Shown piece after piece: positions 1 to 55,579 of a DNA stretch of 55,579 bases. The stretch spans positions 1-55,579 of the forward strand of contig JAOUFI010000008.1 of assembly GCA_029858305.1 (NCBI GenBank), written 5' to 3'. Numbering within the stretch: the stretch's first letter is position 1; every line of letters begins with the position of its first letter. A model generated the notes under the pieces. The model saw only the letters and a list, made by a program, of their open reading frames with translations, searched no databases and was not told where the DNA came from. The stretch comes from Candidatus Thorarchaeota archaeon. Lineage in GTDB: Archaea; Asgardarchaeota; Thorarchaeia; Thorarchaeales; Thorarchaeaceae. The position numbers and the translations under genes were made by a program.

Positions 1-2097
1 ACGATAGCTGCCTTCAAACAATACTATCAGAGTGATTCAAGCGCCTTCTTCCTAGTAATTAGAGAGATAAGTACGCAATTGACCTCATTAAATGGGACTG
101 CGGCAGTAGTGGGTTTTGGAAAGAACTATAGATTGTACATGAACTACACAACGATTCCAGGTACTGGGCTTTCTGGTGCAGATGTGACCATTGCAAATGT
201 CGTCCCGGCTATCGGTCTCATTTGGGAAAACACTACGCCTGAATTCGGAGGTCTTTACTCAATCCTACTAACCCCCCTAGAATCAAATACCTTTACAGTT
301 TTGGTACAAGCTAGTCTATTCAATCACCAAACCCAATTCGTTCTCTTTACATTGACTGCCACGGCAATCGCCACAACTCTTACAGTGCTAAATACTAGTA
401 CTTCAATATCTCTTGATCAGACCTTTACTGCATATTTGCTATTTCAGGATGAGGATCTCGTTGGATTGGGAGATGCAAACCTGACAATCCAGAATTCTCC
501 GGTTGGAGTATCTATCTCTGAATTTGATGTAATTGGAAATGGATACTACCGAGTAACTCTTACACCTGAACAGGTTGGGACATTTGATGTGATTTTCAAA
601 GCTAGCAAGAATGGATATCAAAATGGCTATGCGAGTTTCACATTAGGCGCTGTTAGAATTCCGACAGACCTTCATATTGGCAGTGGTCTGTCATCAGATT
701 CAATGATGTTTTCAGAGTCCTATCAGTTATTCGTCATTTATGACCGAACAGATTCAGGGGCTAATATTACAGGCGGGACAATCGATTTGCAACTATCTCC
801 AGATACTGGCATCTCTTGGTCATATATCGAGGTTGATGAAGGATATCTCATAACAATTGAGACTACACGAACTGGAAGATGGACACTAATTGTAACAGCC
901 CTGAAAGAATCACATACAAGTAGTACTGCCGAGTTCATCCTCGATGTCACTCCAATTCCGATTCATCTAACATTGCTATCAAACACCTCGATTGTGGAGG
1001 GGTCAATCTACTACCTAAGAGTGCAAATAGTACAACAGGGAACATCAATACCAATCACGAATGCGACTCTAACATATCGAATTTCACCGACTGGATCTGG
1101 CGAATTCTTTGAAATGCATGAGACCACTACCGATGGAGAGTATTTAGCTGAATTCCCCATGCCTCTATACTCTGATGAAACTGAATATACACTTGAAATC
1201 AGGATTGAGAAGGATAATTACGAGTATCCTCAATCTATCTTCGAACAACGCATTACCAAGACCATCAATTGGCCTGTTCGAATGACACCCATAGTAATTG
1301 GAGGAAGTGGTATTGCTAGTGCTTTCTTTGTTTTACTTGTTGGATTACGAATTTCCACTAGGAGAAAGAAGAAACAGCTTAGTCATGACCTCGCTGTCAA
1401 ACAACGATTTGATGACGCTGACAATATTATTGGTGTTATCATACTTCACAAGAAAAGCGGTCTTCCGATTTATTCGAAAATGATGAAAGGTGGATTCGAG
1501 GAAGGTATAGTGGCAGCTTTCATCACTGCAGTTACTCACTTTAGAGAAGAGTTCGAGATGTTCGATGAAGAGACGATGATAGTTGTACCAATTTCCGATA
1601 TCATCCGTGCAGTTCAGACTAAGAATCTAATTTGTGCAATCATTACGGTAAAATCTGCTTCAATTGAGCATAATCGGAAAATGGAAGAATTCGCTCGTCA
1701 GGTATCAACATATCTTGATGATTTGGTGGGAGACCGTCCGAATGGTATTATTGATTCTAAAGTTGTTGAAATGCTCGAATATGTCTTCAATACAACAATG
1801 GATGGATTCCTTCTTCAACACTACAAAGTCGCTACAGCTGAGAAGTTTCCAAAGCGATATGAGATACTAGACGCAACTTTGCATGACACTGATACACGTC
1901 ACTGTACAAAGCCTGTCCTGCTAGCTAAGAGCCTCACGAGTTATGGTGTTTCTGAGGCAAGAGGATGTAGTCTTGTATTGGAAGCAATTGAGAAGGAACT
2001 AATCATACTCTGTACAGAAGAGGAAACCGAGACCCCGGAGATTAACTTTGCCGATTTCTTCTCAAAGCCAGATAGGGCTGAATCAGAAGAAACTTAG
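1..2097 (+). CDS. Membrane receptor-like protein with extracellular Ig-like repeats and a cytoplasmic longin/roadblock-like domain (5' partial)
   Basis: The frame is open from base 1 with no stop before the first possible start (TTG at 79), so the gene enters from the left and is truncated by the window edge. The visible part carries about four repeated beta-rich units of roughly 90-100 residues. They share patterns such as 'G-x-Y-x-V/I-x-L-x-P' and 'FTL', typical of Ig-like/cadherin-like surface modules. One hydrophobic segment (about residues 402-423 counted from the TTG) is followed by an RRKKK stop-transfer cluster. The last ~240 residues are cytoplasmic; the segment starting 'GVIILHKKSGLPIYSK' resembles the profilin-like longin/roadblock folds common in Asgard archaea (inference from pattern). 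A sensory or adhesion receptor signalling to small GTPases is possible but not shown. Next gene starts 95 bp downstream on the same strand. Confidence 0.8.
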   Translation, partial: TIAAFKQYYQSDSSAFFLVIREISTQLTSLNGTAAVVGFGKNYRLYMNYTTIPGTGLSGADVTIANVVPAIGLIWENTTPEFGGLYSILLTPLESNTFTVLVQASLFNHQTQFVLFTLTATAIATTLTVLNTSTSISLDQTFTAYLLFQDEDLVGLGDANLTIQNSPVGVSISEFDVIGNGYYRVTLTPEQVGTFDVIFKASKNGYQNGYASFTLGAVRIPTDLHIGSGLSSDSMMFSESYQLFVIYDRTDSGANITGGTIDLQLSPDTGISWSYIEVDEGYLITIETTRTGRWTLIVTALKESHTSSTAEFILDVTPIPIHLTLLSNTSIVEGSIYYLRVQIVQQGTSIPITNATLTYRISPTGSGEFFEMHETTTDGEYLAEFPMPLYSDETEYTLEIRIEKDNYEYPQSIFEQRITKTINWPVRMTPIVIGGSGIASAFFVLLVGLRISTRRKKKQLSHDLAVKQRFDDADNIIGVIILHKKSGLPIYSKMMKGGFEEGIVAAFITAVTHFREEFEMFDEETMIVVPISDIIRAVQTKNLICAIITVKSASIEHNRKMEEFARQVSTYLDDLVGDRPNGIIDSKVVEMLEYVFNTTMDGFLLQHYKVATAEKFPKRYEILDATLHDTDTRHCTKPVLLAKSLTSYGVSEARGCSLVLEAIEKELIILCTEEETETPEINFADFFSKPDRAESEET

Positions 2098-2192
2098 AAT
2101 CAGAGCGCTATAAGCCCCAGGTAGAACGCTCTTTCATCATCGGTGAATTGAAATGAGGATATGTCTTCAAAAGTGCGAGGAGATTATCAATC

Positions 2193-2903
2193 ATGAGCCC
2201 CGGATTTCTCAGTGATAAGAGAGCTGTTGCAGCAATCATTATAGCTATCCCTCTTGCGATAGTAGCAATAGTGTTTGTTCGACCTATTGACTTCACCATC
2301 TCTATGGTAGTATTTGGTATAGCTTTGGTCTTGTTTCTCTTTGCATGTCTTTTGGACACAATAGATGAGCTTCAACCCACTTCAACATTGGCAGGTACTC
2401 CAAAAGTTGAGAAGAAGGTCAAGGAAAAGACAAAAGCAAAGGCTTCCGCAAAACCATCCGATGAGCACGCTGAGGTCTATATGCCCGAGGTAGTCAAACC
2501 TACTATTGAGCCTAGTAAGCTTCCGATTGAAACAATTGAAGGAATTGGTCCAGTCTATGGCAAGCTACTGCGTGATGCAGGATTTCCCACCGTTGCAGAT
2601 ATGATTGCTGTAGATGCTGAGAGAATTGCTGAGATTTGCGATGTGAATATTGAGCACGCTGAGAAATGGATTGCCATGAGTCGTTTCGCTTGGCTTGATG
2701 AGATCTCTGAGGAAGATGCAGAGGCTATCGTCTTTGCTACAGGAATAACTGACCTTGAATCCCTGGCTAACGCAGACGCTGATGATGTACTTGCAAAGAT
2801 CGGGAAGGCTCTTGCTGATGGTGATGTTCGAGTGCCTTCAGGGTATGTTATCACTATTGAGAAAGTAAGAAAATGGATTGATTCCGCTAGGAAACTAGCT
2901 TAA
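2193..2903 (+). CDS. Membrane-anchored helix-hairpin-helix (DUF4332-like) protein
   Basis: This is a 236-residue protein. Two hydrophobic helices near residues 10-30 and 33-54 form a short membrane hairpin. A charged Lys/Glu/Ala linker follows (about 65-95), then a soluble helical domain. It contains the motif 'IEGIGPVYGKLL' near residue 115, a classic HhH turn, and a second degenerate HhH-like repeat ending in 'VRKWIDSARKLA'. This resembles the DUF4332/HhH domains often fused to membrane or SMC-like proteins, which bind DNA or act as protein adaptors. The ATG at 2193 has GAGGAG about 11 nt upstream. It lies 95 bp after the receptor-like gene and 19 bp before the DUF3795-type gene, so the three may be cotranscribed. 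The precise role is unknown. Confidence 0.8.
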   Translation: MSPGFLSDKRAVAAIIIAIPLAIVAIVFVRPIDFTISMVVFGIALVLFLFACLLDTIDELQPTSTLAGTPKVEKKVKEKTKAKASAKPSDEHAEVYMPEVVKPTIEPSKLPIETIEGIGPVYGKLLRDAGFPTVADMIAVDAERIAEICDVNIEHAEKWIAMSRFAWLDEISEEDAEAIVFATGITDLESLANADADDVLAKIGKALADGDVRVPSGYVITIEKVRKWIDSARKLA

Positions 2904-2922
2904 CTTTACCTCAGGTGTTGTA

Positions 2923-3345
2923 ATGAGACCAGAATTGATTGCTCCTTGCGGAATAAATTGTGCAGTATGTGTTGCATTTCTCGGATATACAATGAGTGGA
3001 AAAAAGAGAAAGCACCCATGTCTTGGATGCCGTTCCTTGGACATCTCAGGCAAGTCACTCTCAAGAAAGAACTGCGCCTTTATGAAGAAACATTGTGACC
3101 TTCTGGCAAAAGACCAAGTCACATTTTGTTTTGAGTGCCCTGAATTTCCCTGTCGGCATTTGAAAAAGCTTGATGACGGCTATGTGCGAAACTACAACAC
3201 GAGTTTGATTGAGAATCTTAACTTGATAAAGAAACTCGGTATGAAGCGATATCTTCGCGATCAGAAAAAGAAATACACCTGTCCTCAGTGTGGTGGAGTC
3301 ATCTCTGTTCATACCAAACGTTGCTACAGCTGTTCCATTCCTTGA
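2923..3345 (+). CDS. Cysteine-rich DUF3795-type protein with C-terminal zinc ribbon
   Basis: This is a 140-residue protein. It begins 'MRPELIAPCGINCAVC', the conserved opening of DUF3795 proteins, and has further cysteine pairs: 'CLGC' near residue 32, 'CPEFPC' near 73, and a C-terminal 'CPQCGG...CYSC' zinc-ribbon knuckle near 121-138. The cysteines probably bind zinc or an iron-sulfur cluster. DUF3795 proteins are common in anaerobic archaea and bacteria and have no established function. The start ATG is preceded by AGGTG with a 6-nt spacer. It follows the HhH protein by 19 bp, consistent with one operon. I see no catalytic motif beyond the cysteines. Confidence 0.82.
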   Translation: MRPELIAPCGINCAVCVAFLGYTMSGKKRKHPCLGCRSLDISGKSLSRKNCAFMKKHCDLLAKDQVTFCFECPEFPCRHLKKLDDGYVRNYNTSLIENLNLIKKLGMKRYLRDQKKKYTCPQCGGVISVHTKRCYSCSIP

Positions 3346-3420
3346 AGCAATGGTTTCTCTCTCCTCGCCTATTTTGGAATTGAAAATTTAGGTTGCGATA
3401 AATCGCGTGAAAATCGTGCG

Positions 3421-3432
3421 AAAAAGTATATA
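3421..3432 (+). promoter_or_regulatory. TATA box of the 3470 gene
   Basis: AAAAAGTATATA is an archaeal TATA element. A transcript start about 26 nt downstream (near 3452) leaves a GAGGTGA Shine-Dalgarno at 3458-3464 ahead of a GTG at 3470. This makes the upstream TTG at 3440 unlikely. A short palindrome GCGAT-AA-ATCGC (3395-3406) sits just upstream of the BRE region. Confidence 0.55.
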
Positions 3433-3469
3433 GTCTGCCTTGAACAGTGCCCTAAATGAGGTGAGCTTC

Positions 3470-3718
3470 GTGACGGAGGATGAGTATTCAATCTTACAGA
3501 AAAAACTCAAACGGTTATGGAGGGCAATTAGTCTATTATTCATCATGGTTGTCCTTTTATTTGCCATTCTTCTGAATTTTTATTTGGTTCTGTATAACTG
3601 GGTGGTTCATGACGATCGAAATATCCCCTTTATGGGTGACATCACACTGATTCTAGTAACATCCACTGTTGTATTCTTCTTTGCTGTACTCATCTCAGCT
3701 ACAGCACTTTCAGAATAG
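3470..3718 (+). CDS. Small two-helix membrane protein
   Basis: An 82-residue protein starting at GTG 3470. That start is chosen because GAGGTGA lies 5 nt upstream and because the TATA box at 3421-3432 puts the transcript start after the longer TTG-initiated alternative at 3440. A short charged N-terminus with a Lys/Arg-rich segment 'KKLKRLWR' precedes two hydrophobic helices (about 19-42 and 59-79) joined by a short polar loop with 'HDDRN'. No family is recognised. It has its own promoter and no close downstream gene on the same strand, apart from the small ORF at 3969. The role is unknown. Confidence 0.65.
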   Translation: MTEDEYSILQKKLKRLWRAISLLFIMVVLLFAILLNFYLVLYNWVVHDDRNIPFMGDITLILVTSTVVFFFAVLISATALSE

Positions 3719-3968
3719 GACTAATTTTCTTCGCAAATAATCAACACCCTCGCCCCTTTCCTTCTCTTGGAACTCGATTTTTAGGGTGCATTCTACAGGC
3801 CTCTCCAACCTCCTAGAACCCTTATGTAGATATATTGTGAGAATCAGACCAGTGTATTCTCAACGTATTACAACAATATCATTAACATAACACTTAGCTT
3901 TATTTGATTTCCATGCGTAATAGAGGTTAGTTGTACCACACAACTTGAATATGTACGGAGAATGCGAA

Positions 3969-4109
3969 ATGGCCGAAACGACAAGACCAACATCAACCCT
4001 CCAGAAGAACGCTGAAGTCCTTCACACTCTCTATGGTCTTCTAGATAGCGACCGTGAGCCAACAGATCAAGACGCGATGAGTTTGCGATATCTGTATGCG
4101 AGTTCCTGA
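3969..4109 (+). CDS. Very small protein (46 aa), Tyr/Leu-rich C-terminus
   Basis: An ATG at 3969 is preceded by GGAG with an ideal 8-nt spacer (3957-3960). A TATA-like CTTTATTTG lies near 3897-3904 and a leader hairpin AGTTGT-N5-ACAACT at 3929-3945. The peptide is 46 residues, opens 'MAETTRPTSTLQKN' and ends 'DAMSLRYLYASS'. The ending resembles those of the small ORFs at 28208, 28351 and 32732 (short Leu/Tyr/Ala-rich ends after a polar or basic N-terminus). The good ribosome binding site is the main support; there is no recognised family. Three consecutive RNA hairpins follow immediately. From 3719 to 3968 I see only this promoter/leader. Confidence 0.5.
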   Translation: MAETTRPTSTLQKNAEVLHTLYGLLDSDREPTDQDAMSLRYLYASS

Positions 4110-4121
4110 CATTATCATGCT

Positions 4122-4209
4122 CCTCATTATTCAATGAGGTCAATTCGCTGTCTCCGTGCACCTCCCGGCATCAGAGACACAGTGGGCGGACTCCCCTAGG
4201 TCTGCCCAC
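4122..4209 (+). other. Cluster of three adjacent stem-loops (candidate structured RNA or terminator region)
   Basis: Three stems follow the small ORF at 3969. The first is CCTCATT-ATTC-AATGAGG at 4122-4139 (7 bp, tetraloop). The second is TGTCTC/GAGACA at 4149-4179. The third is GTGGGCGGAC/GTCTGCCCAC at 4182-4209 (10 pairs including one G-U, 8-nt loop). The orientation is symmetric, so the strand is inferred from the upstream small gene. No poly-T follows, so a simple intrinsic terminator is not obvious. It could be a 3'UTR structure or an independent small RNA. Confidence 0.4.
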
Positions 4210-4222
4210 ACCATTTCTGAAA

Positions 4223-4549
4223 TCAATCGATGTGAATAAAATGTCCGTGCGAAAAACGAAACTTGATAGTTCCGCTGGCACAAGAACACTTCTCAGGAAA
4301 CATAGACTTCGCCTTGCAAAGATCAGCGCAGAGCGACGCGCGGTCAAGACTTAGTTCTGCTCCCTTTTCATATTGGCGTAACTTGGTTGAGAAATTACCA
4401 AACCATAACTTTAGAACACATGTTCCAATACTATGTGTACACTCATTATTTGGCTTAGAATCTCTTTGATAGTTGGATTGAAGCTTGGCTAGAGGAAGGA
4501 GTTCTACCTCTGGATGCTTCTCAGAAGCAGAGAAGACAATATCGTTCAT
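4223..4549 (-). CDS. Hypothetical protein (108 aa)
   Basis: No family is recognised. The reading frame gives a 108-residue Cys/Ser-rich protein with a patch 'CADLCKAK...CSCASG' (about residues 75-92) that could bind a metal. The main support is a strong minus-strand TATA box (GTATAAAATG, 4590-4581) that predicts a transcript start near 4560, about 11 nt before the ATG at 4549, i.e. an almost leaderless mRNA. A 68-codon plus-strand frame (4263-4469) overlaps it and has no promoter or ribosome site that I can see. It lies downstream of the histidine kinase gene on the same strand. Confidence 0.4.
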   Translation of the reverse strand: MNDIVFSASEKHPEVELLPLAKLQSNYQRDSKPNNECTHSIGTCVLKLWFGNFSTKLRQYEKGAELSLDRASLCADLCKAKSMFPEKCSCASGTIKFRFSHGHFIHID

Positions 4550-4580
4550 TCATATGAATAATCACGAGGAATCAAGGCTT

Positions 4581-4590
4581 CATTTTATAC
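4581..4590 (-). promoter_or_regulatory. TATA box upstream of the 4549 ORF
   Basis: On the minus strand the sequence reads GTATAAAATG, a near-consensus archaeal TATA element. The expected start site (about 4560) falls just before the ATG at 4549. Confidence 0.5.
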
Positions 4591-4638
4591 ATCGCCAAAT
4601 CCGAGATTAAGTCCATTCTGATTATTGCTGAGCACTAC

Positions 4639-5907
4639 TCATAGAACTGGAACAGTAATGAGAAACGCTGCACCCTTTGTTTCCTTCTCATCAATAAGTT
4701 CAATTGTGCCGCCGTATGATTCGACAATTCTTTTCGAGAGGTAGAGACCAAGACCTTTCCCTTCACCTTTAGTGGTTACACCTTTCTGAAAGATTCGAGG
4801 CTTGATGCTCGAATCAATGCCTGGTCCATTGTCGCGGTAAGTGATTATCAACATCTTCCCCACAAGTCCTAACCGGATGGTCACAACGGCACTTTCACCA
4901 ACATAATCAGCTGTATTCCTCAGCAAGTTTTCTAGTACCAGTGGGAGTAGGATGCCTGGACGGATATCTGCGGACTGAATTTCAGATTCAATCAAAAGAC
5001 TGATTCTTGCACCGCCACTGGTATGTTTGGCTCGATCAGCCATGTTCTGAAGGGTCATTAGAAAATCATATTCACCTCCTCTTCCAACAACGGAGAATAG
5101 TTTAATGACCCGCGACATTCTCTCACTAACCGCGAGGGCAGTTGAAAGGTATGATTCCCTGTCTGGAGGAACCACCATTGTTTCGTCAAGAAGCTCAATA
5201 TGTCCTCTCACTATCTGCATATCATTACCTAGATCATGAGTCAGGACTGAGGTGTATACTTCAAGCTCTCGCTGGCGTTGCTCAAGGAATTTCTTATGCT
5301 CCTCTAGCTGTGAAAGATAGTAATTTAGTATCCCTGAGAAGATCAAAACAACAAGGGAGAGTGAAACTTGGTCGATAATGGGTTCGAGTGCTGCCATGAG
5401 CCCTATATTCGGGTGAATCTCACAGTATACCAAAAGTCCAGTTGTGTTTCCAATAATGAGTAATGCTTCTAACTTCGTAGTGAGCCATTGACTGCCAAAG
5501 AGGGCTGCAACTACTGGCCAGAGGATCAAATTAAGTGCAACTCTCAATTCAGTCTGGTTGAATTCTACGAGTAGAAATAGATATGGCATGATTGCTAGAA
5601 AAAGAGTAGTGATGATACCTGCAGCTATAACATACTTTGTTCTGCTGATTATATAGATTGTAAGGAATATTGATGTGGCTAAGAAGAACAACGTAAGATT
5701 ATCGCGAAGAATACCGAGGACCAGTTGAATTAGAGGAAGCAGGATTACTATTAGAAGTAATGCAAATGATAGGAGTCGGGCTTTCGTTCGGAGCACATCG
5801 GAACGTATTCCCGCTGATGGCTCAATTAGAATCTGGCGAATCTTCTGAAATATAGAAACTTCTCTTGTCATGTGACTTGTATCTGACATTTCACATAACA
5901 TCCTCAC
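4639..5907 (-). CDS. Membrane sensor histidine kinase
   Basis: A 422-residue protein. The N-terminal half (about 30-190) holds about six hydrophobic helices and no large extracellular sensor loop, followed by a charged coiled-coil linker ('EEHKKFLEQRQRELE'). The H-box is 'LTHDLGNDMQIV' with His224 as phospho-acceptor. The ATPase domain follows with N-box 'LENLLRNTAD', G1 'DNGPGID', F-box 'IFQKGVTT' and G2 'GKGLGLYLSK'. All catalytic motifs are present, so it should autophosphorylate. There is no response regulator in the window, making it an orphan kinase here. The start is uncertain: GTG 5907, or in-frame ATG codons 2 and 6 codons further in, with GTGAGG upstream of them. The membrane-embedded sensor suggests sensing of a lipid or membrane signal, but that is inference. 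Confidence 0.9.
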   Translation of the reverse strand: MRMLCEMSDTSHMTREVSIFQKIRQILIEPSAGIRSDVLRTKARLLSFALLLIVILLPLIQLVLGILRDNLTLFFLATSIFLTIYIISRTKYVIAAGIITTLFLAIMPYLFLLVEFNQTELRVALNLILWPVVAALFGSQWLTTKLEALLIIGNTTGLLVYCEIHPNIGLMAALEPIIDQVSLSLVVLIFSGILNYYLSQLEEHKKFLEQRQRELEVYTSVLTHDLGNDMQIVRGHIELLDETMVVPPDRESYLSTALAVSERMSRVIKLFSVVGRGGEYDFLMTLQNMADRAKHTSGGARISLLIESEIQSADIRPGILLPLVLENLLRNTADYVGESAVVTIRLGLVGKMLIITYRDNGPGIDSSIKPRIFQKGVTTKGEGKGLGLYLSKRIVESYGGTIELIDEKETKGAAFLITVPVL

Positions 5908-6051
5908 TAAATAGTGTGAGATTCATTGCAATATCACTGAAAAAAAAGACATGTAAGGTTTGGTCGTGCATGTCAAACATCTTGTATGTTTGTATGTGGT
6001 CTGGATTTTTCTCAATACTCTAAGTATCAATCTAATAACTATTTAATCGAT

Positions 6052-6207
6052 TCAAAGATGCCCTCTTTCCTGAATAATCCTTTTAATGACTCTCAAGACT
6101 TCTAGAGTTATCCAATTACTTGGCTTACCTTTCCGCTCAATCATTTCGTACATGGTACTTGCATAGTCCCTCTCGACAGACTTTTTCTGCGAAAGATATG
6201 ACCGCAC
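6052..6207 (-). pseudogene. 3'-end remnant of an alpha/alpha-toroid gene paralogous to the 9471-10565 gene
   Basis: Translated on the minus strand, this stretch reads 'VERDYASTMYEMIERKGKP' then 'SNWITLEVLRVIKRI', ending at a TGA (6054-6052). It matches the C-terminal ~45 residues of the protein encoded at 9471-10565. At DNA level about 53 of 60 bases are identical in 6121-6180. Everything upstream of this homology is missing. It is in the same reading frame as the preceding membrane protein and separated from it only by that gene's TGA (6213-6211). It is therefore a decayed or deleted duplicate joined to the end of another gene. Confidence 0.85.
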
Positions 6208-6210
6208 AGT

Positions 6211-7116
6211 TCATCCTTCATGGCGCTCATTATTCAGACGAATCAATGTCTTGCGTTTATCTAAAGCAGGAATCGAATATACTAAGGCAAGGAGCAATGA
6301 AATCCCACAAGTGATTCCCGCCAGCCCGACATCTTGAATACTTCTTACTACCCATTCTCCGTAATACGCTGTCGGCAAGACTAATTGCCCAGGTGACTGG
6401 AATGCAAAAAAGAGTGATAAAAGGCCAAATGTCAGCAGGAGAACATCAAGCACAAGGAACAAGATCCATGCATATCTCCATCTTACTATCAAAAGAATCA
6501 CGATAATCAAAAAGAGCATGCCGATGGTCCATATTGCGTTCATCAAGCTACTGCCAAGCAAAGTCATATCCGGTCCTCTTATTGTCATGTAACCCTGGAC
6601 AAGAATGAAGAGGAACCCTCCAAGGAATGAATGCAGCACTACATTGATGAGGACAGGACCATCGTTTTCTAGAGTCTGCTGGCGATGAAGGGATTTCGAT
6701 ACTATTGAGTCTTGACTGAGTAAGCCAAGATTAACAACATTCAGAAGGCATAGGAAATACATCGGAATAATAAGTTCTGATAGTCTTGGCTGGAATACAG
6801 GAATGGGCAATAGCAGTGCAAGAATAGCTAATGAGCTTAGTAGAACCATCATGATAATACTCCATGGCTTCATCATTTTTAAGAGCCAAATAGCAAATAG
6901 TTGATATGCACCTATTACTCCCCAAACCAGTAAGATCAATTGCAGGCTCGGTGGATAATCTAGTCTATTCAATCCCGTTATACCGAAGAAGAAAAGAAGT
7001 ATTACACCTGACGACGCGTAGAGCCCTTCCAGAATCTCCTCCATAGTATGCCTACCTTGCATTTTAGCTAACATTGATATTTCCATCCAGACGCGCATTA
7101 GTTTCTGAGTTATCAA
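6211..7116 (-). CDS. Polytopic membrane protein of unknown function
   Basis: A 301-residue protein with about seven or eight hydrophobic segments spread from residue ~30 to ~285 and few charged residues in between. The N-terminus is short and soluble; the C-terminus is a short charged tail ending 'RLNNERHEG'. I recognise no transporter signature or catalytic motif. The stop codon is directly followed, in frame, by the remnant of a toroid-protein gene, so the present C-terminus may have been set by that rearrangement. It is transcribed in the same direction as the histidine kinase, which lies about 300 bp further downstream. The intervening 5908-6051 stretch shows only AT-rich promoter-like sequence. 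Confidence 0.65.
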   Translation of the reverse strand: MITQKLMRVWMEISMLAKMQGRHTMEEILEGLYASSGVILLFFFGITGLNRLDYPPSLQLILLVWGVIGAYQLFAIWLLKMMKPWSIIMMVLLSSLAILALLLPIPVFQPRLSELIIPMYFLCLLNVVNLGLLSQDSIVSKSLHRQQTLENDGPVLINVVLHSFLGGFLFILVQGYMTIRGPDMTLLGSSLMNAIWTIGMLFLIIVILLIVRWRYAWILFLVLDVLLLTFGLLSLFFAFQSPGQLVLPTAYYGEWVVRSIQDVGLAGITCGISLLLALVYSIPALDKRKTLIRLNNERHEG

Positions 7117-7257
7117 ATAGCTTTTCGAAAAAATGACAAATGAATTATTCTCAGTCTATAGAATTTGTCAACGCTTAATAAGCAATTGCAACTTTTCTGG
7201 CTACTGACATCGAAATCGCAATATGAATTCGATACATCCGTATATTGAGAGAATGCG

Positions 7258-7503
7258 ATGAGCGATTACCTGACAGGTGAGCATAATGGTTCTAGGTTGT
7301 CTGTCACAGGTGTTATTCTGTCAATCATGGCTATCGGGATTATCTTTGTGCTCATCAGAGCTCTAAATCCAGTCTATGGTCGATACATCATCAGTCAGGA
7401 GTATATGACGATACTTCTTGCTCTTCTAACTGCTTCAATAGTAATTGCAATCGTACTACGAAGGGTTCAGAAAGATCTCGATAGCGATGAATCATTTTTC
7501 TGA
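7258..7503 (+). CDS. Small membrane protein (81 aa)
   Basis: An 81-residue protein with two clear transmembrane helices (about 15-36 and 49-67), a polar N-terminus and an acidic C-terminal tail 'KDLDSDESFF'. The ATG at 7258 follows GAGAGAATGCG, a weak ribosome-site candidate. No family is recognised. It is divergent from the membrane protein at 6211-7116 and has no same-strand neighbour within 270 bp. Its general layout (two helices, charged tail) is like that of the 3470 gene, but I see no sequence similarity worth claiming. Confidence 0.6.
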   Translation: MSDYLTGEHNGSRLSVTGVILSIMAIGIIFVLIRALNPVYGRYIISQEYMTILLALLTASIVIAIVLRRVQKDLDSDESFF

Positions 7504-7777
7504 CCGCCATAGAATAAATGATTCTTCTGTTTCGTTAATTCTAGATGTCTTCTGTTTCGAATTACACACTTCAGTGCTCTTCAGACCTTGAGAATAATTC
7601 AATTACTTGACTTGCATTTTCGCCTAGTAATTCCAGAAATAGTTGCGGCACAATTTCTCAATAAGCTACTTTCCAGCGCTGAGTTTCATGCCCATGATAA
7701 CCTGCGTGCTAATCTTTAAACAGCCCCAGACCATCTAATACTTAACTAAATCCTATGTTTGGTTAGTGGTGGATTAA

Positions 7778-9445
7778 TTGAGGAGATTAATAGCAGTAGC
7801 CTCTCTGTTCATTATATGCAGCATACTTTGCTTTCAAACTGCTATGTTTCAAGAGTTTCCTGTTTCTGGCTCTGTAATGCCTGTTGCTACTCCATCTAGC
7901 GTATTGATGTTTTCTACATATATTGGAGGCAGCGATGATGATACGGTTCATTCTGTGGCTGTTGATGACAACGGGAGCATATACATCGCTGGTACCACAA
8001 AGTCGAATGATCTCCCTTCCGCTGATGGACCACGAATTCCATTTTCAGGTTCTAGTGACTATTTTGTAATGAAGTTAACAAATAATTGTGAATTAGTCTA
8101 TACAACTTACATCGGAGGAACATCCGCAGATGGCATTCCGAACCTTCATCCTGATGCTAGTTGTTCGATTGATGTTGATCAGTCTGGACATGTCTACATG
8201 ACAGGCTACACCACCAGTCCAGATTTTCCAGTGGTAAACGCTTGGGATGATACATACAATGGTAATGGCGACTGTTTTGCTTTGAAACTCAGTCCATCTG
8301 GCGATGCCATTGAATATGCCACTTTCATTGGCGGCAATAAACTTGACATGGGCATCACCATTTCTGTAGATGACTTGGGGAATGCATATATTTCCGGAAG
8401 AACATGTTCATCTGACTTTCCCACTCTGGCTTCATTTGATGATACACTTGGCGGAGTCCAGGATTGTTTCCTCTTGAAGCTCAACGTCACCGGACAAATC
8501 GTCTACTCTACGTTTGTGGGTGGCGAATCAGGTGGTGAAGGCTCGCATCCAAATGGTTTAGTTATAGACACAAATGGGAATGCATACATCATAGGATGGA
8601 CTAACTCTCAGGACTTTCCCACTGTCAATGCGTTCGACAGTACTTTAGACGGAATTAGTAGTGATGTCTTCTTCTGCAAGGTAAGTTCTGCAGGTCTTCT
8701 TCTTGCAAGTTCTTACTACGGAGGCATAGCCACAGATGAGAATGGCGGAATTGCTGTTGATGGAGAAGGAAACATCTATATCAGCGGTCATGGAAGCATC
8801 GGTTATCCAGGAACTATGGTTCTCTCAGACCATCCGGAGATTTTCGTTGCCAAATTTGACTCTTCTGGGAGAAACCTGATCTATTCCTCTGTCTTCGGTG
8901 GGATGTATTTTGACAACCCATTTGGTCTGCTAATTGATCAGGAAGGATGCCTATTTGTCACTGGAGCCACCGGGTCTTCTGACTTCCCTATGGTGAAGGC
9001 GTACGACAGCACCAATAATGGATTAGGTGACGCATTTCTGACAAAACTGTCCAGCGGTGGAGACAACATACTCTTCTCCTCGTATGTCGGTGGAAACTCA
9101 AGTGATATGGGAATCTCGCTGGCGAAAACCAACTCTGGTACAATCTACTTGGTAGGGATTACAAATTCCACCAATTTTCCAACTGTATCAACGCCCTTTC
9201 CAATGCACCAAAACCTTGATGGTTTTTTGGTGACGCTTGAGAACTCGTGGCCAAATGTGCCCCCTGAAGTCACCCCATCAACTTCAACATCCTCGCATCA
9301 AAATCCGAGCACTACTATAGTCACAGAGTTTGGACTTAGTTCTAATGAAATCAATCTTTTGCTCATTGCAGGAATTGGTATTGAATTAGTGGTCATCTTT
9401 TTACTCCTGCAAAATAGCTATAAGTCCTCGAGGAAAAGCCAATAG
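7778..9445 (+). CDS. Secreted, membrane-anchored SBBP-repeat seven-blade beta-propeller
   Basis: A 555-residue protein. The TTG start at 7778 is supported by GGTGGA about 5 nt upstream and by the hydrophobic signal peptide that follows (residues 3-25). Seven tandem repeats of ~55-65 residues cover about residues 45-490. Each has the SBBP pattern 'Y-x-T/S-Y/F-I/V-GG', then 'V-D-x-x-G-N-x-Y-I-x-G' and 'DFP...F-D-x-T'. Seven blades is the count expected for a closed propeller. A Thr/Ser/Pro-rich spacer (about 495-520) leads to a C-terminal transmembrane helix (about 525-545) and a basic tail, so the propeller is displayed outside the cell. Binding of extracellular ligands or surface polymers is plausible; no enzymatic motif is visible. 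Confidence 0.88.
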   Translation: MRRLIAVASLFIICSILCFQTAMFQEFPVSGSVMPVATPSSVLMFSTYIGGSDDDTVHSVAVDDNGSIYIAGTTKSNDLPSADGPRIPFSGSSDYFVMKLTNNCELVYTTYIGGTSADGIPNLHPDASCSIDVDQSGHVYMTGYTTSPDFPVVNAWDDTYNGNGDCFALKLSPSGDAIEYATFIGGNKLDMGITISVDDLGNAYISGRTCSSDFPTLASFDDTLGGVQDCFLLKLNVTGQIVYSTFVGGESGGEGSHPNGLVIDTNGNAYIIGWTNSQDFPTVNAFDSTLDGISSDVFFCKVSSAGLLLASSYYGGIATDENGGIAVDGEGNIYISGHGSIGYPGTMVLSDHPEIFVAKFDSSGRNLIYSSVFGGMYFDNPFGLLIDQEGCLFVTGATGSSDFPMVKAYDSTNNGLGDAFLTKLSSGGDNILFSSYVGGNSSDMGISLAKTNSGTIYLVGITNSTNFPTVSTPFPMHQNLDGFLVTLENSWPNVPPEVTPSTSTSSHQNPSTTIVTEFGLSSNEINLLLIAGIGIELVVIFLLLQNSYKSSRKSQ

Positions 9446-9470
9446 CTGAAGTTCGTGGCATGTCTAGTAA

Positions 9471-10565
9471 TCATTCTGGAGAGTTCAATACAAAGTCTCC
9501 TCTAATCTCAACAACCTGTTTGATGACTCTTAGTACCTCTAGAGTTATCCACTTACTTGGCTTGCCTTTCCGCTCGATTATTCCGTACATGGTACTTGCA
9601 TAGTCCCGCTCGATAGGCCACTTTCCTGTGTTGAGTCTCTTACTCATGATGACTCTGAGTGCATCATCAATTCGACTATCTTGTGCATATCCTAGTTTGG
9701 TGACAACAGAGAGTCCCCTGAGAATGTCGTAGAAGAACTCAGGAAAAGTAAGTAAAAGCCACTGTTCCTTGATTGGTCTGAGGTCGTGGTGATCTGCCTT
9801 GTAGAGTCTATGCATCAGAAGAAATTCCGCGCCCTGCGCAATTGCATTCTTGATGCTTGCATTGAGGAGCTTCTTTGGTGCCTCAGAGAATGCATCAAGC
9901 GGCGTGATTGTGCCCATAAAACATCCGTGCTTGTCATCCTTGTGAGCATGCCAGTAGGGGCAGAGCCAACCACCATCAGTATTTTGAATCTCTACCAGCC
10001 ATTTCAGAGCATCCTTGACAGCTCTATGGTATGAATATCCCAGATGAATGAGGGCGAGTGCCATGTTCCCGGTAAGGCATGAGAGCTCCATCTCCCGTAT
10101 TCTTGCACTGACCCACTCATCTACAGGCGGATACGTTTTCTTATGCTTGAGAGCTCTCTTGCGCAGATACTCATACTCTCTTTTGGCTCCTTCCTCAGTG
10201 AACTCAACGAATCCCCCCTCTTGGTGCTGGAATTCAAGTATATACTCGACTGCTCTCTCTACCTGATGATTGGTATGGTCTAAGCCAAACATAGCTAGAA
10301 ACATGATTTGCCAGTATGAAGACTTATACTTCGGCAGGTACGGCTGATCCTTTGACTCCCACGAACCATCTGGATTTTGCTTGTTGAGTATACGTTGAGT
10401 TACTTTGTATTTTATGAGTTCCTCTCTTGCTTCAAGTAGCTCGGAATCTGTTTTCCTATATTCAAGGAGATCTCTCATTGTGAAGTACTTGACTGGAGGA
10501 TTATCATCTTCTAATAACCACTCTATGGGGATTGCCTTGAATGATGACATCCAGTCTTTAGTCAC
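9471..10565 (-). CDS. Alpha/alpha-toroid protein of the prenyltransferase/squalene-cyclase repeat type
   Basis: A 364-residue protein. It contains several QW-like repeats: 'QNPDGSWES' near residue 63, 'QHQEGGFVEF' near 112, and 'QNTDGGWLCPYW' near 192. These mark the alpha/alpha-barrel of squalene-cyclase and prenyltransferase-beta families. I see no DXDD cyclase motif and no obvious zinc-binding triad of prenyltransferases, so it may be a non-catalytic or distinct member; annotation as a terpene cyclase is not justified. It is predicted cytoplasmic, with no signal peptide. A diverged 3' copy of this gene persists at 6052-6207, showing past duplication. It is convergent with the SBBP propeller gene and divergent from the TPR gene at 10730. 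Confidence 0.75.
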   Translation of the reverse strand: MTKDWMSSFKAIPIEWLLEDDNPPVKYFTMRDLLEYRKTDSELLEAREELIKYKVTQRILNKQNPDGSWESKDQPYLPKYKSSYWQIMFLAMFGLDHTNHQVERAVEYILEFQHQEGGFVEFTEEGAKREYEYLRKRALKHKKTYPPVDEWVSARIREMELSCLTGNMALALIHLGYSYHRAVKDALKWLVEIQNTDGGWLCPYWHAHKDDKHGCFMGTITPLDAFSEAPKKLLNASIKNAIAQGAEFLLMHRLYKADHHDLRPIKEQWLLLTFPEFFYDILRGLSVVTKLGYAQDSRIDDALRVIMSKRLNTGKWPIERDYASTMYGIIERKGKPSKWITLEVLRVIKQVVEIRGDFVLNSPE

Positions 10566-10729
10566 CGTGAGTCTGCCTCAACTAACACGAGTGATTGCTC
10601 TACATTAATGAAATCATCGGAATTCTCTCTCATCATTCAGAGCGAATCCATTCCATCGTTTATCTACTTCTCCATGCTTCGAACCATAAAATTGATTTTT
10701 TCAAACGCATATTGACTTAGATTGAAATC

Positions 10730-12223
10730 ATGAAACCAGTAGGCAGCATCACGAAGGACTTCCCCTTCCTTGATGAAGATATTCGTAATGAGATTGAATC
10801 TACTATGAATGAGGCACGCGACTACTGGGACTTTATTGAAAAGCTGGGTAAAAAAGCAAGTCATCCCGATTGTTCCGCACTGGTGATATACCTCTCGCTC
10901 TATCATGCTTCAAGAGCCTCACATACTACTGCTGTCAGGTCTATAACTGAAGTCCATCTTGACTTGCCATTGCCCTCCCCCTTTTTCCATGGTGTCGCTG
11001 ATGAAGGGGACAATGCTGAAATCATTCAGAGAGCGCTTGAGCTGATACCGAATCAAGCGATTCGATTCTATCTCATGATGCGATTATATCGTGTATGCGA
11101 AATAGGAAGCCCTGAGGAAACCCGCGCGAAGAAGATGATCGAGAGTCTCCTGAGAAAAGATCAAAGACTCCGACTGCACGCGGCTGACTACTATGGTCAT
11201 TATGGAATGCGCCTCCGCTGGGAAAGCCAACCTGAGAGCGCCCTGTTATATTTGAAAAAGGCTCTGAGACTGGCGAGAAAGTCAGACGACCAATGGCATC
11301 AATCCCTCCTGCTTACTCTGATTGCAGAAGTTGAAGGTCAATATAACAAGCGCCTTGGCCATTATGCGAGAGTAAAGCGATATCTTGGTGAAGCAATAGA
11401 GATCTCAAAGGCGCTTGGAGACCGTAAAAGAATTGCTGATATCCTTCAAACCATGGCTGTTTATGCAGCGAGTCGCGGCGAAATGGATGAGTGTCTTAAG
11501 TGTCAACTTGAATCAGTGAATATCCAAAGCGAATTTGGAAACATCGGCTTTACGTCTGCACACAATCTATCGGGTGTATACGCTGATATTGGAGATGGAA
11601 AGAGCGCACTCGAATGGGCAAAGATGGCTGCCGAGCTTCAACCAGGAGTCTATTCGCATCTTTTGCTGGCAGATATTTATATTCAGCTCGAAAAAATCGA
11701 AGAAGCCGAATCAACCCTTGATGCAGCTAAGGCATTGGTACTAAAAGAGGGTCTTGAATTCGCCTTGGGACGATGGTACGATGTGAATGCAAGGCTTGAA
11801 CGCAAGAGAGGAGACCTAGATTCGGCACTTGATCAACATCAAAGAGCTCTCGAGATTCACGAGAAAGGTAACAGGCATCTAAGAGCAAGAATCTGTTTGA
11901 AGCAGCTAACAGAGATTGAGGTTGAGATGTTTAATCCGACAAAGAAAAATCGAGATATGGGGCACTCTGGACCTTATATGAAAAAATATGAGCAAGACAT
12001 AATAGGAAACGATCTTCCTGGTCATGAAGCGCAACTGTTGCTATTAAAGGCTGAACTTCGCATGAAACAAGGGCGTCATCAGGAGGGTCAACAATTGCTA
12101 GATTCTGTTCTCAAGAGTACTAATTATCCCGCCATAAAATCTCTCCACGAAAAAGCAGTACACACTAGAGAAAAATGGATTAATGCTGGATTCATTTCTC
12201 CTCGCATTCGCAGGAAACGATAA
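10730..12223 (+). CDS. TPR repeat protein
   Basis: A 497-residue helical protein with multiple tetratricopeptide repeats from about residue 130 to 470. Examples are 'ALLYLKKALRLARKSDD', 'CLKCQLESVNIQSEFGN' and 'ALDQHQRALEIHEKGN'. The N-terminal ~60 residues ('MKPVGSITKDFPFLDED') align with the start of the protein encoded at 14512-16002, so the two are paralogues flanking the solute-binding gene. It is presumably a protein-protein interaction scaffold; no enzymatic domain is visible. A TATA-like CATAAAATTG near 10684 puts the transcript start about 15-20 nt before the ATG. Confidence 0.8.
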   Translation: MKPVGSITKDFPFLDEDIRNEIESTMNEARDYWDFIEKLGKKASHPDCSALVIYLSLYHASRASHTTAVRSITEVHLDLPLPSPFFHGVADEGDNAEIIQRALELIPNQAIRFYLMMRLYRVCEIGSPEETRAKKMIESLLRKDQRLRLHAADYYGHYGMRLRWESQPESALLYLKKALRLARKSDDQWHQSLLLTLIAEVEGQYNKRLGHYARVKRYLGEAIEISKALGDRKRIADILQTMAVYAASRGEMDECLKCQLESVNIQSEFGNIGFTSAHNLSGVYADIGDGKSALEWAKMAAELQPGVYSHLLLADIYIQLEKIEEAESTLDAAKALVLKEGLEFALGRWYDVNARLERKRGDLDSALDQHQRALEIHEKGNRHLRARICLKQLTEIEVEMFNPTKKNRDMGHSGPYMKKYEQDIIGNDLPGHEAQLLLLKAELRMKQGRHQEGQQLLDSVLKSTNYPAIKSLHEKAVHTREKWINAGFISPRIRRKR

Positions 12224-12345
12224 GTCGACAGCGGAATAAAGAACCCATACCACTCTCTGTTATTCCCGATGCATACCATATCTGAAAAAGTCTAGTTGAC
12301 ACTGAAATCCCTTCGAAAGACAATATTTGTCGGTGTTTTTCGGAA

Positions 12346-12378
12346 AGAATTATTAAGTACTAACGCAAAGGTGTTAGT
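12346..12378 (+). promoter_or_regulatory. Promoter with inverted repeat ACTAAC-N8-GTTAGT ahead of the solute-binding gene
   Basis: A TATA-like AGAATTATTAAG (12346-12357) is directly followed by the perfect inverted repeat ACTAAC/GTTAGT with an 8-bp spacer (12359-12378). The repeat sits between TATA and the expected start site, the usual place for an archaeal repressor operator. It is unlike the TAAC-N4-GTTA sites further right in spacing and flanks. Confidence 0.45.
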
Positions 12379-12393
12379 TTGAAGTGGGCTCTA

Positions 12394-12518
12394 GGTGAGA
12401 GGAATAGAGCTAGTAATGAAAGCTCTACTCTATCTTTCAGATCCAGAATAGCCAGAGAAATGTCGTCATCCGTTATACGAACTAAAACACTGCCCAAACC
12501 TCATTGATGCCTCTCACC
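12394..12518 (+). promoter_or_regulatory. Structured 5' leader of the 12556 gene (candidate RNA switch)
   Basis: GGTGAGAGG (12394-12402) and CCTCTCACC (12510-12518) form a perfect 9-bp closing stem around ~107 nt. Inside is a local hairpin TAGAGCT-N9-AGCTCTA. The element starts soon after the predicted transcript start (about 12378) and ends about 20 nt before the ribosome-site candidate near 12540. A 42-codon TTG frame (12379-12507) also crosses it, but is likely chance. This accounts for most of the 12224-12555 gap; 12224-12345 shows nothing else. Confidence 0.35.
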
Positions 12519-12555
12519 CTGGATTTCAATTCAGGCAAAAAGAGAGGGACTGATT

Positions 12556-14376
12556 ATGTTGTGCAAAGGCGGCAGACAAGCACCTGCAATCATATTGACT
12601 CTTATTTTCGTGTTCATGGCGATTTCTCCAGCGTTGATTGTGGATGCTACTGAATTCCCGAGTGATATCAACATTGGACCCTATGTGGATAAGGTTGTCT
12701 TCAAAACGATTGGTGATGATATTCTTGCACTCCAATCAGGAGAAATAGATCTCATCTCTGGGGGTATTCATGAACAAGATTTCCGCACGTTGGTGAATGA
12801 CCCTGATATTGCCTCCTCGATCACACTACGAAATGGCTATGGTCATCTGACCATCAACTGTGAGAAGTATCCTCTAAATATTAGTGCTTTCAGAAGAGCG
12901 TTTGCTTTCGCCTATGACAAGACACGTGTGACAACAGAGCTTTTTCAGGGTCTCTCACAAGAACATGATTCGGTGGTGCCCTACCCGAGCAGTTGGTGTA
13001 TTGAGGCCACTTTACCTTATCACTACTATACTGCTCAGGTTGAGCTTGGTAACCAGCTTCTCGATGATGCCGGCTTTTATATTGATCCCATCACCGGCTA
13101 TAGACTTGCGCCAGATGGTTCCGAGTTTGATATAGTCATTGAGTATTCTTCTTCAGAAATTTCCGTGGGAGTGGCTCTGATTGGAGTAGATGCATTACGT
13201 GCTCTCCATATCAATGCTGACAGCTGTGCCATGGATTTCTATGAAATGATAACACGATTGGATAATCATGGTGATTACGACATCGTCATGTTCGCATATC
13301 AGTTCAGTAGCGATGATGTAGATTGGCTTGCCTATGAATACTGGTCCGAATTTGCTGATGAACCATACAAGAATCCGACACATTTTGCGAATGATACATA
13401 CGACTCATGGCGTGATCAGTTACTTCACAGTACCAGTTATGAGGAAATCTATGAGGCAGCTGCAGCTATGCAATTAATCCTGCATCAAAATGTTCCCATA
13501 TTAGTAGTGTATGAGAACATGTATCTGCAGGTCTATCGAACCGATAAATTCACGGGTCATGTGTATGATGAGGGAAGAAGCATAGCAAGTCATTGGACAT
13601 TGAGAAAAATACACAAGATTGATGGAACCCCTGGTGGAACAGTCAAAGTAGCGACTGGAGAGCCTGAGACGTTCAATGTCTTTCTCTATAGCACTGTTAT
13701 GTCTTCTGAGATTCTACTCAATCTCTGGTCAACACTATATTCGCTAGCGCCTGATATGACACCTTGGCCTTACCTGGCAGAAAATCTACTTATAGAAACT
13801 CACTCAGATAATCCCGAAATCCCTGAAGGTCATACTCGCTTCGTCATCGACATTATCCAGAATGCAACCTGGAGCGATGCGACTCTCTTAACTGCTGAGG
13901 ATGTAGCTTTCACGTTCACATATATGCTTGAGAGTAGTCTATATGGCAATCCATCTGCAACAGATTTAGTTGACTTGATTGCAGCCTATACTCCGACTCC
14001 CTATAGAGTGATACTTGAGTTCAAAACTGAGTCGTATTGGCACTTCTCTAACTTCGCCTATCATAAAATCATACCCAAGCACATCTTCAATGATGTCGAT
14101 GGTATTGGTTACGAAGGCTGGAAAACATGGAACCCAGTTTTTAATCCTGGAGACCCTTATATTACCTCAGGGCCTTTTATATTAACAGACTGGGAGCTTG
14201 GTGAGTTCTACGAGCTCTCAGCAAATCCGAGCTTTTGTTATTACCCCGGAAGACCAACAACCACGGAAACTGGAAATGGAACGCCTTTCAATCCTACATT
14301 GGCTATTGCTGCTGGTGCTGCGAGCGCCGCTGTTGTGATATTCTTTGGCGGCTTTGTCATGTTTCGGGAAAAGTAG
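12556..14376 (+). CDS. Family-5-type solute-binding protein, circularly permuted, membrane-anchored
   Basis: A 606-residue protein with a signal peptide (about 8-30) and a C-terminal transmembrane anchor (about 575-600). It is related to the extracellular peptide/nickel-binding proteins of ABC transporters (DppA/OppA type), but the order of halves is reversed. The mature protein begins with the segment that is normally C-terminal: 'VDKVVFKTI..ILALQSGEIDL', 'AFRRAFAFAYDKTRV', and the late 'MQLILHQNVPILVV' near 310-330. It then continues from about residue 360 with the segment that is normally N-terminal: 'GGTVKVATGEPETFN', 'WSDATLLTAEDVAFTF' near 438, and 'SGPFILTDWELGE' near 538. It is paralogous to the genes at 47463 and 49465. 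No permease or ATPase genes of this transporter type are nearby. The ATG has GAGAGGGA about 8 nt upstream. Confidence 0.85.
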   Translation: MLCKGGRQAPAIILTLIFVFMAISPALIVDATEFPSDINIGPYVDKVVFKTIGDDILALQSGEIDLISGGIHEQDFRTLVNDPDIASSITLRNGYGHLTINCEKYPLNISAFRRAFAFAYDKTRVTTELFQGLSQEHDSVVPYPSSWCIEATLPYHYYTAQVELGNQLLDDAGFYIDPITGYRLAPDGSEFDIVIEYSSSEISVGVALIGVDALRALHINADSCAMDFYEMITRLDNHGDYDIVMFAYQFSSDDVDWLAYEYWSEFADEPYKNPTHFANDTYDSWRDQLLHSTSYEEIYEAAAAMQLILHQNVPILVVYENMYLQVYRTDKFTGHVYDEGRSIASHWTLRKIHKIDGTPGGTVKVATGEPETFNVFLYSTVMSSEILLNLWSTLYSLAPDMTPWPYLAENLLIETHSDNPEIPEGHTRFVIDIIQNATWSDATLLTAEDVAFTFTYMLESSLYGNPSATDLVDLIAAYTPTPYRVILEFKTESYWHFSNFAYHKIIPKHIFNDVDGIGYEGWKTWNPVFNPGDPYITSGPFILTDWELGEFYELSANPSFCYYPGRPTTTETGNGTPFNPTLAIAAGAASAAVVIFFGGFVMFREK

Positions 14377-14511
14377 CTTAAGTTCAAATGGAGAAAGAAA
14401 TCCATCAGATGACTTACTTTCGTGTATTCACTGGAAGACAAAAACCATTGTTCAGATTCTACTAATAGACATGATTGAACTTCAGTCTATTTGCCCCAAT
14501 CAAAAACACTC

Positions 14512-16002
14512 CTAAAATAAGTTGAGTACACGAATTGTCCTTTTCTTTAGGAACGCCAGACCTGGAGAATCAGCCATCTGGAGGGCTTTTTCTATACAAT
14601 CACGCGCCTCTATTTCATGGCCCTGTTTTAATCTAAGTTCTCCTCTTAGGAGCAATTCGATTCCAACAACTCCCGGTAGTTCCATCTCTCGTCCGAATTT
14701 TTCCAACCGTGCATGCCATTTTCCTGCCACTTCATCATCTCGGTTTTTCGAAGTTTTCTCAAATGCCAAAACCTCAGTTTCTGCCAACTTGATCAAGCAT
14801 GAATTAGCTCTATTATATCTGTGGTTTCTCTCGTTTATGATCAATGCTTTTTCAAAACTGTGAAAAGCAGATTGGAAATCTCCTCGGGCGCGTTCTAACA
14901 AGCCATTAATCATATACTCATATGCAATAGTACTTTCAATTCCTGAGTGAAGAATGAAATCTCTTGCCAGGTCCATTTGGTGAGCTGCTTCATCCAATCT
15001 GTTTAGATTAATCAATGACCAAGCAACATCCATATGGCAATACGGCAGCAACAATGGTCTTCTCCCAGCTCCTTCAAGTGCTAGCATTGCCATCTCCAGA
15101 GCTTCGCGGCCGTTTCCAAGTTCATTCAATATGAACGCAGTATCATGCAAATTTATATCTAGATCTTGAGCGACGAGTGTTCGATTTTCAATGATACTAT
15201 AATTAATCTCATTTGCTTCCGAATATTCCGCACGAATGTGGCAAATGACTTGAATCAGACTTTGAAGCGACATCAGTCCTTGAATGTCCCCTAGCGTTTC
15301 GCATATTCCTCTTGCTTTAGTTAAGATGCGTTTTGCTGCTGATGTAGAACCTGGTCCGAATTGAAAGAGTCCAATTAATTCCGCCTTCTGACATAGGAGC
15401 TGACTTTCGTACAATTTGTCATCGAATATCTCTGCGGTTTTGAGTCCCTGAGTGCATGAGTCAAGAGCTCTTGGAATATCTCCCTCCTGTTTTAATCTGA
15501 ATACATGATATAAATGAAATTTGCCAGAATAGCAGTTTAGTGATGGATTCTTCTCAAGCATCTCTTTAATTCGGATCTGGGTCGTTTCTTCCAGAGGATT
15601 ACCAAACCCTGTCATAATAGCTATCCAATATAATTGCAATAGATACAAGAATGTTAACCAATCCTCTTCTACTTGTTCTATTGCCTCCTCCGTTGCCTTG
15701 ATAGCCAGATCCCATCCAGTGTCGTTAGAGGCTTGACGGGAGAGAAGAAAGGGAAGTACGACTCTTCTCTCAGCGTTTGAATTAAGTATATTCAATTCAA
15801 ATTCGCCTAAATTCAGATTATTAGCGTGACGTATTGCCAGCAAGACAATCTCATCACTAGCGTCCTCTGATATAGCAATCCGGCCTAGTGCTTTAGTAAA
15901 TTCAGCATAGTTATGCGATTCTTGAAGAACTTTTTCCAGAACTTCTCTCGTGCTGGTTTCAATAAATGAGAAATCCATGGTTATTGTTCCAAAAGGTTTC
16001 AA
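14512..16002 (-). CDS. TPR repeat protein, paralogue of the 10730 gene
   Basis: About 496 residues from the proposed TTG start at 16002; the frame is open to a start at 16044 (510 residues). I prefer 16002 because 'LKPFGTITMDFSFIE' then aligns with the first residues of the paralogue ('MKPVGSITKDFPFLD'). TPR-type helices occupy the middle and C-terminal parts, e.g. 'ALDSCTQGLKTAEIFDD', 'AFHSFEKALIINERNHR' and 'LRLKQGHEIEARDCIEKAL'. It is a scaffold-like interaction protein without catalytic motifs. It points toward the solute-binding gene at 12556 (convergent), and a remnant of a second solute-binding gene lies just behind its start. This suggests the TPR + solute-binding pair was duplicated and rearranged. 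Confidence 0.8.
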   Translation of the reverse strand: MKPFGTITMDFSFIETSTREVLEKVLQESHNYAEFTKALGRIAISEDASDEIVLLAIRHANNLNLGEFELNILNSNAERRVVLPFLLSRQASNDTGWDLAIKATEEAIEQVEEDWLTFLYLLQLYWIAIMTGFGNPLEETTQIRIKEMLEKNPSLNCYSGKFHLYHVFRLKQEGDIPRALDSCTQGLKTAEIFDDKLYESQLLCQKAELIGLFQFGPGSTSAAKRILTKARGICETLGDIQGLMSLQSLIQVICHIRAEYSEANEINYSIIENRTLVAQDLDINLHDTAFILNELGNGREALEMAMLALEGAGRRPLLLPYCHMDVAWSLINLNRLDEAAHQMDLARDFILHSGIESTIAYEYMINGLLERARGDFQSAFHSFEKALIINERNHRYNRANSCLIKLAETEVLAFEKTSKNRDDEVAGKWHARLEKFGREMELPGVVGIELLLRGELRLKQGHEIEARDCIEKALQMADSPGLAFLKKRTIRVLNLF

Positions 16003-16102
16003 TTTTGCCACACTTTGATTTTCTAAGAGTGAGCATATTGGCATGCTATCTCAAGTATTTTTCGTTTCAGAGTATTATTCTATTTTTAATCTGAACATAA
16101 AG

Positions 16103-16198
16103 AAGCCTTTCAATCTTACATTGGCTATTGCTACTGGTGTTGCTAGCGTCGCTGTTGTGGTTTTCGTTGGTGGTTATGTCATGTTCAGACAAGAGTAG
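16103..16198 (+). pseudogene. Remnant of a second solute-binding gene (C-terminal membrane anchor only)
   Basis: The plus-strand frame reads 'KPFNLTLAIATGVASVAV' and on to 'GGYVMFRQE', then TAG. It is co-linear with the last 32 codons (including the stop) of the gene ending at 14376; about 79 of 96 bases are identical. The frame stays open back to an ATG at 16043 (51 codons), but the added residues match nothing upstream in the intact protein. The rest of the gene is gone, apparently replaced by the divergent TPR gene. Confidence 0.85.
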
Positions 16199-16264
16199 AT
16201 CAAGTCAGATGAAAAAATCATAGTAAACTAGCTGACAGGCGGATTTTACTCCTTTAGAAACCGA

Positions 16265-16975
16265 TCAAATGGCACGGTCTTTAGTGCTGGCCTCCATTCC
16301 TTGCTTAATTTGTCGAGGTCCCTTCGATTTGATTTCAGTGAAAAATAAAGATAGTTCTTTTGAGGCATAACCTAGACTCGGGATGAATAGAATAAATGGG
16401 ATAAAAAGAACAATGACTATCATGAACGAACCATGGGCGAACGTCCATGGGCGAATAAGCAATTGCGGTAAGATGACGCCGAAAAGGTAAAACCAGAAAT
16501 ATAGTAGTACCTGCCCTGCAAGACCCACAAGAAAACCCTGCGCAAGGAAGCTCGCCCAATGTTGGCTAGTTCTTCGATTGTAAACGAGTCTTATTGATTG
16601 TGAATTCATTGCTCCAACGATGATGAGCATGAGAGGGGTTATCAATAGCATGAGTCCAGGAATAAATGCGATGAAGTTGCCATACGAAAGATTCACACCA
16701 AGAAGTGCGAAGTATATGTTAATAATAACAAATCCAAAGAGTGCAACGTGGCCATGAAGTAAGTGTCGCAATCCAATCTTAACTACCTCAATGATTTCAT
16801 CTGGTGAATTCTTTTTTTGGTCAGTGGAATTCTGAAAATCAGTTGCATTCATTTCATGCCACTCTCCACAAGATTGAATCGGATAATACAACGTATATTC
16901 GCTCATAAGGATTTCAGAATGAAAGGAATCAGAAACCATCTCATCACATGCCAGTTTTCTTTGTGATAATGCCAC
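16265..16975 (-). CDS. Four-helix membrane protein (module shared with the 25371, 30175 and 54411 proteins)
   Basis: Up to 236 residues. After a polar N-terminal region, four or five hydrophobic segments span about 75-215. Between the second and third is 'GAMNSQSIRLVYNRR', the position where related proteins in this window have 'GFINVQLSRRIW', 'GAINTFLSKLIW' and 'GVLNQQFSRRFW'. The helix after it has 'FLAQG' in place of the usual 'F-x-HG'. Unlike some relatives it has no zinc ribbon. The start is unsettled: GTG 16975 fits a TATA (TTGTATATC near 17010-17003), while ATG 16852 fits another TATA (GAATATACG, 16900-16892) and a GGAG. The function is unknown. Confidence 0.65.
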   Translation of the reverse strand: MALSQRKLACDEMVSDSFHSEILMSEYTLYYPIQSCGEWHEMNATDFQNSTDQKKNSPDEIIEVVKIGLRHLLHGHVALFGFVIINIYFALLGVNLSYGNFIAFIPGLMLLITPLMLIIVGAMNSQSIRLVYNRRTSQHWASFLAQGFLVGLAGQVLLYFWFYLFGVILPQLLIRPWTFAHGSFMIVIVLFIPFILFIPSLGYASKELSLFFTEIKSKGPRQIKQGMEASTKDRAI

Positions 16976-17052
16976 TTCAATTTGAATAAGCTAGATAGAA
17001 GATATACAAATGAATTCATCCAATCCAATCAGAAACTAAGTTTATCGTTAGA

Positions 17053-17088
17053 GTTATATCCGTAGGTTATGGTACACCTTTAACCTAC
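17053..17088 (+). promoter_or_regulatory. metG promoter with 8-bp palindrome operator candidate
   Basis: GTTATAT (17053-17059) is the likely TATA element. Immediately after it, GTAGGTTA (17062-17069) and TAACCTAC (17081-17088) form a perfect inverted repeat with an 11-nt spacer that reaches the expected transcript start (about 17082). A repressor bound here would block initiation. The ~160-nt leader that follows also holds GGATACT/AGTATCC (17158-17180). Confidence 0.45.
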
Positions 17089-17091
17089 TTA

Positions 17092-17229
17092 CTGAAGGCG
17101 GGAAAAGAGCTCAACGAAAGAAACAATAGAAAACTAGTTTCAAGGGTTGCCTATGCGGGATACTGGAAAGAAGAGTATCCGGCATCTTTTGCAGACTTTC
17201 CTGTTCAGCGTAAGGTAGGCTGTAATTAA
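17092..17229 (+). other. Open frame without a normal start in the metG leader
   Basis: Between the metG promoter and the metG start a frame runs open for 45 codons after a CTG (17092), and further upstream to a stop near 17012, with no ATG, GTG or TTG. Its translation is protein-like, with 'RNNRKLVSRVAYAGYWKEEY' in the middle, and ends 'VQRKVGCN'. It could be a gene remnant, a leader peptide with an unusual start, or chance. I would not annotate it as a gene without conservation data. Confidence 0.2.
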
Positions 17230-17242
17230 ATTCGAAAGGAGT

Positions 17243-19297
17243 GTGACTAAACTGAGAACTTATCCCACTAAAGATCCAGTGCTTGTAACATGCGGACTAC
17301 CATATGCTAGTGGGCAGATGCACATCGGTCACCTCAGGACCTATGTACCTGCCGACGTATTTGTCAGACTCCTGAAGAAGATGCAAGTTGATGTTGCTTT
17401 CATCTGTGGGTCGGATACACATGGGACTCCAGTGTTGACAGCAGCAGAAGCAGCTGGAGTCAGCCCAAAAGAACTCTATACCAAGTATCATCAGTTCTAT
17501 CTGGATACCTTTCCAAAACTGCATATTAATTTCGATAACTATGGGACAACAGACGACCCTGAGAATATCGCTCGAACAATCCAAATCGTGAAAGAACTTC
17601 AGAAAAATGGATATATCTATCCCAAGAATCTTGATTCTCCCTACTGCGATAATGAGGGCAGGTCTCTTCCAGATAGATATGTACGTGGTGAGTGTCCGTA
17701 TTGCCATGTAGACGCTCGCGGAGATGAATGCGATCAAGGGTGTGGAAGATATCTAGAACCAGGTGAGATTCTGAACCCTCGATGTGCAATCTGCGGATCT
17801 CCAACTCGAACCATCACTCGCACGCACTACTACTTTAGATTATCATCCTTTGAAGACTTTCTGAAGAAATATCTCAACGATGTTGATGGTACAAAGATTG
17901 CCAAGAACTACGCTCTTGGCTGGGTGAATGAAGGTCTGAAAGATTGGTGTATCACAAGAGACTTAGAATGGGGCATCAAATATCCCGGCGATGAGAGTCT
18001 CACACTATATGTCTGGGTCGACGCTCCAATTCACTATATGTCAAGTACAGAGCAGTGGGCAAAGAAGATTAAGAAACCTGATGAATGGAAGAAATTCTGG
18101 CTTCCAGGTAGTGGTCGCTTAGTCCACTTCATCGGACAAGATATTGTCTACCATCATTGTCTATTCTGGCCTGCGATGTTGAAAGGAAGCGGCTACAATT
18201 TACCTTCTGCAATCGTTGCATCAGGAATGGTCAAGATACGAAGTCATAACTTCAGCCGCAGTAGAGGATATGTCGTTTGGATTCTAGACGATTACCTTGA
18301 GAGAGGTCTAGATCCTGATTATCTGCGCTACTATATGGTATCATTTACTGGGCATACACGTGACCTTGATTTCAGCTTTACTGCTTTCGCAGATAAAGTA
18401 AACACTGAGTTGGTCGGAACAATTGGGAACTTTATCTATCGTACTCTTCACTTTACCAAGAAGCATTTCGGTACAGTCCCGGAGGGTAAGTTTGACAAGA
18501 CATTGAAGCTGGAGGTAGAGAAATCTGTTGAAACCATCATTGATGCAGTCAATGAGTACGAACTGAAAAAGGCTTCAGATGAAATCCTTCGGTTAGCATC
18601 GATTGGAAATGAGTACTTTCAAACAAATCAACCTTGGGCGCTTGTCAAGGAAAACAAGACTAAATGTGGTGATGTACTATTCAATGCAGTTGCCTTAGTT
18701 AAAGCCATTACTATCTTCATTGATGCAATTATGCCAGGTACTGCTGAAACCATATGGAAGCAGCTCGGATTCAAAGGACCTGAGGTTCATAAAATCCCTC
18801 TTGTAGCAGCACTCGAGCCTGTGAAAACAGGTACTAGGATTGTTAATCCGCAACCAGTGATTTCAAAAATTGATGATGACCTCCTCGAGTCCTTGAAAAC
18901 GATTATTGATAATCGAATTAAGGCTGCTGAGAAAGCTGAGAGTGGTGAAGAACTAGTGGAAGAAAAGGAAATGATTACATTCGAATATTTCAAGAAACTC
19001 GATTTAAGAGCTGGAAAGATCCTGAAATGCGAACGTGTCCCCAAAAAGGATAAACTTCTACACCTTGAAGTGGATATTGGGACTGAAAAGCGAACAATCA
19101 TCACAGGGCTTGCAGATCAATACAAGCCAGAGGAACTCATCGGTATGACTGCCTTATTTCTAACCAATCTTGAACCAAAGAAGATAGGTGGCATCGAGAG
19201 TCATGGTATGATAATTGCAGTGGAGAAGGGTGATCAGCCTGGTCGATGGTTGCCAGTGAAATTGGACGGTGTTCCTCCAGGAAGCAAAGCTGCCTAG
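17243..19297 (+). CDS. metG: Methionyl-tRNA synthetase with C-terminal tRNA-binding domain
   Basis: A 684-residue class I aminoacyl-tRNA synthetase that charges tRNA-Met. Rossmann catalytic signature 'HIGH' is at residues 27-30. A zinc-knuckle insertion (about 148-190) has the cysteine pairs 'CPYC', 'CDQGC' and 'CAIC'. The KMSKS-loop equivalent is 'FSRSR' at about 337-341, the F-S-x-S-R form seen in archaeal enzymes. An anticodon-binding helical domain follows. The last ~110 residues ('FKKLDLRAGKIL' onward) are the Trbp111-like OB-fold domain that many archaea encode as a separate protein; here it is fused. The GTG start at 17243 has GGAG only 1 nt upstream, so initiation may not rely on it; no better in-frame start exists before the HIGH motif. 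Confidence 0.97.
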   Translation: MTKLRTYPTKDPVLVTCGLPYASGQMHIGHLRTYVPADVFVRLLKKMQVDVAFICGSDTHGTPVLTAAEAAGVSPKELYTKYHQFYLDTFPKLHINFDNYGTTDDPENIARTIQIVKELQKNGYIYPKNLDSPYCDNEGRSLPDRYVRGECPYCHVDARGDECDQGCGRYLEPGEILNPRCAICGSPTRTITRTHYYFRLSSFEDFLKKYLNDVDGTKIAKNYALGWVNEGLKDWCITRDLEWGIKYPGDESLTLYVWVDAPIHYMSSTEQWAKKIKKPDEWKKFWLPGSGRLVHFIGQDIVYHHCLFWPAMLKGSGYNLPSAIVASGMVKIRSHNFSRSRGYVVWILDDYLERGLDPDYLRYYMVSFTGHTRDLDFSFTAFADKVNTELVGTIGNFIYRTLHFTKKHFGTVPEGKFDKTLKLEVEKSVETIIDAVNEYELKKASDEILRLASIGNEYFQTNQPWALVKENKTKCGDVLFNAVALVKAITIFIDAIMPGTAETIWKQLGFKGPEVHKIPLVAALEPVKTGTRIVNPQPVISKIDDDLLESLKTIIDNRIKAAEKAESGEELVEEKEMITFEYFKKLDLRAGKILKCERVPKKDKLLHLEVDIGTEKRTIITGLADQYKPEELIGMTALFLTNLEPKKIGGIESHGMIIAVEKGDQPGRWLPVKLDGVPPGSKAA

Positions 19298-19459
19298 ATA
19301 ACTCTAAACGATGGGGTGGATTCGCCCCATCTTGTCTTTCATTATAGGCCTTCAATAGTTTCGATTTACATTTATCACTAATTTCTGTGGAAATTGACTC
19401 AAAGGATCGAATACAGGTTAGCTAATTATTCATTAATGGCATAACCAAAAGAATAATAA

Positions 19460-19471
19460 TAACTATTGTTA
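19460..19471 (+). promoter_or_regulatory. Operator TAACTATTGTTA (shared palindrome, site 1)
   Basis: This is the reverse complement of the TAACAATAGTTA found upstream of the ABC exporter and the SDR genes. It lies between an AT-rich TATA-like stretch (19451-19459) and the ATG at 19482, so the mRNA would be essentially leaderless and a bound repressor would cover the start site. Confidence 0.65.
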
Positions 19472-19481
19472 CTTATTTACT

Positions 19482-20534
19482 ATGAAAAGACTCGCTTTCG
19501 GACTCTTTGCGTTACTCACATTATTAATTTTCATCCCTTCAATTACAGCCCATGTACCTATATCTGCGCAGGATGGGGAAACACTAGAAACAGCATACAA
19601 TATCGAGGACCCTACTAAGTCTTGGGTAATATATTCGAACTTGCATGAGGGCGCAGAACCCCAATATTTTGCATTTGATATTGAAGCTGGAACAAAAATA
19701 ACAATGATGTTGGCAATTCCAGTAAACACTGATCCGAGCGTATTTCAACCATCAATTGCACTCATGGGGCCCGGTCTTGCCAATTCAAGTTCAATACCCA
19801 GTTATCTAGAGATTCCTGAATCAGTAGGTGTTATGATCTTTGAAAGTGAGTCAGCAACATTGGCATACGAAGGATTTACGCCAACCAGTTTCTATGAACT
19901 TATTCAACTAGAAATAATAGCTCCTCAAACAGGTGAATACTATTTTGCTGTCTATGAGCCAAATATGGGTGGTTCTTTTTCAATTGCATTAGGATATGTG
20001 GAATCATTCACACTAGATGAATGGGTACTAGTTCCATTCAATGTAATGATAATTCACCAGTGGAATGGGCAGAGTCTCCTAATGATCTTATCTCCAATGA
20101 TTTTTACCATCATCCTTGGTATGACATATCTTCTGTATCGTAGAGCTGAATTTCCAGCACTTGAAAATCCTATCAGTTGGATTGGAGCTATTGGTGCTCT
20201 CTTATTCATTGGAAGTGGTGTGACAATTTTCTATGAGATGGTTATTGCCGCTCTTGCATCAGTAGATATGCAGCTGATAATTACTTTCGTCTTTGGGCTA
20301 CTTCCAATACTTCTTGGTTATTACGTACTTCGCATTTTAATCAATGAGAATTGGTATGATCAAAAAGCTAAGCGAATTCGGCTATTGGTATTGGGACTAA
20401 TAGGGCCCTTTCTTTGGGCTGGTCTCCTAATCGGTCCTCTCCTTGTGATCATATGTTCATTTCTTTCTTCAGGCAAAGTACTAAGAAAAACGAGTGCGAT
20501 TAGTAACGAAGCACCATCACTGGTTCCCCAATAG
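19482..20534 (+). CDS. Secreted-domain/membrane protein of unknown function in the exporter gene cluster
   Basis: A 350-residue protein. A signal peptide (about 2-24) is followed by a beta-rich extracellular region to about residue 185; it contains 'YFAFDIEAGTKITMML' and 'TGEYYFAVYEP', reminiscent of PPC/cohesin-like secretory modules. Four hydrophobic helices then cover about 195-330, and a polar tail follows. No family is firmly recognised. It is transcribed just before the heterodimeric ABC exporter and carries the same operator sequence, so it probably shares regulation with it, perhaps as an accessory or stress-sensing membrane protein (inference). Confidence 0.7.
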   Translation: MKRLAFGLFALLTLLIFIPSITAHVPISAQDGETLETAYNIEDPTKSWVIYSNLHEGAEPQYFAFDIEAGTKITMMLAIPVNTDPSVFQPSIALMGPGLANSSSIPSYLEIPESVGVMIFESESATLAYEGFTPTSFYELIQLEIIAPQTGEYYFAVYEPNMGGSFSIALGYVESFTLDEWVLVPFNVMIIHQWNGQSLLMILSPMIFTIILGMTYLLYRRAEFPALENPISWIGAIGALLFIGSGVTIFYEMVIAALASVDMQLIITFVFGLLPILLGYYVLRILINENWYDQKAKRIRLLVLGLIGPFLWAGLLIGPLLVIICSFLSSGKVLRKTSAISNEAPSLVPQ

Positions 20535-20551
20535 TTTCTCTTCCGAAAAGA

Positions 20552-20578
20552 TTATATAATATAAATTAACAATAGTTA
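20552..20578 (+). promoter_or_regulatory. Exporter promoter: TATA plus operator TAACAATAGTTA (site 2)
   Basis: TTATATAATATAAATT (20552-20567) is a strong TATA region. TAACAATAGTTA (20567-20578) follows directly, between TATA and the expected start site near 20582. The identical 12-mer occurs at 32431 and, inverted, at 19460. Confidence 0.7.
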
Positions 20579-20643
20579 TTTAATCTTGAGGTAATCTGCA
20601 TTAGTGCAGTTATTAAAGTTTTTATTGATTATTTTGAGAGAGA

Positions 20644-22464
20644 TTGAAGATGTTAGCGGAAGGAAGAAAGCGGTACACTAGTGCCATGTCATATATTCTG
20701 GGTGGAATGAGGAAACATCCATTTCTAACCGTTGCTGCGCTACTGCTGACTCTAGTTGCATCGTTAATGACCGCCCTTCCATTTGTTCTTATTGGGCAGG
20801 CTATCGATGTGCTTAGCATTGAAGGATTCGGTACTGGTTTCTATGTTATTGTGTTTGCAATTGTTTTGCTAGGATTAGCATATTTAGGCAGTAATTTTAC
20901 TGCTGGTTGGCTATGGGCAGCAGTTGTGACTGGATGGGAACGTGATGCGAGACAAGAGTTGTTTGAATCCCTTCAAGAGCATAGCATGGCTTTTCATGAT
21001 CAAATCGATAGCAAGAAACTCCTCTCAATCTCAATGCAGGATCTCAACTGGATTAGAATGTCTCTAAATCCTGGACTACGGATGTTCATTGCTGGATTAC
21101 TGTCCTATGGCATCACAATAATCATTCTGTGGAATATTGACATCATCATTGGTCTGATTATGGCTGTAGGATTGATTCCTTACCTCTACTTTTCATATCG
21201 ATATGCAAATGTTGTCGAACCGGTCCGTCGCCAACGTGCAGAGAGAATGGAGAAACTGACGGCTTCCTCACAGGAGGTCTTCAGAGGAATCGAGGTTGTT
21301 AGAGCGTTTGGGTCTGAAAAGAGAGAGAAAGATAAGTTCGATATCGTAAGTGGAAATTATGCAAAGTCTGTAGAACAAGAGGGGCGACTATCTGCCTTCT
21401 TCTATCCGCAGCTTATCATTCTTGTCATTACAACAATTGCGTTTCTTGTTGGAGGACTTCAGTTAGGCGGCCTGCAATTAAGTCAGAGTGTAATCACAAC
21501 AGGCGGACTCGTTCAGATTCTCACCTTGCTTCTTGCCATAGATGCGCAGAACTTCATGCTTCCAAGAACTCTTCTAATGATCCGTGGAAGTCTTGTCAAT
21601 GCAAATCGAATCATCGATCTATTGAACTGGCAGGATCCACTTACTGAACCGGATGGCAAACCTTTGGAAGTCGACTGGTCTGGGGACATTGTCTTTCATA
21701 ATGTAAGTTTTCGCTATCCTAGTGAGAATGGAAACTCAAGGTACGTGCTAAAGAACATTGATTTCAGAATACCCGGTGGCTCGAAAGTTGCACTCATTGG
21801 CAGTCCTGGAGGCGGGAAGAGCTCTATCTTGAAGCTACTTCTTCGGTTTTATGATCCAACTGAAGGTTTCATCACAGTAGGCGGAACAGACCTCCGACAG
21901 ATTCGTTCTGATCAAGTTCGAAAGGCTGTTGGATTGGTTGAACAGGATGTGTTCCTGTTTAAGATGTCAATTAGGGATAATATTGCATATGGTAATCCAA
22001 ATGCCTCTCAAGAGGCTATAACTCAGGCTGCAATAAAGGCTCAAGCTCATGAATTCATTCAGGAGATGACGCAAGGCTATGACACACAAGTTGGTGAGAG
22101 AGGTTTCACCTTGAGTGGTGGACAACGCCAAAGGCTAGCTATTGCGCGTGCTCTAATGCATAATCCTCATATCTTACTACTTGATGACTCAACGAGTGCG
22201 ATTGATGCGAGAACAGAGTATCTAATGCGGAATGCTTTGGCAGAGGCGATGAATAATAGAACTAGTATTACTGTGACGCAACGGCTGAGAACATTACTAG
22301 AGTCTGATATTGTCATTATTGTAGACAAAGGCATGCTGATAGCTATTGGTTCACATGACGAACTCATACGGACTTCATCTCATTATAGGAAGATCTTTGA
22401 GCGTCTGCCAGAAACACGGAAACTCCTTGAGGAAGTTCCCGGGCAGGAGGTTGTAGTGGCATGA
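20644..22464 (+). CDS. ABC exporter half-transporter, degenerate-site subunit
   Basis: A 606-residue type IV (MdlB/TmrAB-like) exporter subunit: six membrane helices (about 20-310) and one nucleotide-binding domain (about 345-590). Walker A is 'GSPGGGKS' near 386, the signature is 'LSGGQ' near 490, and Walker B is 'LLLDDSTS' near 512. The catalytic Glu is Asp and the H-loop His is Gln ('VTQRL' near 543), so this subunit's own site is degenerate. Its stop overlaps the ATG of the next gene (ATGA at 22461-22464), typical for two subunits of a heterodimer. The start is TTG 20644 or ATG 20650. A lipid or drug exporter is likely. Confidence 0.92.
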   Translation: MKMLAEGRKRYTSAMSYILGGMRKHPFLTVAALLLTLVASLMTALPFVLIGQAIDVLSIEGFGTGFYVIVFAIVLLGLAYLGSNFTAGWLWAAVVTGWERDARQELFESLQEHSMAFHDQIDSKKLLSISMQDLNWIRMSLNPGLRMFIAGLLSYGITIIILWNIDIIIGLIMAVGLIPYLYFSYRYANVVEPVRRQRAERMEKLTASSQEVFRGIEVVRAFGSEKREKDKFDIVSGNYAKSVEQEGRLSAFFYPQLIILVITTIAFLVGGLQLGGLQLSQSVITTGGLVQILTLLLAIDAQNFMLPRTLLMIRGSLVNANRIIDLLNWQDPLTEPDGKPLEVDWSGDIVFHNVSFRYPSENGNSRYVLKNIDFRIPGGSKVALIGSPGGGKSSILKLLLRFYDPTEGFITVGGTDLRQIRSDQVRKAVGLVEQDVFLFKMSIRDNIAYGNPNASQEAITQAAIKAQAHEFIQEMTQGYDTQVGERGFTLSGGQRQRLAIARALMHNPHILLLDDSTSAIDARTEYLMRNALAEAMNNRTSITVTQRLRTLLESDIVIIVDKGMLIAIGSHDELIRTSSHYRKIFERLPETRKLLEEVPGQEVVVA

Positions 22465-24317
22465 GTAATAGTCGTGGACCACCTTCAAGGACCAGTAAGA
22501 AGCGGAGCCGCCCTGTGAGTGTTCTTCTAAGAAGGATGGGCGGATACTTTCGTGGATTTAGAAAAATCGTTATTATTGGTGCTTTCCTAGCTATCGCGTC
22601 GAGTATTATCGATGCCATCAGTCCACTTTTGCTCTCATCTGGAATTGATACTATAGTTGAGCTGATTGCTGGTTCAGATGTACTCTCAGCTATTCTACCT
22701 CTTGTGCTGCTCTATTTTGGATTGAGACTCGCTAGCTGGATTGCCGGTTCCTTCTATACTTGGGTCATCGCAAGGGCTCAAGCTGGATTCGTCCAGAGTG
22801 TGCAGAAAGATGTCCATGCCCATTTAATCGATGCAGATCTTTCCTATCACAAATTAGAGCAGAGTGGTAATGTCACCTCGAGAGTTACCTCGGACACAGA
22901 TGCGCTAAGCATTGGTATTCAGGTTCTAATGGACATTTCAAGCCAGCTTGTTCTTCTAGTTGTCACATTCCTGGTTCTATGGTTCACATCACCGATTGTG
23001 GCTCTCACTGCGTTGATTACAGTACCAGTTGTTATTGTTATGACTGTTCTATATGGTACAATCGGACAGCGCACAATGCTTGCTACACAGAGAGCATACG
23101 GCCAAGTATCTGGGCAAATCGCTGAGAATCTAAGTGGCATCCAAATTGCTAAAGCATTCAATAGAGAGAAAGAGACCTCTACTCAATTATTACAATTGAA
23201 TCAGGAAGCATACAAACACAACTTCCGATTGACTATGTTCTTCACATTCCTGTTTCCTACATTCCAAGCAACTGCAGTCTTCATCACTGCTGCTGTTCTT
23301 TTTGTTGGAGCTGGATTAGCTTTTGGAACTGTAGCTGTGATTAGCATCGGTGAATTATTCCTTGGAGTTATTCTTGTTCAGCGGTTTATGTTCCCGCTCA
23401 TTTTGGTCAGTCTGAATGGCACTCAAGTCCAAGCATCATTAGGTGCGATGGATCGAATTTCAGATGTCCTAGAGGCAAAACGTGCATTGACGGAATCTCC
23501 TAATGCTGTCGTTCTTGAGAAGGAAAGCGACGGGATCGTTTTTGATAACGTTACATTCTCATATCTTTCAGGATCAGAAGTTCTTCAGGATGTGAGTTTC
23601 AAGATAAATCCTGGAGAGACTGTGGCGATTGTTGGTAAGACTGGAGCAGGGAAATCCACAATTGCATCTCTAATCAATCGATTCTATGATCCACAAGAAG
23701 GTCGCATCCTAATAGGAGACCAGGACATACGAGACATTACCTTGAAGTCGCTGCATGATGCAGTATCGTTAGTTGCACAAGAGCCATATCTCTTCGATGG
23801 AACAGTCCTTGAAAACATGAAGTATGGAGCGCCGGAAATTACGGATGAGGAGGTAAAGGAAATTTGCACACTCACTCTAGCGTGCGAGTTTCTCGATACG
23901 CTACCAAATGGTTATGATTCTCTTGTTCTTGAAGGAGGAAAGAATTTGAGTTCTGGACAGAGGCAAATGATTACCATCGTACGAACCTTACTTGCTAATC
24001 CAAGAATTCTAATTCTTGACGAAGCCACAAGCCGACTCGATGCATATTCTGAATCCTTAGTTCAGTATGCTCAGGAAAAATTGTTTGCAACTCGAACAAC
24101 AGTTGTGATTGCACATAGACTTAGTACTATCGCAAATGCAGACCGAATCTTCGTGTTCGACCAGGGTCGCCTTGTTGAAACAGGTTCTCATGATGAGCTC
24201 TTGAAAATCAATGGAATCTACAAGTCCCTCTATGAAACCTATTATGCTCATCAGGGTATTCAAGAACTTTCAGTTGATACACTTGAAACTGAGGCGCCTA
24301 TTGATGCATCTAGATAA
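22461..24317 (+). CDS. ABC exporter half-transporter, catalytic-site subunit
   Basis: A 618-residue exporter subunit: a basic N-terminus, six membrane helices (about 30-320) and one nucleotide-binding domain (about 355-600). Walker A is 'GKTGAGKS' near 391, Walker B 'LILDEATS' near 516 keeps the catalytic Glu, and the H-loop 'IAHRL' keeps His. The signature is 'LSSGQ' rather than LSGGQ (near 495). Because each ATP site pairs Walker A/B of one subunit with the signature of the other, the weak signature here falls in the same composite site as the Asp/Gln changes of the partner, giving one dead and one canonical site. It overlaps the upstream subunit by 4 bp. Confidence 0.93.
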   Translation: MSNSRGPPSRTSKKRSRPVSVLLRRMGGYFRGFRKIVIIGAFLAIASSIIDAISPLLLSSGIDTIVELIAGSDVLSAILPLVLLYFGLRLASWIAGSFYTWVIARAQAGFVQSVQKDVHAHLIDADLSYHKLEQSGNVTSRVTSDTDALSIGIQVLMDISSQLVLLVVTFLVLWFTSPIVALTALITVPVVIVMTVLYGTIGQRTMLATQRAYGQVSGQIAENLSGIQIAKAFNREKETSTQLLQLNQEAYKHNFRLTMFFTFLFPTFQATAVFITAAVLFVGAGLAFGTVAVISIGELFLGVILVQRFMFPLILVSLNGTQVQASLGAMDRISDVLEAKRALTESPNAVVLEKESDGIVFDNVTFSYLSGSEVLQDVSFKINPGETVAIVGKTGAGKSTIASLINRFYDPQEGRILIGDQDIRDITLKSLHDAVSLVAQEPYLFDGTVLENMKYGAPEITDEEVKEICTLTLACEFLDTLPNGYDSLVLEGGKNLSSGQRQMITIVRTLLANPRILILDEATSRLDAYSESLVQYAQEKLFATRTTVVIAHRLSTIANADRIFVFDQGRLVETGSHDELLKINGIYKSLYETYYAHQGIQELSVDTLETEAPIDASR

Positions 24318-24330
24318 ACAGGTTGGATGA

Positions 24331-24798
24331 TTAAGATGCTTCAAAGAGCTTTTTGACTGTAGATCTAAGTGAAAGAGACTTCTCTTGGTCAATTGCTCCC
24401 TCATTTCTCCAGAATATCTCTCCATGTTTATCAACAAGAAAGACATAGATTGTTTCTTCATTTTCTATCTCTAATGTTTCTTTGAATGGCGTTTTTTCGA
24501 TGTAGAGTGTGATTGTTCTTTTCCTCGTATCAACCGATCTAATCCCTGCTCTCATGCCACCGTCTATGAACCTTCTATATACGAAGTTCATCTTTCTTAT
24601 TGTTGGCAGTTCATAAAAATCAAGTTCTGAATATTTCTCCATCAATTCAGTCAACAGAGGAATCCAAGAGTCAACAAGGGTTTGATGCCATTGCTGAAAT
24701 GCTACTAACACTACATTCAATTTTCCTTTCAGTTGAGATGGGATCTCGAGTTTGTCTTGATTTAAGTTTTCAGCAATGAGATGAGGGAATTTTGGCAT
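24331..24798 (-). CDS. Thioredoxin-fold-like protein without CXXC
   Basis: A 155-residue protein. The order 'KGKLNVVLVAFQQWHQ', then 'FYELPTIRKMN', 'GGMRAGI', 'TITLYIEK' and 'IYVFLVDKHGEIFWRNEG' follows a thioredoxin/peroxiredoxin-like fold such as ATP10-type or AhpC/TSA-like proteins. There is no CXXC or peroxidatic cysteine, so ordinary thiol chemistry is not expected. It is convergent with the ABC exporter and divergent from the FMN-binding protein. The minus-strand ATG has GGAGTT about 8 nt upstream, and the promoter carries the shared operator at 24826-24837. It probably belongs to the same stress or detoxification response; the role is inferred from context only. Confidence 0.7.
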   Translation of the reverse strand: MPKFPHLIAENLNQDKLEIPSQLKGKLNVVLVAFQQWHQTLVDSWIPLLTELMEKYSELDFYELPTIRKMNFVYRRFIDGGMRAGIRSVDTRKRTITLYIEKTPFKETLEIENEETIYVFLVDKHGEIFWRNEGAIDQEKSLSLRSTVKKLFEAS

Positions 24799-24825
24799 AT
24801 CTTGTAACTCCTATGTGAATATATT

Positions 24826-24837
24826 TAACTATCGTTA
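24826..24837. promoter_or_regulatory. Operator TAACTATCGTTA between divergent promoters (site 3)
   Basis: A perfect TAAC-N4-GTTA palindrome in the 102-bp gap between the divergent genes at 24798 (-) and 24901 (+). AATATATTTAAC lies on one side and a TATA-like AATATTGAT (minus strand) on the other, so one bound dimer could control both genes. Confidence 0.65.
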
Positions 24838-24900
24838 TCAATATTGTCCTATGGATTTTTAAAACAAGAAACCGTCTATACGCGAGTTGGAGAAAAAAAA

Positions 24901-25347
24901 ATGGAAAGCAATACAGAAGTAATGCAGCGGATAAAGAAGGTCATTAATTCTCAGAGTATCGCAGTTCTTGGTACTTCAAAGAATGACGAACCCTACTCAT
25001 GTCTAGTTGCATATGCTGTGACAGATGATGTTAGTCACTTTATATTTGCGACAATGCGTCAGCGACTAAAATACAGAAACCTATCAGTCAATCCAAGAGT
25101 TTCATTAATCATTGATGATAGAAGTGAGAAATCAAGTGATTTCAATGAAACTACTTCAATTACTGTTATAGGGACTGCAAGGGATATCGTTGGCCCTGAA
25201 CGTGATAAGAATGCTGCCCTTCTCTTGAGACGGCATCCTTCTCTAACAGATTTTGTTATTTCCCCTGAATGCGCGGTTATCCGAGTTGATGTTGACAAAA
25301 TCTACGTGGTGAGTGAATTTGAATCAGTTGTAACAATTGGAAAATAG
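24901..25347 (+). CDS. Pyridoxamine 5'-phosphate oxidase-like FMN-binding protein
   Basis: A 148-residue protein from ATG 24901, chosen over the TTG at 24844 because GGAG lies 8 nt before it and the upstream frame would overlap the promoter. The split-barrel pattern is clear: 'IAVLGTSKNDEPYSCLV', 'FIFATMRQRLKYRNL' and 'VSLIIDDRS' match PNPOx-like flavin-binding proteins. Members use FMN or F420 to reduce or bind diverse substrates; the exact substrate is unknown. It is divergent from the thioredoxin-fold gene and shares the palindromic operator with it, placing it in the same putative regulon as the exporter and the SDR. Confidence 0.85.
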   Translation: MESNTEVMQRIKKVINSQSIAVLGTSKNDEPYSCLVAYAVTDDVSHFIFATMRQRLKYRNLSVNPRVSLIIDDRSEKSSDFNETTSITVIGTARDIVGPERDKNAALLLRRHPSLTDFVISPECAVIRVDVDKIYVVSEFESVVTIGK

Positions 25348-25370
25348 ACTAATCCGCAATCAGATTTCTT

Positions 25371-26063
25371 TCAAAGATCAATCCTTGTGTCTGCATCTCT
25401 ATTCACGCCAATTCTTTCCATAAGAGAACCAATTGGATCTATATAGAACCGATGGTTGCAGGTAAGACATTTAACGGTGCTATTGTCTTCTACTTCATAA
25501 TCACGATAGTTATGTGAAATATGGCACCAAGGGCATTTCGCTCTGGTCCCTGCAAAAGATGGAAGATCCTTGTTAATCGATCGATACCTATATGGAAATG
25601 GATCAATATACTGCTTTGCGGCTGTTCGTCCAATGATACCAAGGACTATACAGTAGTCCATGAAAATGAGAACTAGAAAAACTGGTTGCATCCACTCAGG
25701 CAATGCGGTAATAACTGACAAAACTGCGGGAAAGGGGATAAAGAGAAGTTGTGCAACGACCGTAAGCATCATTCCCTGAGTCAACCACGCCTTGCCATTT
25801 TTTTTGCATCGATACGACCACAGATACTTAGCTGTGAGTGTGTTGGCAACTCCTACAATCACTGATAAAGCTATGAAAGCAAGCAGAACGGTGGGCCAGA
25901 CATTTGCTAGTATAATGCCGTGAGTATATCCCGCCACATACCATAATATAAGCAATCCAGGGAACAATGGATAGGTGAGGATAAACAATAGCAATCCGTT
26001 GAAGAAGGAATATACCACATCTGTCAACAGATTAAGTTCATTCCTTTCTGGGAGTCCCTCCAT
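25371..26063 (-). CDS. Four-helix membrane protein with C-terminal zinc ribbon
   Basis: A 230-residue protein. Four hydrophobic helices (about 15-145) include the 'GVANTLTAKYLW' motif between helices two and three, matching the module in the proteins at 16265, 30175 and 54411. A soluble C-terminal zinc ribbon ('CPWC' near 177 and 'CLTC' near 200) follows. The motif and layout make it a single-module version of the 30175 protein. The ATG at 26063 is the natural start. It is convergent with the flavoprotein gene. The function is unknown; a membrane protein with a cytoplasmic metal-binding tail could sense or recruit something at the membrane (inference). Confidence 0.75.
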   Translation of the reverse strand: MEGLPERNELNLLTDVVYSFFNGLLLFILTYPLFPGLLILWYVAGYTHGIILANVWPTVLLAFIALSVIVGVANTLTAKYLWSYRCKKNGKAWLTQGMMLTVVAQLLFIPFPAVLSVITALPEWMQPVFLVLIFMDYCIVLGIIGRTAAKQYIDPFPYRYRSINKDLPSFAGTRAKCPWCHISHNYRDYEVEDNSTVKCLTCNHRFYIDPIGSLMERIGVNRDADTRIDL

Positions 26064-26187
26064 CAGAATCCCTCTTCATTCATTCTGGATTCTATAATCC
26101 TTACAAATTGTCTTAACGATTCTGGTTTCAGTACATATTCTTTTACAAGGATGAGAACCCTTTAGTACGAGTGCCGCATTATAAGAA

Positions 26188-26264
26188 GTGGGCGTCGGTG
26201 AAGTATCATGGTAACTAACTACCATCGGTTACCACACCCAACTGATACCTTACTGTCGCCCGCC
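26188..26264. ncRNA. Long imperfect hairpin (candidate non-coding RNA)
   Basis: Sequence 26188-26208 pairs with 26243-26264 over about 21 positions with two mismatches and a few G-U pairs. The cores are GGGCG/CGCCC at the base and GTATCA/TGATAC at the top. The enclosed ~34 nt can form ATGGTA-N6-TACCAT or the alternative GGTAAC/GTTACC. A TCTTTT follows at 26265. Total length (~75 nt) is tRNA-like, but no T-arm or D-arm consensus fits. A TATA-like ATTATAAG overlaps its left flank. The rest of the 26064-26303 gap is featureless. Confidence 0.4.
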
Positions 26265-26303
26265 TCTTTTGAAGTCGTATTGTTTTGTAGATTGGCTTCG
26301 TAG

Positions 26304-26897
26304 ATGGCGCTAATGAAACGCAAGGAGAAGGGTGGAGTGTCAAATTCAATCTATTTTCTCAGACACGCGGAGACTTCTGTTGATCCCTCTCTACCAGTCA
26401 ATGAATGGTTAATTACCCCAAGAGGACTTCTTCGAGCACGTGAACTGGCAAGGTCAGAGGTCTTTGGTAAGATTGAAGGAATCGTCCATTCGAGCGAAAA
26501 AAAGGCGCGGCAGACTGCAGACGTTTTTGCTGAGGAACTTGCAGTGGATATTTATGAGATTCCAGAGCTTGCTGAGCTAAAGCGTCACCATGGAAAGTTT
26601 CTATCGAATCCAGAATATCGTTCGCTAGTGCGCGACACACTAACAGATTGGGATCACAGCGTTCGCGACTGGGAATCAGGTGCGGATGCAATACGCCGGT
26701 TTGTCGAGGGCGTGAAGAGAATCAATTTTATGTTCTATAGCAGGAATATACTCGCAATTTCACATGGTATTGTACTCACGCTCTATTTCTGTCAACTGCG
26801 CAATTTCCAATCCATTGCATACGAACGCTGGACACAAACGCCATTCTTAGCTTGGGGACTTGTCAGGGATGGACGAGTTCTCATTGATATTCTTTAA
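26304..26897 (+). CDS. Histidine phosphatase superfamily (phosphoglycerate mutase-like) protein
   Basis: A 197-residue protein. The catalytic signature 'FLRHAETS' (Arg20-His21) is followed by 'SSEKKARQTA' with the phosphate-binding Arg, and a second histidine in 'AISHGIVL' (His154). These are the conserved residues of the phosphoglycerate mutase/acid phosphatase branch. The substrate cannot be told from sequence; SixA-like, cofactor-independent mutase-like or sugar-phosphate phosphatases are all possible. The start at 26304 lies soon after the hairpin element. A second, less similar member of the superfamily is encoded at 37215-37910. Confidence 0.85.
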   Translation: MALMKRKEKGGVSNSIYFLRHAETSVDPSLPVNEWLITPRGLLRARELARSEVFGKIEGIVHSSEKKARQTADVFAEELAVDIYEIPELAELKRHHGKFLSNPEYRSLVRDTLTDWDHSVRDWESGADAIRRFVEGVKRINFMFYSRNILAISHGIVLTLYFCQLRNFQSIAYERWTQTPFLAWGLVRDGRVLIDIL

Positions 26898-26957
26898 GTA
26901 TGTATGCTTTCAGAACCTTTTTCTATTAAAAATAGCACATCCATTGAGTGATTAACT

Positions 26958-27473
26958 ATGACGTCGAAGATAACCAAAGAGATGATAACATCTTTTTCGA
27001 AGTTTAAGACAGCATGGGAGAAAGATGCGGACAAACCAGAGAATACGATTATGTACTATCTTATAGCCGCATTGAACATCGAGAAGGATCCCAAGCTGGC
27101 TGAGGCAATGATGACAGTTGTAGTTTCTAAGAAAGACTGTCTCGAAGATGGTGGATCCCCGTCGGGATTAAAACTTGGAAAAAGTGCAAAATACTATATT
27201 GGCCAATTCCAGCAGAACAAGAATATCGCTCGGTCATACATAGGTGGTACAAATACCAATAGCTACAAGATTGATAGCAAGGTACTGACAATGACAGTTG
27301 TAAGCAAACAGGACATCAGCGGAGGTGTCAAGATCTTCATTCAGAGCGGTGGAAAAGATATGGCCACTCCTGTGCAACTTGCTAAGAATAATGAAGGTCA
27401 GTGGAAACTCACGAACTACAGCTCTATCTGTACTGGTGTAAAGAAGACAGTCGAAGAAGAAGGCGATTTCTGA
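26958..27473 (+). CDS. Uncharacterised protein resembling DUF6935
   Basis: A 171-residue soluble protein. The arrangement of an N-terminal helical part ('NTIMYYLIAALNIEKDPKLAEAM'), a central 'KYYIGQFQQNKNIARSYIGG' and a C-terminal 'GGVKIFIQSGGKDMATPVQL...GQWKLTNY' is like a family of uncharacterised proteins common in Bacillota (DUF6935, from memory; not searched). No catalytic residues are apparent. A possible bacterial origin would fit the other bacterial-type genes here (uvrABC). It follows the histidine phosphatase by 60 bp on the same strand; the ATG lies shortly after an AT-rich stretch with no clear Shine-Dalgarno. Confidence 0.65.
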   Translation: MTSKITKEMITSFSKFKTAWEKDADKPENTIMYYLIAALNIEKDPKLAEAMMTVVVSKKDCLEDGGSPSGLKLGKSAKYYIGQFQQNKNIARSYIGGTNTNSYKIDSKVLTMTVVSKQDISGGVKIFIQSGGKDMATPVQLAKNNEGQWKLTNYSSICTGVKKTVEEEGDF

Positions 27474-27577
27474 ACAACTTGGTACTATTTTGGATTCAAA
27501 AAACCCTTCAACCTCTACTCAATTCTGGATGCCTCAAGTTGTCCTGTCACAGCAGGACAACTGTGAGCTTTCTCATT

Positions 27578-27982
27578 TCAATCTTCAATCAGATCTTTTT
27601 CTATGGCATCAATCAATTCATCCGACTTGGCTTCAGATTGGCGTGAATATACTTTGAACTCCTTATTGCAATTAGCGCATCTGACTTTTATTGGAAACTC
27701 CTCTGTCTTCATTCGATAGGAATAGATTGCCTTACAATGAGGACATGTCAGTCTTGTGTATTCTATCAATGAATCAGCATTGACTACTAGTTCGACGTGC
27801 CCACAAGATTTGCAAAGAATCGCTTCTAGTGGAGTAGAATCAAGCTCATCTTTTTGGTCTGAAATCCTAGTGAATTCCATTGGCGATTTAAGATGGGGAT
27901 AATAATGATACTCAAAGATGACTCCGCTCTGGAGATTGGCATTCCCACATCTAAGACAACTTCTACTCTTCATCCAGTTCAC
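27578..27982 (-). CDS. Multi-zinc-ribbon protein
   Basis: A 134-residue protein with four CxxC knuckles: 'CLRCGN' near residue 9, 'CKSCGH' near 57, 'CPHCKA' near 80 and 'CANCNK' near 103. The pairs can form two zinc ribbons. The C-terminal tail is acidic ('DELIDAIEKDLIED'). Proteins of this make-up often act as transcription- or translation-associated adaptors, but no specific family is recognised. The ATG at 27982 and another ATG three codons later are both possible starts. It is convergent with the DUF6935-like gene. Confidence 0.7.
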   Translation of the reverse strand: MNWMKSRSCLRCGNANLQSGVIFEYHYYPHLKSPMEFTRISDQKDELDSTPLEAILCKSCGHVELVVNADSLIEYTRLTCPHCKAIYSYRMKTEEFPIKVRCANCNKEFKVYSRQSEAKSDELIDAIEKDLIED

Positions 27983-28128
27983 TCGCTTTTTCTTAGCGCG
28001 AGCGCCATTAAGGTCTTTGTAGATTTACTTCGTGCATACTATCAATGAAGTGGCATCGCCAAGTCACAGCTGTTTCAGTTTTACCAGCTTAATCACTATT
28101 TCATAACACAATTAATTAGTAAGCGAAA

Positions 28129-28140
28129 TACTTATATATT
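28129..28140 (+). promoter_or_regulatory. TATA box of the small-gene unit
   Basis: TACTTATATATT is a strong archaeal TATA element. The start site is expected near 28156, ahead of the two very small genes at 28208 and 28351. A 17-codon frame beginning at ATG 28161 would be almost leaderless but is too short to judge. Confidence 0.5.
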
Positions 28141-28207
28141 GTAATACGTAATACAAATACATGCAAGCCAAAAGACTTCGATTCGCGGGGTTGAGGTTTG
28201 GAGAGGA

Positions 28208-28327
28208 ATGGTGACCAAGATGACTGATGGAACGAAAGATGGTGAAGCCTTCGCAAGACGAAGAAATCGAAATTCGGGTCTCAAGACGCTTGATTCCCTG
28301 TACTATGAATATACTCGCACAAAGTGA
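28208..28327 (+). CDS. Very small basic protein (39 aa)
   Basis: The ATG at 28208 (alternatives GTG 28211 and ATG 28220) opens a 39-codon frame. A Lys/Arg-rich middle ('FARRRNRNSGLK') leads to the ending 'LDSLYYEYTRTK'. The ending resembles those of the small proteins at 3969, 28351 and 32732 (Leu/Tyr-rich last 10-15 residues). It sits in a compact transcription unit with its own TATA box at 28129 and a hairpin plus T-run at 28486-28536, together with the 28351 ORF. The ribosome site is ambiguous. No known family. Confidence 0.45.
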   Translation: MVTKMTDGTKDGEAFARRRNRNSGLKTLDSLYYEYTRTK

Positions 28328-28350
28328 TCTAAGAGAATGAGGTGAAAAAT

Positions 28351-28449
28351 ATGGCACTATCAAAGAATGAAAAGCGAAAGTTGAACGGGACTAAGAGAAT
28401 TCCTTCTACTGAAGCTCTCGCATATGCATGGCTCTACAGAGAGTTGTAG
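28351..28449 (+). CDS. Very small basic protein (32 aa)
   Basis: The ATG at 28351 is preceded by GAGGTGA (28338-28344) with a 6-nt spacer, an excellent archaeal Shine-Dalgarno. The 32-residue peptide begins with a basic stretch ('SKNEKRKLNGTKR') and ends 'EALAYAWLYREL'. Together with the 28208 peptide it forms a two-gene mini-operon closed by a terminator-like hairpin. I have no functional assignment; possible roles are a small nucleic-acid-binding or membrane-associated peptide (inference from charge and aromatic end). Confidence 0.55.
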   Translation: MALSKNEKRKLNGTKRIPSTEALAYAWLYREL

Positions 28450-28485
28450 AGACTGCAGTATCAGTCATCTATGGTCCAAATTGAG

Positions 28486-28536
28486 AGAGTGTACTCAGAT
28501 TCAAACTCTGAGCACTCTTCTCACAATTTCTTTTTT
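28486..28536 (+). terminator. Hairpin plus T-run terminator
   Basis: AGAGTG-TA-CTCAGA (28486-28499) pairs with TCTGAG-CACTCT (28507-28518): twelve base pairs interrupted by a 2-nt bulge, 7-nt loop. A T-rich tract with six consecutive T (28531-28536) follows. It ends the small-gene unit just before the promoter of the 28575 gene. Confidence 0.6.
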
Positions 28537-28574
28537 CTCGGGGATTTTATACTATCTAATTGATACTCATTATC

Positions 28575-28901
28575 ATGGGGGCGCAAGTCAACATTCAATC
28601 ATCGAATTACCTCGTTCACGATGCCAGAGGTCTTCTAGAGAATGATATCGTCTATTATACTGCAGTCAAGATCGCAGATGCGATCATGGAGGGAATAAAT
28701 CAACTGACCTATTCCAACACAATTGAGTTAGCAACTCTGTTTATCACAAGCTCTGGTGCTCAACTCGTGCTCCTGGCGAGGTCATTTGACAAAGAACTCA
28801 TTGCACCAGCATTCCGTAGCATGTTGCGCGGCGTGACTTTTGATACTGAATCTGGGTATCTTCACAAGTATGTGATTCCCATCCTTGAAAACGAGAGTTG
28901 A
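28575..28901 (+). CDS. Hypothetical protein (108 aa), leaderless
   Basis: A 108-residue protein from ATG 28575. TTTTATACT (28544-28552) is a TATA box about 26 nt upstream, so transcription should begin at or next to this ATG (leaderless mRNA). This decides it over the TTG at 28560. The sequence alternates helical and strand-like segments ('DAIMEGINQLTYSNTIELATLFITSSGAQ' region, residues ~37-65), with no known domain that I recognise. There are no transmembrane segments. The downstream aminotransferase starts about 115 bp later with its own ribosome site. Confidence 0.6.
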   Translation: MGAQVNIQSSNYLVHDARGLLENDIVYYTAVKIADAIMEGINQLTYSNTIELATLFITSSGAQLVLLARSFDKELIAPAFRSMLRGVTFDTESGYLHKYVIPILENES

Positions 28902-29018
28902 GTCACGAAATTAACAAAGCTCTTCATGTTTATGGAAGAATTGCCAATCACTCGAACTTGAGTAGAATTCATTAGTCACTATATCTCCTTTTAATTGAAC
29001 CACTAGGAGACAATTGTG

Positions 29019-30149
29019 ATGAAGCTTGAGCGTTTTAATCTTGAACGTATTCAATCTGAATGGGAGCACCGTGTAGAGCTCAATCTGAGTGAGAGTGGAG
29101 TCGAGCCGCTTAGAATCAGAGAGTTGCTTAACACTCCTGAACTGAAAGAACAGCTTTTGGACATCCAATTAGGCTATTCTCAAACCAATGGAACAATTCC
29201 ACTAAGGCGAGCGATTGCCCAATACTATCCTGGGTGCGGAGCTGACAATATAGTTGCTACCAATGGTGGCGCGGAAGCCAACTTTCTTGTCACCTGGAGA
29301 TTCTTCCATGAAAATCCCTCTCGACATGAACTGGTGTTCATGATTCCAAATTACATGCAGATGAGTGGTGTGTGGAAATCTCTTGGAGGAAAGGTCAAAA
29401 CATTCAAGCTTAAGATTGAGAATAACAAATGGATTCCGGATATTGAGGAACTGAAGTCTCAGGTCACAAAGAAGACCATGGCTATTGCAATTTGTAACCC
29501 GAATAATCCAACGGGCTCAATCATCACTGATAGTGATTTGGAAGCAATAGTCGAAATTGCATCTGAGAAGGATGTATGGATTATCTCGGATGAAATATAC
29601 AGAGGTGCCGAATTGCAAGAAATGAAAGCACCTTCAATGCATGGCCGCTATGAAAAAACCATCATTACATCGAGTCTATCCAAGGCCTATGGCCTTCCAG
29701 GACTCCGTGTGGGTTGGGCTATTTGTCCCTCAGAACAAGTCGCCACGGAACTATGGACGTATTCTGATTATACAACTATCTGTCCTTCGAAAGTGAGTGA
29801 TTGGCTTGCAACATTGGCTCTGAATCCTAAGGTGCAGGTTATGATAGAGAAACGAACAAGACAGCATATCCGGGATAATTGGTCTATCATGCAAAAATGG
29901 CTGGATTCTCACTCTGACATACTCGAGTGTATCTCACCCTCTGCAGCTGCTATATGCTTTATCAAACAAAATACTGGAATACCATCCTTGGATCTGGTGA
30001 TGCGGCTCATAAAAGAGAAGAGTGTTCTGATATCTCCTGGCGAGTATTTTGAGATGCCTGGATTCATTCGGATTGGATTTGGCTCCAGGAAAGAGTATCT
30101 TCAGGAAGCATTGGGTCGGATATCTGAGCTTCTTAACTCCATGAGATAG
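29019..30149 (+). CDS. PLP-dependent class I/II aminotransferase
   Basis: A 376-residue fold-type I aminotransferase. PLP is held by the motif 'SLSKAYGLPGLR', whose Lys (about residue 222) forms the Schiff base. The cofactor-binding 'NPNNPTG' (about 168-174), 'DEIYRG' and C-terminal 'RIGFG' (substrate carboxylate Arg) are all present. It resembles the aspartate/aromatic aminotransferase branch; the amino acid substrate cannot be resolved here. The ATG at 29019 has GGAG 9 nt upstream; a GTG one codon earlier (29016) is equally possible. It is convergent with the membrane/zinc-ribbon protein gene at 30175. Confidence 0.92.
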   Translation: MKLERFNLERIQSEWEHRVELNLSESGVEPLRIRELLNTPELKEQLLDIQLGYSQTNGTIPLRRAIAQYYPGCGADNIVATNGGAEANFLVTWRFFHENPSRHELVFMIPNYMQMSGVWKSLGGKVKTFKLKIENNKWIPDIEELKSQVTKKTMAIAICNPNNPTGSIITDSDLEAIVEIASEKDVWIISDEIYRGAELQEMKAPSMHGRYEKTIITSSLSKAYGLPGLRVGWAICPSEQVATELWTYSDYTTICPSKVSDWLATLALNPKVQVMIEKRTRQHIRDNWSIMQKWLDSHSDILECISPSAAAICFIKQNTGIPSLDLVMRLIKEKSVLISPGEYFEMPGFIRIGFGSRKEYLQEALGRISELLNSMR

Positions 30150-30174
30150 TGTTTCAATTCTGTCTTAGAGAGAT

Positions 30175-31449
30175 CTATTCTGATCGAATCACATCATATA
30201 CTGTTCTGCACTTTGTACAACTGATGATCTTATTATTGTGTGTAGAATTCATATGCAGTTGTGTTCTTGCATTACAAAATGGACAGTCCGCTACGAATTC
30301 TTCAGGCTTTTGGACAATCTGCTCTGTCTGAACAATGGTCTTGATGCCTGCTGCAACGAAACGTCCAATGAATCCATAAATTATCAGATATATTCCGATT
30401 CTAATGATGAACAGTATAATCCAGACGATTGATGCACCGTTCACTCCCATCATTATTGTAAGACCTGAAATGATTGCTGCATAAGACACATCTAACAAAA
30501 TACCAGGAATTCCAAATAGATAGACCATTAGAAATAGCATGGTGCCATGAACGAAGACACTCTTCCAATATGTTGATGAATCCATTTTCCATATTAGCTT
30601 GGAGAGAAATGTGTTAATAGCTCCAAGTAGGAATAGAAATAGAATACTTGAGGGTATCATTATTAGAGACAGTGCTAGGATGTCGCCAGCTAGTATACCA
30701 ATTGCCAGGGTCAATTGTGCGCTCAGAAAAGCTACAGGTATCATGAAAAATCCAATAATAAACGACCCGAGCAACATCAAAAGTACGTATAATGTTCCAT
30801 GCGCTAAATATCTAGGCAACGTCTGCTTCAGACCTTTTTCATATGGCTGCCATTTTGAGAGATCTGGTGTAGCTAATACCATTGCTTGGCTCCTGTCCCT
30901 CGTTGTTATAATCGAGTCCTGAAGCGGGACTATTCGAGAAGCAATGGGAATATCCGAGAAGCCAATGCCAATAAATCTACCAAGGTATCCATCAATTGTG
31001 GCATAGATTATGAATCTGGGGATGGCAATGCTTACTAGAACCAGTATGTCTGGATTTGAATATAAGTAGTCAAAAAGAAGCGTTGGAATACCAGCAACAA
31101 ACATTAGGAGTGCGAGAATGCCTCCGTGTCCAAAAAGGCTTTTAATTTTCGTTGAGGGTTTTACTTTCCAAATACGTCGCGATAGCTGCACATTAATGAA
31201 ACCTATAATGATCATGCCTAGGAAGAATGCACTGCCAAGCATTACCACAACAAGTATCCATCCGACAAGATTGCTACCTGTTGCCACTTCGGCAATAACC
31301 GCCATCGCAAGGAAAAGAGTTCCTATCAATGAAAGGAGAAACACTCCAAAGACTGCCAGAACTGAGTATAATGCTCCATGTATGAAATACTTCATGAAGT
31401 CCTGCATGAAGCTTTTCTCTCGCAGCGGTTGATTCTCTATTTTAGACAA
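30175..31449 (-). CDS. Two-module membrane protein with C-terminal zinc ribbon
   Basis: About 424 residues from TTG 31449, which has GGAGG ten nt upstream; the frame also extends to 31479. Two homologous membrane modules of about four helices each are visible, starting 'MKYFIHGALY' and 'PRYLAHGTLY'. Each contains a G-x-I-N-x-x-L-S-x-x-I-W motif ('GFINVQLSRRIW', 'GAINTFLSKLIW') and then 'FGHG'/'FVHG' and 'GIPxxLxD'. The C-terminus is a zinc ribbon ('CPFC...CTKC'). It is a duplicated version of the module in the proteins at 16265, 25371 and 54411. The function is unknown. Confidence 0.8.
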   Translation of the reverse strand: MSKIENQPLREKSFMQDFMKYFIHGALYSVLAVFGVFLLSLIGTLFLAMAVIAEVATGSNLVGWILVVVMLGSAFFLGMIIIGFINVQLSRRIWKVKPSTKIKSLFGHGGILALLMFVAGIPTLLFDYLYSNPDILVLVSIAIPRFIIYATIDGYLGRFIGIGFSDIPIASRIVPLQDSIITTRDRSQAMVLATPDLSKWQPYEKGLKQTLPRYLAHGTLYVLLMLLGSFIIGFFMIPVAFLSAQLTLAIGILAGDILALSLIMIPSSILFLFLLGAINTFLSKLIWKMDSSTYWKSVFVHGTMLFLMVYLFGIPGILLDVSYAAIISGLTIMMGVNGASIVWIILFIIRIGIYLIIYGFIGRFVAAGIKTIVQTEQIVQKPEEFVADCPFCNARTQLHMNSTHNNKIISCTKCRTVYDVIRSE

Positions 31450-31532
31450 TATGACAATGCCTCCAGACAAGCAAGTCAATCACTGCAAAACAATTCCTCA
31501 AGATAAATCTTGGTGAAGACTTTGAACAAAGA

Positions 31533-32405
31533 TTATCCTCGGAATGAGATACCTAAGAGCTGTTCTGTCCTCTGCCACAATTGCTTTTGAAGTTCTTCAT
31601 CATAGCTGATTACTGCTGATTGTTTTGGCTTGCAATTCACAAAATACTCGCCGTTTGCTCCCTTAATCTCTGGAGAGGATGCAAGATAGATTGAGGTTTC
31701 TGCACCCTTTTCTGGACTCTTAAGCAGTGGCCCGAACATTCTAAACATAAGCTTCCTTGCCCTAGATGCGTCATTCTGCCCAAATCGCGTTCTAACAACG
31801 CCCGGGTGGAGGACATTAACGGTGACACCGGTACCATCAAGATATCGTGCTAGAGAATATGTGAACATAACATTCATGAGCTTGGCATTGGCATAGGGTC
31901 CTAACTGACCATACTTCTTTTCGCTCTGCAGATTTTCAAAGTCTATTTTCCCTCTTAGATGAGCCGCGGAGCTCACATTGATAATACGTGATGGGGCACT
32001 TGCCTTCAATCTATCTAGCAACTCATGTGTGAGAAGAAACGGCGCAAGATGATTGAGTGCAAATGTTCTCTCAAGTCCATCAATAGTCATTTCCTTCTTC
32101 GGGAAAATCCCTCCTGCATTGTTGATGAGCACATCCAATCGCGAGTGAGTCTTCTTGAAGTCTGATGCGAGTCCACGGACCTCCTCAATTGAAAACAGAT
32201 CAGCTACCATCAGTTCAATTGACTCATTTCTAGTCTCCTTTGCGATTTCCTGACGAACTTCTTCTCCAGCCTCACGATTTCTAACGGCCATCACCACAGT
32301 AGCACCCATCTTTGCCAAGGCTCGTGAAGTTTCTCCACCAATTCCAGAATTGGCGCCTGTTATCATACATACCTTGCCTGTCATATCTATTGAATACCTA
32401 TCCAT
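31533..32405 (-). CDS. Short-chain dehydrogenase/reductase (retinol dehydrogenase-like)
   Basis: A 290-residue SDR. NAD(P)-binding 'TGANSGIG' is at residues 16-23, with 'NNAG' at 95-98, catalytic Ser in 'NVSSAAH' (about 145-146), Tyr171 and Lys175 in 'YANAK'. 'AVRNREAG' after the second strand suggests NADP preference (Arg). It is most like the RDH/WWOX-type branch that reduces aldehydes and ketones. The promoter carries TAACAATAGTTA between TATA and start, linking it to the exporter/flavoprotein genes; a role in removing toxic carbonyl compounds would fit but is inference. Confidence 0.92.
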   Translation of the reverse strand: MDRYSIDMTGKVCMITGANSGIGGETSRALAKMGATVVMAVRNREAGEEVRQEIAKETRNESIELMVADLFSIEEVRGLASDFKKTHSRLDVLINNAGGIFPKKEMTIDGLERTFALNHLAPFLLTHELLDRLKASAPSRIINVSSAAHLRGKIDFENLQSEKKYGQLGPYANAKLMNVMFTYSLARYLDGTGVTVNVLHPGVVRTRFGQNDASRARKLMFRMFGPLLKSPEKGAETSIYLASSPEIKGANGEYFVNCKPKQSAVISYDEELQKQLWQRTEQLLGISFRG

Positions 32406-32430
32406 CTCAACTTACCAACTCAAAATACTT

Positions 32431-32451
32431 TAACAATAGTTATTAATATAT
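32431..32451. promoter_or_regulatory. SDR promoter: operator TAACAATAGTTA (site 4) and TATA
   Basis: TAACAATAGTTA at 32431-32442 is identical to the exporter site. On the minus strand a TATATATTAA element (32451-32442) precedes it, with the SDR start at 32405. A perfect AGGAGGTGA (32452-32460) begins on the plus strand right next to it. Confidence 0.7.
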
Positions 32452-32461
32452 AGGAGGTGAC

Positions 32462-32551
32462 ATGTTTTCTTCAATTGTGATATTCCTTTTTTCTGCAGAA
32501 CCATGCAAATTTGACATCTGTGAGAGACCAAACAGCCTTATGAAACCTTAA
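32462..32551 (+). CDS. Possible 29-aa peptide behind a perfect Shine-Dalgarno
   Basis: AGGAGGTGA (32452-32460), the full complement of the archaeal anti-Shine-Dalgarno, ends 1 nt before an ATG (GGAGG core 4 nt away). The frame encodes 29 residues: hydrophobic start 'MFSSIVIFLF', then 'EPCKFDICERP' with two cysteines. It is divergent from the SDR and would share its operator. A T-run occurs at about 32577-32583. It could be chance; the spacing is short. From here to 32685 nothing else is seen. Confidence 0.25.
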   Translation: MFSSIVIFLFSAEPCKFDICERPNSLMKP

Positions 32552-32685
32552 AACAAGTGAAAAAATATCAAGAATGTTTTTTTACACGCATAAAGTAGTC
32601 ATAGATTTGTAGACATACTAAAAGGCTACCATGTTTGATTTCTACAGGTCTCGAAACAATTGAATTTGTTTGTATTATGTCATAC

Positions 32686-32718
32686 CCTGCAGATAGTTCT
32701 GAATAGAACTGCTGCAGG
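32686..32718 (+). promoter_or_regulatory. Strong leader hairpin before the 32732 ORF
   Basis: CCTGCAG (32686-32692) pairs with CTGCAGG (32712-32718), and AGTTCT (32695-32700) with AGAACT (32705-32710) around a GAAT loop: 13 pairs with one small internal loop. It ends 13 nt before the ATG at 32732 and could control translation of the small ORF and the genes behind it. Confidence 0.5.
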
Positions 32719-32731
32719 ATGCAAGAAAACT

Positions 32732-32857
32732 ATGACTTTCGAAAAGAAGGATACTACAAGCAATCAGCGCCCTGCCAGAATAAAGAAACCACAAAATTCA
32801 CTGGCTGAGAATATGTCATTATACGAGTTCGCTCGTATATACTATGACGGCCCATGA
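32732..32857 (+). CDS. Very small basic protein (41 aa), first gene of a TPR/membrane operon
   Basis: The ATG at 32732 opens a 41-codon frame beginning 'MTFEKKDTTSNQRPARIKK' and ending 'ENMSLYEFARIYYDGP'. The basic N-terminus and Leu/Tyr-rich end resemble the small proteins at 3969, 28208 and 28351. The codons for its end lie in a perfect 8-bp hairpin with a TTCG loop (32820-32839). The TPR gene starts 31 bp downstream, so this is probably the lead gene of a three-gene operon. The ribosome site is weak or hidden by the leader hairpin. Confidence 0.45.
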   Translation: MTFEKKDTTSNQRPARIKKPQNSLAENMSLYEFARIYYDGP

Positions 32858-32888
32858 TGGTGTGAATTGATGCAGGGAGGTGGAACCG

Positions 32889-33422
32889 TTGTCAGAATCC
32901 GAAATGGATGAAAAACAAATACTAGGTCATCTACAAGCTGTGATGCAGATGGTTTCAATTGCTCTCTATGAACAGGAAGGTGTTGCAGGCACTCTTGAGG
33001 GAATTGAACCAGAGTATGCATGTTTGAGATCAATGATGCTTGAACCTCAGAATCCTACGATGTGGAATGCATTCGCCATTGTGTACATGATGATCAATAT
33101 GTACGATGATGCCCAGGATGCGATAGAGAGGTCTCTGAATCTGGACACAAGCATTCCCTGGACTTGGTCCATCTGGGGTGACCTACTTAGCCTTCTTGGA
33201 GATGATACTGAATCACTGCGCGCATATCGCATGGCTGCTGAGTTGGGTTCAGAAGAACCCCATATTCTTCAACGGCTTTTACATCACTACAAAGAACGGG
33301 GATGTCATCCTGAAGCACTCTCCCTTCTGGAGCAGTTAATCCCTCAATGTCCTGATGATCAATCGTTATGGGACATCTACACCGACTGTTTCCAGCGCAT
33401 CGGCCACCAAATCCATGCATAG
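32889..33422 (+). CDS. Small TPR protein
   Basis: About 177 residues from TTG 32889, preferred over GTG 32880 because GGAGGTG (32875-32881) is spaced 7 nt before it. TPR-like helices include 'WNAFAIVYMMINMYDDAQDAIERSL', the central 'LLGDDTESLRAYRMAAEL' and 'HPEALSLLEQLIPQCPDDQSLWDIY'. No enzymatic domain. Its stop (TAG 33420-33422) overlaps the start of the next gene (ATG 33415), indicating translational coupling with that membrane protein. Confidence 0.75.
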   Translation: MSESEMDEKQILGHLQAVMQMVSIALYEQEGVAGTLEGIEPEYACLRSMMLEPQNPTMWNAFAIVYMMINMYDDAQDAIERSLNLDTSIPWTWSIWGDLLSLLGDDTESLRAYRMAAELGSEEPHILQRLLHHYKERGCHPEALSLLEQLIPQCPDDQSLWDIYTDCFQRIGHQIHA

Positions 33423-33834
33423 GATAGTGTTAAAGGACGTACTTGTATTCCCCAACTGGGGTCTATCTTTGGCGAATTATAGACGTATAGCTATTGCGAC
33501 AATCACTGGTGCCCTCCTTGGCATATTATGCATCATTGGAGTCGGGGCGCGTATTCAAGGTGGTTATTCCGAAAACACAATCTACCTACTTGCCGTCTGG
33601 TATAATCGAGTAATAATGGGTCTCCTTATTGGAACAGCAGGTGATATTACCATAATCAGAAGCACCAAAGAGAAGAATTACGGAAACGCAATCCTCAGGG
33701 GTCTCATATTTGGATTAATCCTTACATCGGCAACATTATTGCTCTCCACTACTATCTTTGACCTCATTGGATGGCTTGCCGGACTCGCCTATGGTCCAAT
33801 CATCGACATAGTGGCTACGGCTATGGAGAAATAG
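33415..33834 (+). CDS. Membrane protein coupled to the TPR gene
   Basis: About 140 residues from ATG 33415 ('MHRIVLKDVL'); an in-frame GTG/ATG further upstream would lie inside the TPR gene and is less likely. Hydrophobic helices at about 28-48, 55-75 and 95-130 with 'GNAILRGLIFGLILTSATLLL' give a three- or four-pass membrane protein. No known family. The overlap with the TPR stop and the upstream small gene suggests a small membrane complex encoded by one operon. It ends convergently with the 33821 gene (14-bp overlap). Confidence 0.7.
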   Translation: MHRIVLKDVLVFPNWGLSLANYRRIAIATITGALLGILCIIGVGARIQGGYSENTIYLLAVWYNRVIMGLLIGTAGDITIIRSTKEKNYGNAILRGLIFGLILTSATLLLSTTIFDLIGWLAGLAYGPIIDIVATAMEK

Positions 33835-41633: not shown

Positions 41634-44581
41634 TGACAACAGCGGAGAAGAATAAGAACACTGGTAGCCTTGAGGCCGAAGCAGATGGTCCTAGGTCCAT
41701 AGTGGTCATCGGAGCCGCTGAGCACAATCTGAAGCATATTGATGTCACTATCCCCAAGAATACATTGACTGTGGTGACCGGTCTCTCCGGATCAGGGAAG
41801 AGTTCCTTGGTCTTCGACACTATCTACAGCGAGGGTCAGAGACGGTTCATCGAGTCACTATCACCCTATGCTCGTCAATTCCTTGGAATGCTTGAAAAAC
41901 CAAAAGTTGACTTAATGACAGGTCTCTCACCATCAATATCTATCGACCAGAAGAGTGTGAGTAGGAATCCCAGAAGTTCAGTTGGTACAATCACAGAAAT
42001 TTACGACTATCTCAGACTTCTCTATGCAAGGGTGGGGGAACCTCACTGTCCACAGTGTAGGAAGAAGATTGAGCCTCAGACATCACAGCAGATTGTCGAC
42101 CATGTACTAAACCTGAAGGAAGGCTCACGCATCATGGTTCTGGCTCCCATTGTCCGCGGCAGAAAGGGAGAGTATAGGAAGGAGTTCAGAGACCTTCTCA
42201 AGAAGGGATTTGTTCGAGCACGTGTCGATGGGAAGCTCACTGAATTAGAAGATGGAATGTCACTTGATAGGTACTTTGAGCACACAATTGAGGTCGTCAT
42301 TGATAGGCTTGCAGTGAAGGAGGCTGACAGAGCTCGCGTTTCTGAGGCTGTGGAGACCGCCCTCAATATGGCTGAGCGGGTTGTTACAATTGTCACTCCA
42401 GATGGCGATATCACTCTCTCAGAGCAGTTTGCATGTGTGGACTGTGGCATCAGTCTTCCAGAGATGGAGCCGCGTATCTTTAGCTGGAACACACCTCAGG
42501 GGGCATGTCCTCACTGTACAGGTATTGGAGTCATCCGAGAGTTCGACCCTGATCTATTCATCACGGATCCGAATCGCTCATTGAATACAGGTCTGTTCGA
42601 GATAGACCAGTGGAAAACCAAGCGTAACTTCACAAAGAGGATTGTTGAGAGTTATGGATTCACCATGGACACTCCGTGGAAAGACATGACTAAGAAGCAG
42701 AGGGATCTCCTGTTGTATGGTTCTGGAAGCAAGAGGTTTGAGGCTACCTGGGAGAGTGATAATCCTGAGTTCGAGGTCCAGTGGAAGGGTACCTTCCAGA
42801 GACCATTCGAGGGATGGGTAGAACGGGCAAAGCGCCTCTACAAGACCACTAAGTCCGACTATGGAAGAAGAATTCTAGAGAAGCACATGTCCTCACAACC
42901 ATGCCCAGTCTGCAATGGAACTCGACTAAGACCAGAATCACTAGCTGTTACTTTCAATGATAAATCAATCACCGATGTCAACGGTCTGTCGATCAAGGCT
43001 CTCCGAGAGTTCTTTGAGAATGCGAAAGTTGAGCCAAGACTCAAACCAGTAGCTGAGCCTATCCTTCGTGAGATCATGGGACGCATTGGATTTCTAGAGG
43101 ATGTCGGGCTTGAGTACCTCACCCTCGATAGGTCCGCGCCTAGTCTTGCTGGGGGTGAGGCACAGCGAATACGTCTGGCAAGTCAGATTGGGTCGAATCT
43201 GGTCGGAGTCACCTACGTATGCGATGAACCCAGTATCGGACTTCATAGTCGTGATAACATTCGACTTCTGAAGTCCCTACTTCGGCTCAGAGACCTCGGG
43301 AATAATGTTCTCGTAGTCGAGCATGATGAGGAGACCATTCGCACAGCGGACTATATTGTTGACCTAGGAATCGGTGCAGGCTCCGAAGGCGGCGAGGTTG
43401 TTGTTGCTGGGACTCTCGATGATGTACTGAAGTCAAAGAAGTCTATCACTGGGAAGTATCTTAGGGGCGATGAAAAGATACCTGTCCCTGAGCACCGAAG
43501 ACAGCCTAATGGCCGGTTCATTGAACTCAGAGGGTGCAAGCACAACAATCTGAAGAATCTGAATATACGAATCCCTCTTGGGATGTTCGTTAGTGTTACT
43601 GGAGTTTCAGGATCTGGAAAATCTTCATTGATTGTAGAGACCCTTCAGAGAGAACTTGCACGACGATTCCATAATGCGGAATCTAAACCTGGGAAGTTTG
43701 ATGAGATTGTGGGTGTCGAGCAGCTAGACAAGGTCATAGTCATTGACCAGAGCCCCATTGGAAGAACACCCAGGAGCAATCCTGCGACATATGTAGGTCT
43801 ATGGTCTCCGTTGAGAGATCTCTTCTCCGGTCTTTCTGAGTCTCAGATTCGAGGTTATAAGCCTGGTCGATTTAGTTTCAATGTTAAGGGTGGTCGCTGT
43901 GAAACATGCAAAGGTGCAGGCGTAGAAGTCATTGAGATGCAGTTCCTCCCTCCTGTACAGGTCACCTGCAGCGAATGTAAGGGCAGGCGGTACAACAGGG
44001 AGACTCTTCAGGTACGATTCAAGGGGAAGAACATTGCAGATATTCTTGACATGCGCATAGATGAGGCTGTGCAGTTCTTTGAGGGTATACCATCAGTTCA
44101 CCGACGTCTTGAGACCTTATGCGAGGTAGGCATGGGATATGTTAAGTTGGGCCAGCCTGCGACAACCTTGTCAGGTGGTGAAGCACAGCGCATCAAGCTG
44201 AGCAAGTACCTCTCACGACCTGCAACGGGTCAGACATTAATCCTGCTAGATGAGCCTACAACTGGATTGCACTTTGCGGACATCAAAAAGCTACTTGAAG
44301 TTCTCCATCGACTAGTCGACTTGGGGAACACTGTTCTCGTTATTGAACATCAATTGGATGTTGTGAAGACTGCGGATTGGGTAATAGACCTCGGTCCTGA
44401 AGGCGGTGATGATGGAGGTTTCCTTGTTGCAGAGGGAACTCCTGAGGATATAGTTGCTTGCAAGGACTCATACACAGGTCAGTATCTTCGGACTCTTCTA
44501 GAGCCTGAAGATTCAAAGAAAGCATCTTCTGTTAAACAAATGGCTGTAGCTATGTCGGAGAAGGGGGGTTCTACGAAATGA
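41633..44581 (+). CDS. uvrA: UvrA, excinuclease ABC subunit A
   Basis: A 982-residue damage-recognition ATPase with two ABC modules. The first Walker A is 'GLSGSGKSS' near 49. The UvrB-binding domain (about 130-265) with 'GRKGEYRKEF' is intact. Zinc modules are 'CVDCG...CPHC', 'CPVCNGTRLRP' and 'CETCKGAG...CSECKG'. Signatures are 'LAGGEAQRIRL' (note A for S) and 'LSGGEAQRIKL'; the second Walker A is 'GVSGSGKSS' near 660. It uses GTG at 41633, overlapping the uvrB stop by 1 bp, and overlaps the second uvrA by ATGA. All features of a functional bacterial-type UvrA are present. Confidence 0.97.
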   Translation: MTTAEKNKNTGSLEAEADGPRSIVVIGAAEHNLKHIDVTIPKNTLTVVTGLSGSGKSSLVFDTIYSEGQRRFIESLSPYARQFLGMLEKPKVDLMTGLSPSISIDQKSVSRNPRSSVGTITEIYDYLRLLYARVGEPHCPQCRKKIEPQTSQQIVDHVLNLKEGSRIMVLAPIVRGRKGEYRKEFRDLLKKGFVRARVDGKLTELEDGMSLDRYFEHTIEVVIDRLAVKEADRARVSEAVETALNMAERVVTIVTPDGDITLSEQFACVDCGISLPEMEPRIFSWNTPQGACPHCTGIGVIREFDPDLFITDPNRSLNTGLFEIDQWKTKRNFTKRIVESYGFTMDTPWKDMTKKQRDLLLYGSGSKRFEATWESDNPEFEVQWKGTFQRPFEGWVERAKRLYKTTKSDYGRRILEKHMSSQPCPVCNGTRLRPESLAVTFNDKSITDVNGLSIKALREFFENAKVEPRLKPVAEPILREIMGRIGFLEDVGLEYLTLDRSAPSLAGGEAQRIRLASQIGSNLVGVTYVCDEPSIGLHSRDNIRLLKSLLRLRDLGNNVLVVEHDEETIRTADYIVDLGIGAGSEGGEVVVAGTLDDVLKSKKSITGKYLRGDEKIPVPEHRRQPNGRFIELRGCKHNNLKNLNIRIPLGMFVSVTGVSGSGKSSLIVETLQRELARRFHNAESKPGKFDEIVGVEQLDKVIVIDQSPIGRTPRSNPATYVGLWSPLRDLFSGLSESQIRGYKPGRFSFNVKGGRCETCKGAGVEVIEMQFLPPVQVTCSECKGRRYNRETLQVRFKGKNIADILDMRIDEAVQFFEGIPSVHRRLETLCEVGMGYVKLGQPATTLSGGEAQRIKLSKYLSRPATGQTLILLDEPTTGLHFADIKKLLEVLHRLVDLGNTVLVIEHQLDVVKTADWVIDLGPEGGDDGGFLVAEGTPEDIVACKDSYTGQYLRTLLEPEDSKKASSVKQMAVAMSEKGGSTK

Positions 44582-47412
44582 CTGGCTATATCCAAGTCCG
44601 GAAGGCTGAGGAACACAACCTCAAGTCAATTGATGTGGACATACCTAGGGACCGCCTTGTGGTAGTAACAGGTCCTAGTGGATCCGGAAAATCGACTCTG
44701 GTCCTGGATACAATCTTTGCAGAAGGACAGCGACGCTATGTCGAGAGTCTCAGCTCCTATGCGCGCAGATTTCTGGGTAGATTGGATAAACCAAAGGTTG
44801 AGAAGATTACAGGTCTTCCTCCTGCAATCTCCATTGAACAGAAGGGGCGTACAAAGAATCCTCGATCAACGGTTTCAACAAGCACCGAGATACATGACTA
44901 TCTCAGACTTCTCTATGCGAATATCGGAGTCGCCCACTGTGTAAAATGTGGTCTTCCAATGGAGCAACTGACTGCTGAGTCTGCGGCACGACTTCTCCTC
45001 GATGAAAACGGTGGACAGCGAATCCATATCTTAGCGCCTGTTGTCTGCGGAGAGGTCGGAAAGCATGAGGAATGCCTAGAGGGTCTTCACAAGAATGGTT
45101 TTGTCAGAGTCCGCGTCGATGGAGAAGTAATAGACATAGACCAGGTCGATCTTGATGCCAGGAAGAAGCATGACATTGAGGTCGTCATAGACAGGCTTGA
45201 GCTAAACCAGAAGAATCGTGAACGACTGATTGGTTCCCTAGAGACCGCCCTCGAGACTGGCGATGGTAGGGCAATAGTTGCGCGAGAGGGAATTGATGAT
45301 CTTACCTTCGCTGAGCAGTTGATGTGTCCGAAATGCGGGATACAATATGAGAAGCTAGGTCCGAAGGCATTCTCATACAATAGACCTGATGGTGCATGTC
45401 CAGTCTGCAATGGTCTTGGCGTGACAATGTCAATAGACTCTGAACTCATGATTCCAGATAGGAACATGACAATCCATGAGATAAGTCGGTATCTCAATGC
45501 AGGTGAGCGTACCTGGTGGAATGACAGACTTATTGCCTTGGGAAAGATAATCGGATTCAGTCTCGAGACCCCCTTCAGCGAGCTTAACGAGTCTCAGGTT
45601 GAGACTCTGATGTGGGGTCGTCCAGAATACACACTCCACTATATTCAGCAGGGCGAAACATCGACATGGGAAATTACTAGGAAATGGTATGGTCTCGTTC
45701 CTTGGCTTGAGAAAATGTTTGATCGAGGAAAAGCTAGCGAAAAGATGTACTACCGCTGGTGGGCCCAACGTATTGCAAACGAGTTCTCTCGAAAGACCAC
45801 TTGTGAAGCCTGCGGTGGAAGAAAGCTCAAGCCAGAAAGTCTTGCAGTAACTGTGGCAGGGAAGCCTATCGATGAGATTACTTCAATGACTATTGAAGGT
45901 GCAGCCGAGTTCTTCAAGAGCATCCCACTCACTGAAAGAGAGTTCAAGATAGCAGAGCTTGTTCTCAAAGAGATACGAGCGCGTCTCAACTTCCTCCTTG
46001 CAGTTGGCCTTGATTATCTTAGCCTTGATAGAGCATCCATGACCCTTTCTGGGGGTGAGAGTCAGAGAATCCGTTTGGCAACCCAGATTGGCTCTGCGCT
46101 CACTGGAGTACTTTATTGTCTAGATGAACCCAGTATTGGCCTTCACCCTCGAGATATTGGCAAGCTCATTGATACCTTTTACCACCTGAGGTCTCTTGGA
46201 AACACTGTTGTTGTTATCGAGCATGATCGAGATACGATTACGGCGGCTGATTATTTGATAGACCTCGGACCGCTTGCTGGTGTAAATGGTGGTCAACTAG
46301 TGGCGGAAGGTCCTCCTGCGAAAGTGCTTGCTGATTCCAAGTCCTTGACGGCTCAATACCTTGCAGGAAAGAAACGGATACCGATACCTGTAGAGAGAAG
46401 GATTGGCAATGGGCAAAAGATAACAATCCATGGGGCTCGAGCTAATAATCTCAAGAATATTGATGTTGACTTCCCACTTGGTGAACTCATCTGTGTGACA
46501 GGCGTATCAGGCGCTGGCAAGAGCTCTCTAACTCACGAGATACTCTACAAGGCTTTGGCTCAGAAAGTGAACAAGGCAAGTACTGTTCCAGGACCCTATG
46601 ACTCAATTGAGGGAATAGAGCACATTGATCGGATGATTCTTGTCGACCAGTCTCCCATAGGGAGGACTCCCCGTAGCAATCCTGCGACCTATACAAAGAC
46701 ATTCGGAGAGATTCGTAATCTATTCGCATTGATGCCTGAGGCAAAGGCACGAGGATTTGGTCCAGGTCGTTTTAGCTTCAACACTCGAGATGGGAGATGT
46801 GAGAAGTGCAAGGGCAGTGGTGTTCTCCAGGTCGAGATGCATTTTATGTCTGATGTCTTTATGACCTGTGATGTATGCAAGGGCAATAGATTCGATAGAG
46901 AGACCCTTGAGGTCAAATATAAGGGAAAGAATATCACACAGGTTCTTGCCTTGACAATCGATGAGGCACTTGAGTTCTTTGCTGATATTCCCAAAATCGC
47001 TGAGAAACTCGGAACCCTGGTTGATGTTGGTCTTGGCTATCTTCAGCTCGGACAACCAGCAACAACTCTCAGCGGAGGTGAAGCTCAGCGCATGAAGCTG
47101 GCTGCTGAACTATCGCGCAAATCCACAGGGAACACGTTCTACTTAATGGATGAGCCCACGACTGGCCTTTCTGCATCGGACGTGCATGTCCTTCTTGGCG
47201 TTGTGAACCGCCTTGTTGATGCTGGGAACACCGTGGTGATTGTTGAACACAATCTGGAAGTCGTAAAGACTGCTGATTTTGTCATAGACCTCGGTCCAGA
47301 TGGCGGTGATGGTGGTGGCGAAGTCGTCGCAGTAGGAACACCAGAAAATGTGACGAAGGTGAAGAGATCGTACACTGGGAAACATCTGAAGTCTGTTCTT
47401 GCTTTATCCTAA
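44578..47412 (+). CDS. Second UvrA paralogue
   Basis: A 944-residue UvrA, clearly a paralogue of the preceding gene. The Walker A motifs are 'GPSGSGKST' (near 36) and 'GVSGAGKSS' (near 640). Zinc knuckles are 'CPKCG...CPVC', 'CEACGGRKLKP' and 'CEKCKGSG...CDVCKG'. Signatures are 'LSGGESQRIRL' and 'LSGGEAQRMKL', with 'DEPTTGL' Walker B. Unlike the short UvrA2 class of some bacteria, it retains a region at the UvrB-binding position, but 'GRKGE' is replaced by 'GEVGKHEE'. The UvrB contact may therefore differ. It starts inside the uvrA stop (ATGA), so the two are made together and could form a heterodimer (inference). Confidence 0.95.
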   Translation: MTGYIQVRKAEEHNLKSIDVDIPRDRLVVVTGPSGSGKSTLVLDTIFAEGQRRYVESLSSYARRFLGRLDKPKVEKITGLPPAISIEQKGRTKNPRSTVSTSTEIHDYLRLLYANIGVAHCVKCGLPMEQLTAESAARLLLDENGGQRIHILAPVVCGEVGKHEECLEGLHKNGFVRVRVDGEVIDIDQVDLDARKKHDIEVVIDRLELNQKNRERLIGSLETALETGDGRAIVAREGIDDLTFAEQLMCPKCGIQYEKLGPKAFSYNRPDGACPVCNGLGVTMSIDSELMIPDRNMTIHEISRYLNAGERTWWNDRLIALGKIIGFSLETPFSELNESQVETLMWGRPEYTLHYIQQGETSTWEITRKWYGLVPWLEKMFDRGKASEKMYYRWWAQRIANEFSRKTTCEACGGRKLKPESLAVTVAGKPIDEITSMTIEGAAEFFKSIPLTEREFKIAELVLKEIRARLNFLLAVGLDYLSLDRASMTLSGGESQRIRLATQIGSALTGVLYCLDEPSIGLHPRDIGKLIDTFYHLRSLGNTVVVIEHDRDTITAADYLIDLGPLAGVNGGQLVAEGPPAKVLADSKSLTAQYLAGKKRIPIPVERRIGNGQKITIHGARANNLKNIDVDFPLGELICVTGVSGAGKSSLTHEILYKALAQKVNKASTVPGPYDSIEGIEHIDRMILVDQSPIGRTPRSNPATYTKTFGEIRNLFALMPEAKARGFGPGRFSFNTRDGRCEKCKGSGVLQVEMHFMSDVFMTCDVCKGNRFDRETLEVKYKGKNITQVLALTIDEALEFFADIPKIAEKLGTLVDVGLGYLQLGQPATTLSGGEAQRMKLAAELSRKSTGNTFYLMDEPTTGLSASDVHVLLGVVNRLVDAGNTVVIVEHNLEVVKTADFVIDLGPDGGDGGGEVVAVGTPENVTKVKRSYTGKHLKSVLALS

Positions 47413-47462
47413 GACTGTTCAAGACAACCCGTAGCATGCACCGTCTATCATCTTAATCATCA

Positions 47463-49343
47463 TCAAAGTAGTATAGACTCACCGATTTCTTTTGCCTTTT
47501 GCCGACTTTCTTTAGCTGGCTTAATGACTACATTATAGAGTACTTGCTGCAGCAGTATGGCAGATGCTCCGATGATGAATCCGAAGAAAAAGCGCAATAG
47601 CGGTGATGGAGGCGGTGGCGGTGGCGGTGGCGGTCTTGGATTTATATCTGCTCTGTAGGCAAAGGTTGGATTGAATGTGAGTTCATAGAACTCACCTAAC
47701 TCGAAATCAGTTAGAATGAATGGTCCTGAGGTTACAAGAGGTTCTTTCGGATCAAATACTGGGTTCCAGTCATCCCAGCCAGCATACCCAATTCCGGATA
47801 CATTATTGAAGATGTGTAGAGGTATAATGTATTGAAATGCGAAATGGTTGAAGTGCCAGTATGACTCCGAGCTAAATTCAAAGACAACTCTATAGTTTGT
47901 AGGAGCGTATGCCGCCTCAAGTGCGACCAGACCTGGTTCGACCTGGTTTCCAGCTGCCCTACTCTCAAGGAGATACGTGAATGTGAACGCCACATCATTC
48001 GCAGTTAACGGAGTTCCATCGCTCCAGGTTGCATTTTGAATGATATCAATGGTGAACCGGGTGTGACCAACTGGTACTTCAGGATTATCCACGTGAGTTT
48101 CTGTGATGAGTTTCTTGGCTATGTATGGCCATGGTCTGCCTTCTGGATCGTAAACATAGAGTGAAGGCAAGATTTCATTCAAGATAGCATGAGCGGAGGC
48201 TGAGTTTGATGTAAAGATGTTGAAGCTGTCAGGTTCTTCAGCGATAGCTACTGAAACCGTACCTCCAAAGGTGCTGTCAAGCGCATGTATCTTTCTCATG
48301 GTCCAGGAACCCGAGATGTATTGACCAAAGTCAGGAACATGACCAGTGAACTTGTCAATCCTATATGCTTGGCAGTAGGTGTTATCATATGTGACAAGCA
48401 GCGGGACCTGTTCATGGAGGATTAATTGCATCCATCTTGATGCGTTATACACCTCTTCATATGTTGTGCCAGATAGGAATTGAGGTAGGCAGCTGTCGAA
48501 GGTCGCATTCCTGAAGTTACTTGGATTCAGGTCCTCTCTGTCAGTATTTGCTGAATAATACATATCAACAAGTTGGGTAATATCGTTACCATAGAAACTG
48601 TACCCGAAGATGGCCATATCAAAGACTCCATGCTGATTTAATCTCGAGGTGAGTTCTACGTAATGAGCTGGTTTTACAACCGCAGGGATATCGAGTGATA
48701 ATAGAGCATCAACACCAATTCTTGGTATAACAGAACCATAGCAACATAATACATCTGCGAAATACTCAATCTCGATAGGATCCATTGTTTGCCCCTTATA
48801 GGTTCTCCAACCATCCGGACCATAGGGGAAGAGACCCGACATATTGAGCAGTACATTCCCAATCTCTGGTTGAGCAGTATAGTAGTGCCATGGCAATTCA
48901 TCTTCAATGCACCAACCATTGGGATATGGCACAACTGAGTCATGTTCTCGCGACCATCCATCCAAAGGCACAGCTGTCACGCGAGTCTTATCGAAGGCAA
49001 ATGCAAAGGCTCTTCTCAGAGCAGTCTCGTTCAATGGTGCATCACGACAGTTAATTGTGATGCAACCATAACCATTTCGTGTTGCAGTGTATACGTTGAT
49101 ATCAGGATCCAAGTTAAGGGCAGCGTAATGAACAGGGTCAAAGAAACTCGAGTCCATTTCAATCTCACCAGCCTGCATTGCTAGCACCCTCTGATCTTGA
49201 CCTGAAATCACTTTGTATACAACTTTGTCTATATACGGTCCAGTGTTCAAATCACCCGGCACATTCGTTGCTGATGCGAAACAACCAATAAACGATAGAA
49301 GAAACAGAAGATGAATAATTAAGGCAGCTAAAAATACTCTCAA
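47463..49343 (-). CDS. Family-5-type solute-binding protein, circularly permuted, with proline linker
   Basis: About 626 residues from TTG 49343; the frame reaches 49382, but the signal peptide ('FLAALIIHLLFLLSF') and alignment with the 49465 paralogue favour the internal start. The order of halves is swapped as in the two paralogues: 'DKVVYKVISGQDQRVLAMQAGEIEMD' type sequence first, and 'GGTVSVAIAEEPDSFNIF' about 60% in, followed by 'WSDGTPLTANDVAFTF' and 'SGPFILTDFELGE'. A linker with nine consecutive prolines leads to a C-terminal transmembrane helix and a basic tail. It would bind peptides, sugars or metals outside the cell. No permease nearby. Convergent with the uvr operon; downstream of its paralogue. 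Confidence 0.85.
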   Translation of the reverse strand: MRVFLAALIIHLLFLLSFIGCFASATNVPGDLNTGPYIDKVVYKVISGQDQRVLAMQAGEIEMDSSFFDPVHYAALNLDPDINVYTATRNGYGCITINCRDAPLNETALRRAFAFAFDKTRVTAVPLDGWSREHDSVVPYPNGWCIEDELPWHYYTAQPEIGNVLLNMSGLFPYGPDGWRTYKGQTMDPIEIEYFADVLCCYGSVIPRIGVDALLSLDIPAVVKPAHYVELTSRLNQHGVFDMAIFGYSFYGNDITQLVDMYYSANTDREDLNPSNFRNATFDSCLPQFLSGTTYEEVYNASRWMQLILHEQVPLLVTYDNTYCQAYRIDKFTGHVPDFGQYISGSWTMRKIHALDSTFGGTVSVAIAEEPDSFNIFTSNSASAHAILNEILPSLYVYDPEGRPWPYIAKKLITETHVDNPEVPVGHTRFTIDIIQNATWSDGTPLTANDVAFTFTYLLESRAAGNQVEPGLVALEAAYAPTNYRVVFEFSSESYWHFNHFAFQYIIPLHIFNNVSGIGYAGWDDWNPVFDPKEPLVTSGPFILTDFELGEFYELTFNPTFAYRADINPRPPPPPPPPPSPLLRFFFGFIIGASAILLQQVLYNVVIKPAKESRQKAKEIGESILL

Positions 49344-49464
49344 TTCTCTTAATGCACTCACCCTCGCACTAGTGATACGCAAACATACCTAAAACGCCTT
49401 TCTATTACGATGATTGATTTGCAGAAGATGATCGTCGTAATATGTTGTATAGTTAATTAATTAA

Positions 49465-51315
49465 TTAACTTTCTGTCCCCTTGTAGCGAAATATCTGAAT
49501 AACCATAGTCAGAATAACGATGATTGAGCCTCCAGCAATGATCGTTGATAAAGTGATAAGGGGACTTTCATCTGAACTTGTGGTTGTGGTTGTAGTTGTA
49601 TTTGGAGGCGTCGTTCGAGTGGGAAAGTACGCAAATCCATAATTCGCACTGATCTCATAGGTTTCACCATCCTCAAAATCAGTGAGGATGAATGGACCAC
49701 AATTCACGTTGGGCTCTGCTGGGTCAAATTCTGGGTTCCACGTGTTCCAGCCTGCATAACCAATTCCCGTTTCATTATTGAAAATATCCCTGGGAATTAT
49801 TGGCTGATAGGCGAAATGATTAAAGTGCCAATATGATTCAGTGTTAAATTCGAAAATAACTCTGTAATTTGAAAGTGCATACACAGCTGAAAGAGAATCA
49901 AGATCTGTCGCAGCCCAATTTCCATACGCCCCGCTCTCCAAGATGTATGTGAATGTAAACGCAACATCTTGTGCAGTTAGAGGTGCATCATCACTCCAAG
50001 TTGCGTTCTGAATGAGGTCGATTGTGAATCGAGTATGTCCATTAGGTACGTCTGAATTATCCGCATGAGTTTCTGTAATAAGATGCTCTGCAAGATATGG
50101 CCATGGATTGAGATCTGGACCATGGGAATATAGCGAAGGCCAGAGGTTATCCAGGATCGCTGCGGAATAGGTTGAGTTAGTGGTAAAAATGTTGAAGCTG
50201 TCAGGTTCTTGAGCGAGAGCTACTGTAACCGTACCTCCAAGGGTACCATCAAACGCATGTATCTTTCTCATGGTCCAAGGACCACTGATGTATCTACCAA
50301 GGTCCTCTACATGACCCGTGAATTTGTCATTTCTATATGCCTGAAGGTAGATGTTCTCGTAGACCACGAGTCTTGGTACCTGTTCGTGAAGTATCCTCTG
50401 CATCCATGATGATGCATTATAGATCTCCTCATAGGTTGTACCATTGAGAAGCTGTCGTCTACAACCATCATAGGTAGCATTCCTGAAGTTGGTTGGATTC
50501 TGGTAGGGTATGTCAGCATACTCTGACCAGTACTCGTAAGCAAGCCAGTCGATATCATTGTTGTAAAAGTTCACGGCATAATAGACCATGTCGTAGCTAC
50601 TGTGATTGTTCAACCTTGATATGTAGTCATTGAAATCAGAAGCGCAAGTTCGAGCATTGATATAAAGTGCTTTTAGAGCATCAACGCCAATTTGCGCTGT
50701 TCCACCAGAAACCTCACATGAGCATGATGGGTATTCAATCTGGATGTCGAATGCTTGACCACGGTATGTTCTATAACCGTCATCACCAAACGGGAACAAT
50801 CCAGAATTATTGAGAAGGGCATTACCAATTTCTACTTGAGCTGTGTAGTAATGGGGTGTCAATTGCTCTTCAATGCACCAGCCATTTGGTATAGGCACAA
50901 GAGAATCGTGCTCTTGTGAAAAACCGTCCATGATCTCAGCGGCTACTCTTGTCTTATCGAACGCAAACGCAAAAGCCTGTCTCAGGACAGTTTCATTCAA
51001 CGGCCAATCGCGACAGTTGATTGTGATATGTCCATAGCCATTTCTTACTGCGCTGAAGTAGGAAATATCTCCATCTGTAGCGAGTGTTGGAAGATGCACT
51101 GGATCGAAGAAACTCGTATCCATTTCTATCTCACCAGCCTGAAGGGCAAGAATCCGTTGGTCTTGGTTGCTAATGACTTTGTAAATGATTCGATCAACAT
51201 AAGGGCCTACATTTAGATCATTGGGTATAATTGTCAACGCTGTTATGGGATATGGATACAACGTTAATGATAGCAGCACAGATAGAGCCAAAACGGCGAT
51301 TACGCGTTCTCTCAA
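49465..51315 (-). CDS. Family-5-type solute-binding protein, circularly permuted
   Basis: A 616-residue protein with a signal peptide (about 3-25, start TTG 51315), a swapped two-part binding domain, a Thr-rich linker and a C-terminal transmembrane anchor (about 590-610). 'VDRIIYKVISNQDQRILALQAGEI' type sequence opens the mature protein; 'VLRQAFAFAFDKTRV' and 'MQRILHEQVPRLVV' follow; then the normally N-terminal part begins at 'GGTVTVALAQEPDSFNIF' (about residue 365) and ends with 'CGPFILTDFEDGE'. It is close to the 47463 protein. The 122-bp gap between them (measured from the preferred start of the downstream copy) and the same orientation suggest tandem duplication. Confidence 0.86.
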   Translation of the reverse strand: MRERVIAVLALSVLLSLTLYPYPITALTIIPNDLNVGPYVDRIIYKVISNQDQRILALQAGEIEMDTSFFDPVHLPTLATDGDISYFSAVRNGYGHITINCRDWPLNETVLRQAFAFAFDKTRVAAEIMDGFSQEHDSLVPIPNGWCIEEQLTPHYYTAQVEIGNALLNNSGLFPFGDDGYRTYRGQAFDIQIEYPSCSCEVSGGTAQIGVDALKALYINARTCASDFNDYISRLNNHSSYDMVYYAVNFYNNDIDWLAYEYWSEYADIPYQNPTNFRNATYDGCRRQLLNGTTYEEIYNASSWMQRILHEQVPRLVVYENIYLQAYRNDKFTGHVEDLGRYISGPWTMRKIHAFDGTLGGTVTVALAQEPDSFNIFTTNSTYSAAILDNLWPSLYSHGPDLNPWPYLAEHLITETHADNSDVPNGHTRFTIDLIQNATWSDDAPLTAQDVAFTFTYILESGAYGNWAATDLDSLSAVYALSNYRVIFEFNTESYWHFNHFAYQPIIPRDIFNNETGIGYAGWNTWNPEFDPAEPNVNCGPFILTDFEDGETYEISANYGFAYFPTRTTPPNTTTTTTTSSDESPLITLSTIIAGGSIIVILTMVIQIFRYKGTES

Positions 51316-51702
51316 TTTACTCGCCCTTTACCAAATGCTATCTATGATACGAAGGCTAAAAACCTCTTCTAATCAAGAAAAGTTGAACGCAATGATGAAG
51401 CGCGCGCTCCATTCTCGATTTATCGTGAGTCTTACGTAATAATGTTAGCTTCGTTCATGAATTTTCATTGATAAAAAGATGCCATAGCACTTTTAGGCTA
51501 TTTTAAAATTATAATAGACCTTTATCTATAATTTAGAGTTATTATATATTCTATTTATAGTATTTCGCTATCGATAATCCTCCAATAAAAGTTCCTTTGG
51601 AATGCGAACGACTTACACATACCCTATATTAACGGTTCTTACCAAAATTCTTCTTGATTGCTTGATAGAATCATCATGATTCGTCCGCCGGGAGGACAAG
51701 AC
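51316..51702. other. AT-rich intergenic region
   Basis: It holds the promoters of the divergent genes on either side. A perfect AAATTATA/TATAATTT inverted repeat with a 13-nt spacer lies around 51506-51535, in a run of TATA-like sequence (51500-51565), but I cannot assign it. No RNA gene or ORF of note is seen. Confidence 0.4.
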
Positions 51703-52218
51703 ATGATACAGCGAGAGGATGCCTCAAAGACAATCACAGCGATTTCCAGCGACAGGCCTTCCACAGTGACAGAAGCTGACCTCCGAATACGCCTCAGGAC
51801 ATTTCCACGGGATGCACAAACATGGTATAGATTAGGTTCCTATCTCCGCTCCGTCAAGAGACTCAAAGAGGCAGAAGAAGCACTGCGGAAGGCCATCTCC
51901 TTGAATAGTGGCCCAACTCATTTTCGAGAAGAACTCGCACGTACCCTCATGGATCTTGGACAATATGATGAGGCATACCAGTTATGCGATTCCCAACGGC
52001 CACCCTTAGCCAACTCTCTAAGAGATGAGATTGACGCGATTCGCGACATTGAGCGCACTGTATTTGAGGAAACTGACTCCATCTCTCCATGTATAGCCTG
52101 CGCTGAATATACTTACTACGGCTGTTCTAATGGAGGCGTTTGCGACTCAGTTATTCATTGGCGTGATCGGATCCGACAACTTGCAGTACAAAAGACACGA
52201 CAACAGTTGTCAGAATAG
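51703..52218 (+). CDS. TPR protein with C-terminal cysteine cluster, upstream of uvrC
   Basis: About 171 residues from ATG 51703, which has GGAGG 7 nt upstream; the frame opens at TTG 51658 without a ribosome site. A TPR pair ('AQTWYRLGSYLRSVKRLKEAEEAL', 'FREELARTLMDLGQYDEAYQL', about 52-110) is followed by a C-terminal 'CIACAEYTYYGCSNGGVC' (four cysteines, about 135-152) that could bind zinc or a cluster. uvrC begins 77 bp later on the same strand, so a link with DNA repair is possible (inference from position). Confidence 0.75.
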   Translation: MIQREDASKTITAISSDRPSTVTEADLRIRLRTFPRDAQTWYRLGSYLRSVKRLKEAEEALRKAISLNSGPTHFREELARTLMDLGQYDEAYQLCDSQRPPLANSLRDEIDAIRDIERTVFEETDSISPCIACAEYTYYGCSNGGVCDSVIHWRDRIRQLAVQKTRQQLSE

Positions 52219-52295
52219 CGCGGTTGTCCATTCCGAATCACTGATTTGGCAGGGAGTTCAAAAGCAGTTGGACTCACAATAAAGGATGATACGAT

Positions 52296-54107
52296 ATGTC
52301 AAACCTTGCGGCCTTAGTTAATGACCTCCCTGATCAGCCAGGAGTTTATCTCTGGAAGAATAAGAAGGGGGACATTCTATACATTGGCAAGGCAAAGATG
52401 CTGCGGCGGCGAGTAGGTTCCTATATGCGTAAGACAGGTCTCTATCGTAGAACCTGGGAGATGATGCAAGAGGCTGTGGATCTTGAGACCATAATCACAA
52501 ATACCGAGCGTGAAGCCTTGGTTCTTGAGCAGACACTTATCAAAAAACATCAACCTCGATATAATATTGCATTGAAGGATGACCGCAGACATGCATGGGT
52601 GCGAGTTGATAAAAATGATATCATTCCAACCTTTGAGGTCACAAGGGAAGCTGTGAAGAATGGAGCAATCTACTTCGGTCCTTATGGCAGTACAAAACGT
52701 CTAGATAGATTTCTGGATACAATACGAAAGATACTCCCTGTCGCTACTTGTAAAGAACCTTGGAAGGTAAAGCGTGCATGCATGGACTATCACCTTGAAC
52801 GATGCACAGGTCCATGTGAAAAGCACATTTCGAGGGAGGAGTATTTTTCACTTGTTGAGCAGATGTGCATGTATTTGGACGGTAGATCAGAGGAGCTGAC
52901 GAAGTCAATTGATGAAAAGATGAGGAAAGCCTCTGCTGACATGCAATTTGAACTTGCGGCAGAACTCCGTGATCGGCTCACTGATATTGAGATTATAATG
53001 AGTAAGCAGAAAGTTGTGGAGTTCGAGGGAATAAATCGTGATGTGCTTGGTATTTCCCGAACCGAGCAGGCTGCTCTCATTGAGTTGCTGATTATTAGGA
53101 ATGGTCGTCTAATTGGTCAAGATAATTTCTATTTTGAAGTAGACCTCGAGATAAAAGATTCAGAAGTACTCACTGCGTATATTGAACAGTTCTATTTTGA
53201 AATTCCGAGACTACCAGACGAGATAGTCGTTCCCTGTATGATACCTGATATGGAACAGCTGAGTATATGGTTGAGTGAGAACAATGGTCATAGTGTCAAG
53301 ATTACACAGGCACAGGATACTCGAACTCAGGAACTTGTTGAGATGGCGAATAAGAATGCACACCGCGCTCTTAGAAAAATGCTCATTCTTGGTTCTAGTG
53401 AAGATGAGATTGTGAATGATGGCGTCAAGGAGCTGAAAGAAGCTCTAGGGCTCAGCCAAGCACCAATGCACATCGAAGGTTTTGACATTGCCAATATTCA
53501 AGGTACAGACCCAACTGGCTCCTGCGTAGTTTTCCAAAATGGCGAACCCGATAACAGGAGGTATCGGATGTTCCGAGTGAGAAGTAAAGAAAGTCCTGAT
53601 GATTATGCAATGATGAGAGAGGTTGTTTATCGTCGTTACAGAGGTTTACTTGAGAAGGGATCATCTCTTCCTGACCTGATTTTGATTGACGGCGGTAAAG
53701 GGCAGCTAAGTAGTGCCTTTGATGCATTGAAAGAACTTGGTCTTGATTACCTGCAAGTAGCAGCAGTTGCAAAGAAGGAAGAACGAATTTTCACTCGCAC
53801 TAATCTTGATGGTGTGCTTCTTGATTTTGGGTCTGAAGGTCTACATCTTATTCAAAATATTCGTGATGAGGCACATAGGTTTGCTCAACGATATCATCAT
53901 AAACTTCGTGAGAAGCGATTCACAGGTTCGATACTAGAGGAAGCTCCTGGAATCGGACCAAAGCGTCGAAAAGCACTCATTGATGCTTTTGGCAGCTATG
54001 ATGGAGTTATGAATGCGACACTTGAGGAGTTATCAAAGGTAGAAAGCATGTCGCCTTCTTCAGCAGAAAGACTTTACAATTGGTTGCACTCTCAATATTC
54101 AGAATAG
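52296..54107 (+). CDS. uvrC: UvrC, excinuclease ABC subunit C
   Basis: A 603-residue dual-incision nuclease of nucleotide excision repair. The N-terminal GIY-YIG nuclease ('GVYLW...ILYIGKAK', about 17-36) makes the 3' cut. A cysteine cluster 'CKEPWKVKRACMDYHLERC' plus 'CTGPC' (about 151-173) matches the iron-sulfur site of UvrC. A UVR domain ('MQFELAAELRDRL', about 210-222) binds UvrB. The RNase H-like 5' nuclease domain begins 'HIEGFDIANIQGTD' with the usual Asp residues and 'LILIDGGKGQL'. C-terminal HhH motifs ('PGIGPKRRKAL') bind DNA. Complete length; completes the UvrABC system with the operon at 39651. Confidence 0.97.
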   Translation: MSNLAALVNDLPDQPGVYLWKNKKGDILYIGKAKMLRRRVGSYMRKTGLYRRTWEMMQEAVDLETIITNTEREALVLEQTLIKKHQPRYNIALKDDRRHAWVRVDKNDIIPTFEVTREAVKNGAIYFGPYGSTKRLDRFLDTIRKILPVATCKEPWKVKRACMDYHLERCTGPCEKHISREEYFSLVEQMCMYLDGRSEELTKSIDEKMRKASADMQFELAAELRDRLTDIEIIMSKQKVVEFEGINRDVLGISRTEQAALIELLIIRNGRLIGQDNFYFEVDLEIKDSEVLTAYIEQFYFEIPRLPDEIVVPCMIPDMEQLSIWLSENNGHSVKITQAQDTRTQELVEMANKNAHRALRKMLILGSSEDEIVNDGVKELKEALGLSQAPMHIEGFDIANIQGTDPTGSCVVFQNGEPDNRRYRMFRVRSKESPDDYAMMREVVYRRYRGLLEKGSSLPDLILIDGGKGQLSSAFDALKELGLDYLQVAAVAKKEERIFTRTNLDGVLLDFGSEGLHLIQNIRDEAHRFAQRYHHKLREKRFTGSILEEAPGIGPKRRKALIDAFGSYDGVMNATLEELSKVESMSPSSAERLYNWLHSQYSE

Positions 54108-54187
54108 AACGTTATTGAAGTTCTGTCCAAAGAAATAGGTTCATATTTGCGTATGCGGATAATGATAGATAATAAAAGTGAGTTACG

Positions 54188-54427
54188 ATGCCAATCAAAA
54201 TCTTCCTCGCAATCAACACGAAGAAGGGTCATGCTGAAGATATTCAAAGTAAATTATCCAAGTACAATGAAGTGACACTTGTCTGTACTGTAAAGAATGG
54301 CATCTTCGATGTTGTGGCAATTGTGGATGTGGAATCGTTAGAGAATTATCGGCATTTTTCAATAGACAAGGTTGGCAAAATGCCCAATATTGAGGACTAT
54401 ACATCTTTTATTATCCTGGGAGAATAG
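54188..54427 (+). CDS. Stand-alone Lrp/AsnC ligand-binding (RAM) domain protein
   Basis: A 79-residue protein with the beta-alpha-beta-beta-alpha-beta pattern of the RAM domain: 'IKIFLAINTKKGHAEDI', 'VTLVCTVKNGIFDVVAIVDV', 'LENYRHFSIDKVGKMPNI' and a closing strand. No DNA-binding domain. Such single-domain proteins occur in archaea as ligand sensors that pair with Lrp regulators or enzymes. The TATA-like GATAATAAAAG near 54167 puts the start close to the ATG at 54188. Overlaps convergently with the next gene by 17 bp. Confidence 0.85.
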   Translation: MPIKIFLAINTKKGHAEDIQSKLSKYNEVTLVCTVKNGIFDVVAIVDVESLENYRHFSIDKVGKMPNIEDYTSFIILGE

Positions 54428-54911
54428 ATGGCTCATCTTTTTTGGATGGGGCAAGTAGTCTAAGGAATGAAACTTCCTTAGCAAGAATTCCGATTATTGG
54501 AGACATTGCTGGTCCAATTAGCATCATATACCATAGTTGTTGTTGGAATCGGATTGTTGGAGGAGGTATTTGAGCTAGAAGATAATATGGAGTTGATAGT
54601 GTGTCGAGTGTCAGTACTGTAAAACCAAGAAGTATAATGCCTTTGACAACCATATTGAGATATCCGTATTCTCCTTTCAAGAACCAAAATCTTCGGGAGA
54701 ATTGCTGATTAAGAACTCCTACTGCAGCTGAAAGTAGAACAAACTCGATGAGAAGAATCGATGAATAGACATCGAGCAACGGGTCACCATGATTAAATCG
54801 AATCATAACAAGGTATTGAACATTGTATGATATTGATACTGAAACTATGCACACGCCGCATCCCATATACTTCACAATCGAATTCCATAAACTGCTTATT
54901 TTTTCAACCAT
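54411..54911 (-). CDS. Four-helix membrane protein (module shared with the 16265, 25371 and 30175 proteins)
   Basis: A 166-residue protein with four hydrophobic helices (about 12-38, 45-66, 83-103 and 128-150). The turn after the second carries 'GVLNQQFSRRFWFLKGEYG', the family's G-x-x-N-x-x-x-S-R-x-x-W motif. No zinc ribbon is present; the tail is short and charged. The ATG at 54911 is the natural start. It overlaps the RAM-domain gene by 17 bp in a tail-to-tail arrangement. Confidence 0.65.
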   Translation of the reverse strand: MVEKISSLWNSIVKYMGCGVCIVSVSISYNVQYLVMIRFNHGDPLLDVYSSILLIEFVLLSAAVGVLNQQFSRRFWFLKGEYGYLNMVVKGIILLGFTVLTLDTLSTPYYLLAQIPPPTIRFQQQLWYMMLIGPAMSPIIGILAKEVSFLRLLAPSKKDEPSILPG

Positions 54912-55007
54912 AAATCCTCCACTCAGGTCAATATTCGGCGAAAATCGGGAAAAGGATTTTGGAAACTCGTGGTATTGCTTTGTTCTATAATCTCTAGAAT
55001 TCGCTCA

Positions 55008-55579
55008 TTAAGCGGGGCTCGGTTTGGTTGCATCAATAATCTCTTTCTCAAGTGCCTTTCCGTTCAATTCATCGATGTGTATTCTATTCCTGTTCCAACC
55101 ATATACCAAAAAGATGAACAGGCCAATTATGCTTAAGGATCCCCCTAGTTGTAGTGCAAATGAGTCAAGTGTAGGTACAAGCAACAAGCAGGTGATTACA
55201 CCAAGAATAGGAATGAATGGAAAGAATGGTGCTTTGAATGTACCTGGTACGCTAAGTCCTTTCCTTCTCAAGATAATCACTGAGAAGTTGACAAATGACA
55301 AGCCAATCAAGTATCCGAAGTCTGAGAGATGCGCAACGAGGTCCACATTTCCAGCAGCTGCAAAGAGGCACACAAGTATGAGAGTGAAGACAAGTGCTGG
55401 TATTGGTGTCTTTCTCTTCTTGCTCACACGTTCGAGAATGGTCGGGAAATATCTATCTCTTCCCATGGAGTAGGCTATACGCGCAGAGGCAAGGAATGTT
55501 GCGTTGAGTGCAGCATAGTTGGAGGCAGCCATTCCTGCAAGCCCGAAATAGAACGCACTCTGGCCAAGAATGCGTCCAT
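55008..55579 (-). CDS. APC-family amino acid permease (5' partial)
   Basis: The frame is open to the window edge (codons before the ATG at 55532 read 'GRILGQSAFYFGLAG'), so only the C-terminal ~190 residues are visible. 'ASARIAYSMGRDRYFPTILERVSKK' is the characteristic helix 8/loop of amino acid/polyamine/organocation (APC) transporters. At least four further transmembrane helices follow, and a basic, soluble tail. It would carry amino acids in symport with H+ or Na+, or by exchange; the substrate is unknown. Confidence 0.88.
   Translation of the reverse strand, partial: GRILGQSAFYFGLAGMAASNYAALNATFLASARIAYSMGRDRYFPTILERVSKKRKTPIPALVFTLILVCLFAAAGNVDLVAHLSDFGYLIGLSFVNFSVIILRRKGLSVPGTFKAPFFPFIPILGVITCLLLVPTLDSFALQLGGSLSIIGLFIFLVYGWNRNRIHIDELNGKALEKEIIDATKPSPA

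Follow-up and report, generated by a model that had tools for sequence, protein, structure and literature searches.

Organization of the locus

The window, that is, the whole 55,579-nt stretch of Candidatus Thorarchaeota DNA analyzed here, carries three genes for family-5 solute-binding proteins in which the two halves of the chain have changed places (Table 1). In the protein encoded at 12556–14376, the N-terminal segment (residues 1–32), in which no lipobox was seen, is followed by the half that is C-terminal in canonical members, starting with GPYVDKVVFK. The linker across the old termini, which measures 24–34 residues among permuted relatives, leads into the canonical N-terminal half, which opens with GGTVKVA, contains the W-S-D...L-T-A-E-D-V-A-F-T segment and closes with SGPFILTDWELGEFYELSANPSFCYYPGRP. 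The GGTV segment, proposed in the original prediction as the junction between the swapped parts, does lie at the beginning of the canonical N-terminal half, at about residue 360.

The 12556 gene is flanked by genes for two repeat-rich proteins (10730–12223, forward strand; 14512–16044, reverse strand) that look TPR-like by eye and share an N-terminal KPxGxITxDFxF motif. Elsewhere in the window (39651–47412 and 52296–54107), bacterial-type uvrB, uvrA, a second uvrA-like gene and uvrC occur together in this one archaeal contig, and the two permuted paralogues lie between these uvr genes, on the other strand.

Table 1. Features of the three permuted window proteins and of protease-fused relatives at other loci (L074–L077; coordinates within each locus).
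Feature	Position	Strand	Evidence
Permuted family-5 solute-binding protein, 606 aa, ATG start	12556..14376	+	ORF, Pfam, AF2 model
N-terminal signal peptide / hydrophobic segment, residues 1–32	12556..12651	+	hydropathy, sequence, AF2 helix 8–23
Canonical C-terminal half, first in chain, residues 42–335	12679..13560	+	Pfam 146–363; AppA 212–480
Linker, old C terminus to old N terminus, residues 336–359	13561..13632	+	
Canonical N-terminal half, last in chain, residues 360–567	13633..14256	+	AppA 21–212; Pfam 11–147
Thr-rich spacer and C-terminal transmembrane anchor, helix 580–605	14257..14373	+	AF2, hydropathy
Permuted paralogue, 639 aa, same order and C-terminal anchor	47463..49382	-	Pfam, hydropathy
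Permuted paralogue, 616 aa, same order and C-terminal anchor	49465..51315	-	Pfam, hydropathy
Permuted binding protein, subtilase and long tail with weak Ig/PKD-like matches	L074:3930-11720, L075:5184-12113		
Permuted binding protein, subtilase and long tail with weak Ig/PKD-like matches	L076:6876-14435, L077:4798-12558		

The halves of the binding protein are reversed around a single cut site

Pfam matched SBP_bac_5 (PF00496) to each of the three window proteins as two stretches above the cut-off, with E-values of 5.9e-39, 3.8e-33 and 9.7e-37. In the 12556–14376 protein, profile positions 146–363 fell on residues 42–265 (window 12679–13350) and positions 11–147 came after them, on window 13816–14259. 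The same reversal was found at 47463–49382 (146–251 first, then 15–140) and at 49465–51315 (146–363 first, then 10–139). Because each half alone exceeded the Pfam cut-off in all three proteins, a chance match can be excluded. The swap that the original prediction had read from motifs, with the second canonical part first and the first part last in this protein and in both paralogues, was thus borne out by a domain-order alignment that could have returned the canonical order. Including relatives, the canonical topology (N half before C half) was reversed in the three window proteins and in 74 permuted ORFs.

Alignment of the 12556–14376 protein with the solved AppA of Bacillus subtilis (1xoc) paired residues 360–567 with AppA 21–212 and residues 42–305 with AppA 212–480, which places the junction of the two pieces at a single point of the normal protein. 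The single cut site is one loop, at about residue 210 of AppA or 242 of the OppA precursor; in normal members this loop joins the ...NPxYW strand to PYLDxVxFK, and it is here that the permuted chain starts. A family profile built from 61 relatives also abutted at the cut when compared with 1xoc (370–571 on AppA 17–209; 49–330 on AppA 212–487). Among the matches listed, nearly all other solved family-5 proteins aligned with this profile as two stretches, and E. coli DppA and OppA were matched solely as two swapped stretches. When the E. coli sequences were doubled in tandem, OppA gave one continuous match, profile 51–574 over residues 218–732, and DppA gave a continuous match of profile 49–481 across the join.

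The converse re-ordering was applied to 74 members of the family, which were cut at the linker and rejoined in the normal order. None of the 74 proteins as found had a single domain match spanning more than 400 positions, against 41 of the 74 in canonical order, and the mean best score rose from 58 to 95 bits. We conclude that the 12556–14376 ORF and both paralogues are true circular permutations of a family-5 solute-binding protein. They are homologous to the DppA–OppA–AppA group (cluster C) over the whole length of both halves and differ from it in the reversed halves, the new termini at the AppA ~210 loop and the linked old termini. The permuted protein belongs to SBP_bac_5 by homology, not by topology.

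The predicted model matches family-5 binding proteins and has a C-terminal hydrophobic helix

AlphaFold2 (AF2), run with the 61-sequence alignment, predicted a compact model for the 12556–14376 protein (pLDDT 89.1, pTM 0.82); values below 50 were confined to the signal region at the N terminus and to the spacer that precedes the C-terminal helix. A Foldseek search of the PDB with this model, which could have revealed an unrelated fold, returned family-5 binding proteins as all of its best 50 matches. These extended over about 300 columns, roughly half of the chain, with a TM score of about 0.40, a result that a permuted chain would be expected to give with an aligner bound to sequence order. 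The C-terminal membrane anchor that had been proposed was recovered both by a hydropathy scan and as a helix in the model. A simple hydropathy scan detected a hydrophobic stretch close to the C terminus in 70 of 74 permuted proteins versus 8 of 37 canonical relatives, and the transmembrane anchor is attached elsewhere on the fold than in SBP_bac_5.

Transporter context and probable function

At least two complete importers of the Dpp/Opp type are encoded in the source genome. The one on contig C181 has a canonical binding protein, while that on contig C194 has a permuted one, encoded after a pair of DppB/DppC-type permease genes and accompanied by two divergent oligo_HPY ATPase genes of the DppD/F type. 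Two BPD_transp_1 permeases together with oligo_HPY ATPases, the hallmark of a Dpp/Opp operon, accompany the C194 copy and many relatives, and in these operons the permuted copy stands in for the usual binding protein; its partner permeases and ATPases are also of the Dpp/Opp type. In 20 inspected neighborhoods, 12 of 24 permuted genes lay at most 400 nt downstream of a same-strand permease, a fraction that should not be taken as unbiased, since the neighborhoods were chosen mainly from high-scoring members. No permease was found near the three window copies, either in their neighborhood or by a permease search of the genome, so these genes are orphans.

The DppC-type permeases of operons with a permuted binding protein are 516–568 residues long, a length due to an insert between the first transmembrane helix and the BPD_transp_1 domain. 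This large extracellular insert is carried by L173:3130-4701 (on C194), L154:7686-9260 and others, and is lacking in the DppC-type permease beside the canonical binding protein of the source genome. The prediction for it, of moderate confidence, is a beta-sandwich, and its closest folds in the PDB are carbohydrate-binding modules; the membrane part of the insert-bearing permease matched DppC and OppC in a fold search.

Considering both sequence and context, the protein is in all likelihood a naturally circularly permuted binding protein of the DppA/OppA type (family 5, cluster C) with a putative importer role. It would be exported and tethered by its C-terminal helix, its two lobes would close in the usual way on a solute outside the cell, and the solute would be handed to a DppBCDF-type importer. 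Orphan binding proteins that feed shared importers are common in bacteria. Our guess is that the window copies probably serve the C194 importer as extra receptors, which would widen its substrate range.

A less likely alternative is that the window copies have lost their transporter role and work at the cell surface as adhesins or receptors, for instance by retaining peptides or glycans for enzymes located there. Their distance from any permease fits such a role, as do relatives whose ORFs of 1000–2600 aa combine the permuted domain with subtilisin-like proteases and Ig-like domains; a subtilase (PF00082) was present in all four scanned permuted ORFs of 2300–2600 aa, the rest being Ig/PKD-like scraps. 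However, the other permuted copy of this genome sits in a full DppBCDF-type operon, the bacterial orphan receptors mentioned above offer a ready parallel, and the window copies match the operon-type copies in anchor and length.

As to the ligand, the subtilisin-like protease fused to the permuted domain in several giant relatives may point to peptides. The Asp that pairs with the peptide amino group in DppA and OppA (D436 and D445, respectively, in precursor numbering) is not conserved: among 61 permuted proteins, this column held Asp once and otherwise S, Y, N, G or a gap. In the family-profile alignment, the nonapeptide-binding AppA also seems to lack it. The nearest solved relatives include AppA as well as mannoside and chitooligosaccharide binders. 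The mannoside-binding proteins TM1223 and TM1226 and the Vibrio chitooligosaccharide-binding proteins gave the best PDB profile matches after AppA and were among the best by fold; they have the canonical order and share about 20% identity over half of the permuted chain, which gives no basis for assigning a ligand. The neighboring genes were housekeeping-like only (sugar-phosphate isomerase, HAD hydrolase, alpha/beta hydrolase, unknown ORFs) and gave no pointer to the ligand either.

We also put forward, quite tentatively, a broader reading in which this lineage would have rebuilt a DppABCDF-type importer, with a once-permuted receptor, a new tether, a DppC beta-sandwich that docks the receptor or hands over the ligand, and paralogues redeployed as orphan receptors and as ligand-binding heads for giant proteases at the surface. 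The ligand might then be an oligosaccharide or glycopeptide, in keeping with the lost peptide-amine Asp and with some of the closest solved homologues.

Distribution and origin of the permutation

A profile search of 228 genomes of the phylum (E ≤ 1e-50) found the permuted family in 56 of them: 44 of the 47 genomes of the window's own family, 7 of a second family (f9) and 5 of a third (f20). The matches in f9 and f20 run collinearly through the permuted order. One named relative with a permuted protein is Candidatus Thorarchaeota HM6_B34 (one locus, from a single-protein contig scan). A wider search covered 393 genomes from 186 genera, by arithmetic at least 165 of them outside the phylum, and listed no match outside the phylum at E ≤ 1e-60 with the best three candidates per genome scored.

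In maximum-likelihood trees built with the order restored, all permuted proteins fell on one side of one branch (support 100/99), and with the C half alone they formed one clade (support 99). The N half alone required two label changes, the permuted set not being strictly on one side of a branch. Since the permuted proteins form one clade in the combined trees, the swap probably happened once; on the simplest reading of these phylogenies, it was one event that either preceded the split of the three families or later spread between them. Among canonical proteins, the best two-stretch matches to the permuted profile came from four proteins of related genomes (L038, L041, L048 and L051), which resemble the permuted proteins in having a signal peptide and a C-terminal anchor and differ from them in their canonical order and separate clade. 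Three permuted binding-protein genes stand in tandem at L078:10242-18717 and again at L024:2156-7854, an arrangement that points to local expansion.

Natural circular permutations have been documented in saposins and swaposins, DNA methyltransferases and transhydrogenases (PMC3320104), which have other folds and represent the same kind of event, with the same two candidate routes. We found no description of one in the solute-binding proteins of ABC importers in the open-licence literature. A paper on Asgard metagenome-assembled genomes mentions Opp/Dpp genes, in passages that say nothing of permutation (PMC8072921).

The likelier of the two routes is a tandem duplication in frame, after which the outer halves were lost, because a short linker joins the old ends and ORFs with binding proteins in tandem are present in the lineage. 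One such ORF, L054:3693-6806 (contig C1 of genome G036; 1038 aa), consists of two canonical binding proteins in tandem with partly N-masked ends, and could plausibly represent the kind of precursor from which duplication leads to a permutation. We rejected it as an actual intermediate, as it joins one canonical binding protein to a second and contains runs of X; no duplication intermediate of 1.5–2 copies was found, this canonical–canonical ORF with masked ends being the sole tandem ORF seen.

The other route, fission and fusion, would have joined the C half and the N half of two different binding proteins. It is a recognized origin of permuted proteins (PMC3320104), and the two changes in the N-half tree would be compatible with it, but we consider it improbable here: the C-half and combined trees keep the permuted proteins together, the N-half data do not demand a second change, and no free-standing half genes were noticed among the ORFs fetched, save at contig or locus ends. 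An assembly or gene-calling artefact, conceivable for a fragmented draft of 205 contigs, is extremely unlikely given three intact paralogues on one contig and another on C194, and was rejected because dozens of independent genomes, among them the single-contig genomes G034 and G105, carry relatives that are full-length and collinear.

Discussion

The permuted binding proteins provide a traceable natural case of circular permutation, apparently of single origin, clade-wide and expanded, and their unpermuted cousins sit in the same genomes. They open to experiment the question of whether folding, hinge motion, membrane tethering and permease docking are constrained by the order in which the halves occur. 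Engineered circular permutants of binding proteins are already used as biosensors, and the new termini of this family could be taken over as they are in sensor design. The family also illustrates that automatic domain-family annotation can hide permuted proteins, because a domain match alone does not reveal the order of its parts. For Asgard biology, the finding adds a nutrient-uptake system met in only a few families of the genomes searched. One whole archaeal family uses a rearranged binding protein whose fold is apparently kept, which speaks to the tolerance of a major protein fold.
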